A DNA stretch of 64,000 nucleotides, taken from contig NZ_BROB01000001.1 in the NCBI RefSeq assembly GCF_024345185.1, forward strand, positions 62,001 through 126,000, read 5' to 3'. A program made the translations under genes and the position numbers. Of the stretch, positions 1 through 64,000 are shown piece after piece (position 1 is the stretch's first letter; every line of letters begins with the position of its first letter). Origin of the DNA: Levilactobacillus humaensis. Its GTDB lineage: Bacteria; Bacillota; Bacilli; Lactobacillales; Lactobacillaceae. The notes under the pieces are model-generated. The model was not told the origin of the DNA. It ran no database searches and worked only from the letters and a program-made list of their open reading frames with translations.

Positions 1-33
1 GCTCGCCAGCTAACCGCCCTGGGCCACACTCTT
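1..33 (-). repeat. Edge-truncated copy of the 3'-UTR hairpin repeat (copy D)
   Basis: On the minus strand the bases directly after the yitT stop read TAAGAGTGTGG followed by a CAGGGCGGTTAG-like stretch. This matches the 5' arm of the repeat seen at 7051-7174, 13799-13924 and 57484-57530. The rest of the element lies outside the left edge. As in the other copies it starts at the stop codon of the upstream gene and has the same orientation as that gene. If it is a true copy, the missing arm should be complementary to the GTGTGGCCCAGGGC arm seen here. Confidence 0.6.
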
Positions 34-907
34 ACCACTTTGGCTCGTAGAAATGTCCCAGCACCTTCACCGTGTCGGAGATGCTGACGAAGGCCTTAGG
101 ATCGGCCTCTTCCATCGCCGTTTCCAGCGCGTCCATTTCGTAACGCGTAATCACCGTGAAGAGAATCGTCTTCTCATCGTGATGGTACGCTCCCTCTGCG
201 CCATGGACGATCGTGATCCCCCGTCGCATGTGGTTTTGAATACTATCAATCACGGTCTTTGGTCGATCCGTAATAACCATGACCTGCATCCGCTGTTGCC
301 GCGTAAAGGTCATGTCGATAACCTTGGCATTCACGTAAAGTCCCAGGGCTGAATACAGGGCGTATGGCCAACCGTAAACAAAGCCCGCACTGATCACAAT
401 CAGACTGTTAAAGGCAATGTTAATGGTTCCCATGCTCCGTCCGGTCTTCCGCCGAACGACAATCCCGATGATATCCAATCCCCCAGTAGAAATCCCATTC
501 TTCAATGCGAAGCCCGTACCGAAGCCGTTGACGGCTCCCCCGAAGATCGCACAAATAATGGGGTCACTGGTCAAATGGATTGGTTGAATCAACCGAATCA
601 TAATTGACGCGAATAGCACACAAATAAAAGTAAATACAGTGAACGTTTTGCCAATTTGTTTCCACGCCAACACAAACATTGGGATGTTAATCAGAAACAA
701 CCCCAAGGCAGTGGTGATATGAAAAGCTCCGAGACCCGCGGTTAACGTGTTAACCAATTGAGCCAGACCGGTCACGCCTGAAGAGTAAATCTTACCAGGC
801 GTCCAAAAGAAGTTCACCGCGATCGACACCAGTAACCCGTAGAAAAACGCTACGGAAAACTTTGTCGTGTAGGTATGCCGTTTCATTAACTGCTGCACAT
901 CATCCAT
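32..907 (-). CDS. YitT family membrane protein (DUF2179)
   Basis: A 291-residue integral membrane protein. About five hydrophobic segments occupy roughly residues 17-210, followed by a soluble C-terminal DUF2179-type domain (about residues 215-285). Motifs such as NGFGTGFALKNGISTGGLDI and the C-terminal VLGHFYEPKW are typical of the YitT/YebE family. The transported substrate, if any, is unknown. The gene is monocistronic as far as can be seen, with an extended -10 promoter about 55 bases upstream. The ATG at 907 lacks a well-spaced ribosome binding site (a GAGG lies about 14 nt away), so a start at the ATG of residue 8 is possible. Confidence 0.88.
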   Translation of the reverse strand: MDDVQQLMKRHTYTTKFSVAFFYGLLVSIAVNFFWTPGKIYSSGVTGLAQLVNTLTAGLGAFHITTALGLFLINIPMFVLAWKQIGKTFTVFTFICVLFASIMIRLIQPIHLTSDPIICAIFGGAVNGFGTGFALKNGISTGGLDIIGIVVRRKTGRSMGTINIAFNSLIVISAGFVYGWPYALYSALGLYVNAKVIDMTFTRQQRMQVMVITDRPKTVIDSIQNHMRRGITIVHGAEGAYHHDEKTILFTVITRYEMDALETAMEEADPKAFVSISDTVKVLGHFYEPKW

Positions 908-956
908 GATTTAAAACTCGACCTCACTTATTTCCATCGTTGTTATTGCTCGGCTT

Positions 957-965
957 AGTATAGCA
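957..965 (-). promoter_or_regulatory. Extended -10 promoter for yitT
   Basis: The minus strand reads TGCTATACT, an extended -10 (TGn plus TATACT). No good -35 box is visible, as expected for extended -10 promoters. It lies about 50 nt upstream of the yitT start. A perfect GC hairpin (CCGTGG/CCACGG) at about 975-990 lies just upstream. Confidence 0.45.
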
Positions 966-1011
966 TTTATCCCCCGTGGCGGCCACGGCCAAACTGATCT
1001 CTTAGTGACTT

Positions 1012-1539
1012 CTAATTTTTCCAATTCTTCGCAATGAAGTCCGCTCGACCGCCGGCTTCCTGTTCGGCATAAACACGCGGATTTTTCTTATAGAACTCCT
1101 GATGCCGCTCTTCGGCCACGTAAAACGGTTGAACCTCTTCAATTTTAGTGACGATTGGCTGGTCGAATTGTTCCCGATCCTGGAGTGCCTGGCGTGAGGC
1201 TTCGGCGACAGCTCGTTGGGCCGGACTGTTAACAAAGATAACGGGTCGGTAGTTGTTCCCCCGGTCCTGAAACTGGCCACTGGCGTCGGTTGGGTCCGTC
1301 TGTTGCCAATACAGGCTGACCAATTTGTCATATGAAATAACCTGCGGATCGAACCAAATTTTCACGGCCTCCGTGTGACCGGTTGTCTGGCTTTTGACCT
1401 GTTCGTAGGTCGGATTAGGGACAGTTCCTCCCGTATAACCGGAAAGAACTTTTTGAATTCCAGGTAACGTTTCAAAAGGCTGGACCATGCACCAAAAACA
1501 CCCGCCGGCAAAAATTGCTGTTTCCGTTTCACTCATCAT
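1012..1539 (-). CDS. msrA: Peptide-methionine (S)-S-oxide reductase MsrA
   Basis: A cytosolic repair enzyme that reduces the S epimer of methionine sulfoxide. The catalytic motif GCFWCM is near the N terminus, followed by the family features [20 protein letters not shown] and [18 protein letters not shown]. At about 175 residues the length is normal for a stand-alone MsrA. There is no fused MsrB domain. The longer frame opens with GTG at 1545, but GGAG sits five bases before the ATG at 1539, so that ATG (or the next one at 1536) is the more likely start. It appears to be a single-gene unit. Confidence 0.95.
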
Positions 1540-1642
1540 AATCACTCCAATTTCTAATGTTTCTATTAAACGTCTTTTCGCCGCTTAGGTCAACCCGTCA
1601 CCAGGTTAACCACCGTCAGTGCCCACGGTTCAGGGGGATCGC

Positions 1643-1689
1643 CATTAAAAAAGACTGACCGATCACCCAGCTGAGTGATCGGTCAGTCT
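1643..1689 (-). terminator. Rho-independent terminator of hisS-aspS
   Basis: A 15-bp stem (AGACTGACCGATCAC and its complement) is followed on the minus strand by a run of six T, directly downstream of the aspS stop. Confidence 0.85.
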
Positions 1690-1724
1690 CATTAATTTAG
1701 TCGCTTAGTTGTCCGGAATGCGGC

Positions 1725-3524
1725 CTACTTATCGGCTGGTTCGTCGGGCGTAATCTGCAAGTCCAAGTCAACCAATTGCTTGTCAGCAACCGTGCTTGGG
1801 GCTTCCGTCATTGGTTCCGTGGCCTTCGAGTTTTTAGGGAAGGCAATCACGTCGCGAATGTTGTCGCGCTTAGCTAACAGACGGGCGAAACGGTCCAACC
1901 CGATAGCTAAACCACCATGAGGTGGGAACCCGTAATCCAAGGCTCTCAACAAGAACCCGAATTGCTTGTCGGCGCGTTCAGGCGTAAAGCCTAAGGCCTT
2001 GAGCATCTTCATTTGGAGTTCACGGGTGTGAATCCGGATGGATCCCCCACCTAATTCCAAACCGTTCAGGATGATGTCATAGCTCTGAGCGTAGGCCTTG
2101 TGTGGGTCTTCGCCGTCGTTCAAGTAATGGGCATCCCCTTCAGCAGGCATCGTGAATGGATGATGGGCTGGAACCCAACGCTTCAAGTCGACATCGTAGT
2201 CGAACAGTGGCCAGTTGACGATCCAGAGGAAGGCCCACTTGGTTTGGTCGATCATGTCTAATTCCTTAGCAATCGCAACACGTAAGTAACCCAGCGTCTG
2301 GGCAACGACACGCTTGGAGTCGGCAGCGAACAACAGAAGGTCGCCACTCTTAGCACCAGTAGCTGCGGTGATCTGGTCGAACCAGTCGCCTTCCTTGAAG
2401 AACTTCGCGATTGGGCCACTGAAGCCGTCATCGGTCACCTTCATCCAAGCCAAGCCCTTGGCACCGAAACGTTCGATGTATTGGCCATACTTGTCGATAT
2501 CCTTACGGCTGTATTTGTCAGCACCACCAGGAACGGCGATCGCCTTGACTTGGCCACCGTTAGCAACGGCGCCAGAGAAGACCTTGAAGTCGGTGTTGGC
2601 CATGATAGCCGACAAGTCCTTCAATTCCATACCGAACCGGACATCTGGTTGGTCGGTCCCGAAGCGCGCCATGGAGTCGTCCCAGTCCATCCGTTCGAAT
2701 GGCAACTTGACGTCCACGTTTAACGTGTCCTTCATAACCTTAGCGATCAGGCCTTCGGTAATGTCTTGAATTTCTTCAGCGGTCAGGAATGACGTTTCCA
2801 AATCGATTTGCGTAAATTCTGGTTGACGGTCACCACGTAAGTCTTCGTCACGGAAACAACGCGCAATTTGGTAGTAACGGTCAAAGCCAGAACCCATTAA
2901 CAACTGTTTGAACAGTTGTGGAGATTGTGGCAAGGCATAGAAGTGGCCCTTGTAGATCCGTGAAGGAACCAGGTAGTCACGGGCACCTTCTGGCGTCGAC
3001 TTGGTTAAGTCAGGCGTTTCGATGTCAATGAAACCATTTTGGTCAAAGTAACTGTGAACGGATTGCACAATCCGGTTACGCAGCATCAATGACCGTTGCA
3101 TTTCTGGACGACGTAAGTCCAGGTAACGATACTTCAACCGTAAATCATCGGAGGCATTGACGCCATCCTTGATTTCAAATGGTAAGTCCTTGGCCTTGTT
3201 TAGGAGATTGATGCCGGTAACCCGGACTTCAACCTTCCCAGTACGCATGTCAGGATTGATTTCCTTTGGCGTCCGGGCAACGACTTTCCCTTGAACTTCG
3301 ATCACGTATTCGCTACGAAGTTGATCGGCAACGGCTAAGGCGTCCTTGTCGTATTCTTCACTGAAGACCAATTGAACCAAGCCTTCACGGTCGCGCAAAT
3401 CAACGAAGATCAGGCTCCCAAGGTCTCGGCGCTTCTGCACCCAACCCTTTAAAACGACAGTTTGATCGAGGTATTGTTCATCGACTAAACCGGCGTAAGT
3501 GGTCCGCTTTAAATTCTTTTCCAT
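1725..3524 (-). CDS. aspS: Aspartyl-tRNA synthetase
   Basis: A class II aminoacyl-tRNA synthetase of 599 residues, full length for the bacterial type. It has an N-terminal OB-fold anticodon-binding domain ([20 protein letters not shown] at about 25-45), a catalytic core with motif 2 ([16 protein letters not shown]), the bacterial GAD insertion domain in the middle, and motif 3 ([20 protein letters not shown]) near the C terminus. It starts 13 nt after the hisS stop with its own AGAGGGG ribosome binding site. It is therefore co-transcribed with hisS under the T-box leader and ends at the terminator downstream. Confidence 0.97.
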
Positions 3525-3537
3525 AACTTTTCCCCTC

Positions 3538-4833
3538 TTATTTTGCCGTAAACTTGGTCGTCACGACTTTTTCAAAATCTTGATAAATATCGGCTAACGG
3601 CACGCTGATTTCTTCACCAGTGGCCATCGACTTCAGGTTAGCCGTTTGGTCAGCCAATTCCTGACTGCCAATCGTCAACGTGTAAGCCGCTGACAAACGG
3701 TTGGCCGTCTTGAATTGAGCCTTGGGCTTGCGACCCAAGTAATCTCTGTCGGCGGTTAAGCCAGCCGCTCTAATCGACTGAACCAACTTCAAGGTTTCCA
3801 ATGACGTTTCATCGCCGATACCAACCACGTAGACGTCCAAGGCATTGTCGTTTGGCACGGCAACCTTTTCGGCCTGCATCAGTAAGACCAGGCGTTCCAC
3901 CCCAAGACCGAAACCAACACCCGGCATGTCGGGTCCACCCAGTTCTTCTACGAGGCCATTGTAACGGCCTCCGGCAAGAACCGTGGTGTACCCTTCACCC
4001 AAGGCTGGTGAGTCGGCCATGATTTCAAAGATGGTGTGGTTGTAGTAATCCAACCCTCGAACCATGGTGGCATCGACGTCATAGGCAATACCTAAGGCGT
4101 CTAAGCTGGCCTTAACTCGGTCGAAGTGACTGGTAGCGGCTGGCGTCAGGAAGTCCAAGATGGATGGGGCATCGGCCACAATGGCCTGGTCATGCTTGTC
4201 CTTGCTGTCGAGGACCCGCAATGGGTTCTTGTGCAGCCGAACCTTGGAATCGTCACTCAATTCTTCAAAGTGAGGTTCCAAGAAGTCGATCAAGGCTTGA
4301 CGGTAAGCATCGCGAGATTTCTTGTCACCCAAGGTGTTCAAGGCTAACCGCAAGTGCTTCAAGCCCAACTTGCCTAAGAGGGTCATCCCCAGGGCAATGA
4401 CTTCGACGTCTAATTCAGGCGCGTCACTTCCAAAGGCTTCCACCCCGATCTGATGGAATTGACGTTGCCGACCTGATTGGGGCCGTTCGTAACGAAACAT
4501 TGGTCCCATGTAGTAAACTTTGTAAGGCTTCTGGGTCTCGGGACCGTAAAGCTTGTTTTCAACAAAGGCCCGAACAACTCCGGCCGTTCCTTCTGGCCGT
4601 AAGGAGAGGTGGCGATCACCCTTATCCTTAAAGTCGTACATTTCCTTGGTCACGATGTCGGACGTATCGCCTGAGGTGCGTGAGAAGACCTCAAAATTTT
4701 CAAACATCGGGGTCCGAATCTCATCGAAGCGGTAAGTCGCAAACAGCTTGCGGGCCGTGGCTTCGACGTATTGCCAGATCTGTGAGTCGCCTGGTAAGAT
4801 GTCGGCCGTTCCCTTTGGTCGTTGATAACGCAT
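3538..4833 (-). CDS. hisS: Histidyl-tRNA synthetase
   Basis: A class II synthetase of about 431 residues that charges tRNA-His. Visible landmarks are [12 protein letters not shown] at the N terminus, motif 2 ([20 protein letters not shown]), the histidine-A region ([13 protein letters not shown]) and motif 3 ([14 protein letters not shown]), followed by a C-terminal anticodon-binding domain. The frame also offers an ATG at 4839, but GGGAG is seven bases before the ATG at 4833, so that start is preferred. It is the first gene of the hisS-aspS operon, downstream of a T-box leader. Confidence 0.97.
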
Positions 4834-4861
4834 GAGCATTCTCCCTTTCTACGCCTGCTGA

Positions 4862-5086
4862 AAATAAAAAACGCCCCTGTCAATAGACAAGGGCGCAGGT
4901 ATGCACGGTACCACCTTTAATAATTTCTCTGCAGGATAACGTTGCAAACGAATGACGGGCAACCGTCATTAGCCTCAAAAGTGTCTTCGAAGTCACGCCG
5001 CTAACCGTTCTCAGCAACACGGTCTCTCTGCAAACGGGCTTTCTTCTACTAATCTTTCTCATTGGCAATCTATTTTATTCTTCCTA
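4862..5086 (-). promoter_or_regulatory. T-box riboswitch leader of hisS-aspS
   Basis: The minus strand carries the landmarks of a tRNA-sensing T-box: the GATTAGTAG element near the 5' end of stem I, the AGAGAG distal loop signature, the T-box sequence AAAGGTGGTACCGTGCAT at about 4901-4918, and a terminator (CGCCCTTGTC / GACAGGGGCG, then six T) at 4864-4896. Candidate specifier positions show GACAC at 4981-4985, so an Asp codon (GAC) and a His codon (CAC) overlap. The variable T-box base is U, which can pair with a G73 discriminator (tRNA-Asp) but not C73 (tRNA-His). It controls both synthetase genes by antitermination. Confidence 0.92.
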
Positions 5087-5155
5087 AGCTTACTGAAATG
5101 GGCGTGAAAAGTCAAGGTGACTTACCCGAAATTTAACGGGAATGAAAGCCTGGCG

Positions 5156-5164
5156 TGGTATAAT
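5156..5164 (+). promoter_or_regulatory. Extended -10 promoter of the amidase gene
   Basis: TGGTATAAT, a TGn plus perfect TATAAT, lies 30 nt before the amidase ATG. No convincing -35 is visible. Confidence 0.55.
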
Positions 5165-5193
5165 AAAAGCTAATTTATTTAAGGAGATTTCCT

Positions 5194-6048
5194 ATGCATT
5201 TTAAATCACACAACTGGCCGGGGATCATTACCGCGCTAGTCATCCTCTTAGTTGCCGGGGGGCTACTCTTTAGCTTCACCCGCAGCAACTCCGTGACCGC
5301 CACCATCAGTAACCTTAACTTGCGTGACGGGCCCGGACTGACCTACAAGGTCACTCACAAAATTGAAAAAAATACCCGCCTCACCATTATCGGTGAAAAG
5401 GATAACTGGTATCACGTCCGCGATCACAACAACCACTTCGGTTGGGTCGCCAGTTGGCTGGTCGATCATCCAGGCAAATTGAAGCGCGCGACTAGCCTAT
5501 CCGAAGCCACTATTGTGCTCGATCCGGGACACGGGGGTAACGACTCCGGGGCCCTCTCCATCGACCAGAAGCATAACGAGAAGACCTACACGTTGGCCAT
5601 GGCGCAACAGGTTGCCAAGCAACTCCGCGCAACCGGCGCCCACGTCATCATGACGCGTGACAGTGACAAGTACGTCAGCCTGGCGGATCGGCCATCGTTG
5701 GCCAATACCAAGCAAGCCAGTGCCTTCATCAGTTTTCATTTTGACTCCTCACCGTCTAGTAATTTAGCCTCCGGAACCACGACCTACTATTACCACCGCG
5801 ACACGTCCTACGAGCTGGCTGAGGATATCAACGGCGAGATGAATGACCTGCCCCTCCAGAATCGAGGGATTAAGTATGGGAACTTCGAGGTTATCCGGGA
5901 TAATAATCGGCCTTCCCTATTGCTTGAAATGGGCTACATCAATACCAAGAAGGATTTCCACTACATTCAAAGTACCCAGTATCAGAAACAGGTGGCGACC
6001 CGTGTCGTCAAGGGCTTGAACACCTACTTTAAGGCCGGTAACTCCTAG
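5194..6048 (+). CDS. N-acetylmuramoyl-L-alanine amidase with SH3 domain
   Basis: A secreted or membrane-anchored peptidoglycan hydrolase of 284 residues. A signal-anchor helix (about residues 11-28) precedes a bacterial SH3 domain (about 34-92, with LNLRDGPGLTYKV and FGWVASWLV). An amidase_3 catalytic domain (about 105-280) follows, with zinc-ligand motifs DPGHGGNDSGA, the conserved Glu region near NEKTYTL, and SFHFDS; the catalytic Glu is in LLEMGYI. It cleaves the bond between MurNAc and the stem peptide. It starts at an ATG after AAGGAG, has its own promoter, and is followed by a hairpin terminator. The cellular role (separation, turnover or autolysis) cannot be fixed from sequence. Confidence 0.93.
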   Translation: MHFKSHNWPGIITALVILLVAGGLLFSFTRSNSVTATISNLNLRDGPGLTYKVTHKIEKNTRLTIIGEKDNWYHVRDHNNHFGWVASWLVDHPGKLKRATSLSEATIVLDPGHGGNDSGALSIDQKHNEKTYTLAMAQQVAKQLRATGAHVIMTRDSDKYVSLADRPSLANTKQASAFISFHFDSSPSSNLASGTTTYYYHRDTSYELAEDINGEMNDLPLQNRGIKYGNFEVIRDNNRPSLLLEMGYINTKKDFHYIQSTQYQKQVATRVVKGLNTYFKAGNS

Positions 6049-6072
6049 CCATGGTGTTACAATAGAGTCGTC

Positions 6073-6118
6073 AGAGGACGTCGTTTGTCAGGATCATCTG
6101 GCTCACGACGTCCTCTAT
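6073..6118 (+). terminator. Hairpin terminator after the amidase gene
   Basis: A 12-bp stem (AGAGGACGTCGT and its complement) with a 20-nt loop is followed by a short ATTTTC tail. The weak T tract leaves some read-through into the next gene possible. Confidence 0.55.
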
Positions 6119-6140
6119 TTTCGTGAAAGAAGGTTTTTCA

Positions 6141-6980
6141 ATGTTATCTTCTGAATGGCTAGCCCAACTTCCGCTCCGGCAGGTCACCGGGGTTGATCCA
6201 GTCTCCGGTGGTGACATCAACGATGCCTATCGCCTCCAGACCACCGAAGGACCGTACTTCTTGTTGGTCCAACCCCACACACCGGCCGCCTTTTATGACC
6301 ACGAGGTGGCGGGGCTCCAGGCCTTGGGTCAGGCCATCAATGTGCCCGAGGTCATCGGGTCCGGTCAAATCGACGGCGATGCCTACCTCATCTTGGAATA
6401 TCTGGAGATTGGCCAGGGTAGTCAGCGTGAATTGGGAGAGGCCGTGGCTCGCGTTCATCAAGTCACCGCACCCCGATTTGGCTTCGACCAAAACAATTTA
6501 ACCGATAAGCTACCTAAGAACAATGCTTGGCAGGATGACTGGACGCATTTTTATCTGGAACAACGCCTCGATCCCCTGGTCAAACGGGCCCAGGAACATC
6601 ACCTCTGGAATGCCGGCCGGCAACAGGCCTATGATCGGGTGCGTCAGAACATCATCGACGAGAACCAGCATCGGCAAATTACGCCATCCCTGCTGCACGG
6701 GGATCTGTGGTCCGGCAACTACCTCTTCACGGCCGATGGCACACCAACCTTGATCGATCCCGATGTGTTGTATGGCGATCGCGAGTTCGATCTCGCCATG
6801 ACCACCATCTTCGGTGGCTTCTCCGCTGACTTCTATCGCGGTTATCAGGAACGCTATCCGTTGACAGCCGGCTATCAGGAACGACTGCCACACTACCAGC
6901 TCTATTATCTGTTGGCCCACTTGAACCTCTTTGGGGAAACCTATGGTGGCGCCGTAGACAGCGTGTTGGCACGCGGCTAA
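6141..6980 (+). CDS. Fructosamine kinase family protein
   Basis: A cytosolic small-molecule kinase-like protein of about 279 residues related to fructosamine-3-kinase/ketosamine-3-kinase. The ATP-site catalytic loop HGDLWSGNYLF and the metal-binding segment IDPDVLYGDREFDLAM are clearly visible, with the following FGGF motif. Family members phosphorylate sugar adducts on amines and so start deglycation; bacterial substrates are often unknown. The GTG at 6123 could extend the frame, but AGAAGG is seven bases before the ATG at 6141. It lies between two hairpin terminators and is probably monocistronic. Confidence 0.85.
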   Translation: MLSSEWLAQLPLRQVTGVDPVSGGDINDAYRLQTTEGPYFLLVQPHTPAAFYDHEVAGLQALGQAINVPEVIGSGQIDGDAYLILEYLEIGQGSQRELGEAVARVHQVTAPRFGFDQNNLTDKLPKNNAWQDDWTHFYLEQRLDPLVKRAQEHHLWNAGRQQAYDRVRQNIIDENQHRQITPSLLHGDLWSGNYLFTADGTPTLIDPDVLYGDREFDLAMTTIFGGFSADFYRGYQERYPLTAGYQERLPHYQLYYLLAHLNLFGETYGGAVDSVLARG

Positions 6981-6997
6981 AAATTTTATGCAAGTTA

Positions 6998-7036
6998 AAG
7001 GCGTCCTACCTAGATTTGGTGGGACGCCTTATTTTT
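6998..7036 (+). terminator. Terminator after the fructosamine kinase gene
   Basis: A 13-bp stem (AAGGCGTCCTACC with GGTGGGACGCCTT, one G-T pair) is followed by ATTTTT. On the minus strand it also lies downstream of the HAD phosphatase gene and its 3' repeat, so it may act in both directions. Confidence 0.8.
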
Positions 7037-7050
7037 GAGCAATTCTTCAT

Positions 7051-7174
7051 GGTCGAAACGTGTAAAAAAGGGCAGCCGACTCCGCTTAACCCTGGTAACT
7101 AAATAATCCAAGACCGGGATTATCTAGTTACCACCGTTAATGCTCATCGACTACCGCCCTTTTTTACACTCTTA
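7051..7174 (-). repeat. Intergenic hairpin repeat, full copy A
   Basis: A full-length copy read on the minus strand. The outer arms (GTGTAAAAAAGGGC and its exact complement) and an inner 17-pair stem close on the 7-nt loop CGGTCTT. It starts in the last codons of the HAD phosphatase gene, whose TAA stop at 7164-7166 lies in the 5' arm. It shares about 70% of its bases with the copy at 13799-13924, and many differences between them preserve base pairing. It is followed by CGTTTCGACC, like the other copies. Confidence 0.85.
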
Positions 7175-7805
7175 ACCATTCCTGCAACTCAGCCATCCGC
7201 GTCACGCGGACTTCGGGTTGGCTCTCATCCACAATCATGTGTTCCGGATCGAATAGTGCCCCCGCCATACCAGCACGGTGACCCGCCGCAATGTCCAGAT
7301 TACGGTCGCCAATCATGATGGCCGTCTTGGGGTCGATGGCATAACGCGTCAACAAGGACTGTAGTCCACTGGGATCGGGCTTACGCGGAAAGTGGTCATC
7401 AGCCGTCACCAAGTCAGTGAAATAATCCGCTAAGCCCAGATCGGCTAGGAAGTCCAATGCCCCCTTATCGCGATGCGTTTCCAAGTAATTGTGGCCCCCG
7501 GCGGCGACGATCGCTGCCAACAGATCAGTCACCCCATCGAAGACGCCGGCATCGGCAATGGCTTCGCCCACGGACTGTTGATAAATCTTCCGCAGCCGTG
7601 CTTCATCCAACTGATACTCGGCCGTGAATCGTTGAAAGGCCGTGCCCACACTGTGTTGGCGCATGGCTTGATAGATGGCTTCCGTATCAAGTTCAAAGTC
7701 ATTGACGCCACTGGCTACCAGGGCGTCGCTAAAGGCCCGCACCATCCCCGGGTACGTGTTCACCAGCGTACCATCGAAATCCCAAAAGTAATGTTGATAA
7801 CGCAT
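7164..7805 (-). CDS. HAD-superfamily hydrolase, phosphoglycolate-phosphatase-like
   Basis: A cytosolic HAD subfamily IA phosphatase of about 213 residues. Motif I is DFDGTLVNT (nucleophile and acid-base Asp), motif III is the Lys in PRKPDPSG, and motif IV is GDRNLDI; a helical cap separates motifs I and II. The natural substrate is not evident. Two adjacent ATG codons (7808 and 7805) follow AGGAGG; the second has the better 6-nt spacing. It lies downstream of dtd beyond a probable weak terminator, and its stop codon is embedded in the 5' arm of the hairpin repeat. Confidence 0.88.
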   Translation of the reverse strand: MRYQHYFWDFDGTLVNTYPGMVRAFSDALVASGVNDFELDTEAIYQAMRQHSVGTAFQRFTAEYQLDEARLRKIYQQSVGEAIADAGVFDGVTDLLAAIVAAGGHNYLETHRDKGALDFLADLGLADYFTDLVTADDHFPRKPDPSGLQSLLTRYAIDPKTAIMIGDRNLDIAAGHRAGMAGALFDPEHMIVDESQPEVRVTRMAELQEWLRV

Positions 7806-7816
7806 CATTTTCCTCC

Positions 7817-7845
7817 TAAAAAAGGAGTCGGACTGTGCTGACCCC
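7817..7845 (-). terminator. Probable weak terminator after dtd
   Basis: On the minus strand GGGGTC pairs imperfectly with GACTCC and is followed by six T, just before the AGGAGG of the next gene. Confidence 0.45.
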
Positions 7846-7858
7846 TCTTGATCAGTGT

Positions 7859-8305
7859 TTACTTGTGATCCGTGTCAAACCAGATCGTGACTGGACCATC
7901 GTTTACTAAGGCCACCTGCATATCGGCACCGAAGACCCCGGTTGCGACGGGAATCCCCGTGGCTACCATCTTCTGATTGAACTCGTCATAAACCTTTTCT
8001 GCATGGGCCGGGTCACCGGCATCCACAAAGCTCGGTCGGTTGCCCTTCTTTGTGTTGGCATAGAGGGTGAATTGAGACACAGAGAGCACGCTACCGTCGA
8101 CGTCGTTCAGACTCAAGTTCATCTTGTCATCGGCGTCTTCGAATACCCGGAGCTTGCTAATCTTGCGTACCAGGTAGTCAACCTCTTCACTGGTGTCACT
8201 ATCCTCGGCACCTACCAACAGGCAGAAACCCTTTTTAATGGCCCCATGTACCTCGCCATCAATGGTGACGGAAGCCTCACTGACTTTTTGCAATAAAATT
8301 CGCAT
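7859..8305 (-). CDS. dtd: D-aminoacyl-tRNA deacylase
   Basis: A cytosolic proofreading enzyme (148 residues, normal length) that hydrolyses D-aminoacyl-tRNAs, protecting translation from D-amino acids. The family motif SVSQFTLYA and the C-terminal NDGPVTIWF (Gly-Pro active-site motif) are present. Its start lies 12 nt after the rel stop, with GAGGG five bases before the ATG. The rel-dtd pair is a conserved Firmicute operon. Confidence 0.96.
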
Positions 8306-8317
8306 ATTGACCCTCTT

Positions 8318-10549
8318 TTAGTGGAACGCCCGCTTAACCACATAGACGTCCGCAATGTTTTTAATGTTATCCATGATTCGTTGCAATTCGACCAGGTTCC
8401 GTGTGCCCAAGCTAATGGAAATGGTGGCCATCTTGTTGTGGTCAACCTTTCCGTTAATGGACGTGAGGTACTTGGTGCTGTTGTTAATGGACCGAAGCAC
8501 ATCGTTTAACAACCCATTACGATTGTAGCCTTGAACTTCGATATCGGCGTTGTAATTGGTCTTGTCGCCGGCGAGATTTCCCCAGCGAACCGCCACAATT
8601 CGTTCGCCATTGTCCTCGGCATGCTGGACATTGGGGCAATCCGTCCGGTGCACGGAAACCCCGCGGCCCTTGGTGATGTACCCGATGATGTCGTCGCCGG
8701 GAACCGGTGAACAACAGTGACTCAACCGAATCAACAGGTTGTCGACACCCTCGATGACCACGCCATCGGTATCCTTATTCTTGCGATCCTTCTTGTCATT
8801 TTCGGAATCATTCTTAATGGTCTGATGCTCTTCCAGCAGTTCCCGTTCCTCTTGCCGTCGGCGTTCATCTTCGGCGGCCTGACGGACATCATCCGTCAAC
8901 CGGTTCACCACGCCGCGCGGCTGAACATCCCCGAAACCGATCGCTGCCAACAAATCATCGGCGTGTTGATAATGCATCTTCCCGATAACCTTTTCCATGT
9001 TGGCCTTGGTCATCAGGGCCTTGGGATCATAACCCATTTCACGTAACAGTCGCTCGATAGAATCCTGTCCTTGAACAATATTCTTTTCACGATCACTCTG
9101 CCGGAAGAACTGCTTGATCTTGTTACGGGCCCGCCGCGTCGAGACCAACTTCATCCAATCTCGACTAGGACCAGCAGAACTGGACGACGTGCGAATATCC
9201 ACGATGTCCCCGTTCTTAATCTCATAGTTCAAGGGGACAATCTTCCCGTTGATGGTGGCCCCGGTGGTATGGTGCCCCACCTCGGTATGGATGGCATAGG
9301 CCATGTCTAATGGCCCGGCACCCTTCGGCAATTCCAGCACGTCACCCTTAGGGGTAAACGCGTAAACGTGGTCGCCAAAGAGTTCCCCTTTGACACTGTC
9401 CATAAAGTCGGAGGCGTCATCGGTATCTTCTTGTAATTCAATGATGTGTTTGAAGATATTGAGCTTGTCACCGGAGTTGGTTTCTTGAACCTTGTCCTTG
9501 ACCCCTTCCTTGTAGGCCCAGTGCGCCGCAACCCCATATTCGGCAACGGCGTGCATTTCCTTGGTTCGGATTTGCACTTCGAGTGGCTTACCTTCGGGTC
9601 CAATCACCGTGGTATGCAGGGATTGGTACATGTTGGCCTTAGGCATCGCGATGTAGTCCTTGAAACGTCCAGGCATCGGCTTCCACTGGGAGTGAATCGC
9701 CCCCAGCACCGCATAACAGTCCTTGATGGTGTCCACGATCACGCGGATCGCCAGCAGATCATAGATTTGGCTAAATTGTTTGTGTTGATCCTTCATCTTC
9801 CGGTAAACGGAATAGATGTGCTTCGGCCGGCCATAGATCTCGGGCTTTAGATTCAGGTCCGCAATGGACGACTGAATCACCTTGATCGCCGCGGCAATGT
9901 ACTGTTCCCGCTGGTCTCGCCGTGAATTCATGAGGTGCACAATCCGGTAATACTGTTGGGGGTTCAGGTAACGGAGCGAAACGTCCTCGAGTTCCCACTT
10001 GATCGTACTAATCCCTAAACGATCGGCCAGTGGGGCATAGATTTCCAACGTTTCATTGGCAATCCGGCGTTGTTTATCCGGCCGTAGGTGCTGTAATGTC
10101 CGCATATTGTGGAGTCGATCGGCCAATTTGACGATCATGACCCGAATATCCTTGGACATTGCCAGCAAGAGCTTCCGGTGGTTTTCCGCCAACTGTTCTC
10201 GGTTCGACTTGTATTTAATCTTCCCGAGCTTGGTAACGCCATCCACAATCAAGGCCACGTCGTCACCGAAGAGTTCACGCACGTCACTCAACGTCACCCC
10301 GGTATCTTCCACGATGTCGTGTAAGAACCCGGCGGAAACCGTTTCGGGATCCATATTCAGATCGGCTAAAATACCGGCAACCTGAATAGGATGCATGATG
10401 TAAGGTTCACCAGATTGACGGAATTGATCCTTGTGCGCTACCGTCGCAAAATGACAGGCCTTAACCACCATTTCCACGTGTTGTGCATTCATATATTTGC
10501 TAACTCGAGCAATTACTTCTTCAGCTGTCCAGACGCGTTCCTTGGTCAT
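8318..10549 (-). CDS. relA: Bifunctional (p)ppGpp synthetase/hydrolase Rel
   Basis: The long RSH enzyme of about 743 residues that makes and degrades the alarmone (p)ppGpp in the stringent response. Domains in order are: HD hydrolase (HDIVEDTG near residue 78), RelA/SpoT synthetase (RVIVDTIKDCYAVLGAIHS and KANMYQSLHTTV), TGS (VYAFTPKGDVLELPKGAGPLD), a helical region, a conserved-cysteine domain (CCSPVPGDDI), and a C-terminal ACT domain. The intact HD motif predicts hydrolase activity. GGTGG stands eight bases before the ATG at 10549, so that start is chosen over the upstream GTG at 10564. It is followed immediately by dtd. Confidence 0.96.
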   Translation of the reverse strand: MTKERVWTAEEVIARVSKYMNAQHVEMVVKACHFATVAHKDQFRQSGEPYIMHPIQVAGILADLNMDPETVSAGFLHDIVEDTGVTLSDVRELFGDDVALIVDGVTKLGKIKYKSNREQLAENHRKLLLAMSKDIRVMIVKLADRLHNMRTLQHLRPDKQRRIANETLEIYAPLADRLGISTIKWELEDVSLRYLNPQQYYRIVHLMNSRRDQREQYIAAAIKVIQSSIADLNLKPEIYGRPKHIYSVYRKMKDQHKQFSQIYDLLAIRVIVDTIKDCYAVLGAIHSQWKPMPGRFKDYIAMPKANMYQSLHTTVIGPEGKPLEVQIRTKEMHAVAEYGVAAHWAYKEGVKDKVQETNSGDKLNIFKHIIELQEDTDDASDFMDSVKGELFGDHVYAFTPKGDVLELPKGAGPLDMAYAIHTEVGHHTTGATINGKIVPLNYEIKNGDIVDIRTSSSSAGPSRDWMKLVSTRRARNKIKQFFRQSDREKNIVQGQDSIERLLREMGYDPKALMTKANMEKVIGKMHYQHADDLLAAIGFGDVQPRGVVNRLTDDVRQAAEDERRRQEERELLEEHQTIKNDSENDKKDRKNKDTDGVVIEGVDNLLIRLSHCCSPVPGDDIIGYITKGRGVSVHRTDCPNVQHAEDNGERIVAVRWGNLAGDKTNYNADIEVQGYNRNGLLNDVLRSINNSTKYLTSINGKVDHNKMATISISLGTRNLVELQRIMDNIKNIADVYVVKRAFH

Positions 10550-10580
10550 ATTGAACGCCACCACCCTTAAATTTTAAAAT

Positions 10581-10916
10581 TTATGATTCGACAGATTTCT
10601 TCGTTTGTGTTAACCCGTAGCCTAAATAGGACAGGCAGAGATAAACAATTGCAAAATACCGGGTATATTGTGGTAAGAAAAGCATTGCCCCAATTAAATA
10701 TACCACGGGCCAAATAATGACCCACCAACCGGGTTGTGAACGCTGGAAAATCCAACGGCCCAACATCACGGCCAACAAACCATTAATGACAATTAAGAGG
10801 CCCCCAAAACGCCAAACCGGGCTAATTCCAATCCAAGTTGCTAAAGCCGGAACCAGTAAACCCATCCCCAGGCTGACCAGCCAGTAACGCCAGCCGATCC
10901 TTTCTAGAACTGCCAT
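10581..10916 (-). CDS. Small four-helix membrane protein, unknown function
   Basis: A 111-residue hydrophobic protein with four predicted membrane segments (about 10-28, 36-53, 63-82 and 84-104) and a short charged C terminus. I do not recognise the family. It ends about 30 bases before rel and starts about 70 bases after rsmE, all on the minus strand, so it could be transcribed with them. Nothing in the sequence indicates an enzymatic or transport role. Confidence 0.7.
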   Translation of the reverse strand: MAVLERIGWRYWLVSLGMGLLVPALATWIGISPVWRFGGLLIVINGLLAVMLGRWIFQRSQPGWWVIIWPVVYLIGAMLFLPQYTRYFAIVYLCLSYLGYGLTQTKKSVES

Positions 10917-10983
10917 ATGCCCTCACCCATCTCTCATGATAATTGCAACCATTTTAGCATGTTTTCAGCTAGATTTCATTAAG

Positions 10984-11733
10984 TTATCTTGGGGTTTGTA
11001 ACTCCAAGACCATTGACGTTGCCGCCAAGAGATATAACGGCGCCGTTTCGGTCCGTAAAATTCTGGGTCCCAGGCCCACAAGTGTCGTTTGGGCCGCCGT
11101 CGCCTGTTCAACTTCGACAGGACTAATCCCACCTTCCGGGCCAAAGATCGTCAGGAGTGTTTGTCCAGGCGTCAAGGCCGTTAGCTGTTGATTTAAGGCA
11201 CTCTGTTCCCCCTGCTTGGCTGATTCTTCATAAGCCATCAGACGGACGTCTACCGGCTGTTTAAGCACATCAGCCAGGCTCGCCGCATAGCTAACCTCCG
11301 GCCGGTGTAAACGATGGGATTGTTCGGCCGCGGCCGCCGCAATCTTATTCAGTCGGGCAACCTTCTTGCCAACTTTATTGCCCTGCCACTTGGCCACCGA
11401 CCAATCGGCAGCATAGAAGACAATGTTAGTCACGCCTAATTCCGTGGCCTTTTGGGTAATCCATTCGGCCTTCTCCTGCTTGGGTAACCCACAGGCGATG
11501 GTCACTGCCACCGGCAACTCGACCTCGGGCGTCGGTACCGCCGTCAGCGTCACCGTGGCTTCGGGTTCCATGACCGTGAGCGCCCCCACAAAGAGGTGGG
11601 CCGTGCTATCAACAAATTCCGCCTGATCACCCACCTGGGCCCGCATAACGCGGAGCCAGTGACGGGCAATCGTTTCCGGCAAGACCAGTTGATCACCGGT
11701 CTGATGCGGGTCATCTAAGAAATAACGTTGCAT
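10984..11733 (-). CDS. rsmE: 16S rRNA (uracil-1498-N3)-methyltransferase RsmE
   Basis: A SPOUT-class methyltransferase of 249 residues that methylates U1498 of 16S rRNA using S-adenosylmethionine. The N-terminal PUA-like part (HWLRVMRAQVGD) and the C-terminal knot (LTIFGPEGGISPVEVE and LGPRILRTETAPL) are characteristic. It starts two bases after the prmA stop, using a ribosome binding site inside the prmA end, so translation is probably coupled. The prmA-rsmE pairing is standard in Firmicutes. Confidence 0.95.
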   Translation of the reverse strand: MQRYFLDDPHQTGDQLVLPETIARHWLRVMRAQVGDQAEFVDSTAHLFVGALTVMEPEATVTLTAVPTPEVELPVAVTIACGLPKQEKAEWITQKATELGVTNIVFYAADWSVAKWQGNKVGKKVARLNKIAAAAAEQSHRLHRPEVSYAASLADVLKQPVDVRLMAYEESAKQGEQSALNQQLTALTPGQTLLTIFGPEGGISPVEVEQATAAQTTLVGLGPRILRTETAPLYLLAATSMVLELQTPR

Positions 11734-11735
11734 GC

Positions 11736-12686
11736 CTACTCATCCTCCGTTGGCTTGTGAGCGATCACGCCACGCCAATCCTTCATTTGTAGAATGTTAT
11801 CAATGATAAAGCCTTGTTTCTTCTGGGCAGCCACCACGGTCTCCAGCTTGTCGGCAATGATGCCCGATGTCAGGAAGTAACCGCCGGACGTTAAGTTTTC
11901 CCACGCTTGAGGGACCAGAGGTAAGATGATCTCAGCCAAAATGTTGGCCACGACCAGGTTTACGGGTTGGTGAATGCCCTTCAAAAGGTCGTTAGGCTTA
12001 GCCACCACGTCACTGGCCACCGGATTCAAGTCAAGATTAGTCTTAGCCGAACGCACGGCGACCTCGTCGAGATCAAAGGCGGTGATGGCCTTAACCCCCA
12101 TGAGTTTAGCGGCGATGCTCAGCACACCGGAACCCGTTCCCACGTCATACATGGTTTCGCCACCGCGAACCACCATTTCTAAGGCCGTCAAGGACAGTCG
12201 GGTAGTGGGATGAGTCCCCGTTCCAAAGGCCATCCCAGGATCCAACCGGATCACTTTTTCTTCAGCCTGTTGTGGTTGATAGTCTTCCCAACTTGGCGTC
12301 ACCGTCAAGTAGCGGGTCACACGAACCGGATGGTAGTATTTCTGCCAAGCCGTTGCCCAGCTCACATCATCGACAGCCGCCGTCGTGACGGTCCCGGGAA
12401 GTGGATCCAGGCCAAATTTAGCCAGGTCGGCTACCCGTTGCTTAATGGTGGGTAAAATTTCTGGAATAAAAATGGTTTCCGGATAGTAAGCGGTAATCTC
12501 CGCCCCGTGATCGCGGTGTGGAATCGTTGCGAGATCCACGATCTCACCGAATTTACCGGCTTTTAAATTCTTGAAGTCGGCCGCGTCGTCAATCTTAACC
12601 CCGCTGGCCCCGGCTTCCTGTAAGATGTTACTGACGGCTTCGACCGCTTCATTGGTCGTCAGCACGCTAACTGCTGTCCATTCCAT
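11736..12686 (-). CDS. prmA: Ribosomal protein L11 methyltransferase
   Basis: A cytosolic protein methyltransferase of 316 residues that modifies ribosomal protein L11. The SAM-binding motif [14 protein letters not shown] and the catalytic-region motif [13 protein letters not shown] are visible, along with [15 protein letters not shown] typical of PrmA. The start follows AAGGAGG by nine bases. It is the first gene of a prmA-rsmE unit, separated from the upstream orphan by a terminator. Confidence 0.95.
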
Positions 12687-12713
12687 AAATGACGTCCTCC
12701 TTGAAAAATTAAT

Positions 12714-12752
12714 TTAAAAAAAGAGCCAGGACAAAAGATTGTCTCTAGCTCA
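12714..12752 (-). terminator. Terminator between the orphan gene and prmA
   Basis: On the minus strand GAGCTAGAGACAA pairs (one bulge) with TTGTCCTGGCTC and is followed by seven T. Confidence 0.75.
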
Positions 12753-12778
12753 CCACTAAAACATTTAAAAATATCGCT

Positions 12779-13096
12779 TTAGATCTTTTCGGCATCGGTC
12801 GGATTTTCAGCGTCCTTGTGATCCCGCTGGGCTAGACGTGTTTCTAAGTAATCTAACATATCCGCCTCATTTTGGAATACACGCGGATGCTTCTGTTTGT
12901 GCAGCCGCAAATCAATTTCGTTAATTCGCTGCCGTCCGGTCCACGTATGCCCATAACGAATGATTACCCGGTTATTGAGCGAATCTCGACCAAATTTGAA
13001 GACATACACACTTTCGGGTGCCATCAACGGCCGAATATACGACTTTTCGTAACGATAGTTATGTTGCCGTAAGAATTGCTTGGTTCGACTCAGCAT
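12779..13096 (-). CDS. Conserved small protein upstream of prmA, unknown
   Basis: A soluble, charged protein of about 105 residues with no membrane segment or signal peptide. It is rich in Arg, Lys, Asp and Glu, and has a predicted beta strand-rich centre (SVYVFKFGRDSLNNRVIIRY). I do not recognise the family. The ATG at 13096 is eight bases after AGGAGG and is preferred over the upstream GTG. It has its own terminator and is probably monocistronic. Confidence 0.7.
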   Translation of the reverse strand: MLSRTKQFLRQHNYRYEKSYIRPLMAPESVYVFKFGRDSLNNRVIIRYGHTWTGRQRINEIDLRLHKQKHPRVFQNEADMLDYLETRLAQRDHKDAENPTDAEKI

Positions 13097-13105
13097 GGTA
13101 ATCAC

Positions 13106-13419
13106 CTCCTAATGACTATTTACTCGTTCCTCATTTCAATCGCCCAAAACTCGAGTCGGATTAAAATGTATCAATAATTGATAATAGTTGATTTTACTAA
13201 CGATTGCAAGCGAAACGGCGTAGAAAACGGTAATTTATGCTGGCCGATTTCAAAAAACGTGATCTCACTCTGAAACCACTTACATTTTACCATAGTTTCG
13301 GATGGGCTTCTATCAAAAGTCTTGTCTCCCAGCGGGCTAACCGCCGCGTATTGGTTGCAATTTATAATAAGATCGTTAAAAATATAAATAAGAACTAATT
13401 TTGTGAAGGAGGAGTCATT
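13106..13419 (+). other. Divergent intergenic region before mscL
   Basis: This 314-base AT-rich stretch separates the divergent orphan gene and mscL. It holds a TATAAT at 13363-13368, 52 bases before the mscL start, without a convincing -35. No coding frame, repeat or strong hairpin is evident. Confidence 0.4.
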
Positions 13420-13791
13420 TTGCTTAAAGAATTTAAGGAATTTATCGCTCGAGGAAACGTCATGGACCTAGCCGTTGGGGTCATTGTCGGGGCTGCCTTT
13501 ACCGCCATCGTGAATTCCCTGGTGGATAACCTCATCAACCCCTTGCTGGGCATCTTCATTGGTAGCATTGATTTCTCCGACCTGGTCTTCAGTGTCGGCA
13601 AGGCCCACTTCAAGTATGGGGCTTTCATTAACTCGATTATTAACTTCCTAATTATTGCCTTCGTCGTCTTCCTCTTAATCAAATTGATTAATAAGCTCGT
13701 GGCCAAGAAGCCTGAGCCAGAGGTGGATACCACCACGCCAGAGGAACGCTACCTCAAGGAAATCGTCGACCTGCTCAAGGAAAAAGATTAG
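13420..13791 (+). CDS. mscL: Large-conductance mechanosensitive channel MscL
   Basis: A 123-residue inner-membrane channel that opens under extreme membrane tension and protects against osmotic downshock. The N-terminal amphipathic segment ([20 protein letters not shown]), the pore helix TM1 ([20 protein letters not shown]), TM2 ([20 protein letters not shown]) and a charged C-terminal helical bundle are all present. The start is TTG, seven bases after GGAGG and matching the family N terminus. A full copy of the hairpin repeat begins eight bases after its stop. Confidence 0.96.
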
Positions 13792-13798
13792 CACGACC

Positions 13799-13924
13799 GT
13801 GAGAGTGTGACAAAAGGCGGTTAGTCAATGAGTATTAACGTCGATAGATAAATGATCCCGGTCTTGGATTGTTTGTCTATCGGGGTTAAGCGGAGTTGAC
13901 TGCCTTTTGTCACACGTTTCGACT
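13799..13924 (+). repeat. Intergenic hairpin repeat, full copy B
   Basis: A full copy in the orientation of mscL. The outer arms GTGTGACAAAAGGC and their exact complement GCCTTTTGTCACAC pair, and an inner arm of 18 pairs (several G-U) closes on the loop CGGTCTT, identical to copy A. In the inner arm at least four pairs, and in the outer arm three pairs, are exchanged relative to copy A without loss of pairing. It starts eight bases after the mscL stop and is followed by CGTTTCGACTATA. Confidence 0.85.
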
Positions 13925-13942
13925 ATAGATATTCGGAGCGCA

Positions 13943-13978
13943 AGTAAGGGCCTGAGACTTTTGTCTCAGGCCCTTACT
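13943..13978 (+). terminator. Perfect 16-bp hairpin after copy B
   Basis: AGTAAGGGCCTGAGAC and its exact complement enclose a 4-nt TTTT loop. No T tract follows on either strand, so it may be a transcript end or RNA-stabilising hairpin rather than a canonical terminator. Confidence 0.5.
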
Positions 13979-14072
13979 ACGCCATAACTGTCCTATTATT
14001 TTCTCATTGTCCTCAATTTAACGAAAAAGTCAGACTTTAGGTTGCGTATCCCCACCGCTTCTCTTAAAATTA

Positions 14073-14744
14073 GTGAGGCGGCTTAATTATCTGTGGGGCT
14101 TAACTGCCGCACCAAAGCCGAAAATCACGAGATCAAAGGAGGTCAGTGTCATTATATTCCTATTAATTTGTATCCTACTGGGCGGTTATGGCGTCTGGTG
14201 GGCCTTCTTCAAGACCACGAAACGTCACTGGATCATTGGCATCCTCGGGGTGCTGGTCATTCTGTTGGGATTCGGCGGTCTAGGGAGCACGGGCGACTCA
14301 GCTGCACCCAAGACCAAAACCATTAAGGTCGGTACCGCCCGCCTAGCCAAGGCGCAGGCCGAGTCCAGCCGTCTAGCCGATTCAGCGAGTCAACAGTCCA
14401 AGGCGAGTGCGGCCCTGGATGACCAGAGCAGCTCGCTGGCTGCTTCCGCTTCATCAGTAGCCAAAGCCAAGAAGGCTAGCCAGAAACAAGCTGCAAGTGA
14501 AGCCGCCAGCGCCCGTAAGGCCGAAACGGCGACCAGTCAAGCAGCAGCGACTAGTGCCAGTTCCCATAAAACCCACCGGGGTAATCTGAACACCAGTCAA
14601 CGCGGCAAAATCATTGGCAATCGGAATTCCAAAATTTACCACACCGCGGACCAGGCTGGTTACCGCATGAATAGTCAAAACGCGGTGTACTTCCAGACCG
14701 AAGCTCAGGCCCAGGCCGCTGGCTATAGAAAGGCGCGTCGCTAA
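14073..14744 (+). CDS. Membrane protein with C-terminal sunset domain
   Basis: Two membrane segments lie near the N terminus (about residues 27-47 and 52-70 from the GTG at 14073). An Ala/Ser/Lys-rich low-complexity linker follows (about 85-175). The C-terminal module has GKIIGNRNSKIYH, NAVYFQTEAQAQAAGYRKA, matching the small sunset domain often found near secreted nucleases. The GTG at 14073 has no ribosome binding site. A strong AAAGGAGG at 14135-14142 instead faces the in-frame ATT at 14151, eight bases on and exactly at the start of the first membrane helix, so the real start may be that ATT. The stop overlaps the ATG of the nuclease gene. Confidence 0.75.
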   Translation: MRRLNYLWGLTAAPKPKITRSKEVSVIIFLLICILLGGYGVWWAFFKTTKRHWIIGILGVLVILLGFGGLGSTGDSAAPKTKTIKVGTARLAKAQAESSRLADSASQQSKASAALDDQSSSLAASASSVAKAKKASQKQAASEAASARKAETATSQAAATSASSHKTHRGNLNTSQRGKIIGNRNSKIYHTADQAGYRMNSQNAVYFQTEAQAQAAGYRKARR

Positions 14745-15586
14745 TGTCAAAGAAATTTCGAATCACGCTATACATACTCACGGGTCTCACCCTCTTACTT
14801 GGGGGTTGTGGCTCCCAGCAGGCCAGCCATTCTACGGCTAGCTCAACCAAGATCGTCCGCGACCACGGTCCAGAAAAGAAAGCCATTAAGCTTGAAAAGG
14901 CAAATGCCGCGGAAAAGAAGCGCCTCGACCGCGAACAGACCCGCTTGAATCAGCAACAGGCCGCCTTGAAAAAGGAAGCCCACCACAAGAAAGCTAAGAA
15001 GTCCGCTAAAACAAACCTCTCCACTCTGTCCTACAATGGCCAACAGGAGATCACGATTGATGGGAATAACCCCCACTTCAGTCGTCAACAACTGTCAACG
15101 GCTAAGGGGGCTTGGCAAACCTACCACAACTTAGACGGCTTGAATCGGGTAACCGGTGCGGCTGCCCTCTTGAACCAATCCCTGATGCCTAAGAATAAGC
15201 GTGAAGCCTTAACGGTGGACCCGACTGGTTGGCACAACAAGCGCACGGCTCATGGCTGGCTCTACAATCGGAGCCATCTGATCGGTTACCAATTTACCGG
15301 ACAAAATAACAATATGAAGAATCTCATGACTGGGACCCGAACACTGAACAATCCCAGCATGCTGCATAACGAAATGGACGTCGCAACCTACCTCAAGGCC
15401 AGTCGTAAAAATTACGTCCGCTACACCGTGACGCCAATCTTCAAGGGCAACGAGCTCGTCGCCCGCGGCGTTCAAATGCGCGCTCAGTCCATTGGCAGTA
15501 ATGCCGTGCGCTTCAACGTCTATATCTTTAACATTGAACCCGGCTATCACATTGATTATGGCACCGGGTATAGTCGCGCTAGCTAA
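14744..15586 (+). CDS. DNA/RNA non-specific endonuclease lipoprotein (NUC1 family)
   Basis: A surface-anchored nuclease of 280 residues. The lipobox LLGGC ends a signal peptide at about residue 22. A Lys/Glu-rich coiled-coil linker (about 45-88) leads to a DNA-entry-nuclease-like domain with the catalytic motif NRSHLIGYQFTGQNNNMKNL (Arg-Ser-His in place of Asp-Arg-Gly-His) and LNNPSMLHNEMDVATYL. Such enzymes degrade external DNA for nutrition or uptake. Its ATG shares an A with the TAA of the preceding gene, so translation is likely coupled. Confidence 0.9.
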   Translation: MSKKFRITLYILTGLTLLLGGCGSQQASHSTASSTKIVRDHGPEKKAIKLEKANAAEKKRLDREQTRLNQQQAALKKEAHHKKAKKSAKTNLSTLSYNGQQEITIDGNNPHFSRQQLSTAKGAWQTYHNLDGLNRVTGAAALLNQSLMPKNKREALTVDPTGWHNKRTAHGWLYNRSHLIGYQFTGQNNNMKNLMTGTRTLNNPSMLHNEMDVATYLKASRKNYVRYTVTPIFKGNELVARGVQMRAQSIGSNAVRFNVYIFNIEPGYHIDYGTGYSRAS

Positions 15587-15602
15587 GCCGTGTGTCCAAT
15601 GG

Positions 15603-15622
15603 CTGACGACGTAAAAAGCTGT
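15603..15622 (+). promoter_or_regulatory. Shared leader motif, copy 1
   Basis: CTGACGACGTAAAAAGCTGT differs at two of 20 positions from the motif at 17196-17215. Both lie 21-27 bases before the ATG of a small secreted-protein gene and just upstream of a GGGAGG ribosome binding site. It overlaps no coding frame that I support. Its role is unknown. Confidence 0.5.
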
Positions 15623-15649
15623 CAATTTTTAGTTCCAGGGAGGATACAT

Positions 15650-15904
15650 ATGAAAGTCTTACGACGGACACTGTCGGTCGTGGCGGTTGCCTTCACTCTT
15701 GGGAGTGTCGCCGAACCCCTCGCCGCCCCAGTCACCATCGCTCAAGCACGTTCTTCACGCGTATGGATTGCCCCCTACCAGGGTAAAAAGTACCATTATT
15801 CAAAAGGATGCCGCGGTTTGCGCCGGGCACGTAAGGTCAAGCGCGTCACGCTCAAGTGGGCCAAGAAACACCACTACAAGCGTTGCCGTATCAACGGCTG
15901 TTAG
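15650..15904 (+). CDS. Small secreted Cys/His protein downstream of the nuclease
   Basis: An 84-residue protein with a signal peptide (about 1-33, ending near IAQA). The mature part is very basic and contains a YHYSKGCRGL segment and a C-terminal YKRCRINGC segment. This resembles the short Cys/His module (YHxxxC...C..C) often attached to ComEC and secreted nucleases; that link is from memory and unconfirmed. GGGAGG stands seven bases before the ATG at 15650. It lies 63 bases after the nuclease gene and ends at a terminator, so the three genes may form one surface-nuclease cassette. Confidence 0.75.
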   Translation: MKVLRRTLSVVAVAFTLGSVAEPLAAPVTIAQARSSRVWIAPYQGKKYHYSKGCRGLRRARKVKRVTLKWAKKHHYKRCRINGC

Positions 15905-15910
15905 CCGTGC

Positions 15911-15941
15911 AAAGGAGCCTGAATCTTAGGCTCCTTTTGTT
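15911..15941 (+). terminator. Terminator of the nuclease cassette
   Basis: A 10-bp stem (AAAGGAGCCT and its complement) is followed by TTTTGTTTT. Confidence 0.85.
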
Positions 15942-16023
15942 TTGCGCGCGATTACCGTTGAAGGCCGTCATCACGCCGTTTAGCCGCATTCACGAAAGCG
16001 TCACTACTTATTTTTCAGAAAAA

Positions 16024-16032
16024 TGCTATACT
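16024..16032 (+). promoter_or_regulatory. Extended -10 promoter
   Basis: TGCTATACT, a TGn plus TATACT box, lies 84 bases before the start of the 120-residue orphan gene. No strong -35 is visible. Confidence 0.45.
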
Positions 16033-16115
16033 ATGTAAAGACACGATTTCTTAAGGTTCACATAATTATCCGATAAGTTTTCACAAATTTACGTGGGAAT
16101 AAAGAGGTCGAAAGA

Positions 16116-16478
16116 ATGAAAGTAGAAGATAGAACGTTTACGAAGGTCGATTGGGAACGCGCACAGAAGGCCGTTTTCGAAGAATATGACCGTTTCGTTA
16201 AGCAACTGCATGCCAAGGGCGTGGATTACACGGTCCAACAAGCCCGCCGCATCGTGATTTATCAAGACTTGGTAGACGAGTGGAAACACACGGTGCCCAC
16301 CCTTATAGCGGATCTTGAAGACAACGATCTTGCCTTGACCGTCTTCAAGGACCTTGCCAAGGATAAAGTCAGCCATGTCTTACAGCGCTGTGCCAAGAAG
16401 ATGGAGATCTGGCCGGATTATATTCCGTCCCCACTCACTATCTGGTTGGAGCTCGCTGAAGACGCCGAACGCGAATAA
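16116..16478 (+). CDS. Orphan soluble 120-residue protein
   Basis: A largely helical, charged, cytosolic-looking protein with no signal peptide or membrane segment. It starts at an ATG eight bases after a GAGG, has its own extended -10 promoter upstream, and ends at a strong terminator, so it is probably monocistronic. I do not recognise the family, and no catalytic motif is visible. Pro- and Trp-containing loops (WPDYIPSPLTIWLEL) near the C terminus are its most distinctive segment. Confidence 0.65.
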   Translation: MKVEDRTFTKVDWERAQKAVFEEYDRFVKQLHAKGVDYTVQQARRIVIYQDLVDEWKHTVPTLIADLEDNDLALTVFKDLAKDKVSHVLQRCAKKMEIWPDYIPSPLTIWLELAEDAERE

Positions 16479-16482
16479 ACCC

Positions 16483-16517
16483 AGCGTAGAACAAGACACT
16501 TTGTTCTACGCTTTTTT
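16483..16517 (+). terminator. Terminator of the 120-residue orphan
   Basis: A 12-bp stem (AGCGTAGAACAA and its complement) is followed by six T. Confidence 0.88.
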
Positions 16518-16524
16518 GATCGAA

Positions 16525-16558
16525 AGAAAACGCCGACCTCATCACCAAGGTCGACGTT
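16525..16558 (-). terminator. Terminator of the 85-residue orphan
   Basis: On the minus strand an 11-bp stem (AACGTCGACCT with AGGTCGGCGTT) is followed by TTCTTTC, directly after the stop of the gene at 16562. Confidence 0.7.
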
Positions 16559-16561
16559 TCT

Positions 16562-16819
16562 TTATTTAGCCACCTGGACCGGATCGGCCTGCCAGGTGAT
16601 GAGTCCAAAATGTTCGAGTCGCGTCAGAATATGATCGAGTTCCTTGGGCGTTACCGCCAGCTGTTCCCCAATCGCTTTGAACGTAATCTCTTGGTCCGGG
16701 TTGACTGCGATATCTAGCAGGACCTGTAGGAGTCCCAAATCCGTGTCATCAAGTTGATCAATGACCTCGTGCAACCGCTGACTGAACCCCCGAATGCCAT
16801 TCTTAAAAGCAAATTCCAT
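16562..16819 (-). CDS. Small protein with possible winged-helix fold
   Basis: An 85-residue soluble protein. The segment from about residue 45 (EITFKAIGEQLAVTPKELDH, then an RLEHFGLITW continuation) has the helix-turn-helix plus wing pattern of MarR/winged-helix DNA-binding proteins, which I infer from sequence alone. Two ATGs are close together (16825 and 16819); AGGGGG is eight bases from the second, which is preferred. It faces the plus-strand orphan tail-to-tail and has its own terminator. The target is unknown. Confidence 0.6.
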   Translation of the reverse strand: MEFAFKNGIRGFSQRLHEVIDQLDDTDLGLLQVLLDIAVNPDQEITFKAIGEQLAVTPKELDHILTRLEHFGLITWQADPVQVAK

Positions 16820-16959
16820 CCCCATTACCCCCTGTAATCATCAAGTGTCTCAGTAATTGGAGCTAGCTTACCACGTCTCTCAGGAGATCGGTTGTACGGC
16901 CACTGCCAATGATAAAGCGATTTATAAACTAACTCCCCTTGACTGGATCAGTATTCTTT

Positions 16960-16989
16960 TTGCTCGATTAAAACTAATCGTTGTATAAT
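16960..16989 (+). promoter_or_regulatory. Sigma-A type promoter (pair member 1)
   Basis: TTGCTC, an 18-nt spacer and a perfect TATAAT. The spacer end and -10 (TCGTTGTATAAT, preceded by TTAAAA) are nearly identical to the promoter at 17899-17928. Confidence 0.65.
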
Positions 16990-17195
16990 GAATATGCTGA
17001 CTAATTATCGAGATAATTTATCACGAAGGCCGACAACTAGCTGTTTGCCCGATTTGCCTGATTGTCTCTGGTAATTACGGGATTTTCTCAACCACTTTGG
17101 CTGTCGGATACGCAATCATTATCGTCTTTTAACCAGTAAAAGAGGCGTTTTGAAAAAAAGGTATACTGATCCGTGGAGAACCAAGACGTCCAAAA

Positions 17196-17215
17196 CTGAT
17201 GACGTTAAAAGCTGT
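17196..17215 (+). promoter_or_regulatory. Shared leader motif, copy 2
   Basis: CTGATGACGTTAAAAGCTGT matches the motif at 15603-15622 at 18 of 20 positions. It lies 21 bases before the ATG of a secreted-protein gene, ahead of a CGGGAGG ribosome binding site. Confidence 0.5.
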
Positions 17216-17236
17216 ACATATTCCGGGAGGAAACAC

Positions 17237-17824
17237 ATGAAAAAACAAACGTTTATCATGACTGCCATGGCATTGGCCGCATTCGGTGTGGTTGGATCAA
17301 CGACCACCGCACACGCTGCCAGTCATTGGAAGGCAGCACAATGGGTTGATCTGACCAAGACGGTCAAGGTCGATAAGATTCAAAATTCGACGGCGAAGAA
17401 GCTCAAGACTTACACCATTAAATCTGGAACTCGCTACAAGATGAGCCACTGGACGGGTGTGACACGTTGGGTTGTTCAGTCCGGTCGCTTCAATTCTGGT
17501 AAGAAGTATACCTACGCCGTTCGCAAGGGTGGTAACAACACGAGCTGGTTCAAGATGACCAAGTACCTGCCATTCCATGGCTACCGCATCGCAACTGAAT
17601 TCACGATGGATAAGGTCAATACTTTTTACTCCAAGGATCAAGATAGTTCGATCCTTTCCGACTTCAAACCTACCCAATATAAAAAGGTCATCTTTGACAA
17701 TGATTTGAAAGCCTTCAATCCCAAGCATCACCAATGGGATTGGGAACATGGAGATTACATCACGACTTACAAGTACAAGAAGGGTTCTTGGCATTATATT
17801 AGTAGCCGGAACTACACTCTCTAA
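17237..17824 (+). CDS. Secreted protein, unknown function
   Basis: A 195-residue protein with a clear signal peptide (MKKQTF start, hydrophobic core, cleavage near AHAAS at residue 30). The mature domain is rich in aromatic residues, Lys and Thr, with repeated short beta-type segments (TYTIKSGTRYKMSHWTG and similar). This is reminiscent of small extracellular lactobacillus proteins that bind the wall, but I do not recognise the family. The ATG at 17237 is seven bases after GGGAGG. It lies downstream of a 250-nt leader and ends at a strong terminator. Confidence 0.75.
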   Translation: MKKQTFIMTAMALAAFGVVGSTTTAHAASHWKAAQWVDLTKTVKVDKIQNSTAKKLKTYTIKSGTRYKMSHWTGVTRWVVQSGRFNSGKKYTYAVRKGGNNTSWFKMTKYLPFHGYRIATEFTMDKVNTFYSKDQDSSILSDFKPTQYKKVIFDNDLKAFNPKHHQWDWEHGDYITTYKYKKGSWHYISSRNYTL

Positions 17825-17833
17825 TTTTGGCAA

Positions 17834-17867
17834 AACACCACTCGATTAAATGAGTGGTGTTTTTTTC
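17834..17867 (+). terminator. Terminator of the secreted-protein gene
   Basis: A 10-bp stem (AACACCACTC and its complement) is followed by seven T. Confidence 0.9.
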
Positions 17868-17898
17868 TTCCCTGACCTCAGTTATCGGTCGGGGCTTC

Positions 17899-17928
17899 TT
17901 GTTATTTTAAAAGTTATCGTTGTATAAT
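17899..17928 (+). promoter_or_regulatory. Sigma-A type promoter (pair member 2)
   Basis: TTGTTA, an 18-nt spacer and TATAAT drive the SHOCT-protein gene. The segment TTAAAA...ATCGTTGTATAAT is shared with the promoter at 16960-16989. Confidence 0.65.
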
Positions 17929-17960
17929 TGTGGTTATTATCACTAAACCTAGGAGCAAGG

Positions 17961-17972
17961 ATGCGTATTTAA
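17961..17972 (+). promoter_or_regulatory. Three-codon minicistron (Met-Arg-Ile-stop)
   Basis: ATGCGTATTTAA has an AGGAG at 17951-17955, five bases before its ATG. Its stop ends two bases before the ATG of the SHOCT gene, which has no well-placed ribosome binding site of its own. The main gene may be translated by re-initiation after this minigene. Confidence 0.35.
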
Positions 17973-17973
17973 G

Positions 17974-18792
17974 ATGGCACTATTCGGAAATTGTAGCATT
18001 TGTAGCAAGAAATTAAAATTCTGGACCATGAACTATTTGGTGGACGGCCGGCTTTGCGGCGATTGTTGCAAGAAGGTTGGTCTGACCGAAGACATCGATC
18101 ATCTAACCGACGTTGCTGGCACTTACACCGTGCAAGAAATTAAAACTTTAATCGATAATCACCAAAAAATTGATATCAATCATCAGGAAGCTCAACAAGC
18201 GGCCTCTACCGAGCCAACACAGGACGACCTTATTGCCAATCTCAAGCTTTACCAAGAAGCAACCGTCATGGCAGCTTATAAGATTGCGGTTAAATCTGGC
18301 ATTGATTGGTCTTCTGTCGTGATTGCCCTGAGGGGGACCAACAAGGAATTTCTCATTGCCACCAACGATCAAGTTGCCATTATCAAGACTGGCTTTATGA
18401 CTGGTCATACCTTAGGAAGTGGCGTCTTCAGAATGCCCTACAGCAATATTACCAACGCTCAGGTCGACTACCATATGTTAAGCGGCTACTTTGAAATTGC
18501 GGCCGGTGGGGTTCAAAACACCGCTAAAAATTACTGGTCCACTGGTTCCGACTCCCCACAGGAATCACCCAACACCATCACCCTAACTGGGGACGCCTTA
18601 CGCCAGCACTTTCTTCAAGCGGCCGACTTAATTAATAGCTATGTCGCCTTGTCCCATCAACCACAGGCCGCTGTGGCAAGTCCTACGCAAGATCCCGTTG
18701 ATGAGATTCGTAAGTTTAAAGGACTCTTGGATGATGGGATTATTACTCAGGAAGAGTTTGATACTAAGAAGAAGCAGTTGCTGGGGCTGTAA
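17974..18792 (+). CDS. Zinc-ribbon / PH-like / SHOCT domain protein
   Basis: A 272-residue cytosolic protein with three parts. The N-terminal Cys cluster (CSICSKKL, then CGDCCKK; about 7-35) resembles DUF4428. A central beta-rich region (about 95-225, with IATNDQVAIIKTGF and FRMPYSNITNAQV) resembles bacterial PH-like domains. The C terminus (about 238-272, DPVDEIRKFKGLLDDGIITQ and following) is a clear SHOCT domain. Such proteins are common in Firmicutes and phages, with no agreed function. The ATG at 17974 has no close ribosome binding site; see the minicistron before it. Confidence 0.8.
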   Translation: MALFGNCSICSKKLKFWTMNYLVDGRLCGDCCKKVGLTEDIDHLTDVAGTYTVQEIKTLIDNHQKIDINHQEAQQAASTEPTQDDLIANLKLYQEATVMAAYKIAVKSGIDWSSVVIALRGTNKEFLIATNDQVAIIKTGFMTGHTLGSGVFRMPYSNITNAQVDYHMLSGYFEIAAGGVQNTAKNYWSTGSDSPQESPNTITLTGDALRQHFLQAADLINSYVALSHQPQAAVASPTQDPVDEIRKFKGLLDDGIITQEEFDTKKKQLLGL

Positions 18793-19346
18793 CCAATTAG
18801 AGTAATTGGTTTCAAGCAAAATCACCTGTGTCTTTATGTGTTACATTTTTCATCCACATACAAACCACTTTCAAGTCTCTTTACACCAAAAATATCTAAG
18901 CATTCTAATTTCATTACTATGTTTCGATTCTGGCCCCTTAAAAAAGACAAGTCATTTTATCCTGAATAGTGGCTAGAAATGCTTTATAACAGTTGGATTA
19001 TTTTGAAATTTACTTGAAACGCCCCCCAAAATTTCATTTTTTCACATTTGTAAAACGTATGAATATAACGATTGGGGCATCTTTTGCGGCGAATCTTAGT
19101 TATTAATTCAGATCTAGCATTGCCCATAAACATACTGATAGCAGTATTGCTTCGAAGGATCTAAGTATTAAACTCGTAACAGAAAAAATGTCGTTGACTG
19201 ATTTAAGGATCAAATCTTAATGAAAGCAGAGGCTTGAACCCTAAAAACTATAAGGTTCAAGCCCCTATTACATAACATTGCTATCTATTGACTCCGTCAA
19301 TTACGCTTCCGAGATTACACCCTTTTAATGTCAAATACTTGGAACC
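18793..19346 (+). other. AT-rich intergenic stretch between the SHOCT gene and the Kiwa-like pair
   Basis: These 554 bases hold a weak hairpin (AACCAATTA/TAATTGGTT) after the SHOCT gene and a stronger hairpin at 19231-19263. A 49-codon minus-strand frame at 18984-19133 has no ribosome binding site and no recognised homology. The base composition is markedly more AT-rich than the flanking housekeeping genes. It looks like non-coding or decayed sequence at the border of an acquired island. Confidence 0.4.
19231..19263 (-). terminator. Hairpin downstream of the Kiwa-like pair
   Basis: A perfect 10-bp stem (GGCTTGAACC and its complement) with a 13-nt loop lies 84 bases after the stop of the membrane-protein gene. 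The T tract is weak on both strands. Confidence 0.5.
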
Positions 19347-19898
19347 CTAATCAACAGGTTTAATTAAGAAAACGTCTGACACAATAACCTTCTTTTTGAC
19401 AACAATGTTATTATCTTTCATTTGTTTCAACTTGTCGGCAGATATTCTCGTAATTATTGTTGCTCTTCCATCCCCAGTGCTAACAAAAACCCTGTAACCA
19501 GCCAAACCAAGAATTGGATTTAAATATTCTAGGTCATACCGAACGTAAAGCGATGCAATTAAAGAAAAAAGTAACAAATTAGAAATAACACTAGGTAAAT
19601 TTCGTAAATCGAGAGTCATGAATGGAATTAGATAAGTAACTATATAGCTCACAATATTGTCGCCTATCAGTTTATAATTATCATTTAATTCTACCTCTCG
19701 AGTACCTCTAAAAAAAATCATCCGAAGATTGGTAACCGTAGCTAGAATCATCAAAAAAATCATCAAGAATAAAAAAACAACAACTGACCATTTAGTCATA
19801 TTAGAAAGACAATAGTTAAATTGATTAATTAACAACATAAGGTAAAGCGGCGCAAAAGAAGCATTAAACATCATAATTTTTGAGAAGTAGTCTTTCAA
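19347..19898 (-). CDS. Four-helix membrane protein, KwaA-like position
   Basis: A 183-residue protein with four predicted membrane segments (about 9-28, 36-57, 82-99 and 103-121) and a C-terminal soluble tail (about 130-183, beginning GLAGYRVFVSTGDGRATIIT). The start is TTG at 19898, four to five bases after AGGA. It lies 14 bases after the stop of the KwaB-like gene. A four-helix membrane partner of about 200 residues next to a DUF4868 protein is the arrangement of the Kiwa anti-phage system (KwaA senses at the membrane). Homology to KwaA itself is not provable by eye. Codon and base use are AT-rich. Confidence 0.6.
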   Translation of the reverse strand: MKDYFSKIMMFNASFAPLYLMLLINQFNYCLSNMTKWSVVVFLFLMIFLMILATVTNLRMIFFRGTREVELNDNYKLIGDNIVSYIVTYLIPFMTLDLRNLPSVISNLLLFSLIASLYVRYDLEYLNPILGLAGYRVFVSTGDGRATIITRISADKLKQMKDNNIVVKKKVIVSDVFLIKPVD

Positions 19899-19912
19899 TT
19901 ATCCTGTCCCCC

Positions 19913-20875
19913 CTACATGCTAGGGTCTATTCCACTTCTATGCCCAATAATCGATTCATATGGGGCATCTGCAATTAATGTAATTAATTCTCTTTTTGTT
20001 TTTTTTGAAAAAAGTAGCTTTCCGTTTGTATCAAACTCGACCACACTGAACTTTTTAAACTCCGGGTCTTTAGACTCAATGACTTTTTTTACTCTTTTGT
20101 AATTTTCCTCAAAATACTTGATTCTTCTACTATCGCGAGCTAGCTTAGTTAATCTGCGCGCAGAAACAGTGTCATCCTCAACGTCTGCCGACATGTCTTC
20201 AGGATTAGAAATAAATACGGCAGTCTGTGGCCTATCAATAAACTTTACAGCCTCTTGCTTGTAAAACTTATCTAGTTCAAAAATCCTTTCAAACAAATTT
20301 GTTGTACCTAAAATCAATATATCATCGTTCATTTGAAGAAAGGAGATTTTGGTGTTGAATCCAAAAACCGGCTTTGTTAATCCAGTAAGTTTACCATCAT
20401 GTAAATTAGCTAAAAAACCGTTTCTCTTAACCTTATTAACAACACCAAAGTTGCTAAAAAAGTGAAGCTTCCCGCTGGGCAAACTTAATTCAGCACAATA
20501 CCCGATAAAATCATCAATTTTCAAATCATTAAAATCAGTGTATGCCTCATCTGTTAATTTACTGGGTAAAGGCTTAATCGTGTTAAATTCTGATGTCTTT
20601 AAACTATAAAACTTTTTCTTACTCTGAGTAGTGATATCAAAATGTTCAACTTCTTTATTGCGATACCGTTTGTTTCGGAATTGATTAACAAATATTTCTA
20701 ATAACTTTTTTTGAACCGATTCTTTAGGCAAGTCAGGTGTATAAACTTGAATAGAGGAATCTGCTTGATCAGTAAATAAAAACAATGACACTTTAGAAAA
20801 ATAATTATCTTCTTGTAGAATTTGAATACTTTCCTTAGTAATTTTCTCCAAATTAATCGAACTATTTTGAGACAT
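19913..20875 (-). CDS. KwaB-like protein (DUF4868), putative phage defence
   Basis: A 320-residue soluble protein. The central and C-terminal part has the DUF4868 pattern as I remember it: a beta-rich core, FGFNTKISFLQMNDDILIL, then a TTNLFERIFELDKFYKQEAV helix, followed by a long basic helical region (about 240-290). KwaB of the Kiwa system carries this domain and acts with membrane protein KwaA against phage. The ATG at 20875 is six bases after AGGGGTG and is chosen over the GTG at 20884. It is the first gene of a two-gene unit in an AT-rich island, in an order opposite to classical kwaA-kwaB. Function is inferred. Confidence 0.6.
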   Translation of the reverse strand: MSQNSSINLEKITKESIQILQEDNYFSKVSLFLFTDQADSSIQVYTPDLPKESVQKKLLEIFVNQFRNKRYRNKEVEHFDITTQSKKKFYSLKTSEFNTIKPLPSKLTDEAYTDFNDLKIDDFIGYCAELSLPSGKLHFFSNFGVVNKVKRNGFLANLHDGKLTGLTKPVFGFNTKISFLQMNDDILILGTTNLFERIFELDKFYKQEAVKFIDRPQTAVFISNPEDMSADVEDDTVSARRLTKLARDSRRIKYFEENYKRVKKVIESKDPEFKKFSVVEFDTNGKLLFSKKTKRELITLIADAPYESIIGHRSGIDPSM

Positions 20876-21105
20876 AGGTGTCACCCCTGATAACTAATTT
20901 ATTACCTCAATAATATCACAAATAACAAATTAAAACGGATGATGGTAAATTAGCAGTGCCTTGTAGTTACATCTTACCAGAACATGTGTTCGCTTTCAAG
21001 TATTAAATACCTTTAACTATAAAATAAGAGTAACCATCTAAAATATCCCCGTAAATAATGCAGTCTTTTTAATTTTTTCATTCCATACATTAAGAGAAAG
21101 AAAGC
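20876..21105 (-). other. Upstream region of the Kiwa-like pair
   Basis: This AT-rich gap between the KwaB-like gene and the lepA terminator must contain the promoter for the pair. A TATTAT-like -10 occurs about 40 bases upstream of the ATG, but no convincing -35 is seen. No coding frame is evident. Confidence 0.35.
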
Positions 21106-21144
21106 GCCACATATTCAGTAAAATACAGCTACTGAATGTGTGGC
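21106..21144 (-). terminator. Terminator of lepA
   Basis: A 15-bp stem (GCCACATATTCAGTA with TACTGAATGTGTGGC, one G-U) is followed on the minus strand by a pyrimidine-rich TTTCTTTCTCTT tail. Confidence 0.7.
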
Positions 21145-21169
21145 ACTAATTCTGTTATATCAACGTTTC

Positions 21170-23002
21170 TTACTTAGTTTCATCCTCATCAGTCTTCAAA
21201 ACAGCCATGAACGCTTCCTGCGGGATATCAACCTTCCCAACAGCCTTCATTCGTTTCTTTCCGACCTTTTGCTTTTCGAGCAGCTTCATCCGACGAGTCC
21301 GGTCACCCCCGTAGAGGTGGGCGGTAACGTCCTTCCGGTAAGCCTTGATTGTGGTTCTAGCAATAATCTTGGCCCCAATCGCAGCTTGCACGGGAATTTC
21401 GAAGTTTTGGCGAGGGATGATCTTCTTCAACCGTGAGGCAATCTCACGGCCTCGTTGTGGGGCGAAGGAACGGTGCGCAATGAAGCTCAACGCATCGACC
21501 TTATCCCCATTCAGGAGAATATCAATCTTGACCAGGTCGGCTTCTGCATAGCCATTCGTTTCGTAATCCAGGGAGGCATAGCCCCGCGTGCTGGACTTCA
21601 ACTTATCGAAGAAATCAAAGATGATTTCCGACAATGGCATATTATACAGAATATTAACCCGGTATTCATCCAGGTATTCCATTGTTAAGAACTGACCCCG
21701 ACGATGTTGGCACAGCTCCATGATCGCCCCGACATATTCGTTAGGTGCCATGATCGTGGCCTTGACGATTGGTTCTTCAATCCGTTTGATCGAGGACGCC
21801 TCAGGCATTTCTGCGGGGTTCTCGACTTCCTTCATTGACCCATCCGTCAGATAAGCGTGGTAGGTTACGGATGGTGCCGTTGTAATCAGTTCAAGATTGA
21901 ATTCACGTTCCAAACGTTCCTGCACGACATCCATATGCAACATCCCCAAGAACCCACAACGGAAACCAAAGCCCAATGCTTGTGAGGATTCAGGTTCAAA
22001 TTCCAAGGCAGCATCGTTTAACTTCAACTTTTCCAACGCTTCACGCAGGTCGGTCAGCTTGGCATTATCCGTGGGATACAGCCCGGCATAAACCATTGGA
22101 GCCATTTCACGATAACCTGGTAAGGCTTTTTCCGCTGGATTATCGGCATCCGTCACGGTATCCCCAACTCGGGTATCCGTAATATCCTTGATGCTGGCAG
22201 TAATGTAACCCACATCCCCAGCAATCAGGTATTCCCGTGAGATTGGTTTGGGCGAGTTCACCCCAACTTCGGTCACTTCATAGACACTTCCGGAGTTCAT
22301 CAATTGAATCTTATCGCCTGGTTGAACGGTTCCTTCGAAGACCCGGACACTCAGCACAACCCCACGATAATCATCGTAGACGGAATCAAAGACCAAGGCC
22401 TTTAATGGCGCATCCAAATCACCGGTTGGTGCCGGCACCTTGTCGACAATCTGTTCCAACAGTTCCGGAATCCCGATCCCCTGCTTGGCACTGGCCAAGA
22501 CAGCATCGGAGGCATCCAGCCCAATGACATCTTCAATTTCGGTCTTAACCTTCTCTGGGTCAGCGGAAGGCAAATCAATCTTATTGATAACCGGGACGAT
22601 TTCCAAATCGTCATCGAGTGCCAGATAAACATTGGCTAACGTCTGCGCTTCGACCCCTTGCGCGGCATCCACGACCAGAATGGCCCCTTCACAGGCCGCC
22701 AGGCTCCGTGAGACCTCATAGGAGAAGTCCACGTGTCCTGGGGTATCAATCAGGTGAAACTCATAGTCATGGCCGTCCTTGGCGTGATACGTCAATTCTA
22801 CGGCATTTAACTTGATCGTAATCCCACGTTCTCGTTCGAGATCCATGTTATCCAACACTTGATCTTGCATGTCTCGCTTGGAAATCGTATCCGTCAATTC
22901 CAGAATACGGTCCGCGAGCGTCGACTTCCCGTGGTCAATGTGCGCCACAATGGAGAAGTTGCGAATGTATTTTTGATGGTTTTTTAATTTCTCAAGATCC
23001 AT
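21170..23002 (-). CDS. lepA: Elongation factor 4 (LepA)
   Basis: A ribosome-associated translational GTPase of 610 residues, full length. The G1 motif is [11 protein letters not shown]3 is DTPGHVDF and G4 is NKIDLPSAD. Domains II and III and the LepA-specific C-terminal domain ([20 protein letters not shown] and [16 protein letters not shown]) follow. It acts on stalled or mis-translocated ribosomes. It is a single-gene unit here, with its own terminator; the Kiwa-like island is immediately downstream. Confidence 0.97.
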
Positions 23003-23101
23003 GTTGATTTCCTACTTTCCTATAACACCATGTCCCAACAATTATACCAACCATCCGCGGCAAGTACAAACTAAAAGGAACCCAGCCACTATGGGAACCG
23101 T

Positions 23102-23132
23102 AAAAAAGGCTCGGAACAAATTGTCCCGAACC
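23102..23132 (-). terminator. Terminator of the dlt operon
   Basis: A 12-bp stem (GGTTCGGGACAA with TTGTTCCGAGCC) is followed on the minus strand by six T, just after dltD. Confidence 0.88.
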
Positions 23133-23140
23133 TTCTTCAT

Positions 23141-24430
23141 TTATTTCGTCGTCTGTTCGTACTGGCTCAGTTGAGAAGGTCCCAACTGTTGCCAAGTCTT
23201 CGAATAGAACTTATCACTAATATCATACTTAGGTTGTGCTTGTTTTTGACTGAGGAACGGGTTAACCCGTTGGTCAATCGCCAACCAGCCCCGCCATCCG
23301 GGGTGAATCGTATCCGTCATGAAGTACGGGACGTTCCCCTTATCACTCAAGTCGACAATGTTATGGAAACCTTGGGACTCAAGCTGGTAGCGAATCTTCT
23401 GGTCAAACTGCCGCAACATCGCTGGCGATAACCCCGTGTACTCCTGCCACTTCTGGTTAATTGGTGGGATGATGAAGAGCACGTTGGTATTCAACCGAGC
23501 AAACTGATCCAAACAGAGTTGGAAATCACTGTATTCCGGTGACTTCAAGTAAGAGAGGTTCTTCTGGAAGTTCTTCAGTTTCCCCTTCTTCAACTCCTGC
23601 TTGAGACCATGATTGTAGAATTGATCGCTGATGTGGAAGCTATTATTACCAGTCTGCGCTTTACCGATGCGGCCTGCGAGTGAATCCAGCGCCGAGTAAG
23701 AATAATGAGTGGGTAACTTCTGGGCTTGCTGGTTAACTCGAGCTAAGTTTCGCGATGGTAAATTGATTCCAGAGAAGAATTGGTCTTCCTGGGTCAGCAT
23801 ATTCTTCCGTGATTGCAGGTAGAAGCGTTGGTAACCGGTTAAGGTCTTCCCAGCGGCGACCTGCTGTAAAGCCGTATTGATGAAGTGATCGGACTTGGCT
23901 GCGGGCATTTGAAGCAACCGCTTAGCAGCGTACTGATCAATTGCATCGTGACGGTAGTGGCTCAACCATTCACTCGTTTGCAGTTGTGAGTAGTAGAACC
24001 CAAAGGCATCCTTACGCGTCCCACCCTTAACGAACCATTGTGGCGAAATGAAGAAGACTGCCTTCTTGTTTCGTAACTGGCTCTGGATGTTTTGCATCAC
24101 AAAGAACTGTGTCAACGACTGTGTGCCCCGGGCACCCAAGAGAAACGGCCGGTAATCCCGGTGATACTTCTGGGCGAGCACGGAAGGATGCATCGGGTCG
24201 ATTCGTGACCATTCTGATGACCCAAAGAACGGCACGTAGCCATCGCCGAGCGCTGCTTCCTTAACGTGCTTCCCCCGTAAAATGTTGGGTGACAGTGAAA
24301 CCGCAGCCTGCCGTTCCTTGGCCGCACTCATGTGCTTAAAGCCAAAGGTAACCGGCGAAACCAATACCGCGAAAACTAGAATAGCCGCGAGAATTAACGG
24401 ACCAAAGATCCGTAGTAGTCGCTTGGCCAT
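23141..24430 (-). CDS. dltD: D-alanyl-lipoteichoic acid biosynthesis protein DltD
   Basis: A 429-residue membrane-anchored extracellular protein needed for D-alanine transfer to teichoic acids. One N-terminal membrane segment (about 9-30) precedes an SGNH-hydrolase-like domain with the catalytic Ser in PFFGSSEWSRIDPMHPS and the C-terminal Asp-His pair in MTDTIHPGWRGWLAID. It is the last gene of the dlt operon and starts three bases after dltC. Confidence 0.96.
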   Translation of the reverse strand: MAKRLLRIFGPLILAAILVFAVLVSPVTFGFKHMSAAKERQAAVSLSPNILRGKHVKEAALGDGYVPFFGSSEWSRIDPMHPSVLAQKYHRDYRPFLLGARGTQSLTQFFVMQNIQSQLRNKKAVFFISPQWFVKGGTRKDAFGFYYSQLQTSEWLSHYRHDAIDQYAAKRLLQMPAAKSDHFINTALQQVAAGKTLTGYQRFYLQSRKNMLTQEDQFFSGINLPSRNLARVNQQAQKLPTHYSYSALDSLAGRIGKAQTGNNSFHISDQFYNHGLKQELKKGKLKNFQKNLSYLKSPEYSDFQLCLDQFARLNTNVLFIIPPINQKWQEYTGLSPAMLRQFDQKIRYQLESQGFHNIVDLSDKGNVPYFMTDTIHPGWRGWLAIDQRVNPFLSQKQAQPKYDISDKFYSKTWQQLGPSQLSQYEQTTK

Positions 24431-24433
24431 AAA

Positions 24434-24667
24434 TTAAGCCAGACTTTCTGCTTTCGCAATAATCTTGTTGGGCGTGTCCCACTCTGACCGCTCAAATTCA
24501 GAAACTGGCACGTTAATGCCCAAGTCACTTTGGAGTTGTAATAATAATTGAACGGAACCCATGGAGTCTAATAAACCACTGTCGAATAAATTATCGTCCA
24601 TGGCCCCACTAACATCGTTCCCCGTTAAGTCGCTTAAAATTTGTAAAACCGTTGCTTTGATATCCAT
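24434..24667 (-). CDS. dltC: D-alanyl carrier protein DltC
   Basis: A 77-residue acyl-carrier-type protein. The phosphopantetheine attachment Ser is in [19 protein letters not shown]. DltA loads D-alanine onto its cofactor, and DltB passes it across the membrane. The gene has the usual place between dltB and dltD, with a GGGGG-type ribosome binding site. Confidence 0.97.
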
Positions 24668-24705
24668 TATAATTTCCCCCTCGATCGAATTATGAAACCC
24701 TTAGT

Positions 24706-25914
24706 TTAGTGAAACCACAGTTTATCCAGTAACCCAGAGAAGATCAGGAAACTGAAACAAACCATATTTGCCGTTAAGAAGATGGCAAACACCTGGGTAA
24801 ACCCGTTGTGTGGGATACTTTGGCGATGCTTCTTCTTGTAACGTAACCACGCATCATTAATCACCAACGCGACCCCATGGAACAGGCCGTAAGTGATGTA
24901 ATACCACGTGACCCCATGCCAGAAACCCATGACCAACATATTAATAATGTAGGTCACATTGGCCGTGGTGGTCGGCTTCTTGAATACCCGGTGCTTCATG
25001 AACCAGAAGACTAACCGCATATAGATGAAGTCTCGGAACCAGAATGACAACGTAATGTGCCAACGATTCCAGAAGTCCTTAATGTTCGGTGACCGCCAAG
25101 GCTGGTTGAAGTTCATTGGCGTTTCAATCCCCATGAGATAAGAGGTCCCAACGGCAAACAAACTGTATCCAGCGAAGTCAAAGAACAAATCGGCACTATA
25201 GCAATACATGTAACCCACGACTGGCCAGGAAAGATCCATGAAGCCACCACGCGAGTTCATCGCCATAATTTGGAGTTTCGGCATCAAGATCGTTCCGAAG
25301 TAGTACGCCAGAATGAACTTGTACAGGAACCCGACAAAGATATAGCGAACCCCTTTTTGAATCATGCCCAGGTACTTATCCCGGTCGGGCACCGACCGAT
25401 AATCGGCTTCGAAACGCCGGTAACGGTCAATTGGCCCGGATGAAATCGTTGGGAAGAAGAGCATGAATTGCAGAAAGGTCATGACCTGATAATCCTTCAG
25501 CGTGCCGTCACGCGTTTCCATAATGGTTTGGACGGCACGGAATGATAGATAACTAACACCCAAGAAACCAATCAGTGAAGACTGACCATTGGCTACGGCC
25601 GGGGTCACCTTCACGATGGTTAACGGTAAGATGGACAGGATCACCGTCATAAAGAAGACGGGTCCCGAATTATGTTGCTTTCTGTAGACGGCATACCCCC
25701 AGGTCAACGCCACCTCGTACAAAATGTAAATGATCAAGGCTACTCCTTGCGTCCACTTCGGACCGCCGAAGGTGAGAACCAGGAAGAAGATTGAAATTAA
25801 CGTTTCATACAGACGCGACCGCTTGCCGTACAGAATACCAATCATCAGTGGTAAGAGTGCCACTCCCAACAGGGCGAAATATGTTGGGTTACCGTACGGT
25901 TCAAAGGTCAACAT
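24706..25914 (-). CDS. dltB: D-alanyl-lipoteichoic acid transport protein DltB
   Basis: A polytopic MBOAT-family membrane acyltransferase of 402 residues that moves D-alanyl groups from DltC across the membrane. The MBOAT core is seen in NFNQPWRSPNIKDFWNRWH and MGFWHGVTWYYITYGLFHG, the latter carrying the catalytic-channel His. Its ATG overlaps the dltA stop by one base (TAATG), so translation is coupled. Confidence 0.96.
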   Translation of the reverse strand: MLTFEPYGNPTYFALLGVALLPLMIGILYGKRSRLYETLISIFFLVLTFGGPKWTQGVALIIYILYEVALTWGYAVYRKQHNSGPVFFMTVILSILPLTIVKVTPAVANGQSSLIGFLGVSYLSFRAVQTIMETRDGTLKDYQVMTFLQFMLFFPTISSGPIDRYRRFEADYRSVPDRDKYLGMIQKGVRYIFVGFLYKFILAYYFGTILMPKLQIMAMNSRGGFMDLSWPVVGYMYCYSADLFFDFAGYSLFAVGTSYLMGIETPMNFNQPWRSPNIKDFWNRWHITLSFWFRDFIYMRLVFWFMKHRVFKKPTTTANVTYIINMLVMGFWHGVTWYYITYGLFHGVALVINDAWLRYKKKHRQSIPHNGFTQVFAIFLTANMVCFSFLIFSGLLDKLWFH

Positions 25915-27443
25915 TATTGATTGACCTCAGCGATAATTGATTTGATATCAACCTTGCCGTTGGGAGTCATCGGCAGGCTTTCCTTGTACACGAATCGTTG
26001 TGGGATCATGTATTCCATCATGTCGCCACCTTGTAAGTTTTCTTTAATGGCCTTGGTAAGCGCCAATTCACTGGCAAACTCTGAACTACTTGGAACAATC
26101 CAAGCAATCAGTTGGCTCACCTTGTGGTTCCGGTCATACCGTGGAACGGCGACCCCGACCTGAATGTGATCCTCTTGGGTCAGGTAGTGATTGACTTCTT
26201 CAAGTTCAATCCGGTAACCATGAAGCTTAATCTGAAAGTCCGTCCGACCACGATACATGATAAGTCCGTTGGTCAGCTGAACGCCTAAGTCCCCTGAACG
26301 GTAGACTTCGTGGCCTTGGCTGGTTACAAAGGCCTTCGCCGTCTTCTCTGGATTGTTGAGGTAACCTTTTGACATCGAGGGGCCACTGATAAGCAGTTCC
26401 CCCTCTGTGCCGGCGGGAACCGGGTTCAACCCGTCATCAACCACGGTAATCGTGGTGTCTGGCTTGGCATACCCGATTGGCAACCGTGGATTGTCCGCCA
26501 AGAGTTCCGCGGTAATCTCAACCTGAGTGACGGCAACCGTCGTTTCGGTTGGGCCATAGGTATTGAAGATCCGCGCACTTGGGAACCGGTCCAACAGTGT
26601 TTGCGCGGTCCCGTGGGTTAATTCTTCCCCACAGAACAGGAACCGGCTAAGATGTGGATAATGTTCGGCATCAAAAGTGGGCTCCAACAAGCAAATGTCC
26701 ATAAAGGACGGCGTTGAGACCCAGACGTTCAGGTCCATCGTTGGCAACGTTTCAAAGAGTTGACGGAAGTTGTCTGTGACCTGCTTAGGCAGGGCCACCA
26801 ACGTCCCGCCAGCGGCCAAGGTTGGCCCCCAGTCCATGACGGACAGGTCGAATGAGTATGGCGCTTGCGACAACGTCCGTGGGGCGTCAGGTAACGCTAA
26901 GTCCGCGCTCAACATCCAGTTCACGTAACTCAGGAGGTTCGTGTGTGAAATCTGAACCCCCTTTGGCTTTCCGGTTGTGCCGGAAGTAAAGATAATGTAA
27001 TAGTTATCATCACCCGTGACGGCGTGATCTAGTTGGTAATCTACAACCGAGCCACTGAAGATAGTTTCCAGGGCATCAGGCGTAATCACCGGCGTCGATC
27101 CAAGCGTGGTTGGCAAAGCTTCAACGGCGATAGCCGCTGCGGGTTGCGCAATCTCGTTAATGGTCGTGACCCGTTCCAATGGCGAATGCGTGTCAATTGG
27201 TGCGTAGGCGTGACCACTCTTCACAATGCCTAAAAAAGTCGCCAGCATGTTAAAGGTTTGTCCCCCATAAACTAAGATGGGAGCCTTAGCCGGTAACTGC
27301 ATGGCGTCCAAATGGGCGGCGAGAGCGTCTGAACGACTCTTCAACTCGCCATAAGTGTTGGTTTGCCCCAGGTAATCATAAGCGATCCGGTTGGGATCGA
27401 CTTGACCAAAATGGTCAATAGTTGCAATCATATTTTCAATCAT
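25914..27443 (-). CDS. dltA: D-alanine--D-alanyl carrier protein ligase DltA
   Basis: A cytosolic adenylation enzyme of 509 residues that activates D-alanine and loads it onto DltC. The AMP-binding P-loop FTSGTTGKPKGVQISH, the GEELTHG segment, YGPTETTVAVT, YRSGDLGV and the C-terminal catalytic Lys region (PMTPNGKVDIKSI) are all present. A G-rich ribosome binding site precedes the ATG. It lies between dltX and dltB. Confidence 0.97.
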   Translation of the reverse strand: MIENMIATIDHFGQVDPNRIAYDYLGQTNTYGELKSRSDALAAHLDAMQLPAKAPILVYGGQTFNMLATFLGIVKSGHAYAPIDTHSPLERVTTINEIAQPAAAIAVEALPTTLGSTPVITPDALETIFSGSVVDYQLDHAVTGDDNYYIIFTSGTTGKPKGVQISHTNLLSYVNWMLSADLALPDAPRTLSQAPYSFDLSVMDWGPTLAAGGTLVALPKQVTDNFRQLFETLPTMDLNVWVSTPSFMDICLLEPTFDAEHYPHLSRFLFCGEELTHGTAQTLLDRFPSARIFNTYGPTETTVAVTQVEITAELLADNPRLPIGYAKPDTTITVVDDGLNPVPAGTEGELLISGPSMSKGYLNNPEKTAKAFVTSQGHEVYRSGDLGVQLTNGLIMYRGRTDFQIKLHGYRIELEEVNHYLTQEDHIQVGVAVPRYDRNHKVSQLIAWIVPSSSEFASELALTKAIKENLQGGDMMEYMIPQRFVYKESLPMTPNGKVDIKSIIAEVNQ

Positions 27444-27498
27444 TCTATATCCCCCCCAATAGAATTTACGTCTAATCTAGTCGGTTGACCCCCAACGA

Positions 27499-27648
27499 TT
27501 AGAATTCGTTATAGATAAACGTGGAATTATTTAACCCACTGTATCCATATAAATAAACTAGTACCATCAAAATAACAAAGTAAAACGCTGTCCAGCCAAT
27601 AAAGGCGACTACTGGCTGATGCCAAAACGCCAGCCACTTTGCTCTCAT
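27499..27648 (-). CDS. dltX: Teichoic acid D-Ala incorporation peptide DltX
   Basis: A 49-residue single-span membrane peptide (MRAKWLAFWHQP start, hydrophobic span at about 15-37) ending in the hallmark FIYNEF motif, which is thought to relay the D-alanyl group in the Dlt pathway. The ATG at 27648 follows GGGGGTG by about seven bases. It is the first gene of dltXABCD, 55 bases before dltA. It is easily missed because of its size. Confidence 0.93.
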   Translation of the reverse strand: MRAKWLAFWHQPVVAFIGWTAFYFVILMVLVYLYGYSGLNNSTFIYNEF

Positions 27649-27883
27649 GAAATTCACCCCCAGGTTCTGCTGATTGATTCGTCCCCCAAATCAGCTTCCG
27701 TTCGCACCTACACAACCTGTCTTTTCCCCGACGAATCCAAGCTGTGTAGGGAGGAATTCCGTGGCCCCAGCCACGTTCCTTATGTTTTGAGATTAGCATT
27801 GCCAAAACCGGATTGCAATCAACACTACTCAAGCTTAACACTTTCTTTTTCTTTCATAATTTTTGGTGTAATTAGCGGGGCAC
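27649..27883 (-). other. 5' leader and promoter region of dltXABCD
   Basis: About 230 bases lie between the dnaJ terminator and dltX. The minus strand contains two hairpins: CGTGGC/GCCACG at 27760-27775, and a 12-pair stem at 27708-27750 (CCTACACAGCTT with AGGTTGTGTAGG) that pairs fully only with G-U pairs on the minus-strand transcript. This suggests a structured leader RNA. No T-tract terminator and no good consensus promoter are seen. Confidence 0.5.
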
Positions 27884-27914
27884 AAAAAAGGCCGCTGAAA
27901 ACCTTCAGCAGCCT
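27884..27914 (-). terminator. Terminator of the hrcA-grpE-dnaK-dnaJ operon
   Basis: An 11-bp stem (AGGCTGCTGAA with TTCAGCGGCCT) is followed on the minus strand by six to seven T after dnaJ. Confidence 0.9.
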
Positions 27915-27950
27915 TGATAGATTAGCTATTTGAGCAAGTTGCCCCCATAA

Positions 27951-29096
27951 CTAATTCTCATTAAACTTATCTCTCATTTTGTTAAATAAGTTACCTTTGC
28001 CTGAACCCGAAACGGTTTCGCCACTAGCCTTGGCAAAGTCACGTAAAGCATCTCGTTGCCCCTTATTTAAGTTCTTAGGGGTTAAGACTTTCACCGTGAC
28101 ATGTTCGTCACCGTTCCCATTACCACGTAAGCGCGGTGCACCCTTGCCACGTAGGCGGAAGATGGTACCACCCTGCGTACCAGCAGGAACCTTTAACTTC
28201 ACATCCCCGTGAACGGTCTTCACCGTCACGTCATCCCCCATCGCCGCTTGGACGAAGGAAATCGGTTGATCGAAGAAGATCTCGGTGCCATCGCGCCGGA
28301 AGTCCTTGCTAGGTGTCACTTCAAAGATAATGAAGAGATCCCCATAAGGACCGCCGTTTTGACCGGCTTCACCTTGACCTTGTAACCGCATTTGTTGCCC
28401 GTCATCCACTCCGGCTGGAATGGTGACTTCAACTTCGTGCTTTTCTTCTTCATGACCAGAGCCACCACAGGTTGGGCACTTTTCCTTGATTTCTTGACCC
28501 GTACCGTGACAAACAGGACAAGGTTGTTGGCGACGCATCCGCCCTAATGGCGTGTTGGTTTCCGTCGTCACGTAACCAGAACCGCCACATTGGTGACAGG
28601 TCTCAGGTGACGTGCCAGGCTTGGCCCCATTACCCCCACAGGTGTGGCATTGGGCCTCACGCGTGTACTTGATCTTGGTCTTCTTCCCAAAGATGGCCTC
28701 TTCAAACTTCAGGTCCATCTGGTACTGCAGGTCACGACCCGGACGAGGCGCGTTGGGATTTCGTTGGGCACCGCCGCCAAACATTTGGCTAAAGATGTCA
28801 CTAAAGTCACCGGCGCCACCACCAAAGCCGCCGAAACCACCAGCGTCGCCGCCACCGAAGCCCCCAAAACCTTGGGGACCGTCGGCAGAACCATACTGAT
28901 CGTAGTTAGCTCGTTTGTCCTTATCGCCTAAAACGTCGTAAGCATCCTGAACTTCCTTAAACTTATCCGCCGCATCCGGGGCCTTGTTTAAGTCTGGATG
29001 ATACTTCTTTGATAACTTGCGATAGGCCTTCTTAATTTCATCTTGGCTGGCATCCTTGGAGACACCTAATACGCCATAAAAGTCCGTTTGCGCCAT
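27951..29096 (-). CDS. dnaJ: Chaperone DnaJ
   Basis: A type I Hsp40 of 381 residues that stimulates DnaK ATPase and delivers substrates. The J domain has HPD in KKYHPDLN (about residue 33), followed by a Gly/Phe-rich stretch (about 75-110) and the zinc region with four Cys-X-X-Cys-X-Gly-X-Gly repeats ([32 protein letters not shown]). C-terminal peptide-binding domains complete it. GGGAGG is six bases before the ATG at 29096, so the longer TTG-initiated frame is not used. It has its own promoter in addition to read-through from hrcA. Confidence 0.97.
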
Positions 29097-29138
29097 CGTT
29101 TTCCTCCCAATCAATTCCGAAATTTTTCGCTACTAGTA

Positions 29139-29167
29139 AGAATAGCATACTCGAAACAAAAAGCCAA
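29139..29167 (-). promoter_or_regulatory. Promoter of dnaJ
   Basis: TTGGCT, 17 bases and TATTCT with an upstream TGC extension, about 45 bases before the dnaJ start. It overlaps the stem of the hairpin at 29157-29191. No CIRCE is present here, so it would be outside HrcA control. Confidence 0.55.
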
Positions 29168-29191
29168 AGCCCAGCGGACTCTGACTTTTTG
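29157..29191 (-). terminator. Hairpin between dnaK and dnaJ
   Basis: CAAAAAGTCA pairs with TGGCTTTTTG across a 15-nt loop and leads into TTTTTG on the minus strand. It may attenuate read-through into dnaJ. Confidence 0.45.
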
Positions 29192-29220
29192 CCCGATTAT
29201 TGACAACTTAACCGCTGACC

Positions 29221-31095
29221 TTACTTCTTGTCTTGGTCATCGTCGTCGTGAACTTCGTGGAAGTCACCGTCGACAGTGTCGCCATCTTTACTATCGGTCT
29301 TGGCACCATCAGCACCCGCAGCTTGGCCGGCGCCAGCAGCGTCACCTTGTGCTTGTTGGGCTTGTTGGTACAACTTGACGGAGAGGTCCTGGATGATCTT
29401 AGTCAGGTCATCCTTCTTGGTCTTCATGTCGTCCAAGTTGTTGGCTTCTTGCGCCTTCTTTAAGGCATCGCGAGCGTCTTCGGCCTTCTTGATTTCATCA
29501 TCTGAAACCTTGCCCTTAACGTCCTTCAACGTCTTGTCGGTCTGGAAGAGTAATTGGTCGACTTCATTCTTGGTGTCGACTTCTTCCTTACGCTTCTTGT
29601 CGGCAGCTTCGTTTTCCTTAGCTTCCTTCATCATCTTATCGATTTCTTCATCGGATAAACCACCGGAACTCTTGATGGTAATCTTTTGTTCCTTGTTGGT
29701 TCCCATATCCTTAGCAGAAACGTTAACGATCCCGTTCTTATCGATATCGAACGTTACTTGGATTTGAGGAACACCACGTGGTGCGGCTGGAATGTCGGCA
29801 AGTTGGAAGTTACCTAACGTCTTGTTGTCAGCAGCCATTGGCCGTTCACCTTGTAAGACGTGGATATCAACGGCTGGTTGGTTGTCAGCAGCGGTTGAGA
29901 AGACTTGTGACTTGCTGGTAGGAATCGTGGTATTACGGTCAATCAACTTCGTGAAGACCCCACCCATGGTTTCGATACCTAAGGACAATGGCGTGACATC
30001 AAGTAACACAACGTCCTTAACATCACCGGTGATGACCCCACCTTGAACAGCGGCACCTAAGGCCACGGCTTCGTCAGGGTTGATCGAGTGGTTGGATTCC
30101 TTACCCGTCCACTTTTCAACGGCTTCTTGAACGGCTGGAATCCGAGTAGACCCACCGTTTAAGATAACAACGTCAATGTCGCCAGCCTTTAAATCGGCAT
30201 CCTTCAACGCATTTTCGACAGGGATCCGGGTCTTTTCAACCAGGTCGGCCGTCAATTCGTTGAACTTAGCCCGGCTCAATGACTTCTGCAAGTGCAGTGG
30301 GCCATTGGCGCCGGCGGAGATAAATGGCAAGCTGATCTGGGCTTCAGTAACCCCAGAGAGGTCCTTCTTAGCCTTTTCAGCAGCGTCCTTTAAACGTTGT
30401 AAGGCCATCTTGTCCTTGGATAAGTCAACGCCGTTTTCTTGCTTGAAGTCGTCAACTAACCAGTCCATGATCTTCTTATCGAAGTCATCCCCACCTAAAT
30501 GGGTGTCACCGTTCGTTGAGAGAACGTCAAAGACACCGTCACCTAAGTCCAGTACGGAAACATCAAAGGTCCCACCACCAAGGTCGTAAACCATGATCTT
30601 TTCGTCCTTGTCTTGCTTGTCCAGGCCATAAGCCAAGGCAGCAGCCGTAGGTTCGTTAATGATCCGTTCAACGTTTAAGCCAGCAATCTTACCGGCATCC
30701 TTAGTCGCTTGACGTTGCGCATCGTTGAAGTAAGCTGGCACCGTGATAACGGCCTTGTCAACCGTGTCCCCAATGTAGTCTTCAGCGAAGGCCTTCAAGT
30801 GTTGTAAAATCATCGCAGAAATCTGTTGTGGGGTGTAATCCTTCCCATCAACGGAAACCTTGTAACCTGCTTCACCCATGTGACTCTTGATAGATGAAAT
30901 GGTGTTGGGGTTCGTGATGGCTTGGCGCTTGGCAACTTCACCAACTTGAGTTTCGCCATCTTTAAATGCGACAACGGATGGCGTCGTCCGAGCGCCTTCC
31001 TTATTTGCGATAATCTTAGGGGTACTACCTTCAAGAACGGCAACGGCTGAGTTGGTCGTCCCTAAGTCAATCCCGATAATCTTGTTACTTGCCAT
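29221..31095 (-). CDS. dnaK: Chaperone DnaK (Hsp70)
   Basis: A 624-residue ATP-dependent chaperone. The N-terminal ATPase begins [12 protein letters not shown] and includes [19 protein letters not shown] and [13 protein letters not shown]; the substrate-binding domain ([16 protein letters not shown]) and the helical lid follow. The C terminus is acidic and Asp-rich, ending in DQDKK. The ATG at 31095 is eight bases after AGAGGG. It is the third gene of the CIRCE-controlled operon. Confidence 0.98.
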
Positions 31096-31133
31096 CAAAA
31101 ATTCCCTCTTTTTTAAGTTTTTTGTTTGTAAAT

Positions 31134-31712
31134 TTATTGTGCCACGACAACCATGGCAGGCCGGAGAACCCGGTCCTTCAACTGGTAGCCCTTTTGAAGC
31201 ACGTTGACCACCGTATCGGCCGTCTGACCTTTTTCAACCGGAACCGATTGAACGGCTTGGTGTTGCGTTGGGTCAAACTTCTGGCCAATTGCGGCAATCT
31301 CGGTGACGTTGTTTCGCTTCAAAGCGTCTTCCAAATGATCATAGGTCATTTGGACACCCTTCTTCAGCTGTTCACCGGCCTCATCGCTGGCTTCAACGGC
31401 CAAAGCGCGTTCCAAGTTATCAATCACCGGCAAGATATCCTTGGCGAGCTGCTGCCCGTCATACTTAATCAACGTTGCCTGTTCCTTTTGGAAACGTGCC
31501 TGAACGTTTTGCACTTCGGCCTCGGCGCGCAGGTACTTGTCCTCGAAGTCGTCGGCTCGTTTGTTGAGCTTGGCGACTTCTTCGGCACTGGCGACGAGTT
31601 TTGGCTTAGGCTTAACAGCCTTGGCCTCTGCTTGCTTAGGTGCATCCGTTGCTTTATTGGCGGCCTTTGCCGCGGTTTGGTCATCTGTGGACGGTTGTTG
31701 CTTGTCAGCCAC
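31134..31712 (-). CDS. grpE: Nucleotide exchange factor GrpE
   Basis: A 192-residue dimeric co-chaperone that releases ADP from DnaK. A low-complexity Ala/Lys/Gln-rich N terminus (about 1-45) precedes a long coiled coil, and the C-terminal head has the family signature around [13 protein letters not shown]. It is located between hrcA and dnaK in the class I heat-shock operon. Confidence 0.96.
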
Positions 31713-31732
31713 GATAAAAAACCTCCCTTTCT

Positions 31733-32770
31733 TTACTCGTCATAAAACCGGTAATAATCCAGTAGTTTTTTCGCGAGCTCTTCACGAAAAGCCCCGACAA
31801 TTCCCAACATCCGCGAATAAGGCATCCGCGTTGGTCCCAGGATGGCAATCATCCCTTTACCGTGTTGGTCAACATCGTAAGTCGCCGTAATCAAACTGAA
31901 ATTACGTAGTGCATCATTGGTCATTTCATTCCCAATTCGGACGGAAATCTTGTCGCTGGGTTGCCCCAGCACATCGGCAATATCATCCGTCTTGTCGAGC
32001 ATCGCGTATAGCGACTTCAGTGAATCGACGTCGCTGTCCTGTGAGAAGTTCAACAGGTTCAAACGACCGCCAACGTAGAAGCGCTCTTGCGCGGCTCGGG
32101 TGAGCACGTCGCCAAAGATATCCAGGAATCCCTCGGGACTCTGGAGATAATTGGCGATCTTCAGCGGAATATCCTGCTGAAGTTTCTTCAGGACCTCTGG
32201 CAAGGTTAACCCCACCAGTTGGTCGTTGATTAAGCGAACGACGGCTTCCAGCTGTTCACCGGTAACCTTCTCGTTGACGTCAAACGTCTGATTCTCGACA
32301 TCCCCGCTGTCGGTAACCAGGATGGCCATGACTTGCCGTTTACCCAATGGGATTAAACGGAAGCCACTCAGGCGGCTATCCTTAAGTTCCGGCTTCAGTG
32401 TGAATGCCGTGTAACTCGTCAGATTTGACAGGATCGTCGCAGATTGTGAAATGATTTCGTCAATCTTATGGAAATCACCGCCCAATGAGGACTGAATCAC
32501 GTCCATATCGTTTGGCCGCAACGGGTCTGGCTTGACCAAGTGGTCAACGTAGTACCGGTACCCTTCGCCAGAAGGAATCCGGCCGGAAGAAGAGTGGGTC
32601 TTCTCGATGAGTCCCTGCTCCTCCAACGCCGCCAGCTCATTACGAATTGTCGCTGAGCTTACGTGGATGGGTAACTGCTTGGCTAATGTCTTGGACCCCA
32701 CTGGCACACCAGTGTTAGTGAAGTCGCGGACAACGGCTCGCAGAATCATCATTTGTCTTTCTGAAAGCAT
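31733..32770 (-). CDS. hrcA: Heat-inducible transcription repressor HrcA
   Basis: A 345-residue repressor of class I heat-shock genes that binds CIRCE and is itself controlled by GroE activity. The N-terminal winged helix ([20 protein letters not shown]) and the GAF-like effector region are recognisable. AGGGGTGA stands five bases before the ATG at 32770; the longer frame would run back through the CIRCE element and is not real. It is the first gene of hrcA-grpE-dnaK-dnaJ and is autoregulated by the CIRCE sites upstream. Confidence 0.96.
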
Positions 32771-32786
32771 CACAATCACCCCTTTT

Positions 32787-32813
32787 TTAGCACTCAAACT
32801 AATCAAGTGCTAA
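32787..32813 (-). promoter_or_regulatory. CIRCE operator, proximal
   Basis: TTAGCACTC, nine bases, then AAGTGCTAA. It differs from the consensus inverted repeat at one position. It lies between the promoter and the hrcA start. Confidence 0.95.
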
Positions 32814-32824
32814 GACACATATAT

Positions 32825-32853
32825 AATGTAGCAAAACCAGGTTTTGAAGTCAA
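32825..32853 (-). promoter_or_regulatory. Promoter of hrcA-grpE-dnaK-dnaJ
   Basis: TTGACT, 17 bases and TACATT on the minus strand, placed between the two CIRCE sites. Confidence 0.65.
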
Positions 32854-32870
32854 GAAATCTGGTAGGATTT

Positions 32871-32897
32871 TTAGCAATCAGTGGGATCAAGTGCTAA
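32871..32897 (-). promoter_or_regulatory. CIRCE operator, distal and degenerate
   Basis: TTAGCAATC, nine bases, then AAGTGCTAA. The right arm is identical to that of the proximal site, and the left arm has one extra mismatch. It sits upstream of the -35 box, eight bases beyond the ribF stop. Confidence 0.85.
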
Positions 32898-32904
32898 TTT
32901 CACT

Positions 32905-33855
32905 TTATTCGGCCGTAACTTGGGCAAAATAGGCCCGGGTGTCAACCTCGTCTTTTTTCAGTTGGGTGACCAGATCATCGGCTCCGGCAAACTTAACTTG
33001 TCCCCGTAAGCGATGATGCCACTCAACTTCCACGGGTTCCCCATAGAGGTTACCTTGGAAATCAAGCAGATTCATTTCGACGGTCACGGGGCGGTTATCC
33101 CCAAAGGTGTCGTTATGCCCCACGGACATCATGCCGGGATACCAGATGGCCCCGACCTTGAGACGCGCCGTGTAGACCCCGATCCCGGGTAACCATTCGT
33201 CGTTAGGCGTCAGGATATTCGCAGTTGGAAAACCAATGGTCCGGCCCCGGGCCTCGCCATGGACCACCGTGCCCGTCGTCCGGTAGAGGTAACCCAGGAG
33301 GTCATTCACCTCGTCAATTTGGCCTTGTTTCATGGCCGTGCGAATCCGTGTCGAGCTAATCTTATCGGCTTCACTGTCTTGTTCAGACACCGTTTCAACC
33401 TCAAAACGCCCTTGGGCGTATTGTGGCAGCCGGGCCATCGTGGCGACGTCCTTCTTGCCATAGGTGTGGTCAAAACCAGCTACGGCCACGACCGTGTGAA
33501 AGGCCACCAGATAGTTGTCAACAAAGGCCTGCGGTGATTGTGCCGAAAATTCTCCGGTATAGTTAACCAGAAAGACGCGGTCAACGCCCATCCGGTCCAG
33601 CTGATTAAGCTTCCGGTCAGTGGGACTGAGGTACTTCTGATCATCTCCGGTTAGGGCCCGGTAGACGATCGCTGGATGATGATCATAGGTCAGGACCGCC
33701 AGCTTGACGTGTCGTTCCTGGGCCAACGCCTTGGCTCGTCGAATCACGGCTTGGTGTCCGCGATGCAAGCCATCAAAGAATCCCATCGCAAGTACCACGG
33801 GATCTGCCGGAATTTGGCGTGGGTCCAGTGGATGGTGAATCCGAATAATTTCCAT
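32905..33855 (-). CDS. ribF: Bifunctional riboflavin kinase/FAD synthetase RibF
   Basis: A 316-residue enzyme that converts riboflavin to FMN and then FAD. The N-terminal FAD-synthetase nucleotidyltransferase domain has MGFFDGLHRGHQ and VVAVAGFDHTYGKK. The C-terminal flavokinase domain has the GRTIGFPTANI motif and LRGQVKF. It lies 24 bases downstream of truB, a common Firmicute pairing. Confidence 0.96.
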   Translation of the reverse strand: MEIIRIHHPLDPRQIPADPVVLAMGFFDGLHRGHQAVIRRAKALAQERHVKLAVLTYDHHPAIVYRALTGDDQKYLSPTDRKLNQLDRMGVDRVFLVNYTGEFSAQSPQAFVDNYLVAFHTVVAVAGFDHTYGKKDVATMARLPQYAQGRFEVETVSEQDSEADKISSTRIRTAMKQGQIDEVNDLLGYLYRTTGTVVHGEARGRTIGFPTANILTPNDEWLPGIGVYTARLKVGAIWYPGMMSVGHNDTFGDNRPVTVEMNLLDFQGNLYGEPVEVEWHHRLRGQVKFAGADDLVTQLKKDEVDTRAYFAQVTAE

Positions 33856-33879
33856 GTTTGACGCCTCTTTCCAAAAATC

Positions 33880-34788
33880 TTAGTCCACTGTAAACATTTT
33901 GAGTGGTTTATATTGCTGTTCTTCGGGTAAAAATTGATACAGACACTTCGTTGCCCCCGCATAACTCAGGGCCACGATTGGTTCGGTGCTGCCGACTTGT
34001 GCCTGATCGAGGAAGACGCCGTTTTTAACCAATCCCCACAGGCGCTCTGAGAGGGCCACGTGGGGGTACTGGGTCAAGGCGTAGTCAATCGGCCGTAAGA
34101 TTGGTGACAAGTCCTCAGCGGCCATCGCAGCGGCCACCTCGTCCAAGGTAACGGCTTGGTCCAGGGTGAAGCCTCCGCTCTTGATCCGCGTGAGTGAGGC
34201 CATGACGGCTGGGACACCTAGCTGGCGACCCAGGTCAACGGCCAAGGTCCGCACGTAGGTTCCTTTGGAACAAGCGATCTCAAATGCAACCGTTTGGGTC
34301 CCCTGATCGGCATCGAAGTCACCGGGCGTGGTGAGGTCAAAACGGGTAACCGTGATCGTCCGCGTTGGCCGTTCCACCGTCTCCCCCGCGCGGGCATACT
34401 CGTAGAGCTTGCGGCCGCGGACCTTAACCGCGGAGTACATCGGTGGGGTCTGTTGAATGGTTCCCGTCAGGGCTGCGGCGGCCTGAATCAATTGATCGGC
34501 CGTAAAGGCTGCGGTCAGCGGTTGCCGGTCGATCACATCCCCGTCTAAGTCTTCGGTCGTTGTGGCCAGACCTAGAGTTAAGGTGCCGCGATAAATTTTT
34601 CCGGAACCCATGAGGTAGGGAACGACTTTAGTCGCACTGCCGATACAGATGGGAAGGACCCCATCCACGCTAGGGTCCAGCGTCCCGCTGTGCCCCACCT
34701 TCTTGGTGTGCAGGATGTGGCGTAACTTTGCCACACAGTCAAAACTTGTGAGTCCTCGTTCTTTGTACAGGGGAATAATGCCATCCAT
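33880..34788 (-). CDS. truB: tRNA pseudouridine-55 synthase TruB
   Basis: A 302-residue enzyme that makes the T-loop pseudouridine 55 of tRNAs. The catalytic Asp lies in HSGTLDPSVDGVLPI; the SCSKGTYVRTLAVDLG motif of the TruB core is also present. GGAGG is seven bases before the ATG. It starts downstream of the rbfA terminator and runs into ribF. Confidence 0.96.
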   Translation of the reverse strand: MDGIIPLYKERGLTSFDCVAKLRHILHTKKVGHSGTLDPSVDGVLPICIGSATKVVPYLMGSGKIYRGTLTLGLATTTEDLDGDVIDRQPLTAAFTADQLIQAAAALTGTIQQTPPMYSAVKVRGRKLYEYARAGETVERPTRTITVTRFDLTTPGDFDADQGTQTVAFEIACSKGTYVRTLAVDLGRQLGVPAVMASLTRIKSGGFTLDQAVTLDEVAAAMAAEDLSPILRPIDYALTQYPHVALSERLWGLVKNGVFLDQAQVGSTEPIVALSYAGATKCLYQFLPEEQQYKPLKMFTVD

Positions 34789-34834
34789 GTGTCTTCCTCC
34801 ATTTCAACGCTGTCATTGGGGCAAAAAGAGAGTG

Positions 34835-34870
34835 ATAAAAAAGGCGTTGGCCCAATTGGACCAACGCCTT
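34835..34870 (-). terminator. Terminator between rbfA and truB
   Basis: A 15-bp stem (AAGGCGTTGGTCCAA and its partner) is followed on the minus strand by six T. Confidence 0.88.
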
Positions 34871-34890
34871 CCTGTTCTCTACAACCCGTG

Positions 34891-35244
34891 TTACTTTTCT
34901 TGGTGGTGGAGATCATTAAGCAATTCATCGATCCGACTACCATAACGAACAGATGCGTCTTGTTCGAACGTTAATTCCGGCGTCTTGTAGATGCTCAGCC
35001 GCGAACCAAGTTCGGAACGAATCAGTCCCGTAGCCTTCTTCAAGCCCTCTGCCGTCTTTTCAGCGGAAGAAGCCTTGTCCGATAAAATACTGTAGTAAAT
35101 CGTCGCCTGTTGTAAATCACCGGTAACTTCGACACCGGTAACGGTGACGCCATCAACCCGTGGGTCGCGAACACGTTTTAGTAAAATATCCGTAACTTCC
35201 CGTTGGATTTCTTGTTCCAACCGGCCAACTCGATATTGTGCCAT
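34891..35244 (-). CDS. rbfA: Ribosome-binding factor A
   Basis: A 117-residue KH-fold assembly factor of the 30S subunit that acts in 16S 5' end maturation and cold adaptation. Hallmarks are RVGRLEQEIQREVTDIL and the C-terminal LTFEQDASVRYGSRID. It follows infB by 19 bases in the rimP-nusA-ylxRQ-infB-rbfA operon. Confidence 0.96.
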   Translation of the reverse strand: MAQYRVGRLEQEIQREVTDILLKRVRDPRVDGVTVTGVEVTGDLQQATIYYSILSDKASSAEKTAEGLKKATGLIRSELGSRLSIYKTPELTFEQDASVRYGSRIDELLNDLHHQEK

Positions 35245-35263
35245 GACTGTTTGCCTCCGATTT

Positions 35264-37678
35264 TTATTTAACAGGAACTTCCTTCATCACGTAGGCTTCG
35301 ATAACATCGTCCACCTTAACGTCATTGTAGTTCTCAATCGTTAATCCTAATTCAAAGCCTTGCTTAACTTCCTTAGCGTCATCCTTGAACCGCTTGAGGG
35401 AGCCCAGCTTACCTTCGTAAATCACAACGCCGTCACGGATTAACCGGACGTCACTGTCGGACGTTACCTTACCATCCGTAACCATCCCACCAACGATCGT
35501 GCCGACCTTGGATGCATGGTAGATTTGACGAACTTCAACTTGACCAATAACTTCTTCCTTGTACGTTGGTTCAAGCAGACCCTTCATGGCCGTTTCGATT
35601 TCATCAATGGCATTGTAAATGACATTGTGTAAGCGAATATCAACCTTGTCGGAATCAGCCTGTGAACGTGCTTGTGGCGTAGGACGAACGTTAAACCCAA
35701 TGATGATTGCGTCTGAGGCTTCGGCCAAGGTCACATCACTTTCGTTAATGGCCCCAACGGCAGAGTGAATGATATTCACCCGAACACCGGAAACTTCGAT
35801 CTTCTTCAAGCTACCTGCCAAGGCTTCAACGGAACCTTGAACATCGGCCTTGATGATCACGTCAACTTCCTTCATTTCGCCTTCCTTGAGGGAGTCGAAG
35901 AGGTTGTCCAACGTGACGTGGCTGGTGTTCTTCCGGTCTTGAATCAAGGCTTCCTTAGCCCGTTCTTCACCGGCAGCTCTGGCCGTCTTTTCATCGTCGA
36001 AGACCACGAAACGGTCCCCGGCTTCAGGCACATCGCTCAACCCAGTGATTTCCACTGGTGTTGCTGGAACGGCGTCCTTGATACGACGACCCCGTTCGTT
36101 AACCATGGTCCGGACACGCCCGAAGGTGTTCCCAACCACGATTGGATCCCCAACGTGTAAGGTCCCTTGTTGAACCAACAAGGTGGCAACGGAACCCTTA
36201 CCTTGGTCCAAACGTGCTTCGATCACAGAACCAGCCCCATTTTGTTCAGGGTTAGCCTTTAATTCCAGCACTTCAGCTTGGAGCAAGATCATGTCGAGTA
36301 ACTCATCGATGTTCTTCCCAAACTTCGCTGAGATTTCAACGAAGATGGTGTCACCACCCCAGTCTTCAGGAATCAATTCGTATTCCGTCAACTGTTCCAT
36401 CACGTGGTTCGGGTTAGCACCTGGCTTATCGATCTTGTTAACAGCCACGATAATTGGTGTTCCGGCAGCCTTCGCATGGTGAATGGCTTCGATGGTTTGT
36501 GGCATGACACCATCATCGGCGGCAACAACCAGCACGGTGATATCGGTGATTTCAGCACCACGTGCCCGCATTTCGGTAAAGGCCGCATGTCCTGGGGTAT
36601 CCAAGAATGTGATGGTCTTATCGTTGTAGTGGACTTGGTAAGCCCCGATGGCTTGCGTGATCCCACCGGCTTCACCAGCCGTGATGTGGGAGTGACGTAA
36701 GTGGTCCAATAACGTGGTCTTACCATGGTCAACGTGTCCCATGATCGTGACAACTGGTGCCCGTGGGGCCAAGTGATCCGTGTTAGCCATTTCGGCATCG
36801 AAGAACTTGTCGATATCGGTCACGTCAACTTGAACCTTTTCTTGGGCTTCGATACCATAATCGTCGGCCAAAATTTCAATCGTATCCTTGTCGAGGGATT
36901 GGTTTTGGTTAACCATAACGCCCAACATGAATAACTTCTTGACGATTTCAGCAGATGAACGGTGTAAGATCTTGGCCAGGTCTTGAGCATTCATCCCATC
37001 GGAGTAAACCAGAACATCTGGCAATGCCTTGTTCTTACGTTCTGGTGCACCCTTGTGTTGGTTCACATCTTTAATCCGTTGGTTCTTCTTGTAACGGTTA
37101 TTGTTGTTCCGCCGCCGGTTATTGTTCCGGTTGTTGCGGTTATTACGGCCGCCGCGGCTGTTGCTGGAACGGCGTCCATTACTATTATTCGTATTATTAT
37201 TCAAACTTCCACCAAATCTGCCGGTGCCGGAATTGTGTTGCTCTTGACGGTGACTTCCAGACTGGCTGTTATTTTTATTAGTATTGTGTTGCTGGCCTTG
37301 CGGCTTGTTCTGACCGGACCGTTGGCTGGTCGTCTGTGACTTCGGACGGCTGTTACCGTTGGCCTGGTGAGAGGCGTTGGCTTGGCCGTGGCTTTGTCCC
37401 GCAGACTTGCCATTCTGGCTCGTCTTGCCTGCTGGCTTAGCGGCCCCGGTCGTCGACCGATGTTGTGCTGGTCGTGCGGCTTGAGTCTTGGCAGGCTTAG
37501 CTTGGGATGCCGCTGGCTGCTTCTTAGAAAAAGCAGTCCGTAACTGACGTTCTTCGTTCTCGCCGAGCGTTGACATGTGGTTTTTCACCGGAAAGCCTTT
37601 TTCTTCGGCCTTCGCGATGATTTGTTTACTGGAGACATTAATTTCTTTGGCGAGTTCATAAATTCGCTTTTTCCCCAT
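35264..37678 (-). CDS. infB: Translation initiation factor IF-2
   Basis: An 804-residue GTPase that brings initiator tRNA to the 30S subunit. The short N-terminal helix-turn module ([20 protein letters not shown]) is followed by an unusually Asn/Gln/Arg-rich low-complexity region (about 60-215), then the G domain ([31 protein letters not shown]) and the C-terminal tRNA-binding domains. It lies between ylxQ and rbfA. Confidence 0.97.
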
Positions 37679-37725
37679 ATCTTCACACTCCTTTAATTTC
37701 TGTCGATCACGAGAACGTCAGGCGG

Positions 37726-38031
37726 CTACTTAGCAAGTAATGTTTGTAACTTCCGGACGAATCCCGGATCTGTAATTGCGATGACCGTGCGCGCTGACCC
37801 AATGGCCGTGCTCAACTGGTCTTTCGTAAAGTCTTCGTTTAATGGAACATCGTAACTCGTGGTCTTGTCGCGAAATTGCTTCTGGCTACTCTGACCCGCA
37901 TCACTTGCGAGTAAGACCAATTTGGCTGAGCCATCACGCACTGCGGCTAAGACAAAGGTTTCGCCGGTGGTCAGTTTACCTGCCCGTCGGACCAAACCTA
38001 GGAGTTGTAAGGCACGCTCGGAATTAGTCAT
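37726..38031 (-). CDS. ylxQ: L7Ae-family RNA-binding protein YlxQ
   Basis: A 101-residue protein of the ribosomal L7Ae/L30e fold, with LGLVRRAGKLTTGE and LVLLASDAGQSSQ typical of the family, which bind kink-turn RNA. Its ATG overlaps the end of ylxR by eight bases, indicating coupling. Its exact role in the nusA-infB operon is unknown. Confidence 0.92.
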   Translation of the reverse strand: MTNSERALQLLGLVRRAGKLTTGETFVLAAVRDGSAKLVLLASDAGQSSQKQFRDKTTSYDVPLNEDFTKDQLSTAIGSARTVIAITDPGFVRKLQTLLAK

Positions 38032-38320
38032 GATCGAATAATTCTCGTCGTGCTTGTTGGTGGTCGACGTAGGCGATTAGGTCGTCATAGAACTGGTCAC
38101 CGATCTTAACGTCAAACACGTGGTCAAAAGTCCGTTCCGCCTTAGCCCGCTTTGCAACGGCAACATCTAAGGCGATGTAGGCCCCACGGCCGGATTGCTT
38201 ACCGGTCGGGTCAATGCTGACCTCTTGCTCTTGGTTGCGAACCACGCGAACCAACTGCTTCTTGGGTGCCATTTCTCCCGTTACAATGTCTTTGCGTAAC
38301 GGAACCTTACGTTGTTTCAT
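38024..38320 (-). CDS. ylxR: YlxR/RnpM family RNA-binding protein
   Basis: A 98-residue protein with the YlxR features RKVPLRKDIVTGE, KKQLVRVVRN and GRGAYIALD. Family members bind RNA and have been reported to modulate RNase P in Firmicutes. The ATG at 38320 has AAGGAGG 10 bases upstream; the TTG at 38329 is too close to it. It sits between nusA and ylxQ. Confidence 0.93.
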   Translation of the reverse strand: MKQRKVPLRKDIVTGEMAPKKQLVRVVRNQEQEVSIDPTGKQSGRGAYIALDVAVAKRAKAERTFDHVFDVKIGDQFYDDLIAYVDHQQARRELFDHD

Positions 38321-38347
38321 AAGCCCCAAACCTCCTTGAGATGGGTA

Positions 38348-39577
38348 TTATTCTGCCGTCGTTGAATCGTCGTCGCTGGCGTCCTCAGGGGCGTCTGACG
38401 GGGTTGCATCGTCGGCTGGTGTCACATCAGGTGCGACGTCTTCACTGTCAGCAAACGGTGCCGCTTGATCTGCAGCCGCCGTGGCTTCTTCGTCAGCGGG
38501 AGTTGCATCAGCAGTCGTTTCCTGATCAGCCTCCATTATAGCAGACGCTTCGGATTCTGATTTGATATCAATCTTGTAACCTGTCAACTTAGCGGCTAAC
38601 CGGGCATTTTGCCCACGCTTACCGATCGCTAATGACAATTGATAGTCAGGCACGATAACTTCACAAGCCCGCTCGTTGTTCGGGTCAAAGATGACGTCGA
38701 GTACTTCGGCTGGGTTCAAAGCGTTAGCGATGAACTTAGCTTCGTCCTCGGTCCATTCAACGATATCCATGTTTTCGCCACCGAGTTCATTAACGATCGT
38801 CTGAACCCGTTGGCCACGAGGGCCAACACTGGTTCCGACGGGATCGATGTCAGGGTTGTTCGAACGAACGGCAACCTTGGCTCTGTCGCCGGCTTCACTG
38901 GCAATCGCCATGATTTCAACGGTCCCGTCATAGATTTCAGGAACTTCTTCTTCGAACAAACGCTTCAATAAATCAGCGTGGGTCCGGCTAACGAAGACCT
39001 GAGGACCCTTGGTGGCATTTTCCACGCGGGTCACGTAAACCTTGATACGGTCGTGAATCCGGTAGGTTTCGTTAGGCATCTGGTCTTGACGACCCATGAC
39101 AGCTTCGACCTTACCTAAGCTCACGTAAACGAAACGGGAATCTTGACGCTCAACTTCACCCGTCACGATTTCATTTTCGTATTGGCTGTATTGATCGAAG
39201 ATGATGTTCCGTTCTGCTTCACGAACCCGTTGCAAGATCACTTGCTTGGCGGTCTGTGCGGCAATCCGGCCAAAGTTCTTCGGGGTCACTTCAAACTTGA
39301 TGTCATCGCCTAATTCGTAACCCTTGTTGATAGCCAAGGCTTCATCCAAACCAACTTCCAAACGGGAATCGTAGACTTGGTCCACGACCTTCTTCACAGC
39401 AAAGACGTGAATGTTCCCCTTCTTCTGGTCGAATTCAACTTCGACGTTTTGTGCTTGGTCATAGTTACGCTTGTAAGCAGACACTAAGGCTGCTTCTAAG
39501 GCGTCGATAACCACTGATTTTGCGATCCCTTTTTCCGTCTCGAGGACGTCTAAGGCACCCAATAATTCTTTACTCAT
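38348..39577 (-). CDS. nusA: Transcription termination/antitermination factor NusA
   Basis: A 409-residue RNA polymerase-associated factor. It has an N-terminal domain, then S1 (VTGEVERQDSRFVYVSLGKVEAV), and two KH domains (DPVGTSVGPRGQRVQTIVNELGG region, split here, and YQLSLAIGKRGQNARLAAKL). The C-terminal tail of about 60 residues is acidic, rich in Ala, Asp, Glu and Thr, and longer than in many relatives. It lies 24 bases after rimP. Confidence 0.96.
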   Translation of the reverse strand: MSKELLGALDVLETEKGIAKSVVIDALEAALVSAYKRNYDQAQNVEVEFDQKKGNIHVFAVKKVVDQVYDSRLEVGLDEALAINKGYELGDDIKFEVTPKNFGRIAAQTAKQVILQRVREAERNIIFDQYSQYENEIVTGEVERQDSRFVYVSLGKVEAVMGRQDQMPNETYRIHDRIKVYVTRVENATKGPQVFVSRTHADLLKRLFEEEVPEIYDGTVEIMAIASEAGDRAKVAVRSNNPDIDPVGTSVGPRGQRVQTIVNELGGENMDIVEWTEDEAKFIANALNPAEVLDVIFDPNNERACEVIVPDYQLSLAIGKRGQNARLAAKLTGYKIDIKSESEASAIMEADQETTADATPADEEATAAADQAAPFADSEDVAPDVTPADDATPSDAPEDASDDDSTTAE

Positions 39578-39601
39578 GTTGTGTTTCGCTCCTTAATTAA
39601 G

Positions 39602-40075
39602 TTAGAACTTGACGGCTAACCGGGCTTGGGCAATCGCATCACGTGGAATGGTTAACGTCTTGATGCGTCCCTTGAGGTTGACCTTAAGGTCTAGGGATTC
39701 TGCCTCTAATTTCTCCAAGGTTCCCTCGTAAACCTTGCTCTGACCAATCTTTTGATACAGGGAAACGTGGATGTAATCACCCACGGCCCGTTCAAAATCG
39801 GCCGGCTTCTTCAATGGCCGCTCGGCACCCGGAGAGGATACTTCGAGAAAATAGGCCTGAGGAATTGGGTCTGGATCCAAGCTATCCAATTTCTCGGATA
39901 GTTCATCACTGACCATTGCACATTCCTCAATATTAATGCCTCCGGGCTTGTCGATGTAGACCCGTAGGTACCAGCTCTTACCTTCTTTGACAAACTCCAC
40001 GTCAACTAATTCAAACTGATGATGCGCCACAATTGGCTGGGCTAGGGCCGTCACGCTCTCGACGACAGTACTCAA
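39602..40075 (-). CDS. rimP: Ribosome maturation factor RimP
   Basis: A 157-residue 30S assembly factor. Characteristic motifs are [36 protein letters not shown] and [21 protein letters not shown] lies eight bases before the TTG at 40075, giving the normal N terminus; the longer ATG-initiated frame would run into the upstream terminator. It is the first gene of rimP-nusA-ylxR-ylxQ-infB-rbfA. Confidence 0.95.
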
Positions 40076-40100
40076 AGAATTCCGCCTCCTACATTTTTCC

Positions 40101-40131
40101 ATTAAAAAGAGTGAGCATAAACTGCTCACTC
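40101..40131 (-). terminator. Terminator upstream of rimP
   Basis: A 9-bp stem (GAGTGAGCA and its complement) is followed by five T on the minus strand. It ends transcripts coming from the polC side. Confidence 0.85.
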
Positions 40132-40204
40132 ATTTAAAAACGAGTTTAACTACAACCATTACTTTACTACATATGCCGCGGGATTGCAACCGATCCGCCG
40201 GTGA

Positions 40205-40477
40205 CTAGAACTCCGTCACCAGGAGGATCACAAATCCCACAATCGTGATAAATTCAAAGACTAGAAGATTCAGTCGATTCAATGCCATTTCCTTCAGACT
40301 AAAAGCCTTAATTATTGTCAGCACGAACGCTATCAAGAAGTAACCCACCACGACCGTCAGAAACGGGACGGCCGTGACGCTAGCTACTAGTCCACACAGA
40401 ATGTAACCCAAACCAATCAGACAATAACCTGCCAGAAAAATCCACCCATCTGGTAACCTCGTAAAGTGCCGGAGCAT
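40205..40477 (-). CDS. Small three-helix membrane protein, unknown
   Basis: A 90-residue hydrophobic protein with about three membrane spans (about 13-35, 38-58 and 68-88). I do not recognise the family. GGGTG lies six bases before the ATG at 40477. It sits between polC and the rimP operon with a terminator after it, and is probably monocistronic or co-transcribed with polC. Confidence 0.65.
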   Translation of the reverse strand: MLRHFTRLPDGWIFLAGYCLIGLGYILCGLVASVTAVPFLTVVVGYFLIAFVLTIIKAFSLKEMALNRLNLLVFEFITIVGFVILLVTEF

Positions 40478-40602
40478 GGTGAACACCCGCTTTCGTTAAA
40501 GTGATTAAAGTTCTTCGTTCCTCACTTTCATTGTAACATACTTGGCGGGTATTGTAAGCGTTGCCATAGTGTCTAAGCCGGTTATTTGCGGGTTGGAAAG
40601 GT

Positions 40603-43600
40603 CTACATCATATCGTCGAATAAACTGAGCTGATTTTCATCGGGTAACCCGGTCAAAACGCCGTTCTCAGTCATGAAGTCAATGATGGTCTTGGAAACCT
40701 TGCCTCGTTTGGCCAGGTCTTCCTTGGAAATGAATGGCCGATCGTTACGCGCGGCCACGATCTGCTTGGCCACGTTCAACCCCAATCCAGGTGCGGATTG
40801 GAATGGCGCAATCAGCGTGTCACCCTCGATAATCCAGTCGGCGGCATCGGACTTCTCCAGATCGATCATCTTGAAGTTGTAACCCCGTTCCAACATTTCA
40901 TTGGCAAGTTCCAACACTGTCAGGAGGTTCTTGTCCTTGGTAGAGGCGTCCATCCCCTGGTCATTGATGGCCTTCATCGCGGCCTTCACAGCCGTCTTGC
41001 CCTGTGACATGGCGACAACGTCGAAGTCGTCGGCCCGCACGGAGAAGTAAGCGGCGTAGTAAATGATTGGGAAGTAGACCTTGAAGTACGCTACCCGGAG
41101 CGCCATCAGCACGTAGGCTGCGGCATGGGCCCGTGGGAACATGTACTTAATCTTCAAACAAGAATCAATGTACCAGTCGGGACAGTCAGTTTCCTCCATC
41201 TTCTCTTGCCATTCGTCAGGAATCCCCCGACCCTTCCGCACATGTTCCATGACTTGGAAGGAGGTTTCAGAATCCAATCCGAAGTTAATCAAGTCGGTCA
41301 TGATGTTATCCCGACAACCAATAACGTTGGCGATGGTGGCGGTGCCGTTCTTGATCAGTTCTTCGGCATTTCCCAACCACACGTCGGTCCCGTGGGATAG
41401 TCCAGAAATTTGGAGCAATTGCGAATAGTTCTGGGGATGCGTTTCTTCCAGCATCCCGCGGACAAACCGCGTCCCGAATTCTGGCACACCCAGTGTCCCC
41501 GTCTTGGACTGAATCTGTTCAGGGGTCACGCCGAGTGAATCTGTCCCGGAGAACAACGCCATCACACCCGGATCATCCATTGGAATTGTCTGCGGATCAA
41601 CCCCAGACAAATCTTGCAGGGTCCGGATCATCGTGGGATCATCATGCCCCAGGATATCGATCTTCAAAATGTTATCGTGAATCGAATGGAAATCGAAGTG
41701 GGTCGTTTGCCAGGCCGCGTTCTGGTCATCGGCCGGATACTGGATCGGCGTGAAGTCGTAGATATCCATGTAGTCTGGCACAACGATAATCCCCGCGGGA
41801 TGTTGCCCGGTGTTGCGTTTAACCCCGGTCACACCCTTGGCTAGGCGGTCAATCTCGGCTCCCCGGAAGGTCTGCTCGGTGTCACGTTCATAGGCCTTGA
41901 CGTAACCGTAACCAGTCTTATCGGCCACGGTGCCGATGGTTCCGGCCCGATACACGTTCTTTTCCCCGAACAACACCTTGGTGTAGTTATGGGCAATAGG
42001 TTGATAATCTCCAGAGAAGTTCAAATCGATATCGGGCACCTTGTTTCCCTTGAAACCCAAGAAGGTTTCGAATGGAATATTGTGGCCATCACCGATCATC
42101 AACGTCCCACACTTGGGACAGTTCTTTTCCGGTAAATCGTACCCCGAGCTGTATTCACCCTTGGTATAGAAGTGCGAATACTGACAGTTCGGGCAACGGT
42201 AGTGTGGTGGTAGCGGATTCACTTCGGTAATTCCGGTGAATGTCGCCACGACACTGGACCCAACGGACCCCCGCGACCCAACCAAGTACCCGTCCTTATT
42301 GGACTTGGCTACCAGTCGTTGGGCAATCAGGTAAATCACGGAGAACCCGTTCCCAATGATCGACTTTAACTCCCGGTCGACCCGGTGTTGCACCAACTCG
42401 GGGAGTGGATCGCCATACCACGCGTGCGCAGTATCCATGGTCCGTTGCCGAATTTCATCTTCGGCCCCTTCCATCCGTGGCGTGTAAAGTTTGTCTTTCA
42501 ATGGGTGAACATCGTCCACGTCGTTGGCAATCTTCTGGGTGTTGGTCACCACGATTTCCTTGGCCGTCTCGGCTCCCAGATAAGCGAAGTCATCCAACAT
42601 CTCGTTGGTTGACATGAAATGGGCATCCGGTAATTCCTGGCGGTTCAGCGGATTCGCCCCACCTTGTGAGTGAATTAAAATTTTACGATAGATGTAATCT
42701 TCAGGATCAAGGTAATGGACATCCCCCGTGGCCACCACGGGTTTGTTGAGGTCATGCCCCAACGTCACCATGTTTTTGACGATTTCTTCGAGGTTCGCCT
42801 CATCGGCAATCAAACCCGAGTCAATCAGTGGCTGGTAAGCGGCCTTAGGTTGAACCTCCAGGTAATCGTAATACTTGGCCTTAGCGGCAGCTTCGACCTG
42901 ACCCTTTTGCATCATGGCCGTAAACACCTCACCCGAAGAACAAGCGGAGCCGACGATAATGCCATCGCGGTACTTGTCCAACAGACTGCGGGGCACCCGG
43001 GGTACCCGGTAGAAGTAGTCCACGTTGGAGGCCGACACGAGGCGGAACATATTCTTCAAGCCGTCCTGCGTCTTGGCAATCAGGATCGCATGGCTAGGAC
43101 GCGCGTGCTTGTAGGCATCGTTGTCCGTCATGTGATCGTTAAGCTGGTCGTGGTACTGGATGTCATAGCGGTCCTCAGCATCCTTCAAAAAGAGATAATT
43201 CAGATGACCAGTGGACTCGGCATCGTAAACGGCGCGGTGATGGTGCTCCAGGCTGACGTGGAAGCGTTTGGCCAACGTATTCAGCCGATAACTCTTCAAC
43301 GTCGGATAGAGGAAACGAGCCAGCGTCAACGTATCAATAATGGGATTAGGAATTTCCGGCATCCCGTGGCGCTGATACCCAGTATTCATGAACCCCACAT
43401 CGAAGGTCACGTTATGGCCAACGATGATGGCGTCCCCACAGAACTCCCGGAAGAGTTTGAAGACCTCTTCTTCGGACTTGGATCCAGCCACCATATCATC
43501 GGTGATACTGGTCAGATTAGTTGTCTGTTCTGACAATGGGAACCCAGGATCGATAAATTCTTCGAACTGGGCGATCACATTCTTATGCTCCATCTTAACC

Positions 43601-44940
43601 GCGGAAAGTTCGATCACCTTGTCATAAATGGCAGAAAGTCCCGTGGTTTCCACATCAAAGACGACATAGGTTGCGCCGTCTAATGGCACGTGCGCACTGT
43701 TATAACCAATTGGAACCCCATCGTCTACCAGGTTGGCTTCAACCCCATAGAGCATCTTGACCCCAGCCTTGGTTCCGGCATTAAAGGCCGCCGGGAAGCC
43801 TTGGACGTCGGCATGGTCCGTAATGGCCATGGCTGGCATGCCCCACTGCTTGGCCCGACTGACGTAATCGCCAATTGGATTGGTGGCGTCCATTTGACTC
43901 ATCGACGTGTGCAGGTGGAGCTCCACCCGCTTCTCGTCGGCAGGGGCGGTGTCCTGTGGTGTGGCGTGTTTGACTTGATTGATGTCGTAGGCGTTCAAGG
44001 CCAGGTCACGCATGTAGCTGTCCTCTTGGACGCTCCCACGAACCTTGACCCAAGCGCCTTCATCGACGCCGGCAAACTGGGCCTCATCCTCGGCCCCACG
44101 AGAGAACTTCTTCACCACAATTGACGAGGTGTAATCGGTAATCTTCAACGTCAGGAGTTGTCGACCAGAACGGAGTTTACGAACTTCCTTGTCGAAGACG
44201 TAACCTTCGACGATGACGGAGCGTTCTTCTTGGGTGATATCCACCATCCGGGTAATCGGTTGATCCCCCTTGATGGCTTTCCCAATTTGAGTTGGTCCGC
44301 TGGCAGCCACAACATCGCCTTGACTCTGACGTTTCTGGTTAGCCTTTTCGATCGCCGCAGCGGCCTGCTGGGCCAACTGGGCGTCATTCTTCTGTTGCCG
44401 GGCCTTAAATTCTTCAATCTTAGCCTGCGACTTGGACTCGTCGACCTTCACCTGAATGTTAAATTTCGGAAATCCGACTTGACGGTAAGTGGCCTCGAGC
44501 GGCCCTAAGGCCTGGTTACTGAGAAAGTTCTTAACGACTTCATTTTGAGCGTATAGCAGTACGCGACCATCGGGATCAAGTTGGGGCACCTGCGATTGGC
44601 AGAGTTCCTGCACCAGGCTCCCGGTCAGCTGACTATTTTTGACAACCCATTCCCAGTAATCCCCCAGCACGCGGTTCGTAAGTTCCGGTTGGTCGACCAG
44701 AAATGTGGCGTCAACAGTGGCAATATCTCTGAACGCCACCTGCAAATGATTCTGAAAATCAACGAATGCCGTGAACGGAAGTAACTGGTCGAACTTGAGA
44801 TAGAATTGCCACCGACGGGACTGTTCGTGCACCGTCAGACGGTCAATGCTGGCCGTGGCAAAATAAGGTTGCTCGGCCTCACCAGCCAAGTCCAGTTGTT
44901 GTAATAATTTTTCGAATAATGCATGGCGATCTTCGTCCAC
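40603..44940 (-). CDS. polC: DNA polymerase III PolC-type
   Basis: The replicative polymerase of low-GC Gram-positives, about 1445 residues. Visible in order are an N-terminal domain, an OB fold, a PHP domain ([16 protein letters not shown]), an inserted DnaQ-type 3'-5' exonuclease ([20 protein letters not shown]), and the polymerase core with a zinc-binding cluster (CPNCQYSHF...CPKCGTL). AAAGGAG is seven bases before the GTG at 44940, so the frame extending to 44982 is not used. It follows proS after a terminator, as is usual in lactobacilli. Confidence 0.97.
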
Positions 44941-44964
44941 AAGCGAACTCCTTTCATCCTGTCT

Positions 44965-44996
44965 AAAAAGGAGCCAGGACAATTGTCCCAGCCCCC
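44965..44996 (-). terminator. Terminator of proS
   Basis: On the minus strand GGGGGCTGGGACAA pairs with TTGTCCTGGCTCC and is followed by five T. Confidence 0.85.
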
Positions 44997-45040
44997 TTGG
45001 ATTCGGTCACAGACGTCAATTGACGTCCGTCGTTTAGTTA

Positions 45041-46789
<1,749 letters not shown>

Positions 46790-48067
46790 TTAGTGAATAA
46801 AGTAGCGCTCGATATCATTCCAAGTGACCAATAGCATCAGTAAAACTAGGAATGCGACCCCCACCAGCGTGATCCCCGCCTCAACATTTTCTGAGAGTGG
46901 TTTGTGCCGGATGGCTTCAATAAAGTTCAATAATATTTTACCACCATCGAGGGCCGGAATTGGCAGTAAATTGACAATTGCCAGGTTAATTGACAGAAAG
47001 GCCAGGAAATTCAGGATCCCAACCAGGCCAAATTTGGTAGCTTGAGAGGTCGTGGCAAAGATCGCCACGGGTCCACCCAAGTCATTTAGGCTGAAGTGCC
47101 CGGAAACCATGTTCCACAGGGCGCCAAACAGGGCCTTGGTCATTGACCAGGTCTGGGTAAATCCCGACGCTAGGATGGCCCCAATGTGCTTATTCTGGGC
47201 TTGCGTGATGCCGATCATGCCGACCGTCTTACCATTGGACTTCTGGCCCTCTGGCGTCAGCGTTACCGTTTTCTTGCTCTGACCACGTTGAATGGTCAAA
47301 GTGGTCTTCTTGTTAGCCCGAGGCTGGATCGCCGTACTCAACGCCGTCCAGTCCTTGGTCGTCTTGCCATTCACCGTGAGAATCTTGTCATTGGTCTTCA
47401 GTCCCGCCTTCTTGGCGACGGAGACCGGTGAACTTGCCACTTGAACCTGGTTGGTTCCCATGGCAACCCCACCCTGAACAAAGGACATCAACATGAAGGT
47501 CACGATGGCCAGGAAGATATTATTCATGGGTCCGGCGAAGTTAGTCATTAACCGCCGACCCAGTGAGGCTGACTGGAATTGCACGTCCTTGGGCGCAATC
47601 TGAAGTTCCGTTCCATCGCTCTCAATGATCGTGGCCTCATGGGCAACCGGATAACGCTTAACGGCAGATTCATCCCCGTTTTCGTACCCTTCGATCCACA
47701 GTTCATCCTCAAGATCGGTCGCGGTGACCTCTAAGGGAATCCCGTTGAAGAGACTCGACTTCTTGGAGGTGTTAATCCGTTCAACCAGATCGTTCTTGCC
47801 AAGGTAGAGACTCACCGGCGTTCCGGGTTGTAGTTCTTCCTCGTCATCTTCGGCACCGGCCATCCGGACGTAACCGCCGACTGGCAGTAACCGTACCGTA
47901 TACGTGGTCCCGTCTTTGCCCCGATGATAGAAGAGTTTGGGACCCATTCCGATTGAAAACTCACGGACCAGAATCCCACCGCGTTTGGCAAAGTAAAAGT
48001 GCCCGAATTCATGCACGATGACCAAAATCCCAAACACGATAATAAAGGTAATAATGGTTGTAATCAC
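46790..48067 (-). CDS. rseP: Site-2 intramembrane metalloprotease RseP/RasP
   Basis: A 425-residue membrane zinc protease that cleaves anti-sigma factors, signal-peptide remnants or pheromones. The HEFGH zinc motif is at about residue 18, a PDZ domain occupies roughly 180-290, and the second metal motif is NLLPIPALDGG near the C terminus. It starts at GTG, nine bases after AGAAGGG. It follows cdsA. Confidence 0.95.
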   Translation of the reverse strand: MITTIITFIIVFGILVIVHEFGHFYFAKRGGILVREFSIGMGPKLFYHRGKDGTTYTVRLLPVGGYVRMAGAEDDEEELQPGTPVSLYLGKNDLVERINTSKKSSLFNGIPLEVTATDLEDELWIEGYENGDESAVKRYPVAHEATIIESDGTELQIAPKDVQFQSASLGRRLMTNFAGPMNNIFLAIVTFMLMSFVQGGVAMGTNQVQVASSPVSVAKKAGLKTNDKILTVNGKTTKDWTALSTAIQPRANKKTTLTIQRGQSKKTVTLTPEGQKSNGKTVGMIGITQAQNKHIGAILASGFTQTWSMTKALFGALWNMVSGHFSLNDLGGPVAIFATTSQATKFGLVGILNFLAFLSINLAIVNLLPIPALDGGKILLNFIEAIRHKPLSENVEAGITLVGVAFLVLLMLLVTWNDIERYFIH

Positions 48068-48160
48068 AGCTGTCGTCCCTTCTCCTGTTGGCTTCGCTTA
48101 CTTTTTTCTGCTGTCTAGCATACCGTAAGCAATAGTCGTGGTGCAAGTGACTTGCGGTCG

Positions 48161-48949
48161 TTAGATCAGTCCGAAGAGATGAATCACGGGCAGAACCAAC
48201 AGTAGACTATCAAACCGGTCGAGAATTCCACCGTGTCCCGGTAGGATCTTGCCGGAATCCTTGACACCGTAGTAACGCTTGAGGGCAGATTCTACGAGAT
48301 CCCCGAATTGACCCACGATCGAGAAGATTAGGGTCAAGAGAATCATGACACCCAGACTGAAGTGACCCGTTGGGAAGAAGTACCAGAAGACACTCCCGAC
48401 AATCGTGGCTACCAGTGAGCCCCCAATGGAGCCTTCCCAGGTCTTGTTCGGGCTGATATGTGGGGCGAGCTTGTGCTTCCCAATTTTCCGGCCAATCATG
48501 TAGGCGCCGGAATCCGTCGTCCAAACGATGAACAACGCGTATAACAGAGCCACGAGACTGACATCTCGAGCGGCAATAAAGAAGTGGAACCCAATCCCAA
48601 TGTACAGCATGCTCAGGGTAATCACCCCGGCATCGTCAAAAGAGAACCGGTTACGAGAAACCACTGTCCGCATCAATAATAGCAGGACAAATAAGTAGAC
48701 AATGTACCAGGGATCAAGAAAGTGAGGCAGATCCTGCCACCAGGCCACTGGGGCAATGACCGCTAAGATGCCTAAGCCCGAGATAAAGGCTTCAGGGCTC
48801 ACCAAGAGCTTCTTGCGCATAATCAGCACTTCTGATAAGGCCACCAAACCCAGGACGAAGCCGGCTAGGTCCACCCAGATACTCCCCGCAATGATGATGG
48901 GGATAAATATAATTAAGGCGACAACCGCCGTAATAACCCGTTGTTTCAT
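48161..48949 (-). CDS. cdsA: Phosphatidate cytidylyltransferase
   Basis: A 262-residue polytopic membrane enzyme that makes CDP-diacylglycerol for phospholipid synthesis. The signature near the C terminus (VKDSGKILPGHGGILDRFDS) is intact, and about eight hydrophobic segments precede it. It starts 21 bases after uppS, with GAGGAG eight bases before its ATG. Confidence 0.96.
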   Translation of the reverse strand: MKQRVITAVVALIIFIPIIIAGSIWVDLAGFVLGLVALSEVLIMRKKLLVSPEAFISGLGILAVIAPVAWWQDLPHFLDPWYIVYLFVLLLLMRTVVSRNRFSFDDAGVITLSMLYIGIGFHFFIAARDVSLVALLYALFIVWTTDSGAYMIGRKIGKHKLAPHISPNKTWEGSIGGSLVATIVGSVFWYFFPTGHFSLGVMILLTLIFSIVGQFGDLVESALKRYYGVKDSGKILPGHGGILDRFDSLLLVLPVIHLFGLI

Positions 48950-48970
48950 TCTACATGCTCCTCAATGTCG

Positions 48971-49759
48971 TTATTTTTGTTCCATCGTTTCCAGACCGCC
49001 AAAGCGGCGGTGACGTTGTTGATAAGTATAGATTGCCGATTCTAGGGCTGCTTGGTCGAAGTCTGGCCAATGTTCTTGGACAAAGACAAACTCGCTGTAG
49101 GCAGCCTCCCACAGCATGAAATTAGAGAGCCGTTGCTCCCCACTAGTCCGAATCATCAGATCGGGATCGGCCAGGTCACCCAAGTCTCCTGTCATGAGTT
49201 CCCGGTCCATCTGTGCTTCATCTATGTCCTCGGGAGCCAGATCACCTGTCTGAACGCGTTTTGCCAGTGTTTGCACCGCGGTAATAATCTCCGCACGCCC
49301 GCCGTAGTTGAGGGCAAAGTTCAACACCATCCCCGTACAGTCAGCGGTATCAGCGACGGCATCTTTAACAGCTTTTTGCGTTGCCTTAGGCAGTTGATCC
49401 ACGTAGCCCATCACCTTGACACGAATATTATTCTTGATGAGATCGGGGACAAATGTGCTAAAGAAATCAACCGGAAGCTTCATCAGATAGTTCACTTCCG
49501 TCGAAGGCCGTGACCAGTTCTCTGTTGAAAAGGCATATAGCGTGAGAACCTTGACGCCCAAGTGACTGGCAGCCTTTGCCACCGTTTTGACCGTATTCAT
49601 ACCTTGTTTATGACCAGCGATCCGCGGTAAATGGCGTTGTTGCGCCCACCGACCGTTGCCATCCATGATAATGGCGATGTGGGCGGGAATGTTGGTTTCG
49701 TCCAATTGCCGTTCCGTGACTTCGCCCGTCGCCTGATCTTTATTTAAAAATGAAAACAC
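48971..49759 (-). CDS. uppS: Isoprenyl transferase (undecaprenyl diphosphate synthase)
   Basis: A 262-residue cis-prenyltransferase that makes the lipid carrier for peptidoglycan and teichoic acid synthesis. The catalytic Asp is in IIMDGNGRWAQ; TLYAFSTENWSRP and the C-terminal DLMIRTSGEQRLSNF segment are conserved. The start is GTG, six bases after GGAGG. It is the first gene of uppS-cdsA-rseP. Confidence 0.97.
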   Translation of the reverse strand: MFSFLNKDQATGEVTERQLDETNIPAHIAIIMDGNGRWAQQRHLPRIAGHKQGMNTVKTVAKAASHLGVKVLTLYAFSTENWSRPSTEVNYLMKLPVDFFSTFVPDLIKNNIRVKVMGYVDQLPKATQKAVKDAVADTADCTGMVLNFALNYGGRAEIITAVQTLAKRVQTGDLAPEDIDEAQMDRELMTGDLGDLADPDLMIRTSGEQRLSNFMLWEAAYSEFVFVQEHWPDFDQAALESAIYTYQQRHRRFGGLETMEQK

Positions 49760-49799
49760 AGCGCACCTCCATTAAGTCTTTACAACCTCTCATCATAAC

Positions 49800-49829
49800 A
49801 AAAAAAGAGCCGGGAAACTATCCCAGCCC
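49800..49829 (-). terminator. Terminator upstream of uppS
   Basis: On the minus strand GGGCTGGGA pairs (one bulge) with TCCCGGCTC and is followed by seven T. Confidence 0.8.
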
Positions 49830-49860
49830 TCAAATTGAGCGAAAACTTTAAGGTTTCTCG

Positions 49861-50283
49861 CTATTCGATTAACCGCCAGTCACCACGCTTAGCGTCAGCC
49901 AACGTTCCGAAGTAACTCAGAAGGTTGTTGGCATCATCGGCACTGACCTGCCCCAGCAGGTTCAGGCCTTCGCCAGTTGGCATTGGGTCAGACAAGTCGG
50001 TAATTTCATTACCGTGTTCGATGGTTGCCTTAGAGAAGGCCACAATCCAGTCGTCTCCAATCAGTTGGGTAACGACGAAGAACAGGTTGAAATCATCGCT
50101 AACAAAGGCGGGTTGGGCGTATACCCCTTCTTGAATTTCTTCAAGTTCCGCACCGTTGTAGTTCAAGATTGACACGTTTTCAGCATTTACCGCGTTGTTT
50201 AACCGAAAGACCATTTTCCCAAATTCCTTAGAACCGGGGGTGATTTCGATGTCGTCTTGGTTATTTTGATTCTCTTCTGCCAT
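49861..50283 (-). CDS. Acidic small protein between frr and uppS, unknown
   Basis: A 140-residue, strongly acidic cytosolic protein with no signal peptide or membrane segment. AAGGAG is nine bases before the ATG at 50283. I do not recognise the family. It starts 31 bases after frr and ends at a terminator, so it is the tail of the rpsB-tsf-pyrH-frr cluster. Nothing indicates an enzymatic function. Confidence 0.7.
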   Translation of the reverse strand: MAEENQNNQDDIEITPGSKEFGKMVFRLNNAVNAENVSILNYNGAELEEIQEGVYAQPAFVSDDFNLFFVVTQLIGDDWIVAFSKATIEHGNEITDLSDPMPTGEGLNLLGQVSADDANNLLSYFGTLADAKRGDWRLIE

Positions 50284-50314
50284 AATAAAACGCTCCTTCC
50301 CCAAAAGGGTTAGT

Positions 50315-50872
50315 CTAGTCTGTTAAGATTTCCTTTTCCTTGTCCGCTGAGATGGTGTCAATGCCCTTGATGGCCTTATCCGTCACCTTTTGAACTTGGT
50401 CTTCCATGTTGTGCAGGTCGTCGTCGGTGTAGTCCCCGTTCTTGTGGCCCTTCTTGACGTCATCCATGGCGTCACGACGAACGTTACGAACGGCAACCTT
50501 ACCTTGTTCGGCGGTAGCCTTCACTTGCTTAGCTAATTCCTTACGCCGTTCCTCAGTCAGTTGTGGAATCACTAACCGAAGGGCAGTCCCATCGTTAGCT
50601 GGCGTGATCCCAACGTCGGACTCCAAGATCCCCTTCTCAACATCTTCGAGAGCGGACTTGTCGTACGGCGTTACCATCAAAATCCGTGGTTCTGGAATGG
50701 TAATGGCAGCCACTTGGTTCAGTGGCGTATCCACACCATAGTATTGCACCATAACACGGTTTAAAATGCTGGCGTTGGCCCGACCGGCACGAATTGTTCC
50801 CAATTCACGCTTGAGTGCTTCCTCTGCCTTTTTCATACGATCCTGTGCATCTGTAATGATCTGATCTGCCAT
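50315..50872 (-). CDS. frr: Ribosome recycling factor
   Basis: A 185-residue factor that splits post-termination ribosomes with EF-G. Family features are [19 protein letters not shown] and [17 protein letters not shown]. It starts two bases after pyrH, whose end supplies the AAGGGG ribosome binding site. Confidence 0.97.
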
Positions 50873-50874
50873 GT

Positions 50875-51630
<756 letters not shown>

Positions 51631-51698
51631 CTATCATATTCCCGCCACTAGTGATAGTCACGGGTCAGCGATTTAACCGTTTTGCCGCATTAACTTAT

Positions 51699-51735
51699 TA
51701 AAAAAGCGTAGTTCCCGAACGGAAACTACGCTTTT
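51699..51735 (-). terminator. Terminator of rpsB-tsf
   Basis: A 14-bp stem (AAAAGCGTAGTTTCC with a near-exact partner) is followed on the minus strand by six T. Confidence 0.9.
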
Positions 51736-51744
51736 CGGTCAAAA

Positions 51745-52629
51745 TTAACCGTTGATTTGGTCTTGGACTTCTTGCGCTAAGTCAGACTTAGGCTTTTCGA
51801 TTCCTTCACCAACTTCGTAACGGACGAAGCTTACCAACTTGCCACCCTTGCTGGCAACGAATTGGCCAACAGTTTGGTCGCCATCCTTAACGAATGGTTG
51901 GTCAGCTAAACTGATTTCTGACAAGAACTTGTGGAGACGGCCTTCGACCATCTTTTCAACGATCTTTTCAGGCTTGCCTTCGTTCAAGGCTTCTTGCTTC
52001 AAGACTTCACGTTCGTGAGCCAAACGGTCAGCAGGAATGTCATCCTTGGAAACAAATTCTGGGTTGATGGCAGCAACGTGCATTGCCACGTCCTTGGCAG
52101 TGGCTTCATCGGCACCGTCTAAGACAACGACAGCGGCGATTTGACCACCTTGGTGTAAGTAAGCACCGAATACTTGGCCGTCAGTCTTGTTAACAACGGC
52201 AAAGCGACGTAACTTAACGTTTTCACTCGTTACTTGAGTCGTCTTGATGATGGCTTCGTTTAACGTTTCGCCATCGTCAGCCTTCAAGGCTAAGGCAGCA
52301 TCCATGTCAGCAGGTTGCTTTGCAGCAATCGTGTTGGCAACCTTGTCAACCAAGGCATTGAACGTGTCGTTAGTTGCAACGAAGTCAGTTTCAGAGTTAA
52401 CTTCGATGATGGCAGCGGTGTTACCGCTAACCATAACGCGAGCTAAACCGTTAGCAGCAACGTTGCCACTCTTCTTCTTAGCCTTAGCGATACCCTTTTC
52501 ACGAAGAAAATCGATCGCCTTGTCCATGTCGCCTTCAGAAGCAACAAGGGCCTTCTTAGCATCCATCATCCCAACTTGGGTTTTGTCACGTAATTCTTTA
52601 ACTTGTGCTGCAGTGATTTTGCTTGCCAT
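51745..52629 (-). CDS. tsf: Elongation factor Ts
   Basis: A 294-residue nucleotide exchange factor for EF-Tu. The N-terminal UBA-like part ([19 protein letters not shown]) and the [10 protein letters not shown] signature are present. AAGGAGG is nine bases before the ATG. It follows rpsB after 153 bases containing a possible attenuating hairpin and ends at a strong terminator. Confidence 0.97.
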
Positions 52630-52782
52630 GTTTAATGGCCTCCTTTATCAATGTTAAGCATATAGTCGCAAAAAAGACTGACTCAATCTCAGGCCATGAA
52701 CGGTCCTAAACATTAAGCCAGCCTAAGGTGCTTTTAAATCTAGTATTTGGAAAGTAGCGGTTGCCCGTTACCTTGCATTAAA

Positions 52783-53583
52783 TTACTTGTTGTCGCCTTC
52801 AACGGCGTTAACGATGTCTTCCATCGAGTTGTCAGAAGGCTTTGCGCTCTTCTTGTCAGCTGATTTCTTACCTTCGAAAGTCTTTTCGTCAACTTGGTCT
52901 TCACCTTGACGACCTTCAACAATGGCATCAGCCATCTTAGAAGTGATCAGACGAACGGCACGGATAGCGTCATCGTTAGATGGGATAACCACGTCAATTT
53001 CATCTGGGTCAGTGTTCGTATCAACCATGGCAACGATCGGAATGTTCAACTTTTGTGCTTCGTGAACAGCGATTTGTTCCTTGCGAGGGTCAACGATGAA
53101 CATAACGTCAGGGAGCTTAGGCATATCTTCGATACCGCCTAAGAAACGTTCCAACTTGTCTTGTGACTTCTTAAGTAAGGAAACTTCCTTCTTAGGAAGA
53201 ACGTCAAAAGTACCGTCAGTAGCCATCTTCTTCAAATCTTTAAGACGCTTGATCCGAGTTTGGATGGTTTCCCAGTTGGTCAAAGTCCCACCTAACCAAC
53301 GGTGGTTAACGTAGTATTGACCGGCACGGGTAGCTTCTTCTTCGATAGAATCTTGAGCTTGCTTCTTAGTCCCAACAAACAGAACAACGGCGCCCTTAGC
53401 AGCTTCGTCCTTCATGTAGTTGTAAGCAACGTCAATCAACTTCACCGTCTTTTGTAAGTCGATGATGTAGATACCGTTACGTTCCGTAAAGATGTATTGC
53501 TTCATCTTAGGGTTCCAACGACGGGTTTGGTGACCAAAGTGGACACCGGCTTCGAGCAGTTGTTTCATTGAAATAACAGCCAT
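52783..53583 (-). CDS. rpsB: 30S ribosomal protein S2
   Basis: A 266-residue small-subunit protein. [20 protein letters not shown] at the N terminus and [19 protein letters not shown] are diagnostic. GGAGG is nine bases before the ATG at 53583, so the longer frame to 53631 is not used. The C terminus is Lys/Ser-rich. It has its own promoter and a structured leader. Confidence 0.97.
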
Positions 53584-53700
53584 GATAAAATGCCTCCAAA
53601 TAGTTTTTGATTTCCTCCCCCACGATCTCACAGCCGAAGAACTCTTGCGAGCACCCCTTCAGCCATCACGCGAGGTGTGAATTGGCGCATAAGCACCGAC
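53584..53700 (-). promoter_or_regulatory. rpsB 5' leader RNA (candidate)
   Basis: About 115 transcribed bases lie between the promoter and rpsB. The minus strand has paired segments such as GGTGCTTATGCGCC and the CTCGCAAGAG hairpin. Autoregulatory leaders in front of rpsB are known in several phyla, but I cannot assign this one to a described class. Confidence 0.35.
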
Positions 53701-53704
53701 AATC

Positions 53705-53733
53705 ATTATACAAAACAACTGAGGTGAACACAA
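53705..53733 (-). promoter_or_regulatory. Promoter of rpsB-tsf
   Basis: TTGTGT, 17 bases and a perfect TATAAT on the minus strand. Confidence 0.75.
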
Positions 53734-53760
53734 GCTAAATCGACAGCCTTTTTGAGAAAA

Positions 53761-53789
53761 TTGGCATTTATTCCTGGGTATGGTACACT
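53761..53789 (+). promoter_or_regulatory. Promoter of the YjjG-like HAD gene
   Basis: TTGGCA, 17 bases and TACACT with an upstream TGG extension, 29 bases before the ATG. Confidence 0.65.
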
Positions 53790-53818
53790 GCTTAGGCACT
53801 ACTGAGGAGGAAACGAAC

Positions 53819-54538
53819 ATGATTAAAGCGGTCGTCTTCGATGTCGATGACACGCTCTATGATCAAAAGGCTCCCTTTGAGGCCGCCCTCGCGCCAATCC
53901 TAGGATTGCCGTCAGAGGTTGATCTGAATACAACGTTTCAAGCGTACCGCCAGCAGAGTCACCAGGCATACGCCCACGTCATTAACGGGCACTGGTCCGA
54001 ACAAGAGATGGCCGTCAAGCGGTTAAACACCGCCTTACTGGCCCAGCACCTGCCCACCGTCGATGCCCAAAGCGCGCTGAACTTTGAAGAAGCCTACACC
54101 GCTGGGTTGGCTGATATTAAGCTTTTCCCCGGCCTCTCAACGGCCCTCGATAGCCTCAGCCAACAATACCAGCTGGGTATTCTGACCAATGGTAACACCC
54201 AATTTCAATTGGCAAAAGTGATGCAACTTCAAATGCATCGGTGGATCGATAGAGAAGCCATTGTGACCTCGGAAGAAGTCGGTCTGGCCAAACCTGATCC
54301 GCAAATTTTCACCCTAATGAATCGTCGGCTAAACCTGCGAGCTAGCGAAGTCGCCTACGTTGGTGACTGCTACAGTATGGATGTCAGAGCGGCCAAACAA
54401 GCCGGCTGGCAGTCCTTCTGGTTTAACCACCGTGATTTAGAGGAACCTGATGGGCAATGGGTCCCTGACCAAACGGTTACCGACCCCCTCGAGCTCCAGG
54501 AGTTACTCCTGGCACTCACCACCATTCCAGAGGCTTAA
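53819..54538 (+). CDS. HAD-superfamily hydrolase (YjjG-like)
   Basis: A 239-residue cytosolic HAD phosphatase. Motif I is FDVDDTLYD, motif II is ILTNGNTQF, motif III is the Lys in GLAKPDPQIF and motif IV is VGDCYSMDVRAA, with a helical cap after motif I. Family members such as YjjG dephosphorylate nucleotides, but the substrate is not certain here. GAGGAGG precedes the ATG. It has its own promoter and terminator and is divergent from rpsB. Confidence 0.9.
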   Translation: MIKAVVFDVDDTLYDQKAPFEAALAPILGLPSEVDLNTTFQAYRQQSHQAYAHVINGHWSEQEMAVKRLNTALLAQHLPTVDAQSALNFEEAYTAGLADIKLFPGLSTALDSLSQQYQLGILTNGNTQFQLAKVMQLQMHRWIDREAIVTSEEVGLAKPDPQIFTLMNRRLNLRASEVAYVGDCYSMDVRAAKQAGWQSFWFNHRDLEEPDGQWVPDQTVTDPLELQELLLALTTIPEA

Positions 54539-54544
54539 GACCGT

Positions 54545-54577
54545 AAAAAGCGTCGCCAACAACTGGCAACGCTTTTT
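54545..54577 (+). terminator. Terminator of the HAD gene
   Basis: A 14-bp stem (AAAAAGCGTCGCCA with TGGCAACGCTTTTT, one mismatch) forms the end of the transcript, with its T run inside the 3' arm. It may also serve ldhD on the other strand. Confidence 0.82.
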
Positions 54578-54591
54578 GTTTGTCTTCAGTT

Positions 54592-55587
54592 TTAGAATTG
54601 GACCTCGTTCTCGGCATGACCAGTCGCAATCAAGTCTCGATTGTTATTCAAGGCGTATTGCACCATGTTCTTAACGGCCGTCCGCGTGTAAAAGGCAATG
54701 TGTGGGCTAACCAACACGTTGTCCCGTTCCATCAGGTTCTTCAGTCGTTCATCTGGAATCGAGGCAAAACTCCCGAAGTCGGTGTTAAAGATGCCCACTT
54801 CATCCTCATAGACGTCCAGTGCCGCACCGGCGACCTGACCACTATCTAAGGCTCTGATTAGGGCGTCCGTGTCAATCAGAGCCCCTCGCGCAGGATTTAA
54901 AATCCACACACCGGGCTTCATCTTGGCAAAGGCGGCATCATTCAACATCTTTTCATTGTCCTTGGTGGCTGGGGCATGTAAGGAAATCACATCTGCCTGA
55001 GCGTAGAGGTCATCCAGAGTATCGACATAGATCCCTTGCTTCTCCAGTTCGGGATTGTGGTAAACGTCATAGGCAATAACCTTGGCGCCAAATCCTTGGT
55101 AAATCTTCATAGCCGCTCGGCCAATCCGGCCGGTGGCGACAATTCCCACCGTCATCGTATTGAGTTCATCGGCGATGTCTGGCGCCCAACGCAGGTCACC
55201 TAAGGCCTGCTTCCGATCAAAGGTTGGGGTCCGTCGCAGTAATTGCATAAGCCGCGTCACCGTAAATTCGGCGATGGCGGCTGGTGAATAAGCCGGAACG
55301 TTGGTCACCTTAAACCCATGACGTTTCACTGCATCCGCGTCAACGTTATCAACCCCAACGTTACGTAACGAGAGGTTTGTCACACCATTAGCGGCTAATC
55401 GATCTAAAATTGCCCCAGAGTATGGCTTCTGTTGGTAAACAACCGCCCCATCATAGCCCTTAGCCAGATCGGCCGTCTGTTCATCCAATAGTTCTCGAAC
55501 GACACGGACCTCAATTCCTTGGTCCTGCGCCCATTCTTCTAAGTAAGGCCGTTCATCTTCTCGAATGCCATAAGCAATAATTTTCAC
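54592..55587 (-). CDS. ldhD: D-lactate dehydrogenase
   Basis: A 331-residue NAD-dependent D-2-hydroxyacid dehydrogenase that reduces pyruvate to D-lactate. The nucleotide-binding loop ATGRIGRAAMKIYQGFGAK, the Arg in LNPARGALIDTDAL, the Glu in VYEDEVG and the catalytic His in SPHIAFYT are in place. AAGGAGG is eight bases before the GTG at 55587, which gives the family's usual N terminus (KIIAYGIREDE). Confidence 0.92.
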   Translation of the reverse strand: MKIIAYGIREDERPYLEEWAQDQGIEVRVVRELLDEQTADLAKGYDGAVVYQQKPYSGAILDRLAANGVTNLSLRNVGVDNVDADAVKRHGFKVTNVPAYSPAAIAEFTVTRLMQLLRRTPTFDRKQALGDLRWAPDIADELNTMTVGIVATGRIGRAAMKIYQGFGAKVIAYDVYHNPELEKQGIYVDTLDDLYAQADVISLHAPATKDNEKMLNDAAFAKMKPGVWILNPARGALIDTDALIRALDSGQVAGAALDVYEDEVGIFNTDFGSFASIPDERLKNLMERDNVLVSPHIAFYTRTAVKNMVQYALNNNRDLIATGHAENEVQF

Positions 55588-55724
55588 GGTCAGTTCCTCC
55601 TTCACAAAATCTTAAAATAGTCTGCTGATGTGTTTAGAGTGTACCATAGAGTAAGTCATTTATTGGCCAAATTGCTTAGTTGAGTCAACCACTTGCCTGG
55701 GCCTTGACAATGAGGGCCCAAACG

Positions 55725-55997
55725 CTAATCAATTGTGACCCCTTGATCGGCCAGAAAGGCCAATTTCTTTTGCCGCGATTGGTGCTTGAAAGCCCATTCG
55801 GCATGGAGGGCATCGTGTTTATTGTCGAAGGCTTGGCTGAACAACACCTTAATCGGTCGATGTAACCGGGTGTATTTTGCCCCCTTACCGGCTCGATGCG
55901 TGGCGAAACGTTCGCCCACATCCGTGGTAAATCCGCCGTAGAGGGACTGATCCTCGCATAACAACACGTAAAAGTAGTAGATTTTATGATTGGCCAT
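55725..55997 (-). CDS. GIY-YIG nuclease-domain protein (YazA/UPF0213)
   Basis: A 90-residue stand-alone GIY-YIG protein. The two motif halves are YYFYVLLC and SLYGGFT, then the Arg in [17 protein letters not shown] and the Glu in [14 protein letters not shown]. The function of these small members is unclear. It overlaps the 3' end of the trmN6-like gene by 14 bases, a conserved neighbour pair in Firmicutes, so the two are translated together. Confidence 0.93.
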
Positions 55998-56739
55998 AAA
56001 GCAACGCCTGCACTTCCGCCGTATATTTACCGGCTTGATCGTACACCATCAACGGGGCTAAGAAACGCAGGCCCCCGGGTTTGCCATCTTTAATGGCCTC
56101 GACCAAGACCATGTTAGCTTCTTTACCCGGCTTGGGGTGAACCAAGCGAATCCGTTTGGGAGCCAAGCGATTGGCAGCCATCAGATCTAACAGTTGTAGC
56201 AAGCGATCCGGCCGGTGAACAAAGTAGGCCTTGCCGCCCATCTTCAAAAGTCCACTGGTAGTGGCGACAACCGTTGCCAGATTCGTGGTAATCTCGTGCC
56301 GCGCAATTGCCAAGTATTCATTCGGGTTCTTCTGACTGTCTGGGAGATCGGCAAAATATGGCGGATTACACGTCACCACATCCACCGAATCCTTGGGGAT
56401 CCAATCGGTAACGTTGGCTAGATCCCCTTCATAGACCGTCATGCGATCGTCGAGATGGTTGAGCGTCACACTCCGCCGGGCCATGTCAGCCAGTCGCGGT
56501 TGAATCTCGACCTCGGAAATTTTACCGCGGGTTTTGGCACTCATAAAGAGACCGACCGCCCCGTTACCGGCACACAGATCCACCGTTTGGCTACTGACCT
56601 TGGCTAAAGGTTTGGCAAAGTCCGCCAATAATACGGCATCTAAGGAGAAGGCAAAGACCTCGGGACTCTGGATGATCTGAATATCTTGACTATAAAGTTG
56701 GTCGATCCGTTCCCCCGATTTTAAATTAGTTGCTGTCAT
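55984..56739 (-). CDS. tRNA1(Val) (adenine-37-N6)-methyltransferase family protein
   Basis: A 251-residue SAM-dependent methyltransferase of the TrmN6/YfiC/YabB type. The SAM-binding loop is [15 protein letters not shown] and the catalytic motif is CNPPYF, diagnostic of N6-adenine methylation. It probably modifies A37 of a tRNA. It is the upstream member of the pair with the GIY-YIG gene. Confidence 0.9.
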
Positions 56740-56776
56740 TTCCTGTTCGTCACCCTTTGTTTTTTATTAAGATCGC

Positions 56777-56805
56777 TTGCAACCCCGTGACTTTTTTTGC
56801 ATACT
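56777..56805 (+). promoter_or_regulatory. Promoter of plsC
   Basis: TTGCAA, 17 bases and CATACT, 37 bases before the plsC start. Confidence 0.6.
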
Positions 56806-56841
56806 AGATTCATTAGTAACATTGAGAGAGGAGTGCGACCC

Positions 56842-57480
56842 ATGTTCTATTCGTTCCTACGCGTGGTTATCCGCATAATTTTATTTATTGTTAATGGTAA
56901 GGCGACCTATTTGAATCGAGACCGCCTACCCGACGGCCCGTACATCCTGGTTGGCCCGCATCGAACTTGGTTCGACCCTGTTTACTTCGCCTTAGCAGCG
57001 AGTCCCCGAAAATTTAGCTTTATGGCTAAGGAAGAACTCTTCCAGAATTCCATTTTCCGATGGTTACTCCACCATGTCAATGGTTTTCCAGTGAATCGGG
57101 ACAATCCCGGGCCTTCCGCCATCAAGACGCCGGTCCGTATGCTCCGGCGCGGTGACCTGTCGCTGATCATGTTCCCTTCTGGATCGCGTCATTCCTCCGA
57201 ATTAAAGGGTGGTGCTGCTTTGATTGCGAAGATGGCTAAGGTGCCATTGGTTCCCGCTGTCTATCAAGGACCACTCACCTTCAAGCGACTCTTTTCACGC
57301 AAACGCGTCACCGTGGCCTTTGGTGACCCAATCACTATCGACCGCCATCTCAAACTTGACGAGGACGGCCAAGCAACGATTGAACAACAAATGCAAGCGG
57401 CCTTCGACGCGCTGGACCAACAGATCGATCCAGATTTCCACTACGTTGATGTTACCGCGGAACATGCCGAAAAGAAATAG
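56842..57480 (+). CDS. plsC: 1-acyl-sn-glycerol-3-phosphate acyltransferase
   Basis: A 212-residue membrane-associated acyltransferase that makes phosphatidic acid from lysophosphatidic acid. The catalytic motif is HRTWFDP (His-X4-Asp), and the substrate-binding motif lies in MFPSGSRHSSE. A hydrophobic N-terminal segment anchors it. AGAGGAG is eight bases before the ATG at 56842, so the longer frame is not used. A shortened copy of the hairpin repeat starts three bases after its stop. Confidence 0.93.
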   Translation: MFYSFLRVVIRIILFIVNGKATYLNRDRLPDGPYILVGPHRTWFDPVYFALAASPRKFSFMAKEELFQNSIFRWLLHHVNGFPVNRDNPGPSAIKTPVRMLRRGDLSLIMFPSGSRHSSELKGGAALIAKMAKVPLVPAVYQGPLTFKRLFSRKRVTVAFGDPITIDRHLKLDEDGQATIEQQMQAAFDALDQQIDPDFHYVDVTAEHAEKK

Positions 57481-57483
57481 GCT

Positions 57484-57530
57484 AAGAGTGGGACAAAAGG
57501 CGGTTAGCTGTTGTCACACGTTTCGACCAT
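57484..57530 (+). repeat. Intergenic hairpin repeat, deleted copy C
   Basis: It starts TAAGAGTGGGACAAAAGGC just after the plsC stop, continues GGTTAGCTG, then jumps to TTGTCACACGTTTCGACC. The inner stem and loop, about 75 bases in full copies, are missing, leaving a short version of the outer stem. The deletion junction lies near 57507-57511. Confidence 0.7.
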
Positions 57531-57547
57531 ATAAATTTGAAAATGCA

Positions 57548-57578
57548 AAAAGTCTGGGAAAAATCCCAGACTTTTTTT
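57548..57578 (+). terminator. Terminator shared by plsC and the ABC pair
   Basis: A 12-bp stem (AAAAGTCTGGGA and its complement) with T on both sides, so it can work in both directions: after plsC on the plus strand and after the ABC genes on the minus strand. Confidence 0.85.
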
Positions 57579-57588
57579 GATCCGCTGC

Positions 57589-59379
57589 TTAATCCTTAGC
57601 GGTGTTTTGTAATTGAATCATATCGTAATAGTAACCCTGCTGTTGCATCAGTTCGTCGTTGGTTCCACGTTCCACAATCTTTCCCTGATGAAGGACCAGG
57701 ATAAGATCGGCGTTTTGAATCGTTGATAACCGGTGCGCAATCGCAATGGTCGTCCGGTTTTCTTGAATCCGTGACAACCCCGTTTGAATCATATTTTCTG
57801 TTTCGGTATCCACGTTCGCCGTGGCTTCATCCAAGATCAAAATCTTGGGATCGGTGACTACCGTTCTGGCAAAAGTAATCAATTGCCGTTGTCCGGCAGA
57901 ATATTCGGTCCCCCGTTCCAAGACTGGTGTCGCATAGCCTTGCGGTAACTGCTCGATGAAATCATCGGCCTGAACAAAGTGAGCCGCCCGTTCAACCTGC
58001 GCGTCCGAGATAGCCGGATTAAACATCCGAATGTTGGTCTGAATATCGCCGTAAAAGAGTTGCGGTTCCTGGAGCACGAGCCCCATCTTCTGCCGTAACT
58101 CCTCGGCTGGATATTCCCGAATGTCGCGGTCATCGATTAACACTTGGCCGGACTGGAATTCGTAGAAGCGCATGAGGACGTTAATCGTCGAGGTCTTCCC
58201 GGATCCCGTTTGCCCCACTAAGGCCACGGTCTGTCCCGGTTCTGCGACGAATGACACGTCCTTTAACACCGGATGTTCCTGGTCATAAGCAAACGTCACG
58301 TGGCGAAATTCAATCTTACCTTGCGTAATCTTGGCATCGACCACCGGATGCTGCTGTGGGGCCAGTGTCTGATCATCCACGACACGAAGCACCCGCGAAC
58401 CAGCCACCATCCCATTTTGGAAGTCACTCAGACTATCCATCATGTTACTCATGGGACTATAGAAGTTGTTGAGGTACGTAATGAAGGCGTAAATGACCCC
58501 GGCTGCGACGACCTCATGAAGGCCGCGCATCCCGAAGATCCCCAAAACAATGACGGTTCCCAAAGCATAAAGTAAATTGATGATGGGACTTAACAGTAAG
58601 GAGTTCGTCCGAATCATATCTTTACGAGTATCGTAATAGGCCGCATTGGTCTTCTGAAAGTTTTTGGACGTCCGCTTCTCTTGCCGGAACTCCTGAATCA
58701 CGGTAATTCCAGTAATGGCCTCGGCAAGCTTCGTGTTGAGTTCACTCAGCCGTTCCCGCATTCGCCGATAGACCCGTGAACTGAACCGTTGGTAATACCA
58801 GATCGTCAGGACCAAAAATGGCACCAAGACTAGCGTCCAGAGGGCCACCTTAACATCGGTCGCATACATCGCCGCAAAGGATGACACAACCGCGAAGAAA
58901 GCTAAAACTAACGTATTGAGTAATGCCCAAAAGTTCGAAAACGTCATGGTGTCGTTCATCAACCGTGACAGGATCGACCCACCTGGCGTCTGATCGAAGT
59001 AACGCATCCCTTTTTGATGCAACTCACTGAAGAGTTTCCGGCGAACATTTTCAAGCATGTACTCGGCCCCCATGGTACTGGTGTAGTTCTGCCAGAATTG
59101 CATGATCGCTCGCGTCAACATGCCCAAAAAGTAAATACCGGCAAAGGTCCACATGATCACAAGAGTGGCGTTGTTCGTCCGAAGATACTTATCCATATAG
59201 GTTTGAAGAATCCATGGGAGAAAGACGTTCACCGCACTGATCAGCGCCGACAAGACGACGGAACCGATGAAGAACCATTTGTAAGGAGCAGCGAACTTTA
59301 ACAGTCGCTTGACGACCGTCCACTGTTCCTTGGTGGTCATGCTGTGTGCCCATGCTGATTGTTGGGGCTTATCTGCCAT
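57589..59379 (-). CDS. Multidrug ABC exporter subunit, canonical NBD (LmrD/YheH-like)
   Basis: A 596-residue half-transporter: six membrane helices (about 35-330) followed by one ATP-binding domain. Walker A is VGQTGSGKTST and Walker B is ILILDEATANVD, with the canonical catalytic Glu. The signature motif is the degenerate YSAGQRQL. It complements the upstream subunit, whose signature is normal but whose catalytic Glu is Asp, so the pair forms a heterodimeric exporter with one active site. It overlaps the upstream gene by 11 bases. Confidence 0.93.
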   Translation of the reverse strand: MADKPQQSAWAHSMTTKEQWTVVKRLLKFAAPYKWFFIGSVVLSALISAVNVFLPWILQTYMDKYLRTNNATLVIMWTFAGIYFLGMLTRAIMQFWQNYTSTMGAEYMLENVRRKLFSELHQKGMRYFDQTPGGSILSRLMNDTMTFSNFWALLNTLVLAFFAVVSSFAAMYATDVKVALWTLVLVPFLVLTIWYYQRFSSRVYRRMRERLSELNTKLAEAITGITVIQEFRQEKRTSKNFQKTNAAYYDTRKDMIRTNSLLLSPIINLLYALGTVIVLGIFGMRGLHEVVAAGVIYAFITYLNNFYSPMSNMMDSLSDFQNGMVAGSRVLRVVDDQTLAPQQHPVVDAKITQGKIEFRHVTFAYDQEHPVLKDVSFVAEPGQTVALVGQTGSGKTSTINVLMRFYEFQSGQVLIDDRDIREYPAEELRQKMGLVLQEPQLFYGDIQTNIRMFNPAISDAQVERAAHFVQADDFIEQLPQGYATPVLERGTEYSAGQRQLITFARTVVTDPKILILDEATANVDTETENMIQTGLSRIQENRTTIAIAHRLSTIQNADLILVLHQGKIVERGTNDELMQQQGYYYDMIQLQNTAKD

Positions 59380-61129
59380 CGCCGTTCCCTCCTCTCACTT
59401 GCGTCTCTAATTGCTGTTCAATAAACATGCGGTGATACCAACCATCGTTGGCCATCAATTCGGCATGATTGCCACGTTCGACCACGTGGCCGTCGTTAAG
59501 CACCAGAATTTCATCAGCGTTCATCACTGAACTCAACCGATGTGCCGAAATCACGGTGGTCTTGTTGGCCCGTTCGGCCTTCAGATTGGCTAAGATTTCC
59601 GTCTCGGTCTCGGCATCCACCGCAGACAAGGCATCATCCAGAATTAACAACTCCGGATTGATGAGTAAGGCTCTGGCAATGGCCAGCCGTTGACGTTGCC
59701 CACCGGACAACGAAATCCCTTCCTCACCAACTTCGGTATCGTAACCAGCTGGTAACTGCGAAATTTGCCCAGCTAGATCACTCTTAGCCGCCGCAGCCTC
59801 AACCTCAGCTTGCGTCGCATTGGGTTTAGCAAAGCGGATATTTTCAAAAATGTTGGAAGAGAATAGGAAACTTTCCTGAGGCACGTACCCAATCGCAGGC
59901 AGATAGCTGTCGAGCGCATAGTCCTTGATGTCGTGGCCACCGAAGCTGATCGTTCCCTCATAATTATCAAATTCCCGCAAAATTAATTTCATAATCGTGG
60001 ACTTCCCGGCCCCGACCCGACCGACGATTCCTAAGGTGTGCCCGGCCGGGAGATCGAAATCAACCCGCTGGAGACTGGCGCCCGCATCGTCCGGATAATC
60101 AAAGCGGTTCACGTGATAACTCAGCGTCCCAGTTGGGTGCGTCGTGATGCCGTCCTGGCGGTCGATGATGTGGGTCTTCTGTTCCAACAATTCCATGACC
60201 CGATCGTAACTGGCATTCCCACGTTCCATGGTGTTAAAGAGCATCCCTACGGCAAACATCGGCCAGACCATCATGGCCAGGTAGCTGATAAATGACACCA
60301 GATTGCCAATGGTAATGGTATGGTTGACCACGAAAAGGCCCCCCAACACAATCGTGGCGATATAGGAAACCGAGATGACCAAGGTAATCATCGGGTCAAA
60401 TAAAGAATCCAACCGGTTAACACGACGGTTAATCTTAATGGTCCGGTCGACCTGGCTGTTGAAGTCGGCCACATCGGCGTCCTCCTGCCCCAGGGCCTTG
60501 ATGACCTTGATGCCGCTAATACTTTCCTGGGCCTTGTTATTAAGCCGTGAGAAAGCCTCCTGAGAGGCCCCAAAGGCTCGGTGAATCTTATGACCCAAAT
60601 ACCACGAAATCAGGGCTAAGAATGGAAATGGAATAATTGCCAGTAACGTTAGCCGCCAATCGATCAGGGCCATCATGGCGATCAGAGTGGTTCCCCCGGT
60701 AATGATGGCATCCGCAAACTCGAGGATCCCCCCACCGGCCACCCGTTGAATGGCTTCTAAGTCATTGGTGGCATGGGCCATCAAATCCCCAGTACGGTAG
60801 CGCTGATAGAACACTCGGTCCATCCGCATAAAGTGATCGAACAACCGGTTTCTGAGCAACTGTTCTAGTTTGGCTGCGCCACCCCAGATGGCATTTCGCC
60901 AAAGATAACGGGTCCCATACTGAGCCAACGCGGCCACGGTAACTAAGGTGAGGTCAATGGCTAAGAGCTTCCCCGTCATCGTTTGACCGTGGATACCATC
61001 CACCATGTTCCCAATGATCCGTGGAGGAATTATGGCAATAATCGCGGTCAACAATAGACCCACGATCCCCGTGAGGTACACCCGCCATTCCTGGCGAAAG
61101 TACCACGCTAATTTCCGAAATATACTCAC
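59369..61129 (-). CDS. Multidrug ABC exporter subunit, degenerate NBD (LmrC/YheI-like)
   Basis: A 586-residue half-transporter: six membrane helices (about 15-310), then an ATP-binding domain with Walker A VGRVGAGKSTI, signature LSGGQRQR and Walker B LLILDDALSAVD. The residue after Walker B is Asp rather than the catalytic Glu, the mark of the degenerate site in heterodimeric exporters such as LmrCD and BmrCD. The start is GTG, six bases after GGAGGG. It forms an operon with the gene at 57589-59379. Confidence 0.93.
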   Translation of the reverse strand: MSIFRKLAWYFRQEWRVYLTGIVGLLLTAIIAIIPPRIIGNMVDGIHGQTMTGKLLAIDLTLVTVAALAQYGTRYLWRNAIWGGAAKLEQLLRNRLFDHFMRMDRVFYQRYRTGDLMAHATNDLEAIQRVAGGGILEFADAIITGGTTLIAMMALIDWRLTLLAIIPFPFLALISWYLGHKIHRAFGASQEAFSRLNNKAQESISGIKVIKALGQEDADVADFNSQVDRTIKINRRVNRLDSLFDPMITLVISVSYIATIVLGGLFVVNHTITIGNLVSFISYLAMMVWPMFAVGMLFNTMERGNASYDRVMELLEQKTHIIDRQDGITTHPTGTLSYHVNRFDYPDDAGASLQRVDFDLPAGHTLGIVGRVGAGKSTIMKLILREFDNYEGTISFGGHDIKDYALDSYLPAIGYVPQESFLFSSNIFENIRFAKPNATQAEVEAAAAKSDLAGQISQLPAGYDTEVGEEGISLSGGQRQRLAIARALLINPELLILDDALSAVDAETETEILANLKAERANKTTVISAHRLSSVMNADEILVLNDGHVVERGNHAELMANDGWYHRMFIEQQLETQVRGGNGDGR

Positions 61130-61218
61130 GAACGTCCCTCCTAAGATTAGAATATGATTAAAACATGATTAAATTATAACAGACCTTATAATTCTAGCGG
61201 AAATAATTTTTATTGCAA

Positions 61219-61252
61219 TCAAAAAGCTCGCCCCAGTTAGACTGGGAGCGAG
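61219..61252 (-). terminator. Terminator of yneF
   Basis: An approximately 13-bp stem (GCTCGCTCCCAGT with ACTGGGGCGAGC) is followed on the minus strand by five T. Confidence 0.85.
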
Positions 61253-61269
61253 CCATCGATTAACCCAAT

Positions 61270-61497
61270 TTACTTTTTAGAAGATGATTGTTGTTTCATC
61301 GCATTCATCATTTGATGTAACTTACGTTGTGATGGTTTTTGCCCCATCTGCAACATCATCGCACGTAATTGGTCTTCGTTAATTGGTGGATTATCTTTCA
61401 GATAGTTTTCCATGTACTTACGGGCAGCATAGAAGCCCCCAACAGCACCGGCGATTCCGACGATAATTACGATTAAAATCCAGATCCAGGTTGCCAA
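61270..61497 (-). CDS. yneF: YneF family membrane protein (UPF0154)
   Basis: A 75-residue protein with one N-terminal membrane helix (about 4-25) and the family core YMENYLKDNPPINEDQLRAM. The function is unknown, although it is widely conserved in Firmicutes. The start is TTG, seven bases after GGAGGGG. It lies downstream of the DUF896 gene and upstream of the ABC pair, on the same strand. Confidence 0.93.
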   Translation of the reverse strand: MATWIWILIVIIVGIAGAVGGFYAARKYMENYLKDNPPINEDQLRAMMLQMGQKPSQRKLHQMMNAMKQQSSSKK

Positions 61498-61556
61498 GCT
61501 GATTCCCCTCCTTCATGACGTCATTCAATAAACAATTCTACACAACCTTAAGGCAA

Positions 61557-61590
61557 AATAAAAGAGCGAATCGCTGAAAATGACCCGCTC
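61557..61590 (-). terminator. Probable terminator after the DUF896 gene
   Basis: On the minus strand GAGCGGGTC pairs (with G-U pairs) with GATTCGCTC and is followed by TTTTATTTT. Confidence 0.6.
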
Positions 61591-61596
61591 CCCTGA

Positions 61597-61845
61597 TTAA
61601 TTGTCGCGCAGGCCCTTTTTACGTTGAATATCGCGGACCTTTTCAGGTGTAACTTCTTTGCCTTCCTTATCATAAACCTGGAGCATTTCCACTTGGCTCT
61701 TAAAGCTAGCCCGGAATAACTTCAGATAACGTTGACGCAGTTCGGCACGTTCCGCCTTCTCGGCATCGTTGAGGCCGCTAGCCTTCGCCTTGTGGGCGAG
61801 TTCGTTGATACGGACCAATAAGGTGTCCATTGTTTCTTCTGCCAT
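61597..61845 (-). CDS. DUF896 family protein (YnzC-like)
   Basis: An 82-residue helical cytosolic protein with the family core INELAHKAKASGLNDAEKAE and LRQRYLKLFRASF. AAGGAGG is seven bases before the ATG at 61845. It is divergent from lexA and shares its upstream region, including the SOS box. In Bacillus subtilis the relative ynzC belongs to the lexA-linked yneA operon, so SOS control is plausible here. Confidence 0.92.
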   Translation of the reverse strand: MAEETMDTLLVRINELAHKAKASGLNDAEKAERAELRQRYLKLFRASFKSQVEMLQVYDKEGKEVTPEKVRDIQRKKGLRDN

Positions 61846-61959
61846 GAACAACCCTCCTTATTCAATAGAATCTGTGAAACGTCTTGGCATTGCTGCCCCG
61901 TCTTTTTAAAACCAATCCCTATCTTATCAGGCTTAATTTTAGAATTCAACTAATCTACC

Positions 61960-61973
61960 CGAACATCTGTTTG
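61960..61973 (+). promoter_or_regulatory. SOS box (LexA operator)
   Basis: CGAACATCTGTTTG matches the Gram-positive LexA box CGAACnnnnGTTYG. It overlaps the -35 box of lexA. Confidence 0.85.
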
Positions 61974-61999
61974 AAAAGCCGGTCTACCTATGCTACACT
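61971..61999 (+). promoter_or_regulatory. Promoter of lexA
   Basis: TTGAAA, 17 bases and TACACT. Its -35 overlaps the SOS box, so LexA binding would block it. Confidence 0.75.
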
Positions 62000-62041
62000 A
62001 ACACTAAACTATACTACGAATGACGAACGAGGTGGCATTAC

Positions 62042-62671
62042 ATGACGAAAGCATCAGAAAGCAAACAACTTGCCGTTCTACGTTTCATTTGGGAACGGGT
62101 AAACGAAAAAGGGTATCCGCCAACCGTCCGTGAAATTGGTGAGGCCGTTGCCCTCTCCTCTACCTCGACGGTACACGGTCACATCGCCCGCCTAGAAAAG
62201 AAGGGACTCCTGACGAAGGACCCCACCAAACCACGGGCTTTGGAAGTCACACCTGCCGGATTAGAAGAACTTGGTGTTCACGAGAAACAAACACGGATCC
62301 CTGTTCTGGGCACTGTGACTGCCGGTGAACCTATCCTGGCCGTTCAAGAAGCCACGGACTACTTCCCGGTTCCACCTGAATTCGAACGCGATGATGATCA
62401 GCTCTTCATGTTGACCATCCGCGGGGAAAGTATGATTAACATTGGAATTTTAAATGGTGACCAAGTCATCGTCCGCCGGCAACAATCCGCGGACAACGGT
62501 GATATTGTCATTGCGATGACCGAAGAAAATGAAGCGACTTGCAAGCGATTCTTCAAGGAAGCCGACCATTTCCGGTTACAACCCGAAAATGACACCATGG
62601 CCCCAATCATCTTGAACCATGTCAGCATTCTTGGTAAGGTCGTTGGCCTATTCCGTGACGACGTTCACTAA
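62042..62671 (+). CDS. lexA: SOS repressor LexA
   Basis: A 209-residue self-cleaving repressor. The winged-helix DNA-binding part has [21 protein letters not shown]. The cleavage site is Ala94-Gly95 in VTAGEP, and the catalytic dyad is Ser130 (RGESMIN) and Lys168 (ATCKRFF). It is autoregulated through the SOS box overlapping its promoter, is divergent from the DUF896 gene, and is followed by a strong terminator. Confidence 0.97.
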
Positions 62672-62685
62672 ACCTAACTAACAGT

Positions 62686-62719
62686 AAAGGCGCGTGCCAA
62701 TTGGCACGCGCCTTTCTTT
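62686..62719 (+). terminator. Terminator of lexA
   Basis: A perfect 15-bp stem (AAAGGCGCGTGCCAA and its complement) is followed by CTTTC. It may also serve the minus-strand gene downstream. Confidence 0.88.
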
Positions 62720-62745
62720 CGGGCAATCATACCCTGATTTTCTAT

Positions 62746-63186
62746 TTAGAATACTTTACCGTGATAATGACTTTCAGGTAACGAATTGAAGTCGTATTCG
62801 GCCAAGTCCTTGGCAGTCTTGAGGTAGGCATGAAGACTCTCAGCCAGCATCAAGTTTAACACCGTGTCCTTTTCATGGAATAACACCACGGGCTTCTTAC
62901 TGTGGAACGCATAGCCAATTTCAAAGGCGGTGCCGGAGTCTACTTGGTCATCAACAAAGTCAGAAACGGCCACCACGACATCGGCGTGGTCAATCTGCGA
63001 CACATCCATTTGGAAGGTCTGTGTGGCCCATTCGGGGGTCCCCACGGTTAAGCCAGGAATTTCGTCCTTCCGGGGGCTAAATACATTATCGACCTGCGGA
63101 TTTTGCTCTAAAGCTGCTTCTACCCGTTCAATCCGAGCGATCTGTTCGTCATCGAAGAAGGGTCCTGCTAAATAAACGTTGGTCAC
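62746..63186 (-). CDS. Nucleoside 2-deoxyribosyltransferase
   Basis: A 146-residue cytosolic enzyme that exchanges bases between 2'-deoxynucleosides, used by lactobacilli for nucleoside salvage. VYLAGPFFDD at the N terminus and the DSGTAFEIGYA segment with the catalytic Glu are diagnostic. It is slightly shorter than the 157-residue enzyme of classical lactobacilli. The start is GTG, six bases after AGAGGAG, with TATAAT about 32 bases further upstream. Confidence 0.9.
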   Translation of the reverse strand: MTNVYLAGPFFDDEQIARIERVEAALEQNPQVDNVFSPRKDEIPGLTVGTPEWATQTFQMDVSQIDHADVVVAVSDFVDDQVDSGTAFEIGYAFHSKKPVVLFHEKDTVLNLMLAESLHAYLKTAKDLAEYDFNSLPESHYHGKVF

Positions 63187-63380
63187 ACTAATCTCCTCTT
63201 TTCTCTAGAATATCGTTATTATACCGGAAAACCGATCACTTAGCGACTGAATTTTAATTAGTATTCGGTTATAATTTGCTAATAAGGCTTTTTTAGGGCC
63301 AAATACCTAACATTATTCGAGTTTATCTGGTTTTAGACTGAGTCTTTCGGTATTGAAATGATTCATGCTATACTGAACCT
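63187..63380 (-). other. Upstream region of the deoxyribosyltransferase gene
   Basis: AT-rich spacer with a TATAAT at 63218-63223 (minus strand) for the gene at 62746-63186. The boundary with the IS element lies near 63381-63389. No coding frame is seen. Confidence 0.4.
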
Positions 63381-63560
63381 AGTCAATTGCCCCTGAATTA
63401 ATCCAGAGGCTTGTCGCTCACGTATCATACGACACAGTAGTCCAACATGCCCGTTAAGACACTCCTACTCGTAGTGGCAACATCATCGGGTAATTGACAG
63501 TTACCCGTTTAACCATCAGGATCTACCCAATGGCTGTTAGCTTTTTAATTTTGGGCCGCT
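63381..63560 (-). ncRNA. Candidate omega RNA / right end of IS200/IS605-type element
   Basis: The sequence downstream of the TnpB stop on the minus strand is rich in hairpins: CGGGTAA/TTACCCG (63487-63507) and CCTCTG/CAGGGG at the end (63390-63409). In IS200/IS605 elements this position encodes the TnpB guide RNA, overlapping the tnpB 3' end and finishing at the right end of the transposon. The bases after about 63385 would be the guide. No homologue could be checked. Confidence 0.4.
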
Positions 63561-64000
63561 TGACGCCGCTCAACCAAACTCGTCCGAGCATCTCAATATT
63601 CATTGCTCCTAAACGGTCATCGTTACAACGATACTGGCATTTTTTACACCAATACTCGTGAGTATCGTGATGCCGATTAGTCTTCTCAACTAGGCCACAC
63701 TTGGGACATCGCTGTGAGGTAAATGCTGGACTCACTTTCACAACGGTACTTTGAATAGCCTGAGCCTTGTACGATAAGAAAGATTCTAGTTGGAAGAAAG
63801 ACCAGGAACGATGGCTGTTTCGTAGAGACTTAGGTAAATCATCCATGTTGAAGGTTACATTGATTAGATCCTCCACCACAAAGAGTGTATGCGTACCATA
63901 TGCCGTAACGAGTGTCTTAGCTAGCCGATGATTCATATCGGTCATCCAGCGGTTCTCTCGTTGAGCTAGTTGCTTCAGTTTTCTCTTGGCAGACGTGGTA
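63523..64000 (-). CDS. tnpB: TnpB (IS200/IS605 OrfB) endonuclease, partial
   Basis: The last 158 or so codons of TnpB, an RNA-guided nuclease carried by IS200/IS605 elements; the 5' part is cut by the right edge, and the frame stays open to it. RuvC-type acidic residues are visible in VVEDLINV and NDDRLGAMNI. The zinc ribbon is CPKCGLVEK...YWCKKCQYRC. It ends at a TAG at 63523-63525, and no internal stop or frameshift is present in the part seen. Confidence 0.85.
   Translation of the reverse strand, partial: TTSAKRKLKQLAQRENRWMTDMNHRLAKTLVTAYGTHTLFVVEDLINVTFNMDDLPKSLRNSHRSWSFFQLESFLSYKAQAIQSTVVKVSPAFTSQRCPKCGLVEKTNRHHDTHEYWCKKCQYRCNDDRLGAMNIEMLGRVWLSGVKRPKIKKLTAIG

Follow-up and report, generated by a model that had tools for sequence, protein, structure and literature searches.

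The window, a stretch of 64,000 nt from Levilactobacillus humaensis, carries on its minus strand two adjacent open reading frames in the order kwaB, kwaA. The first, kwaB (19913–20875, minus strand), codes for a putative KwaB/DUF4868 protein of 320 aa, assigned from the open reading frame together with the Pfam profile PF16162 and the PADLOC profile PDLC00236. It starts with an ATG at 20875; the mechanically called frame begins instead with a GTG at 20884, which falls within the ribosome-binding-site-like run upstream of the gene. The second, kwaA (19347–19898, minus strand), begins with a TTG 14 nt after the kwaB stop codon and encodes a predicted membrane protein of 183 aa, assigned as KwaA from its open reading frame, PDLC00217 and the solved KwaA structures, by sequence and by fold. 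By eye, G-rich runs resembling ribosome-binding sites precede both starts, that of kwaA (GGGGGACAG) lying immediately 5' of its TTG. A terminator-like hairpin with 17 pairs (19227–19267, minus strand) is placed 80 nt after kwaA; as a count, the two terminator-like sites in the region are at chance level (1.0, sd 1.0, in shuffled sequences). The same is true of the promoter-like sites (10 vs 10.7 in shuffles), a result counted against the reading preferred here. The 5' neighbour of kwaB is lepA (21170–23002), which runs in the same direction and, by eye, seems to end in a hairpin of its own, so that kwaB and kwaA probably form a separate transcription unit.

On its sequence profiles, the first protein is a member of the KwaB family. 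It matched PF16162 (DUF4868) with an E-value of 3.2e-16 (60.3 bits, cut-off 26.3) and PDLC00236 with 6.8e-66, covering residues 7–319 of 320. An 11-row family profile, one row of which is the window protein, reached solved KwaB at 7.9e-13 (positions 5–311 of 319), and when the window protein and two relatives were compared, profile against profile, with five proteins of Gram-negative or archaeal origin, the result was 86.6% (E 4.5e-6). Several results were counted against the preferred reading: a phmmer search of the PDB with the window KwaB alone found no solved KwaB, the nearest KwaB among those compared is 28% identical, and the NCBIfam equivalog cut-off was missed (58 vs 200 bits). The AlphaFold model, built from three sequences, has a pLDDT of 38, and the top match of this poor model in the fold search was the KwaB dimer 9nyu_A, with a non-significant E-value of 0.18; this too was counted on the opposing side.

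The second protein is, as judged from profiles and model, a KwaA family member. It matched PDLC00217 at 2.1e-38 over residues 1–180 of 183 and the solved KwaA chains, by sequence, at 9.1e-6; the profile-profile comparison, set up as for KwaB with two relatives on the window side and five proteins on the other, gave 99.0% (4.5e-18). Here too the NCBIfam equivalog cut-off was missed (57 vs 100 bits) and counted against the preferred reading. The AlphaFold model, obtained from a three-row alignment, is of low confidence (pLDDT 51) and places helices at residues 2–30, 36–63, 83–94 and 101–119, and a short one at 124–132, followed by a strand-rich tail. An earlier note on this DNA had described a four-helix membrane protein with a soluble tail, which is consistent with this low-confidence model; simple hydropathy reveals strong stretches only at 30–64 and 101–119. 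In Foldseek the model retrieved solved KwaA first (2.4e-5), all seven chains below 0.001 being KwaA, and it superimposes on 9mrx_A with a Z-score of 10.6 (rmsd 4.3, 172 aligned residues; next unrelated row Z 7.8), a match to be taken with caution since a low-confidence model can mislead and, for helical bundles, Z-scores below about 13 may say little. Because both models are of low confidence, the identity of the two proteins rests first on the sequence profiles, whose matches span nearly the full length of each protein and are far above chance. Every KwaB and KwaA residue that does not vary within the small family alignments is kept in the window copies. We read the NCBIfam equivalog cut-offs as thresholds for close equivalents and not as a defining feature of Kiwa; with both proteins below them, the pair represents a distant Kiwa branch. 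The earlier note had proposed a Kiwa-like module of two diverged proteins at 19347–20875, with the B gene before the A gene and 14 bases between them, and all of this agrees with the two open frames, the missed cut-offs and the matches to PF16162, PDLC00236 and PDLC00217. It had also named a first protein structurally unlike KwaB as an outcome that would speak against Kiwa; at the level of sequence, the profiles tie that protein to KwaB instead, and the structure prediction it suggested gave, for KwaA, the match to the solved protein described above.

The pair is embedded in an AT-rich segment (18793–21130, GC 32.4%) that was not found in the relatives examined. The GC content of the pair is 32.3% against a window median of 50.3%, and only five of the 1250 overlapping stretches of equal length fall lower, these possibly overlapping the pair itself. 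At third codon positions GC amounts to 29–30% in the pair and to 51–57% in the flanking SHOCT gene and lepA. Among 35 genomes of the genus, lepA is present in all and KwaB in one, that of the window, no KwaB being found in the other 34. The lepA loci could be recovered from 30 of the 35 genomes, the window's own among them. In the remaining 29 loci the similarity running through lepA stops at window positions 21098–21178, never more than 72 nt beyond the stop codon of lepA; in some of them the contig itself ends shortly past lepA (118–147 nt in L050, L051 and L067). When segment 18793–21130 was searched in 33 relative loci (the 29 lepA loci plus four stretches from three of the same genomes), a single match at 1e-5 appeared, 27 nt long and at the lepA edge.

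A closer look at individual relatives gave the following picture. In the nearest one (G015), whose LepA is 100% identical, the similarity breaks off at 18792 on one side and at 21131 on the other; each break coincides with the end of a contig, and the two contig ends have a short sequence in common, maybe a repeated element. The contig of G020 ends 150 bp past lepA, and that of G012 continues into sequence unrelated to the window. No clean empty site could be read in the relatives looked at, the contigs of G015 and G020 ending near the junction, and the surrounding repeats belong to short families of two copies each, without a clear insertion mark. The AT-rich composition of the pair and its being the only KwaB in the 35 genomes fit horizontal acquisition. 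Thus, the pair was probably acquired horizontally, and on both this point and the AT-rich island the earlier note is borne out.

Two genes on the far side of the segment from lepA may be mentioned in their own right. The flanking gene at 17974–18792 codes for a DUF4428 and SHOCT protein, also matched by phrog_888 (1.6e-29), with a 97% identical full-length copy in one other of the 35 genomes and partial matches in seven more. Within a stretch that had been called orphan-rich, positions 14744–15586 encode a DNA/RNA non-specific endonuclease (PF13930, 1.7e-39), by eye a lipoprotein.

The order of the two genes was surveyed with KwaA and KwaB profiles made from the family alignments, iterated once and run on the open frames of loci L001–L048 and of the window. 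In the Lactobacillaceae, PDLC00236 was matched in 11 of 397 genomes searched, and kwaA directly follows kwaB in ten of these (own included). Two of the ten (L008 and L011) have broken kwaB frames, and in the eleventh (L012, E 7.5e-4) the survey profiles detect neither gene. Of 398 genomes of the class Bacilli, 15 contained KwaB, at 17 places in all: 15 with kwaB–kwaA (own included), one with kwaA–kwaB (L017) and one below the Pfam cut-off without a pair (L032). Eight KwaB places were seen in 398 genomes of the phylum, L017 and the window's own locus being already in the class count. The six further places comprise kwaA–kwaB in L033 and L035, kwaB–kwaA with a split kwaB in L034, a KwaA match without KwaB by the survey profile in L036, and two places under the cut-off with neither gene (L037, L038). 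At L036:78–1115, a 345-aa open frame with the KwaA match lies beside the Pfam KwaB match and is possibly an extended or fused KwaA. A contig-wide genome scan with the window KwaB alone found nothing, as did a scan of viral contigs for KwaB; with three KwaB rows the contig-wide scan returned two loci, both known from the other searches.

Among named records, kwaB–kwaA is found in phages phi879, CD1801 and JNU_P5 and in plasmids of Paenibacillus and Ligilactobacillus salivarius, some of these phage and plasmid pairs having type I restriction or methylase genes nearby. The opposite order, kwaA–kwaB, occurs in all five Gram-negative or archaeal plasmid records examined (Emticicia, Klebsiella, Salmonella, E. 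coli Nissle and the archaeon Halomarina), a sample of plasmids only that covers 4 of 20 matched records, with Halomarina coming from a separate search. The order kwaB–kwaA is the usual one in Bacilli. The earlier note had called it reversed, a description that does not hold for 15 of 17 Bacilli places and ten of 11 Lactobacillaceae genomes; the possibility it had raised that the two genes are not conserved together is answered by the same ten genomes, own included.

Complete kwaB–kwaA pairs are located in Lactobacillus phage JNU_P5 (L046:2776–4369), Staphylococcus phage phi879 (L013:3809–5379) and Clostridioides phage CD1801 (L014:3647–5198), and therefore the Kiwa branch of the window also travels on phages. 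Streptococcus phage 9874, which infects S. thermophilus and comes from dairy whey, presents a separate case (L045:3767–4692, equivalent to NC_031023.1 28025–28950), in which KwaA appears without a full KwaB. Its gp40 is an intact KwaA of 191 aa (PDLC00217, 1.3e-78), 59% identical to that of Ligilactobacillus salivarius. The first 32 or so residues of the next gene product, gp41, resemble the KwaB C-terminus and are followed by a stretch that other S. thermophilus phages share. The searches of phage sequences found no second phage with KwaA alone. The KwaA of phage 9874 may act as a decoy for Kiwa, or it may be a remnant.

A tree was calculated from 36 pairs, 28 of them kwaB-first and eight kwaA-first. 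Nine loci were left out, five as duplicates (L001, L002, L021, L003 and L004) and four as broken, partial or incomplete (L011, L034, L036 and L045); L012, L032, L037 and L038, with neither gene, are absent, the near-identical L006 and L047 were both retained, and L008 entered with a partial KwaB. On this tree gene order changes twice, whereas shuffled labels need 7.4 changes on average, and none of 500 shuffles was as low. As a result of this clustering, and within the limits set by long branches and weak deep nodes, kwaB-first looks like a lineage trait and not an oddity of the window locus, and in the sample examined gene order looks to follow Kiwa lineage. The passages on Kiwa in PMC11514479, PMC12904381, PMC12322248, PMC8547433 and PMC11811056 contain no discussion of gene order as a trait.

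Gram-positive Kiwa systems are described in several reports. In its passages on Kiwa, PMC11514479 lists the system of Streptococcus thermophilus 90730 as (kwaB, kwaA), ORFs 0688 and 0689 (673224–674776), and gives, for the pair cloned in pNZ44, reductions of 5 and 4 logs for the lactococcal phages sk1 and c2, with about 1 log for phages of streptococci. PMC12322248 reports Kiwa in S. thermophilus, with plasmid tests; its table enters 'DNA degradation' for Kiwa, at variance with the mechanism without cutting given below, and places the system under narrow activity, the latter being counted against the preferred reading. Kiwa is also reported in Dolosigranulum pigrum (PMC8547433) and mentioned in the Bacillus cereus group (PMC11811056). 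Therefore Gram-positive Kiwa, kwaB-first included, is already on record, and the PADLOC models of 2023 already cover the branch of the window. The proposal of the earlier note that this might be an undescribed Gram-positive variant was rejected in view of these models, the cloned S. thermophilus Kiwa (kwaB, kwaA) and the usual order in Bacilli.

By its description in PMC11514479, the S. thermophilus 90730 system resembles the window pair in being Gram-positive, in having kwaB before kwaA and in size (1553 bp vs 1529 bp here), and it too was predicted by PADLOC; it was cloned as a pair. It differs in lying in a CRISPR-linked defence island, whereas the window pair adjoins lepA, and in having a measured activity, that of the window pair being predicted. 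Within the family of the window, a Lactobacillaceae metagenome-assembled genome (L043), Lapidilactobacillus luobeiensis (L044) and a Ligilactobacillus salivarius plasmid (L047) also have kwaB then kwaA, with gaps of 2–6 nt; their KwaB proteins are 24–28% and their KwaA proteins 26–34% identical to those of the window. Upstream of kwaB, where the window has lepA, L043 and L047 carry a type I specificity gene and L044 carries a DNA methylase gene. With the solved Gram-negative systems (9mrg, 9mrr, 9mrx, 9o0i and 9nyu) both proteins are homologous by profile and the KwaA fold was matched, but sequence identity is low, and the Gram-negative and archaeal plasmid records examined show the opposite order.

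Altogether, we assign a probability of roughly 0.93 to the pair being a complete Kiwa of the Bacilli type, with kwaB before kwaA, acquired horizontally beside lepA and using the standard KwaA/KwaB mechanism. This mechanism (sensing, complex formation and DNA binding) is carried over by homology from E. coli Kiwa as presented in the Kiwa passages of a review (PMC12904381), according to which Zhang et al. found that KwaA senses infection at the membrane and that KwaB attaches to the injected DNA and, without cutting it, arrests replication as well as late transcription. In this scenario, a KwaA oligomer in the cell membrane would detect phage attachment or DNA injection, with KwaB dimers held on it; KwaB would then bind the incoming phage DNA and, once bound, block phage replication and late transcription.

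An unlikely alternative is that gene order marks an old split, with the kwaB-first branch of Bacilli sensing phage entry or restraining KwaB differently from E. coli Kiwa, fitted to a single-membrane envelope, and with the window pair as one of its diverged members. It overlaps with the preferred explanation and does not exclude standard Kiwa. The clustering of order on the 36-pair tree, on which one split was not rejected (AU p 0.479), is in its favour, together with the low identities and the missed equivalog cut-offs; yet most of the length of both proteins is homologous to the Gram-negative type, Bacillota have kwaA-first pairs as well (L017, L033 and L035), and a single change of order was recovered in only 40% of 200 bootstrap trees, in a tree with weak deep nodes and long branches (L035, L048, L042 and L019) that meet.

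It is also conceivable, at a markedly lower probability, that the pair is intact in sequence and no longer works in its host, carried along on a segment acquired recently. Such a condition would accord with the lack of KwaB matches in the rest of the genus sample (34 genomes), with promoter-like sites at no more than chance frequency and with the broken kwaB frames of two relatives (L008 and L011), but in the window neither frame is broken, the starts are plausible and the invariant residues are present. Most improbable is that this is not Kiwa but a chance pairing, either of genes without any relation or of a membrane protein with a DUF4868 protein of other function. The missed cut-offs and the E-value of 0.18 for the KwaB model (pLDDT 38) would agree with it; against these stand the Pfam match of KwaB, the PADLOC matches of both proteins, the KwaA fold match and the recurrence of this pairing in Bacilli, on phages and on plasmids.

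The complete Bacilli-type Kiwa thus preferred is an intact system, diverged from the Gram-negative type and with an order normal for Bacilli, the activity of this copy being one we infer by homology. With it, a diverged pair from a lactic-acid bacterium joins the known Kiwa systems, and the notion that kwaB-first is unusual is corrected. That the NCBIfam equivalog thresholds miss both proteins is useful for annotation, and the pair is of use when picking Gram-positive Kiwa systems for comparison with that of E. coli.
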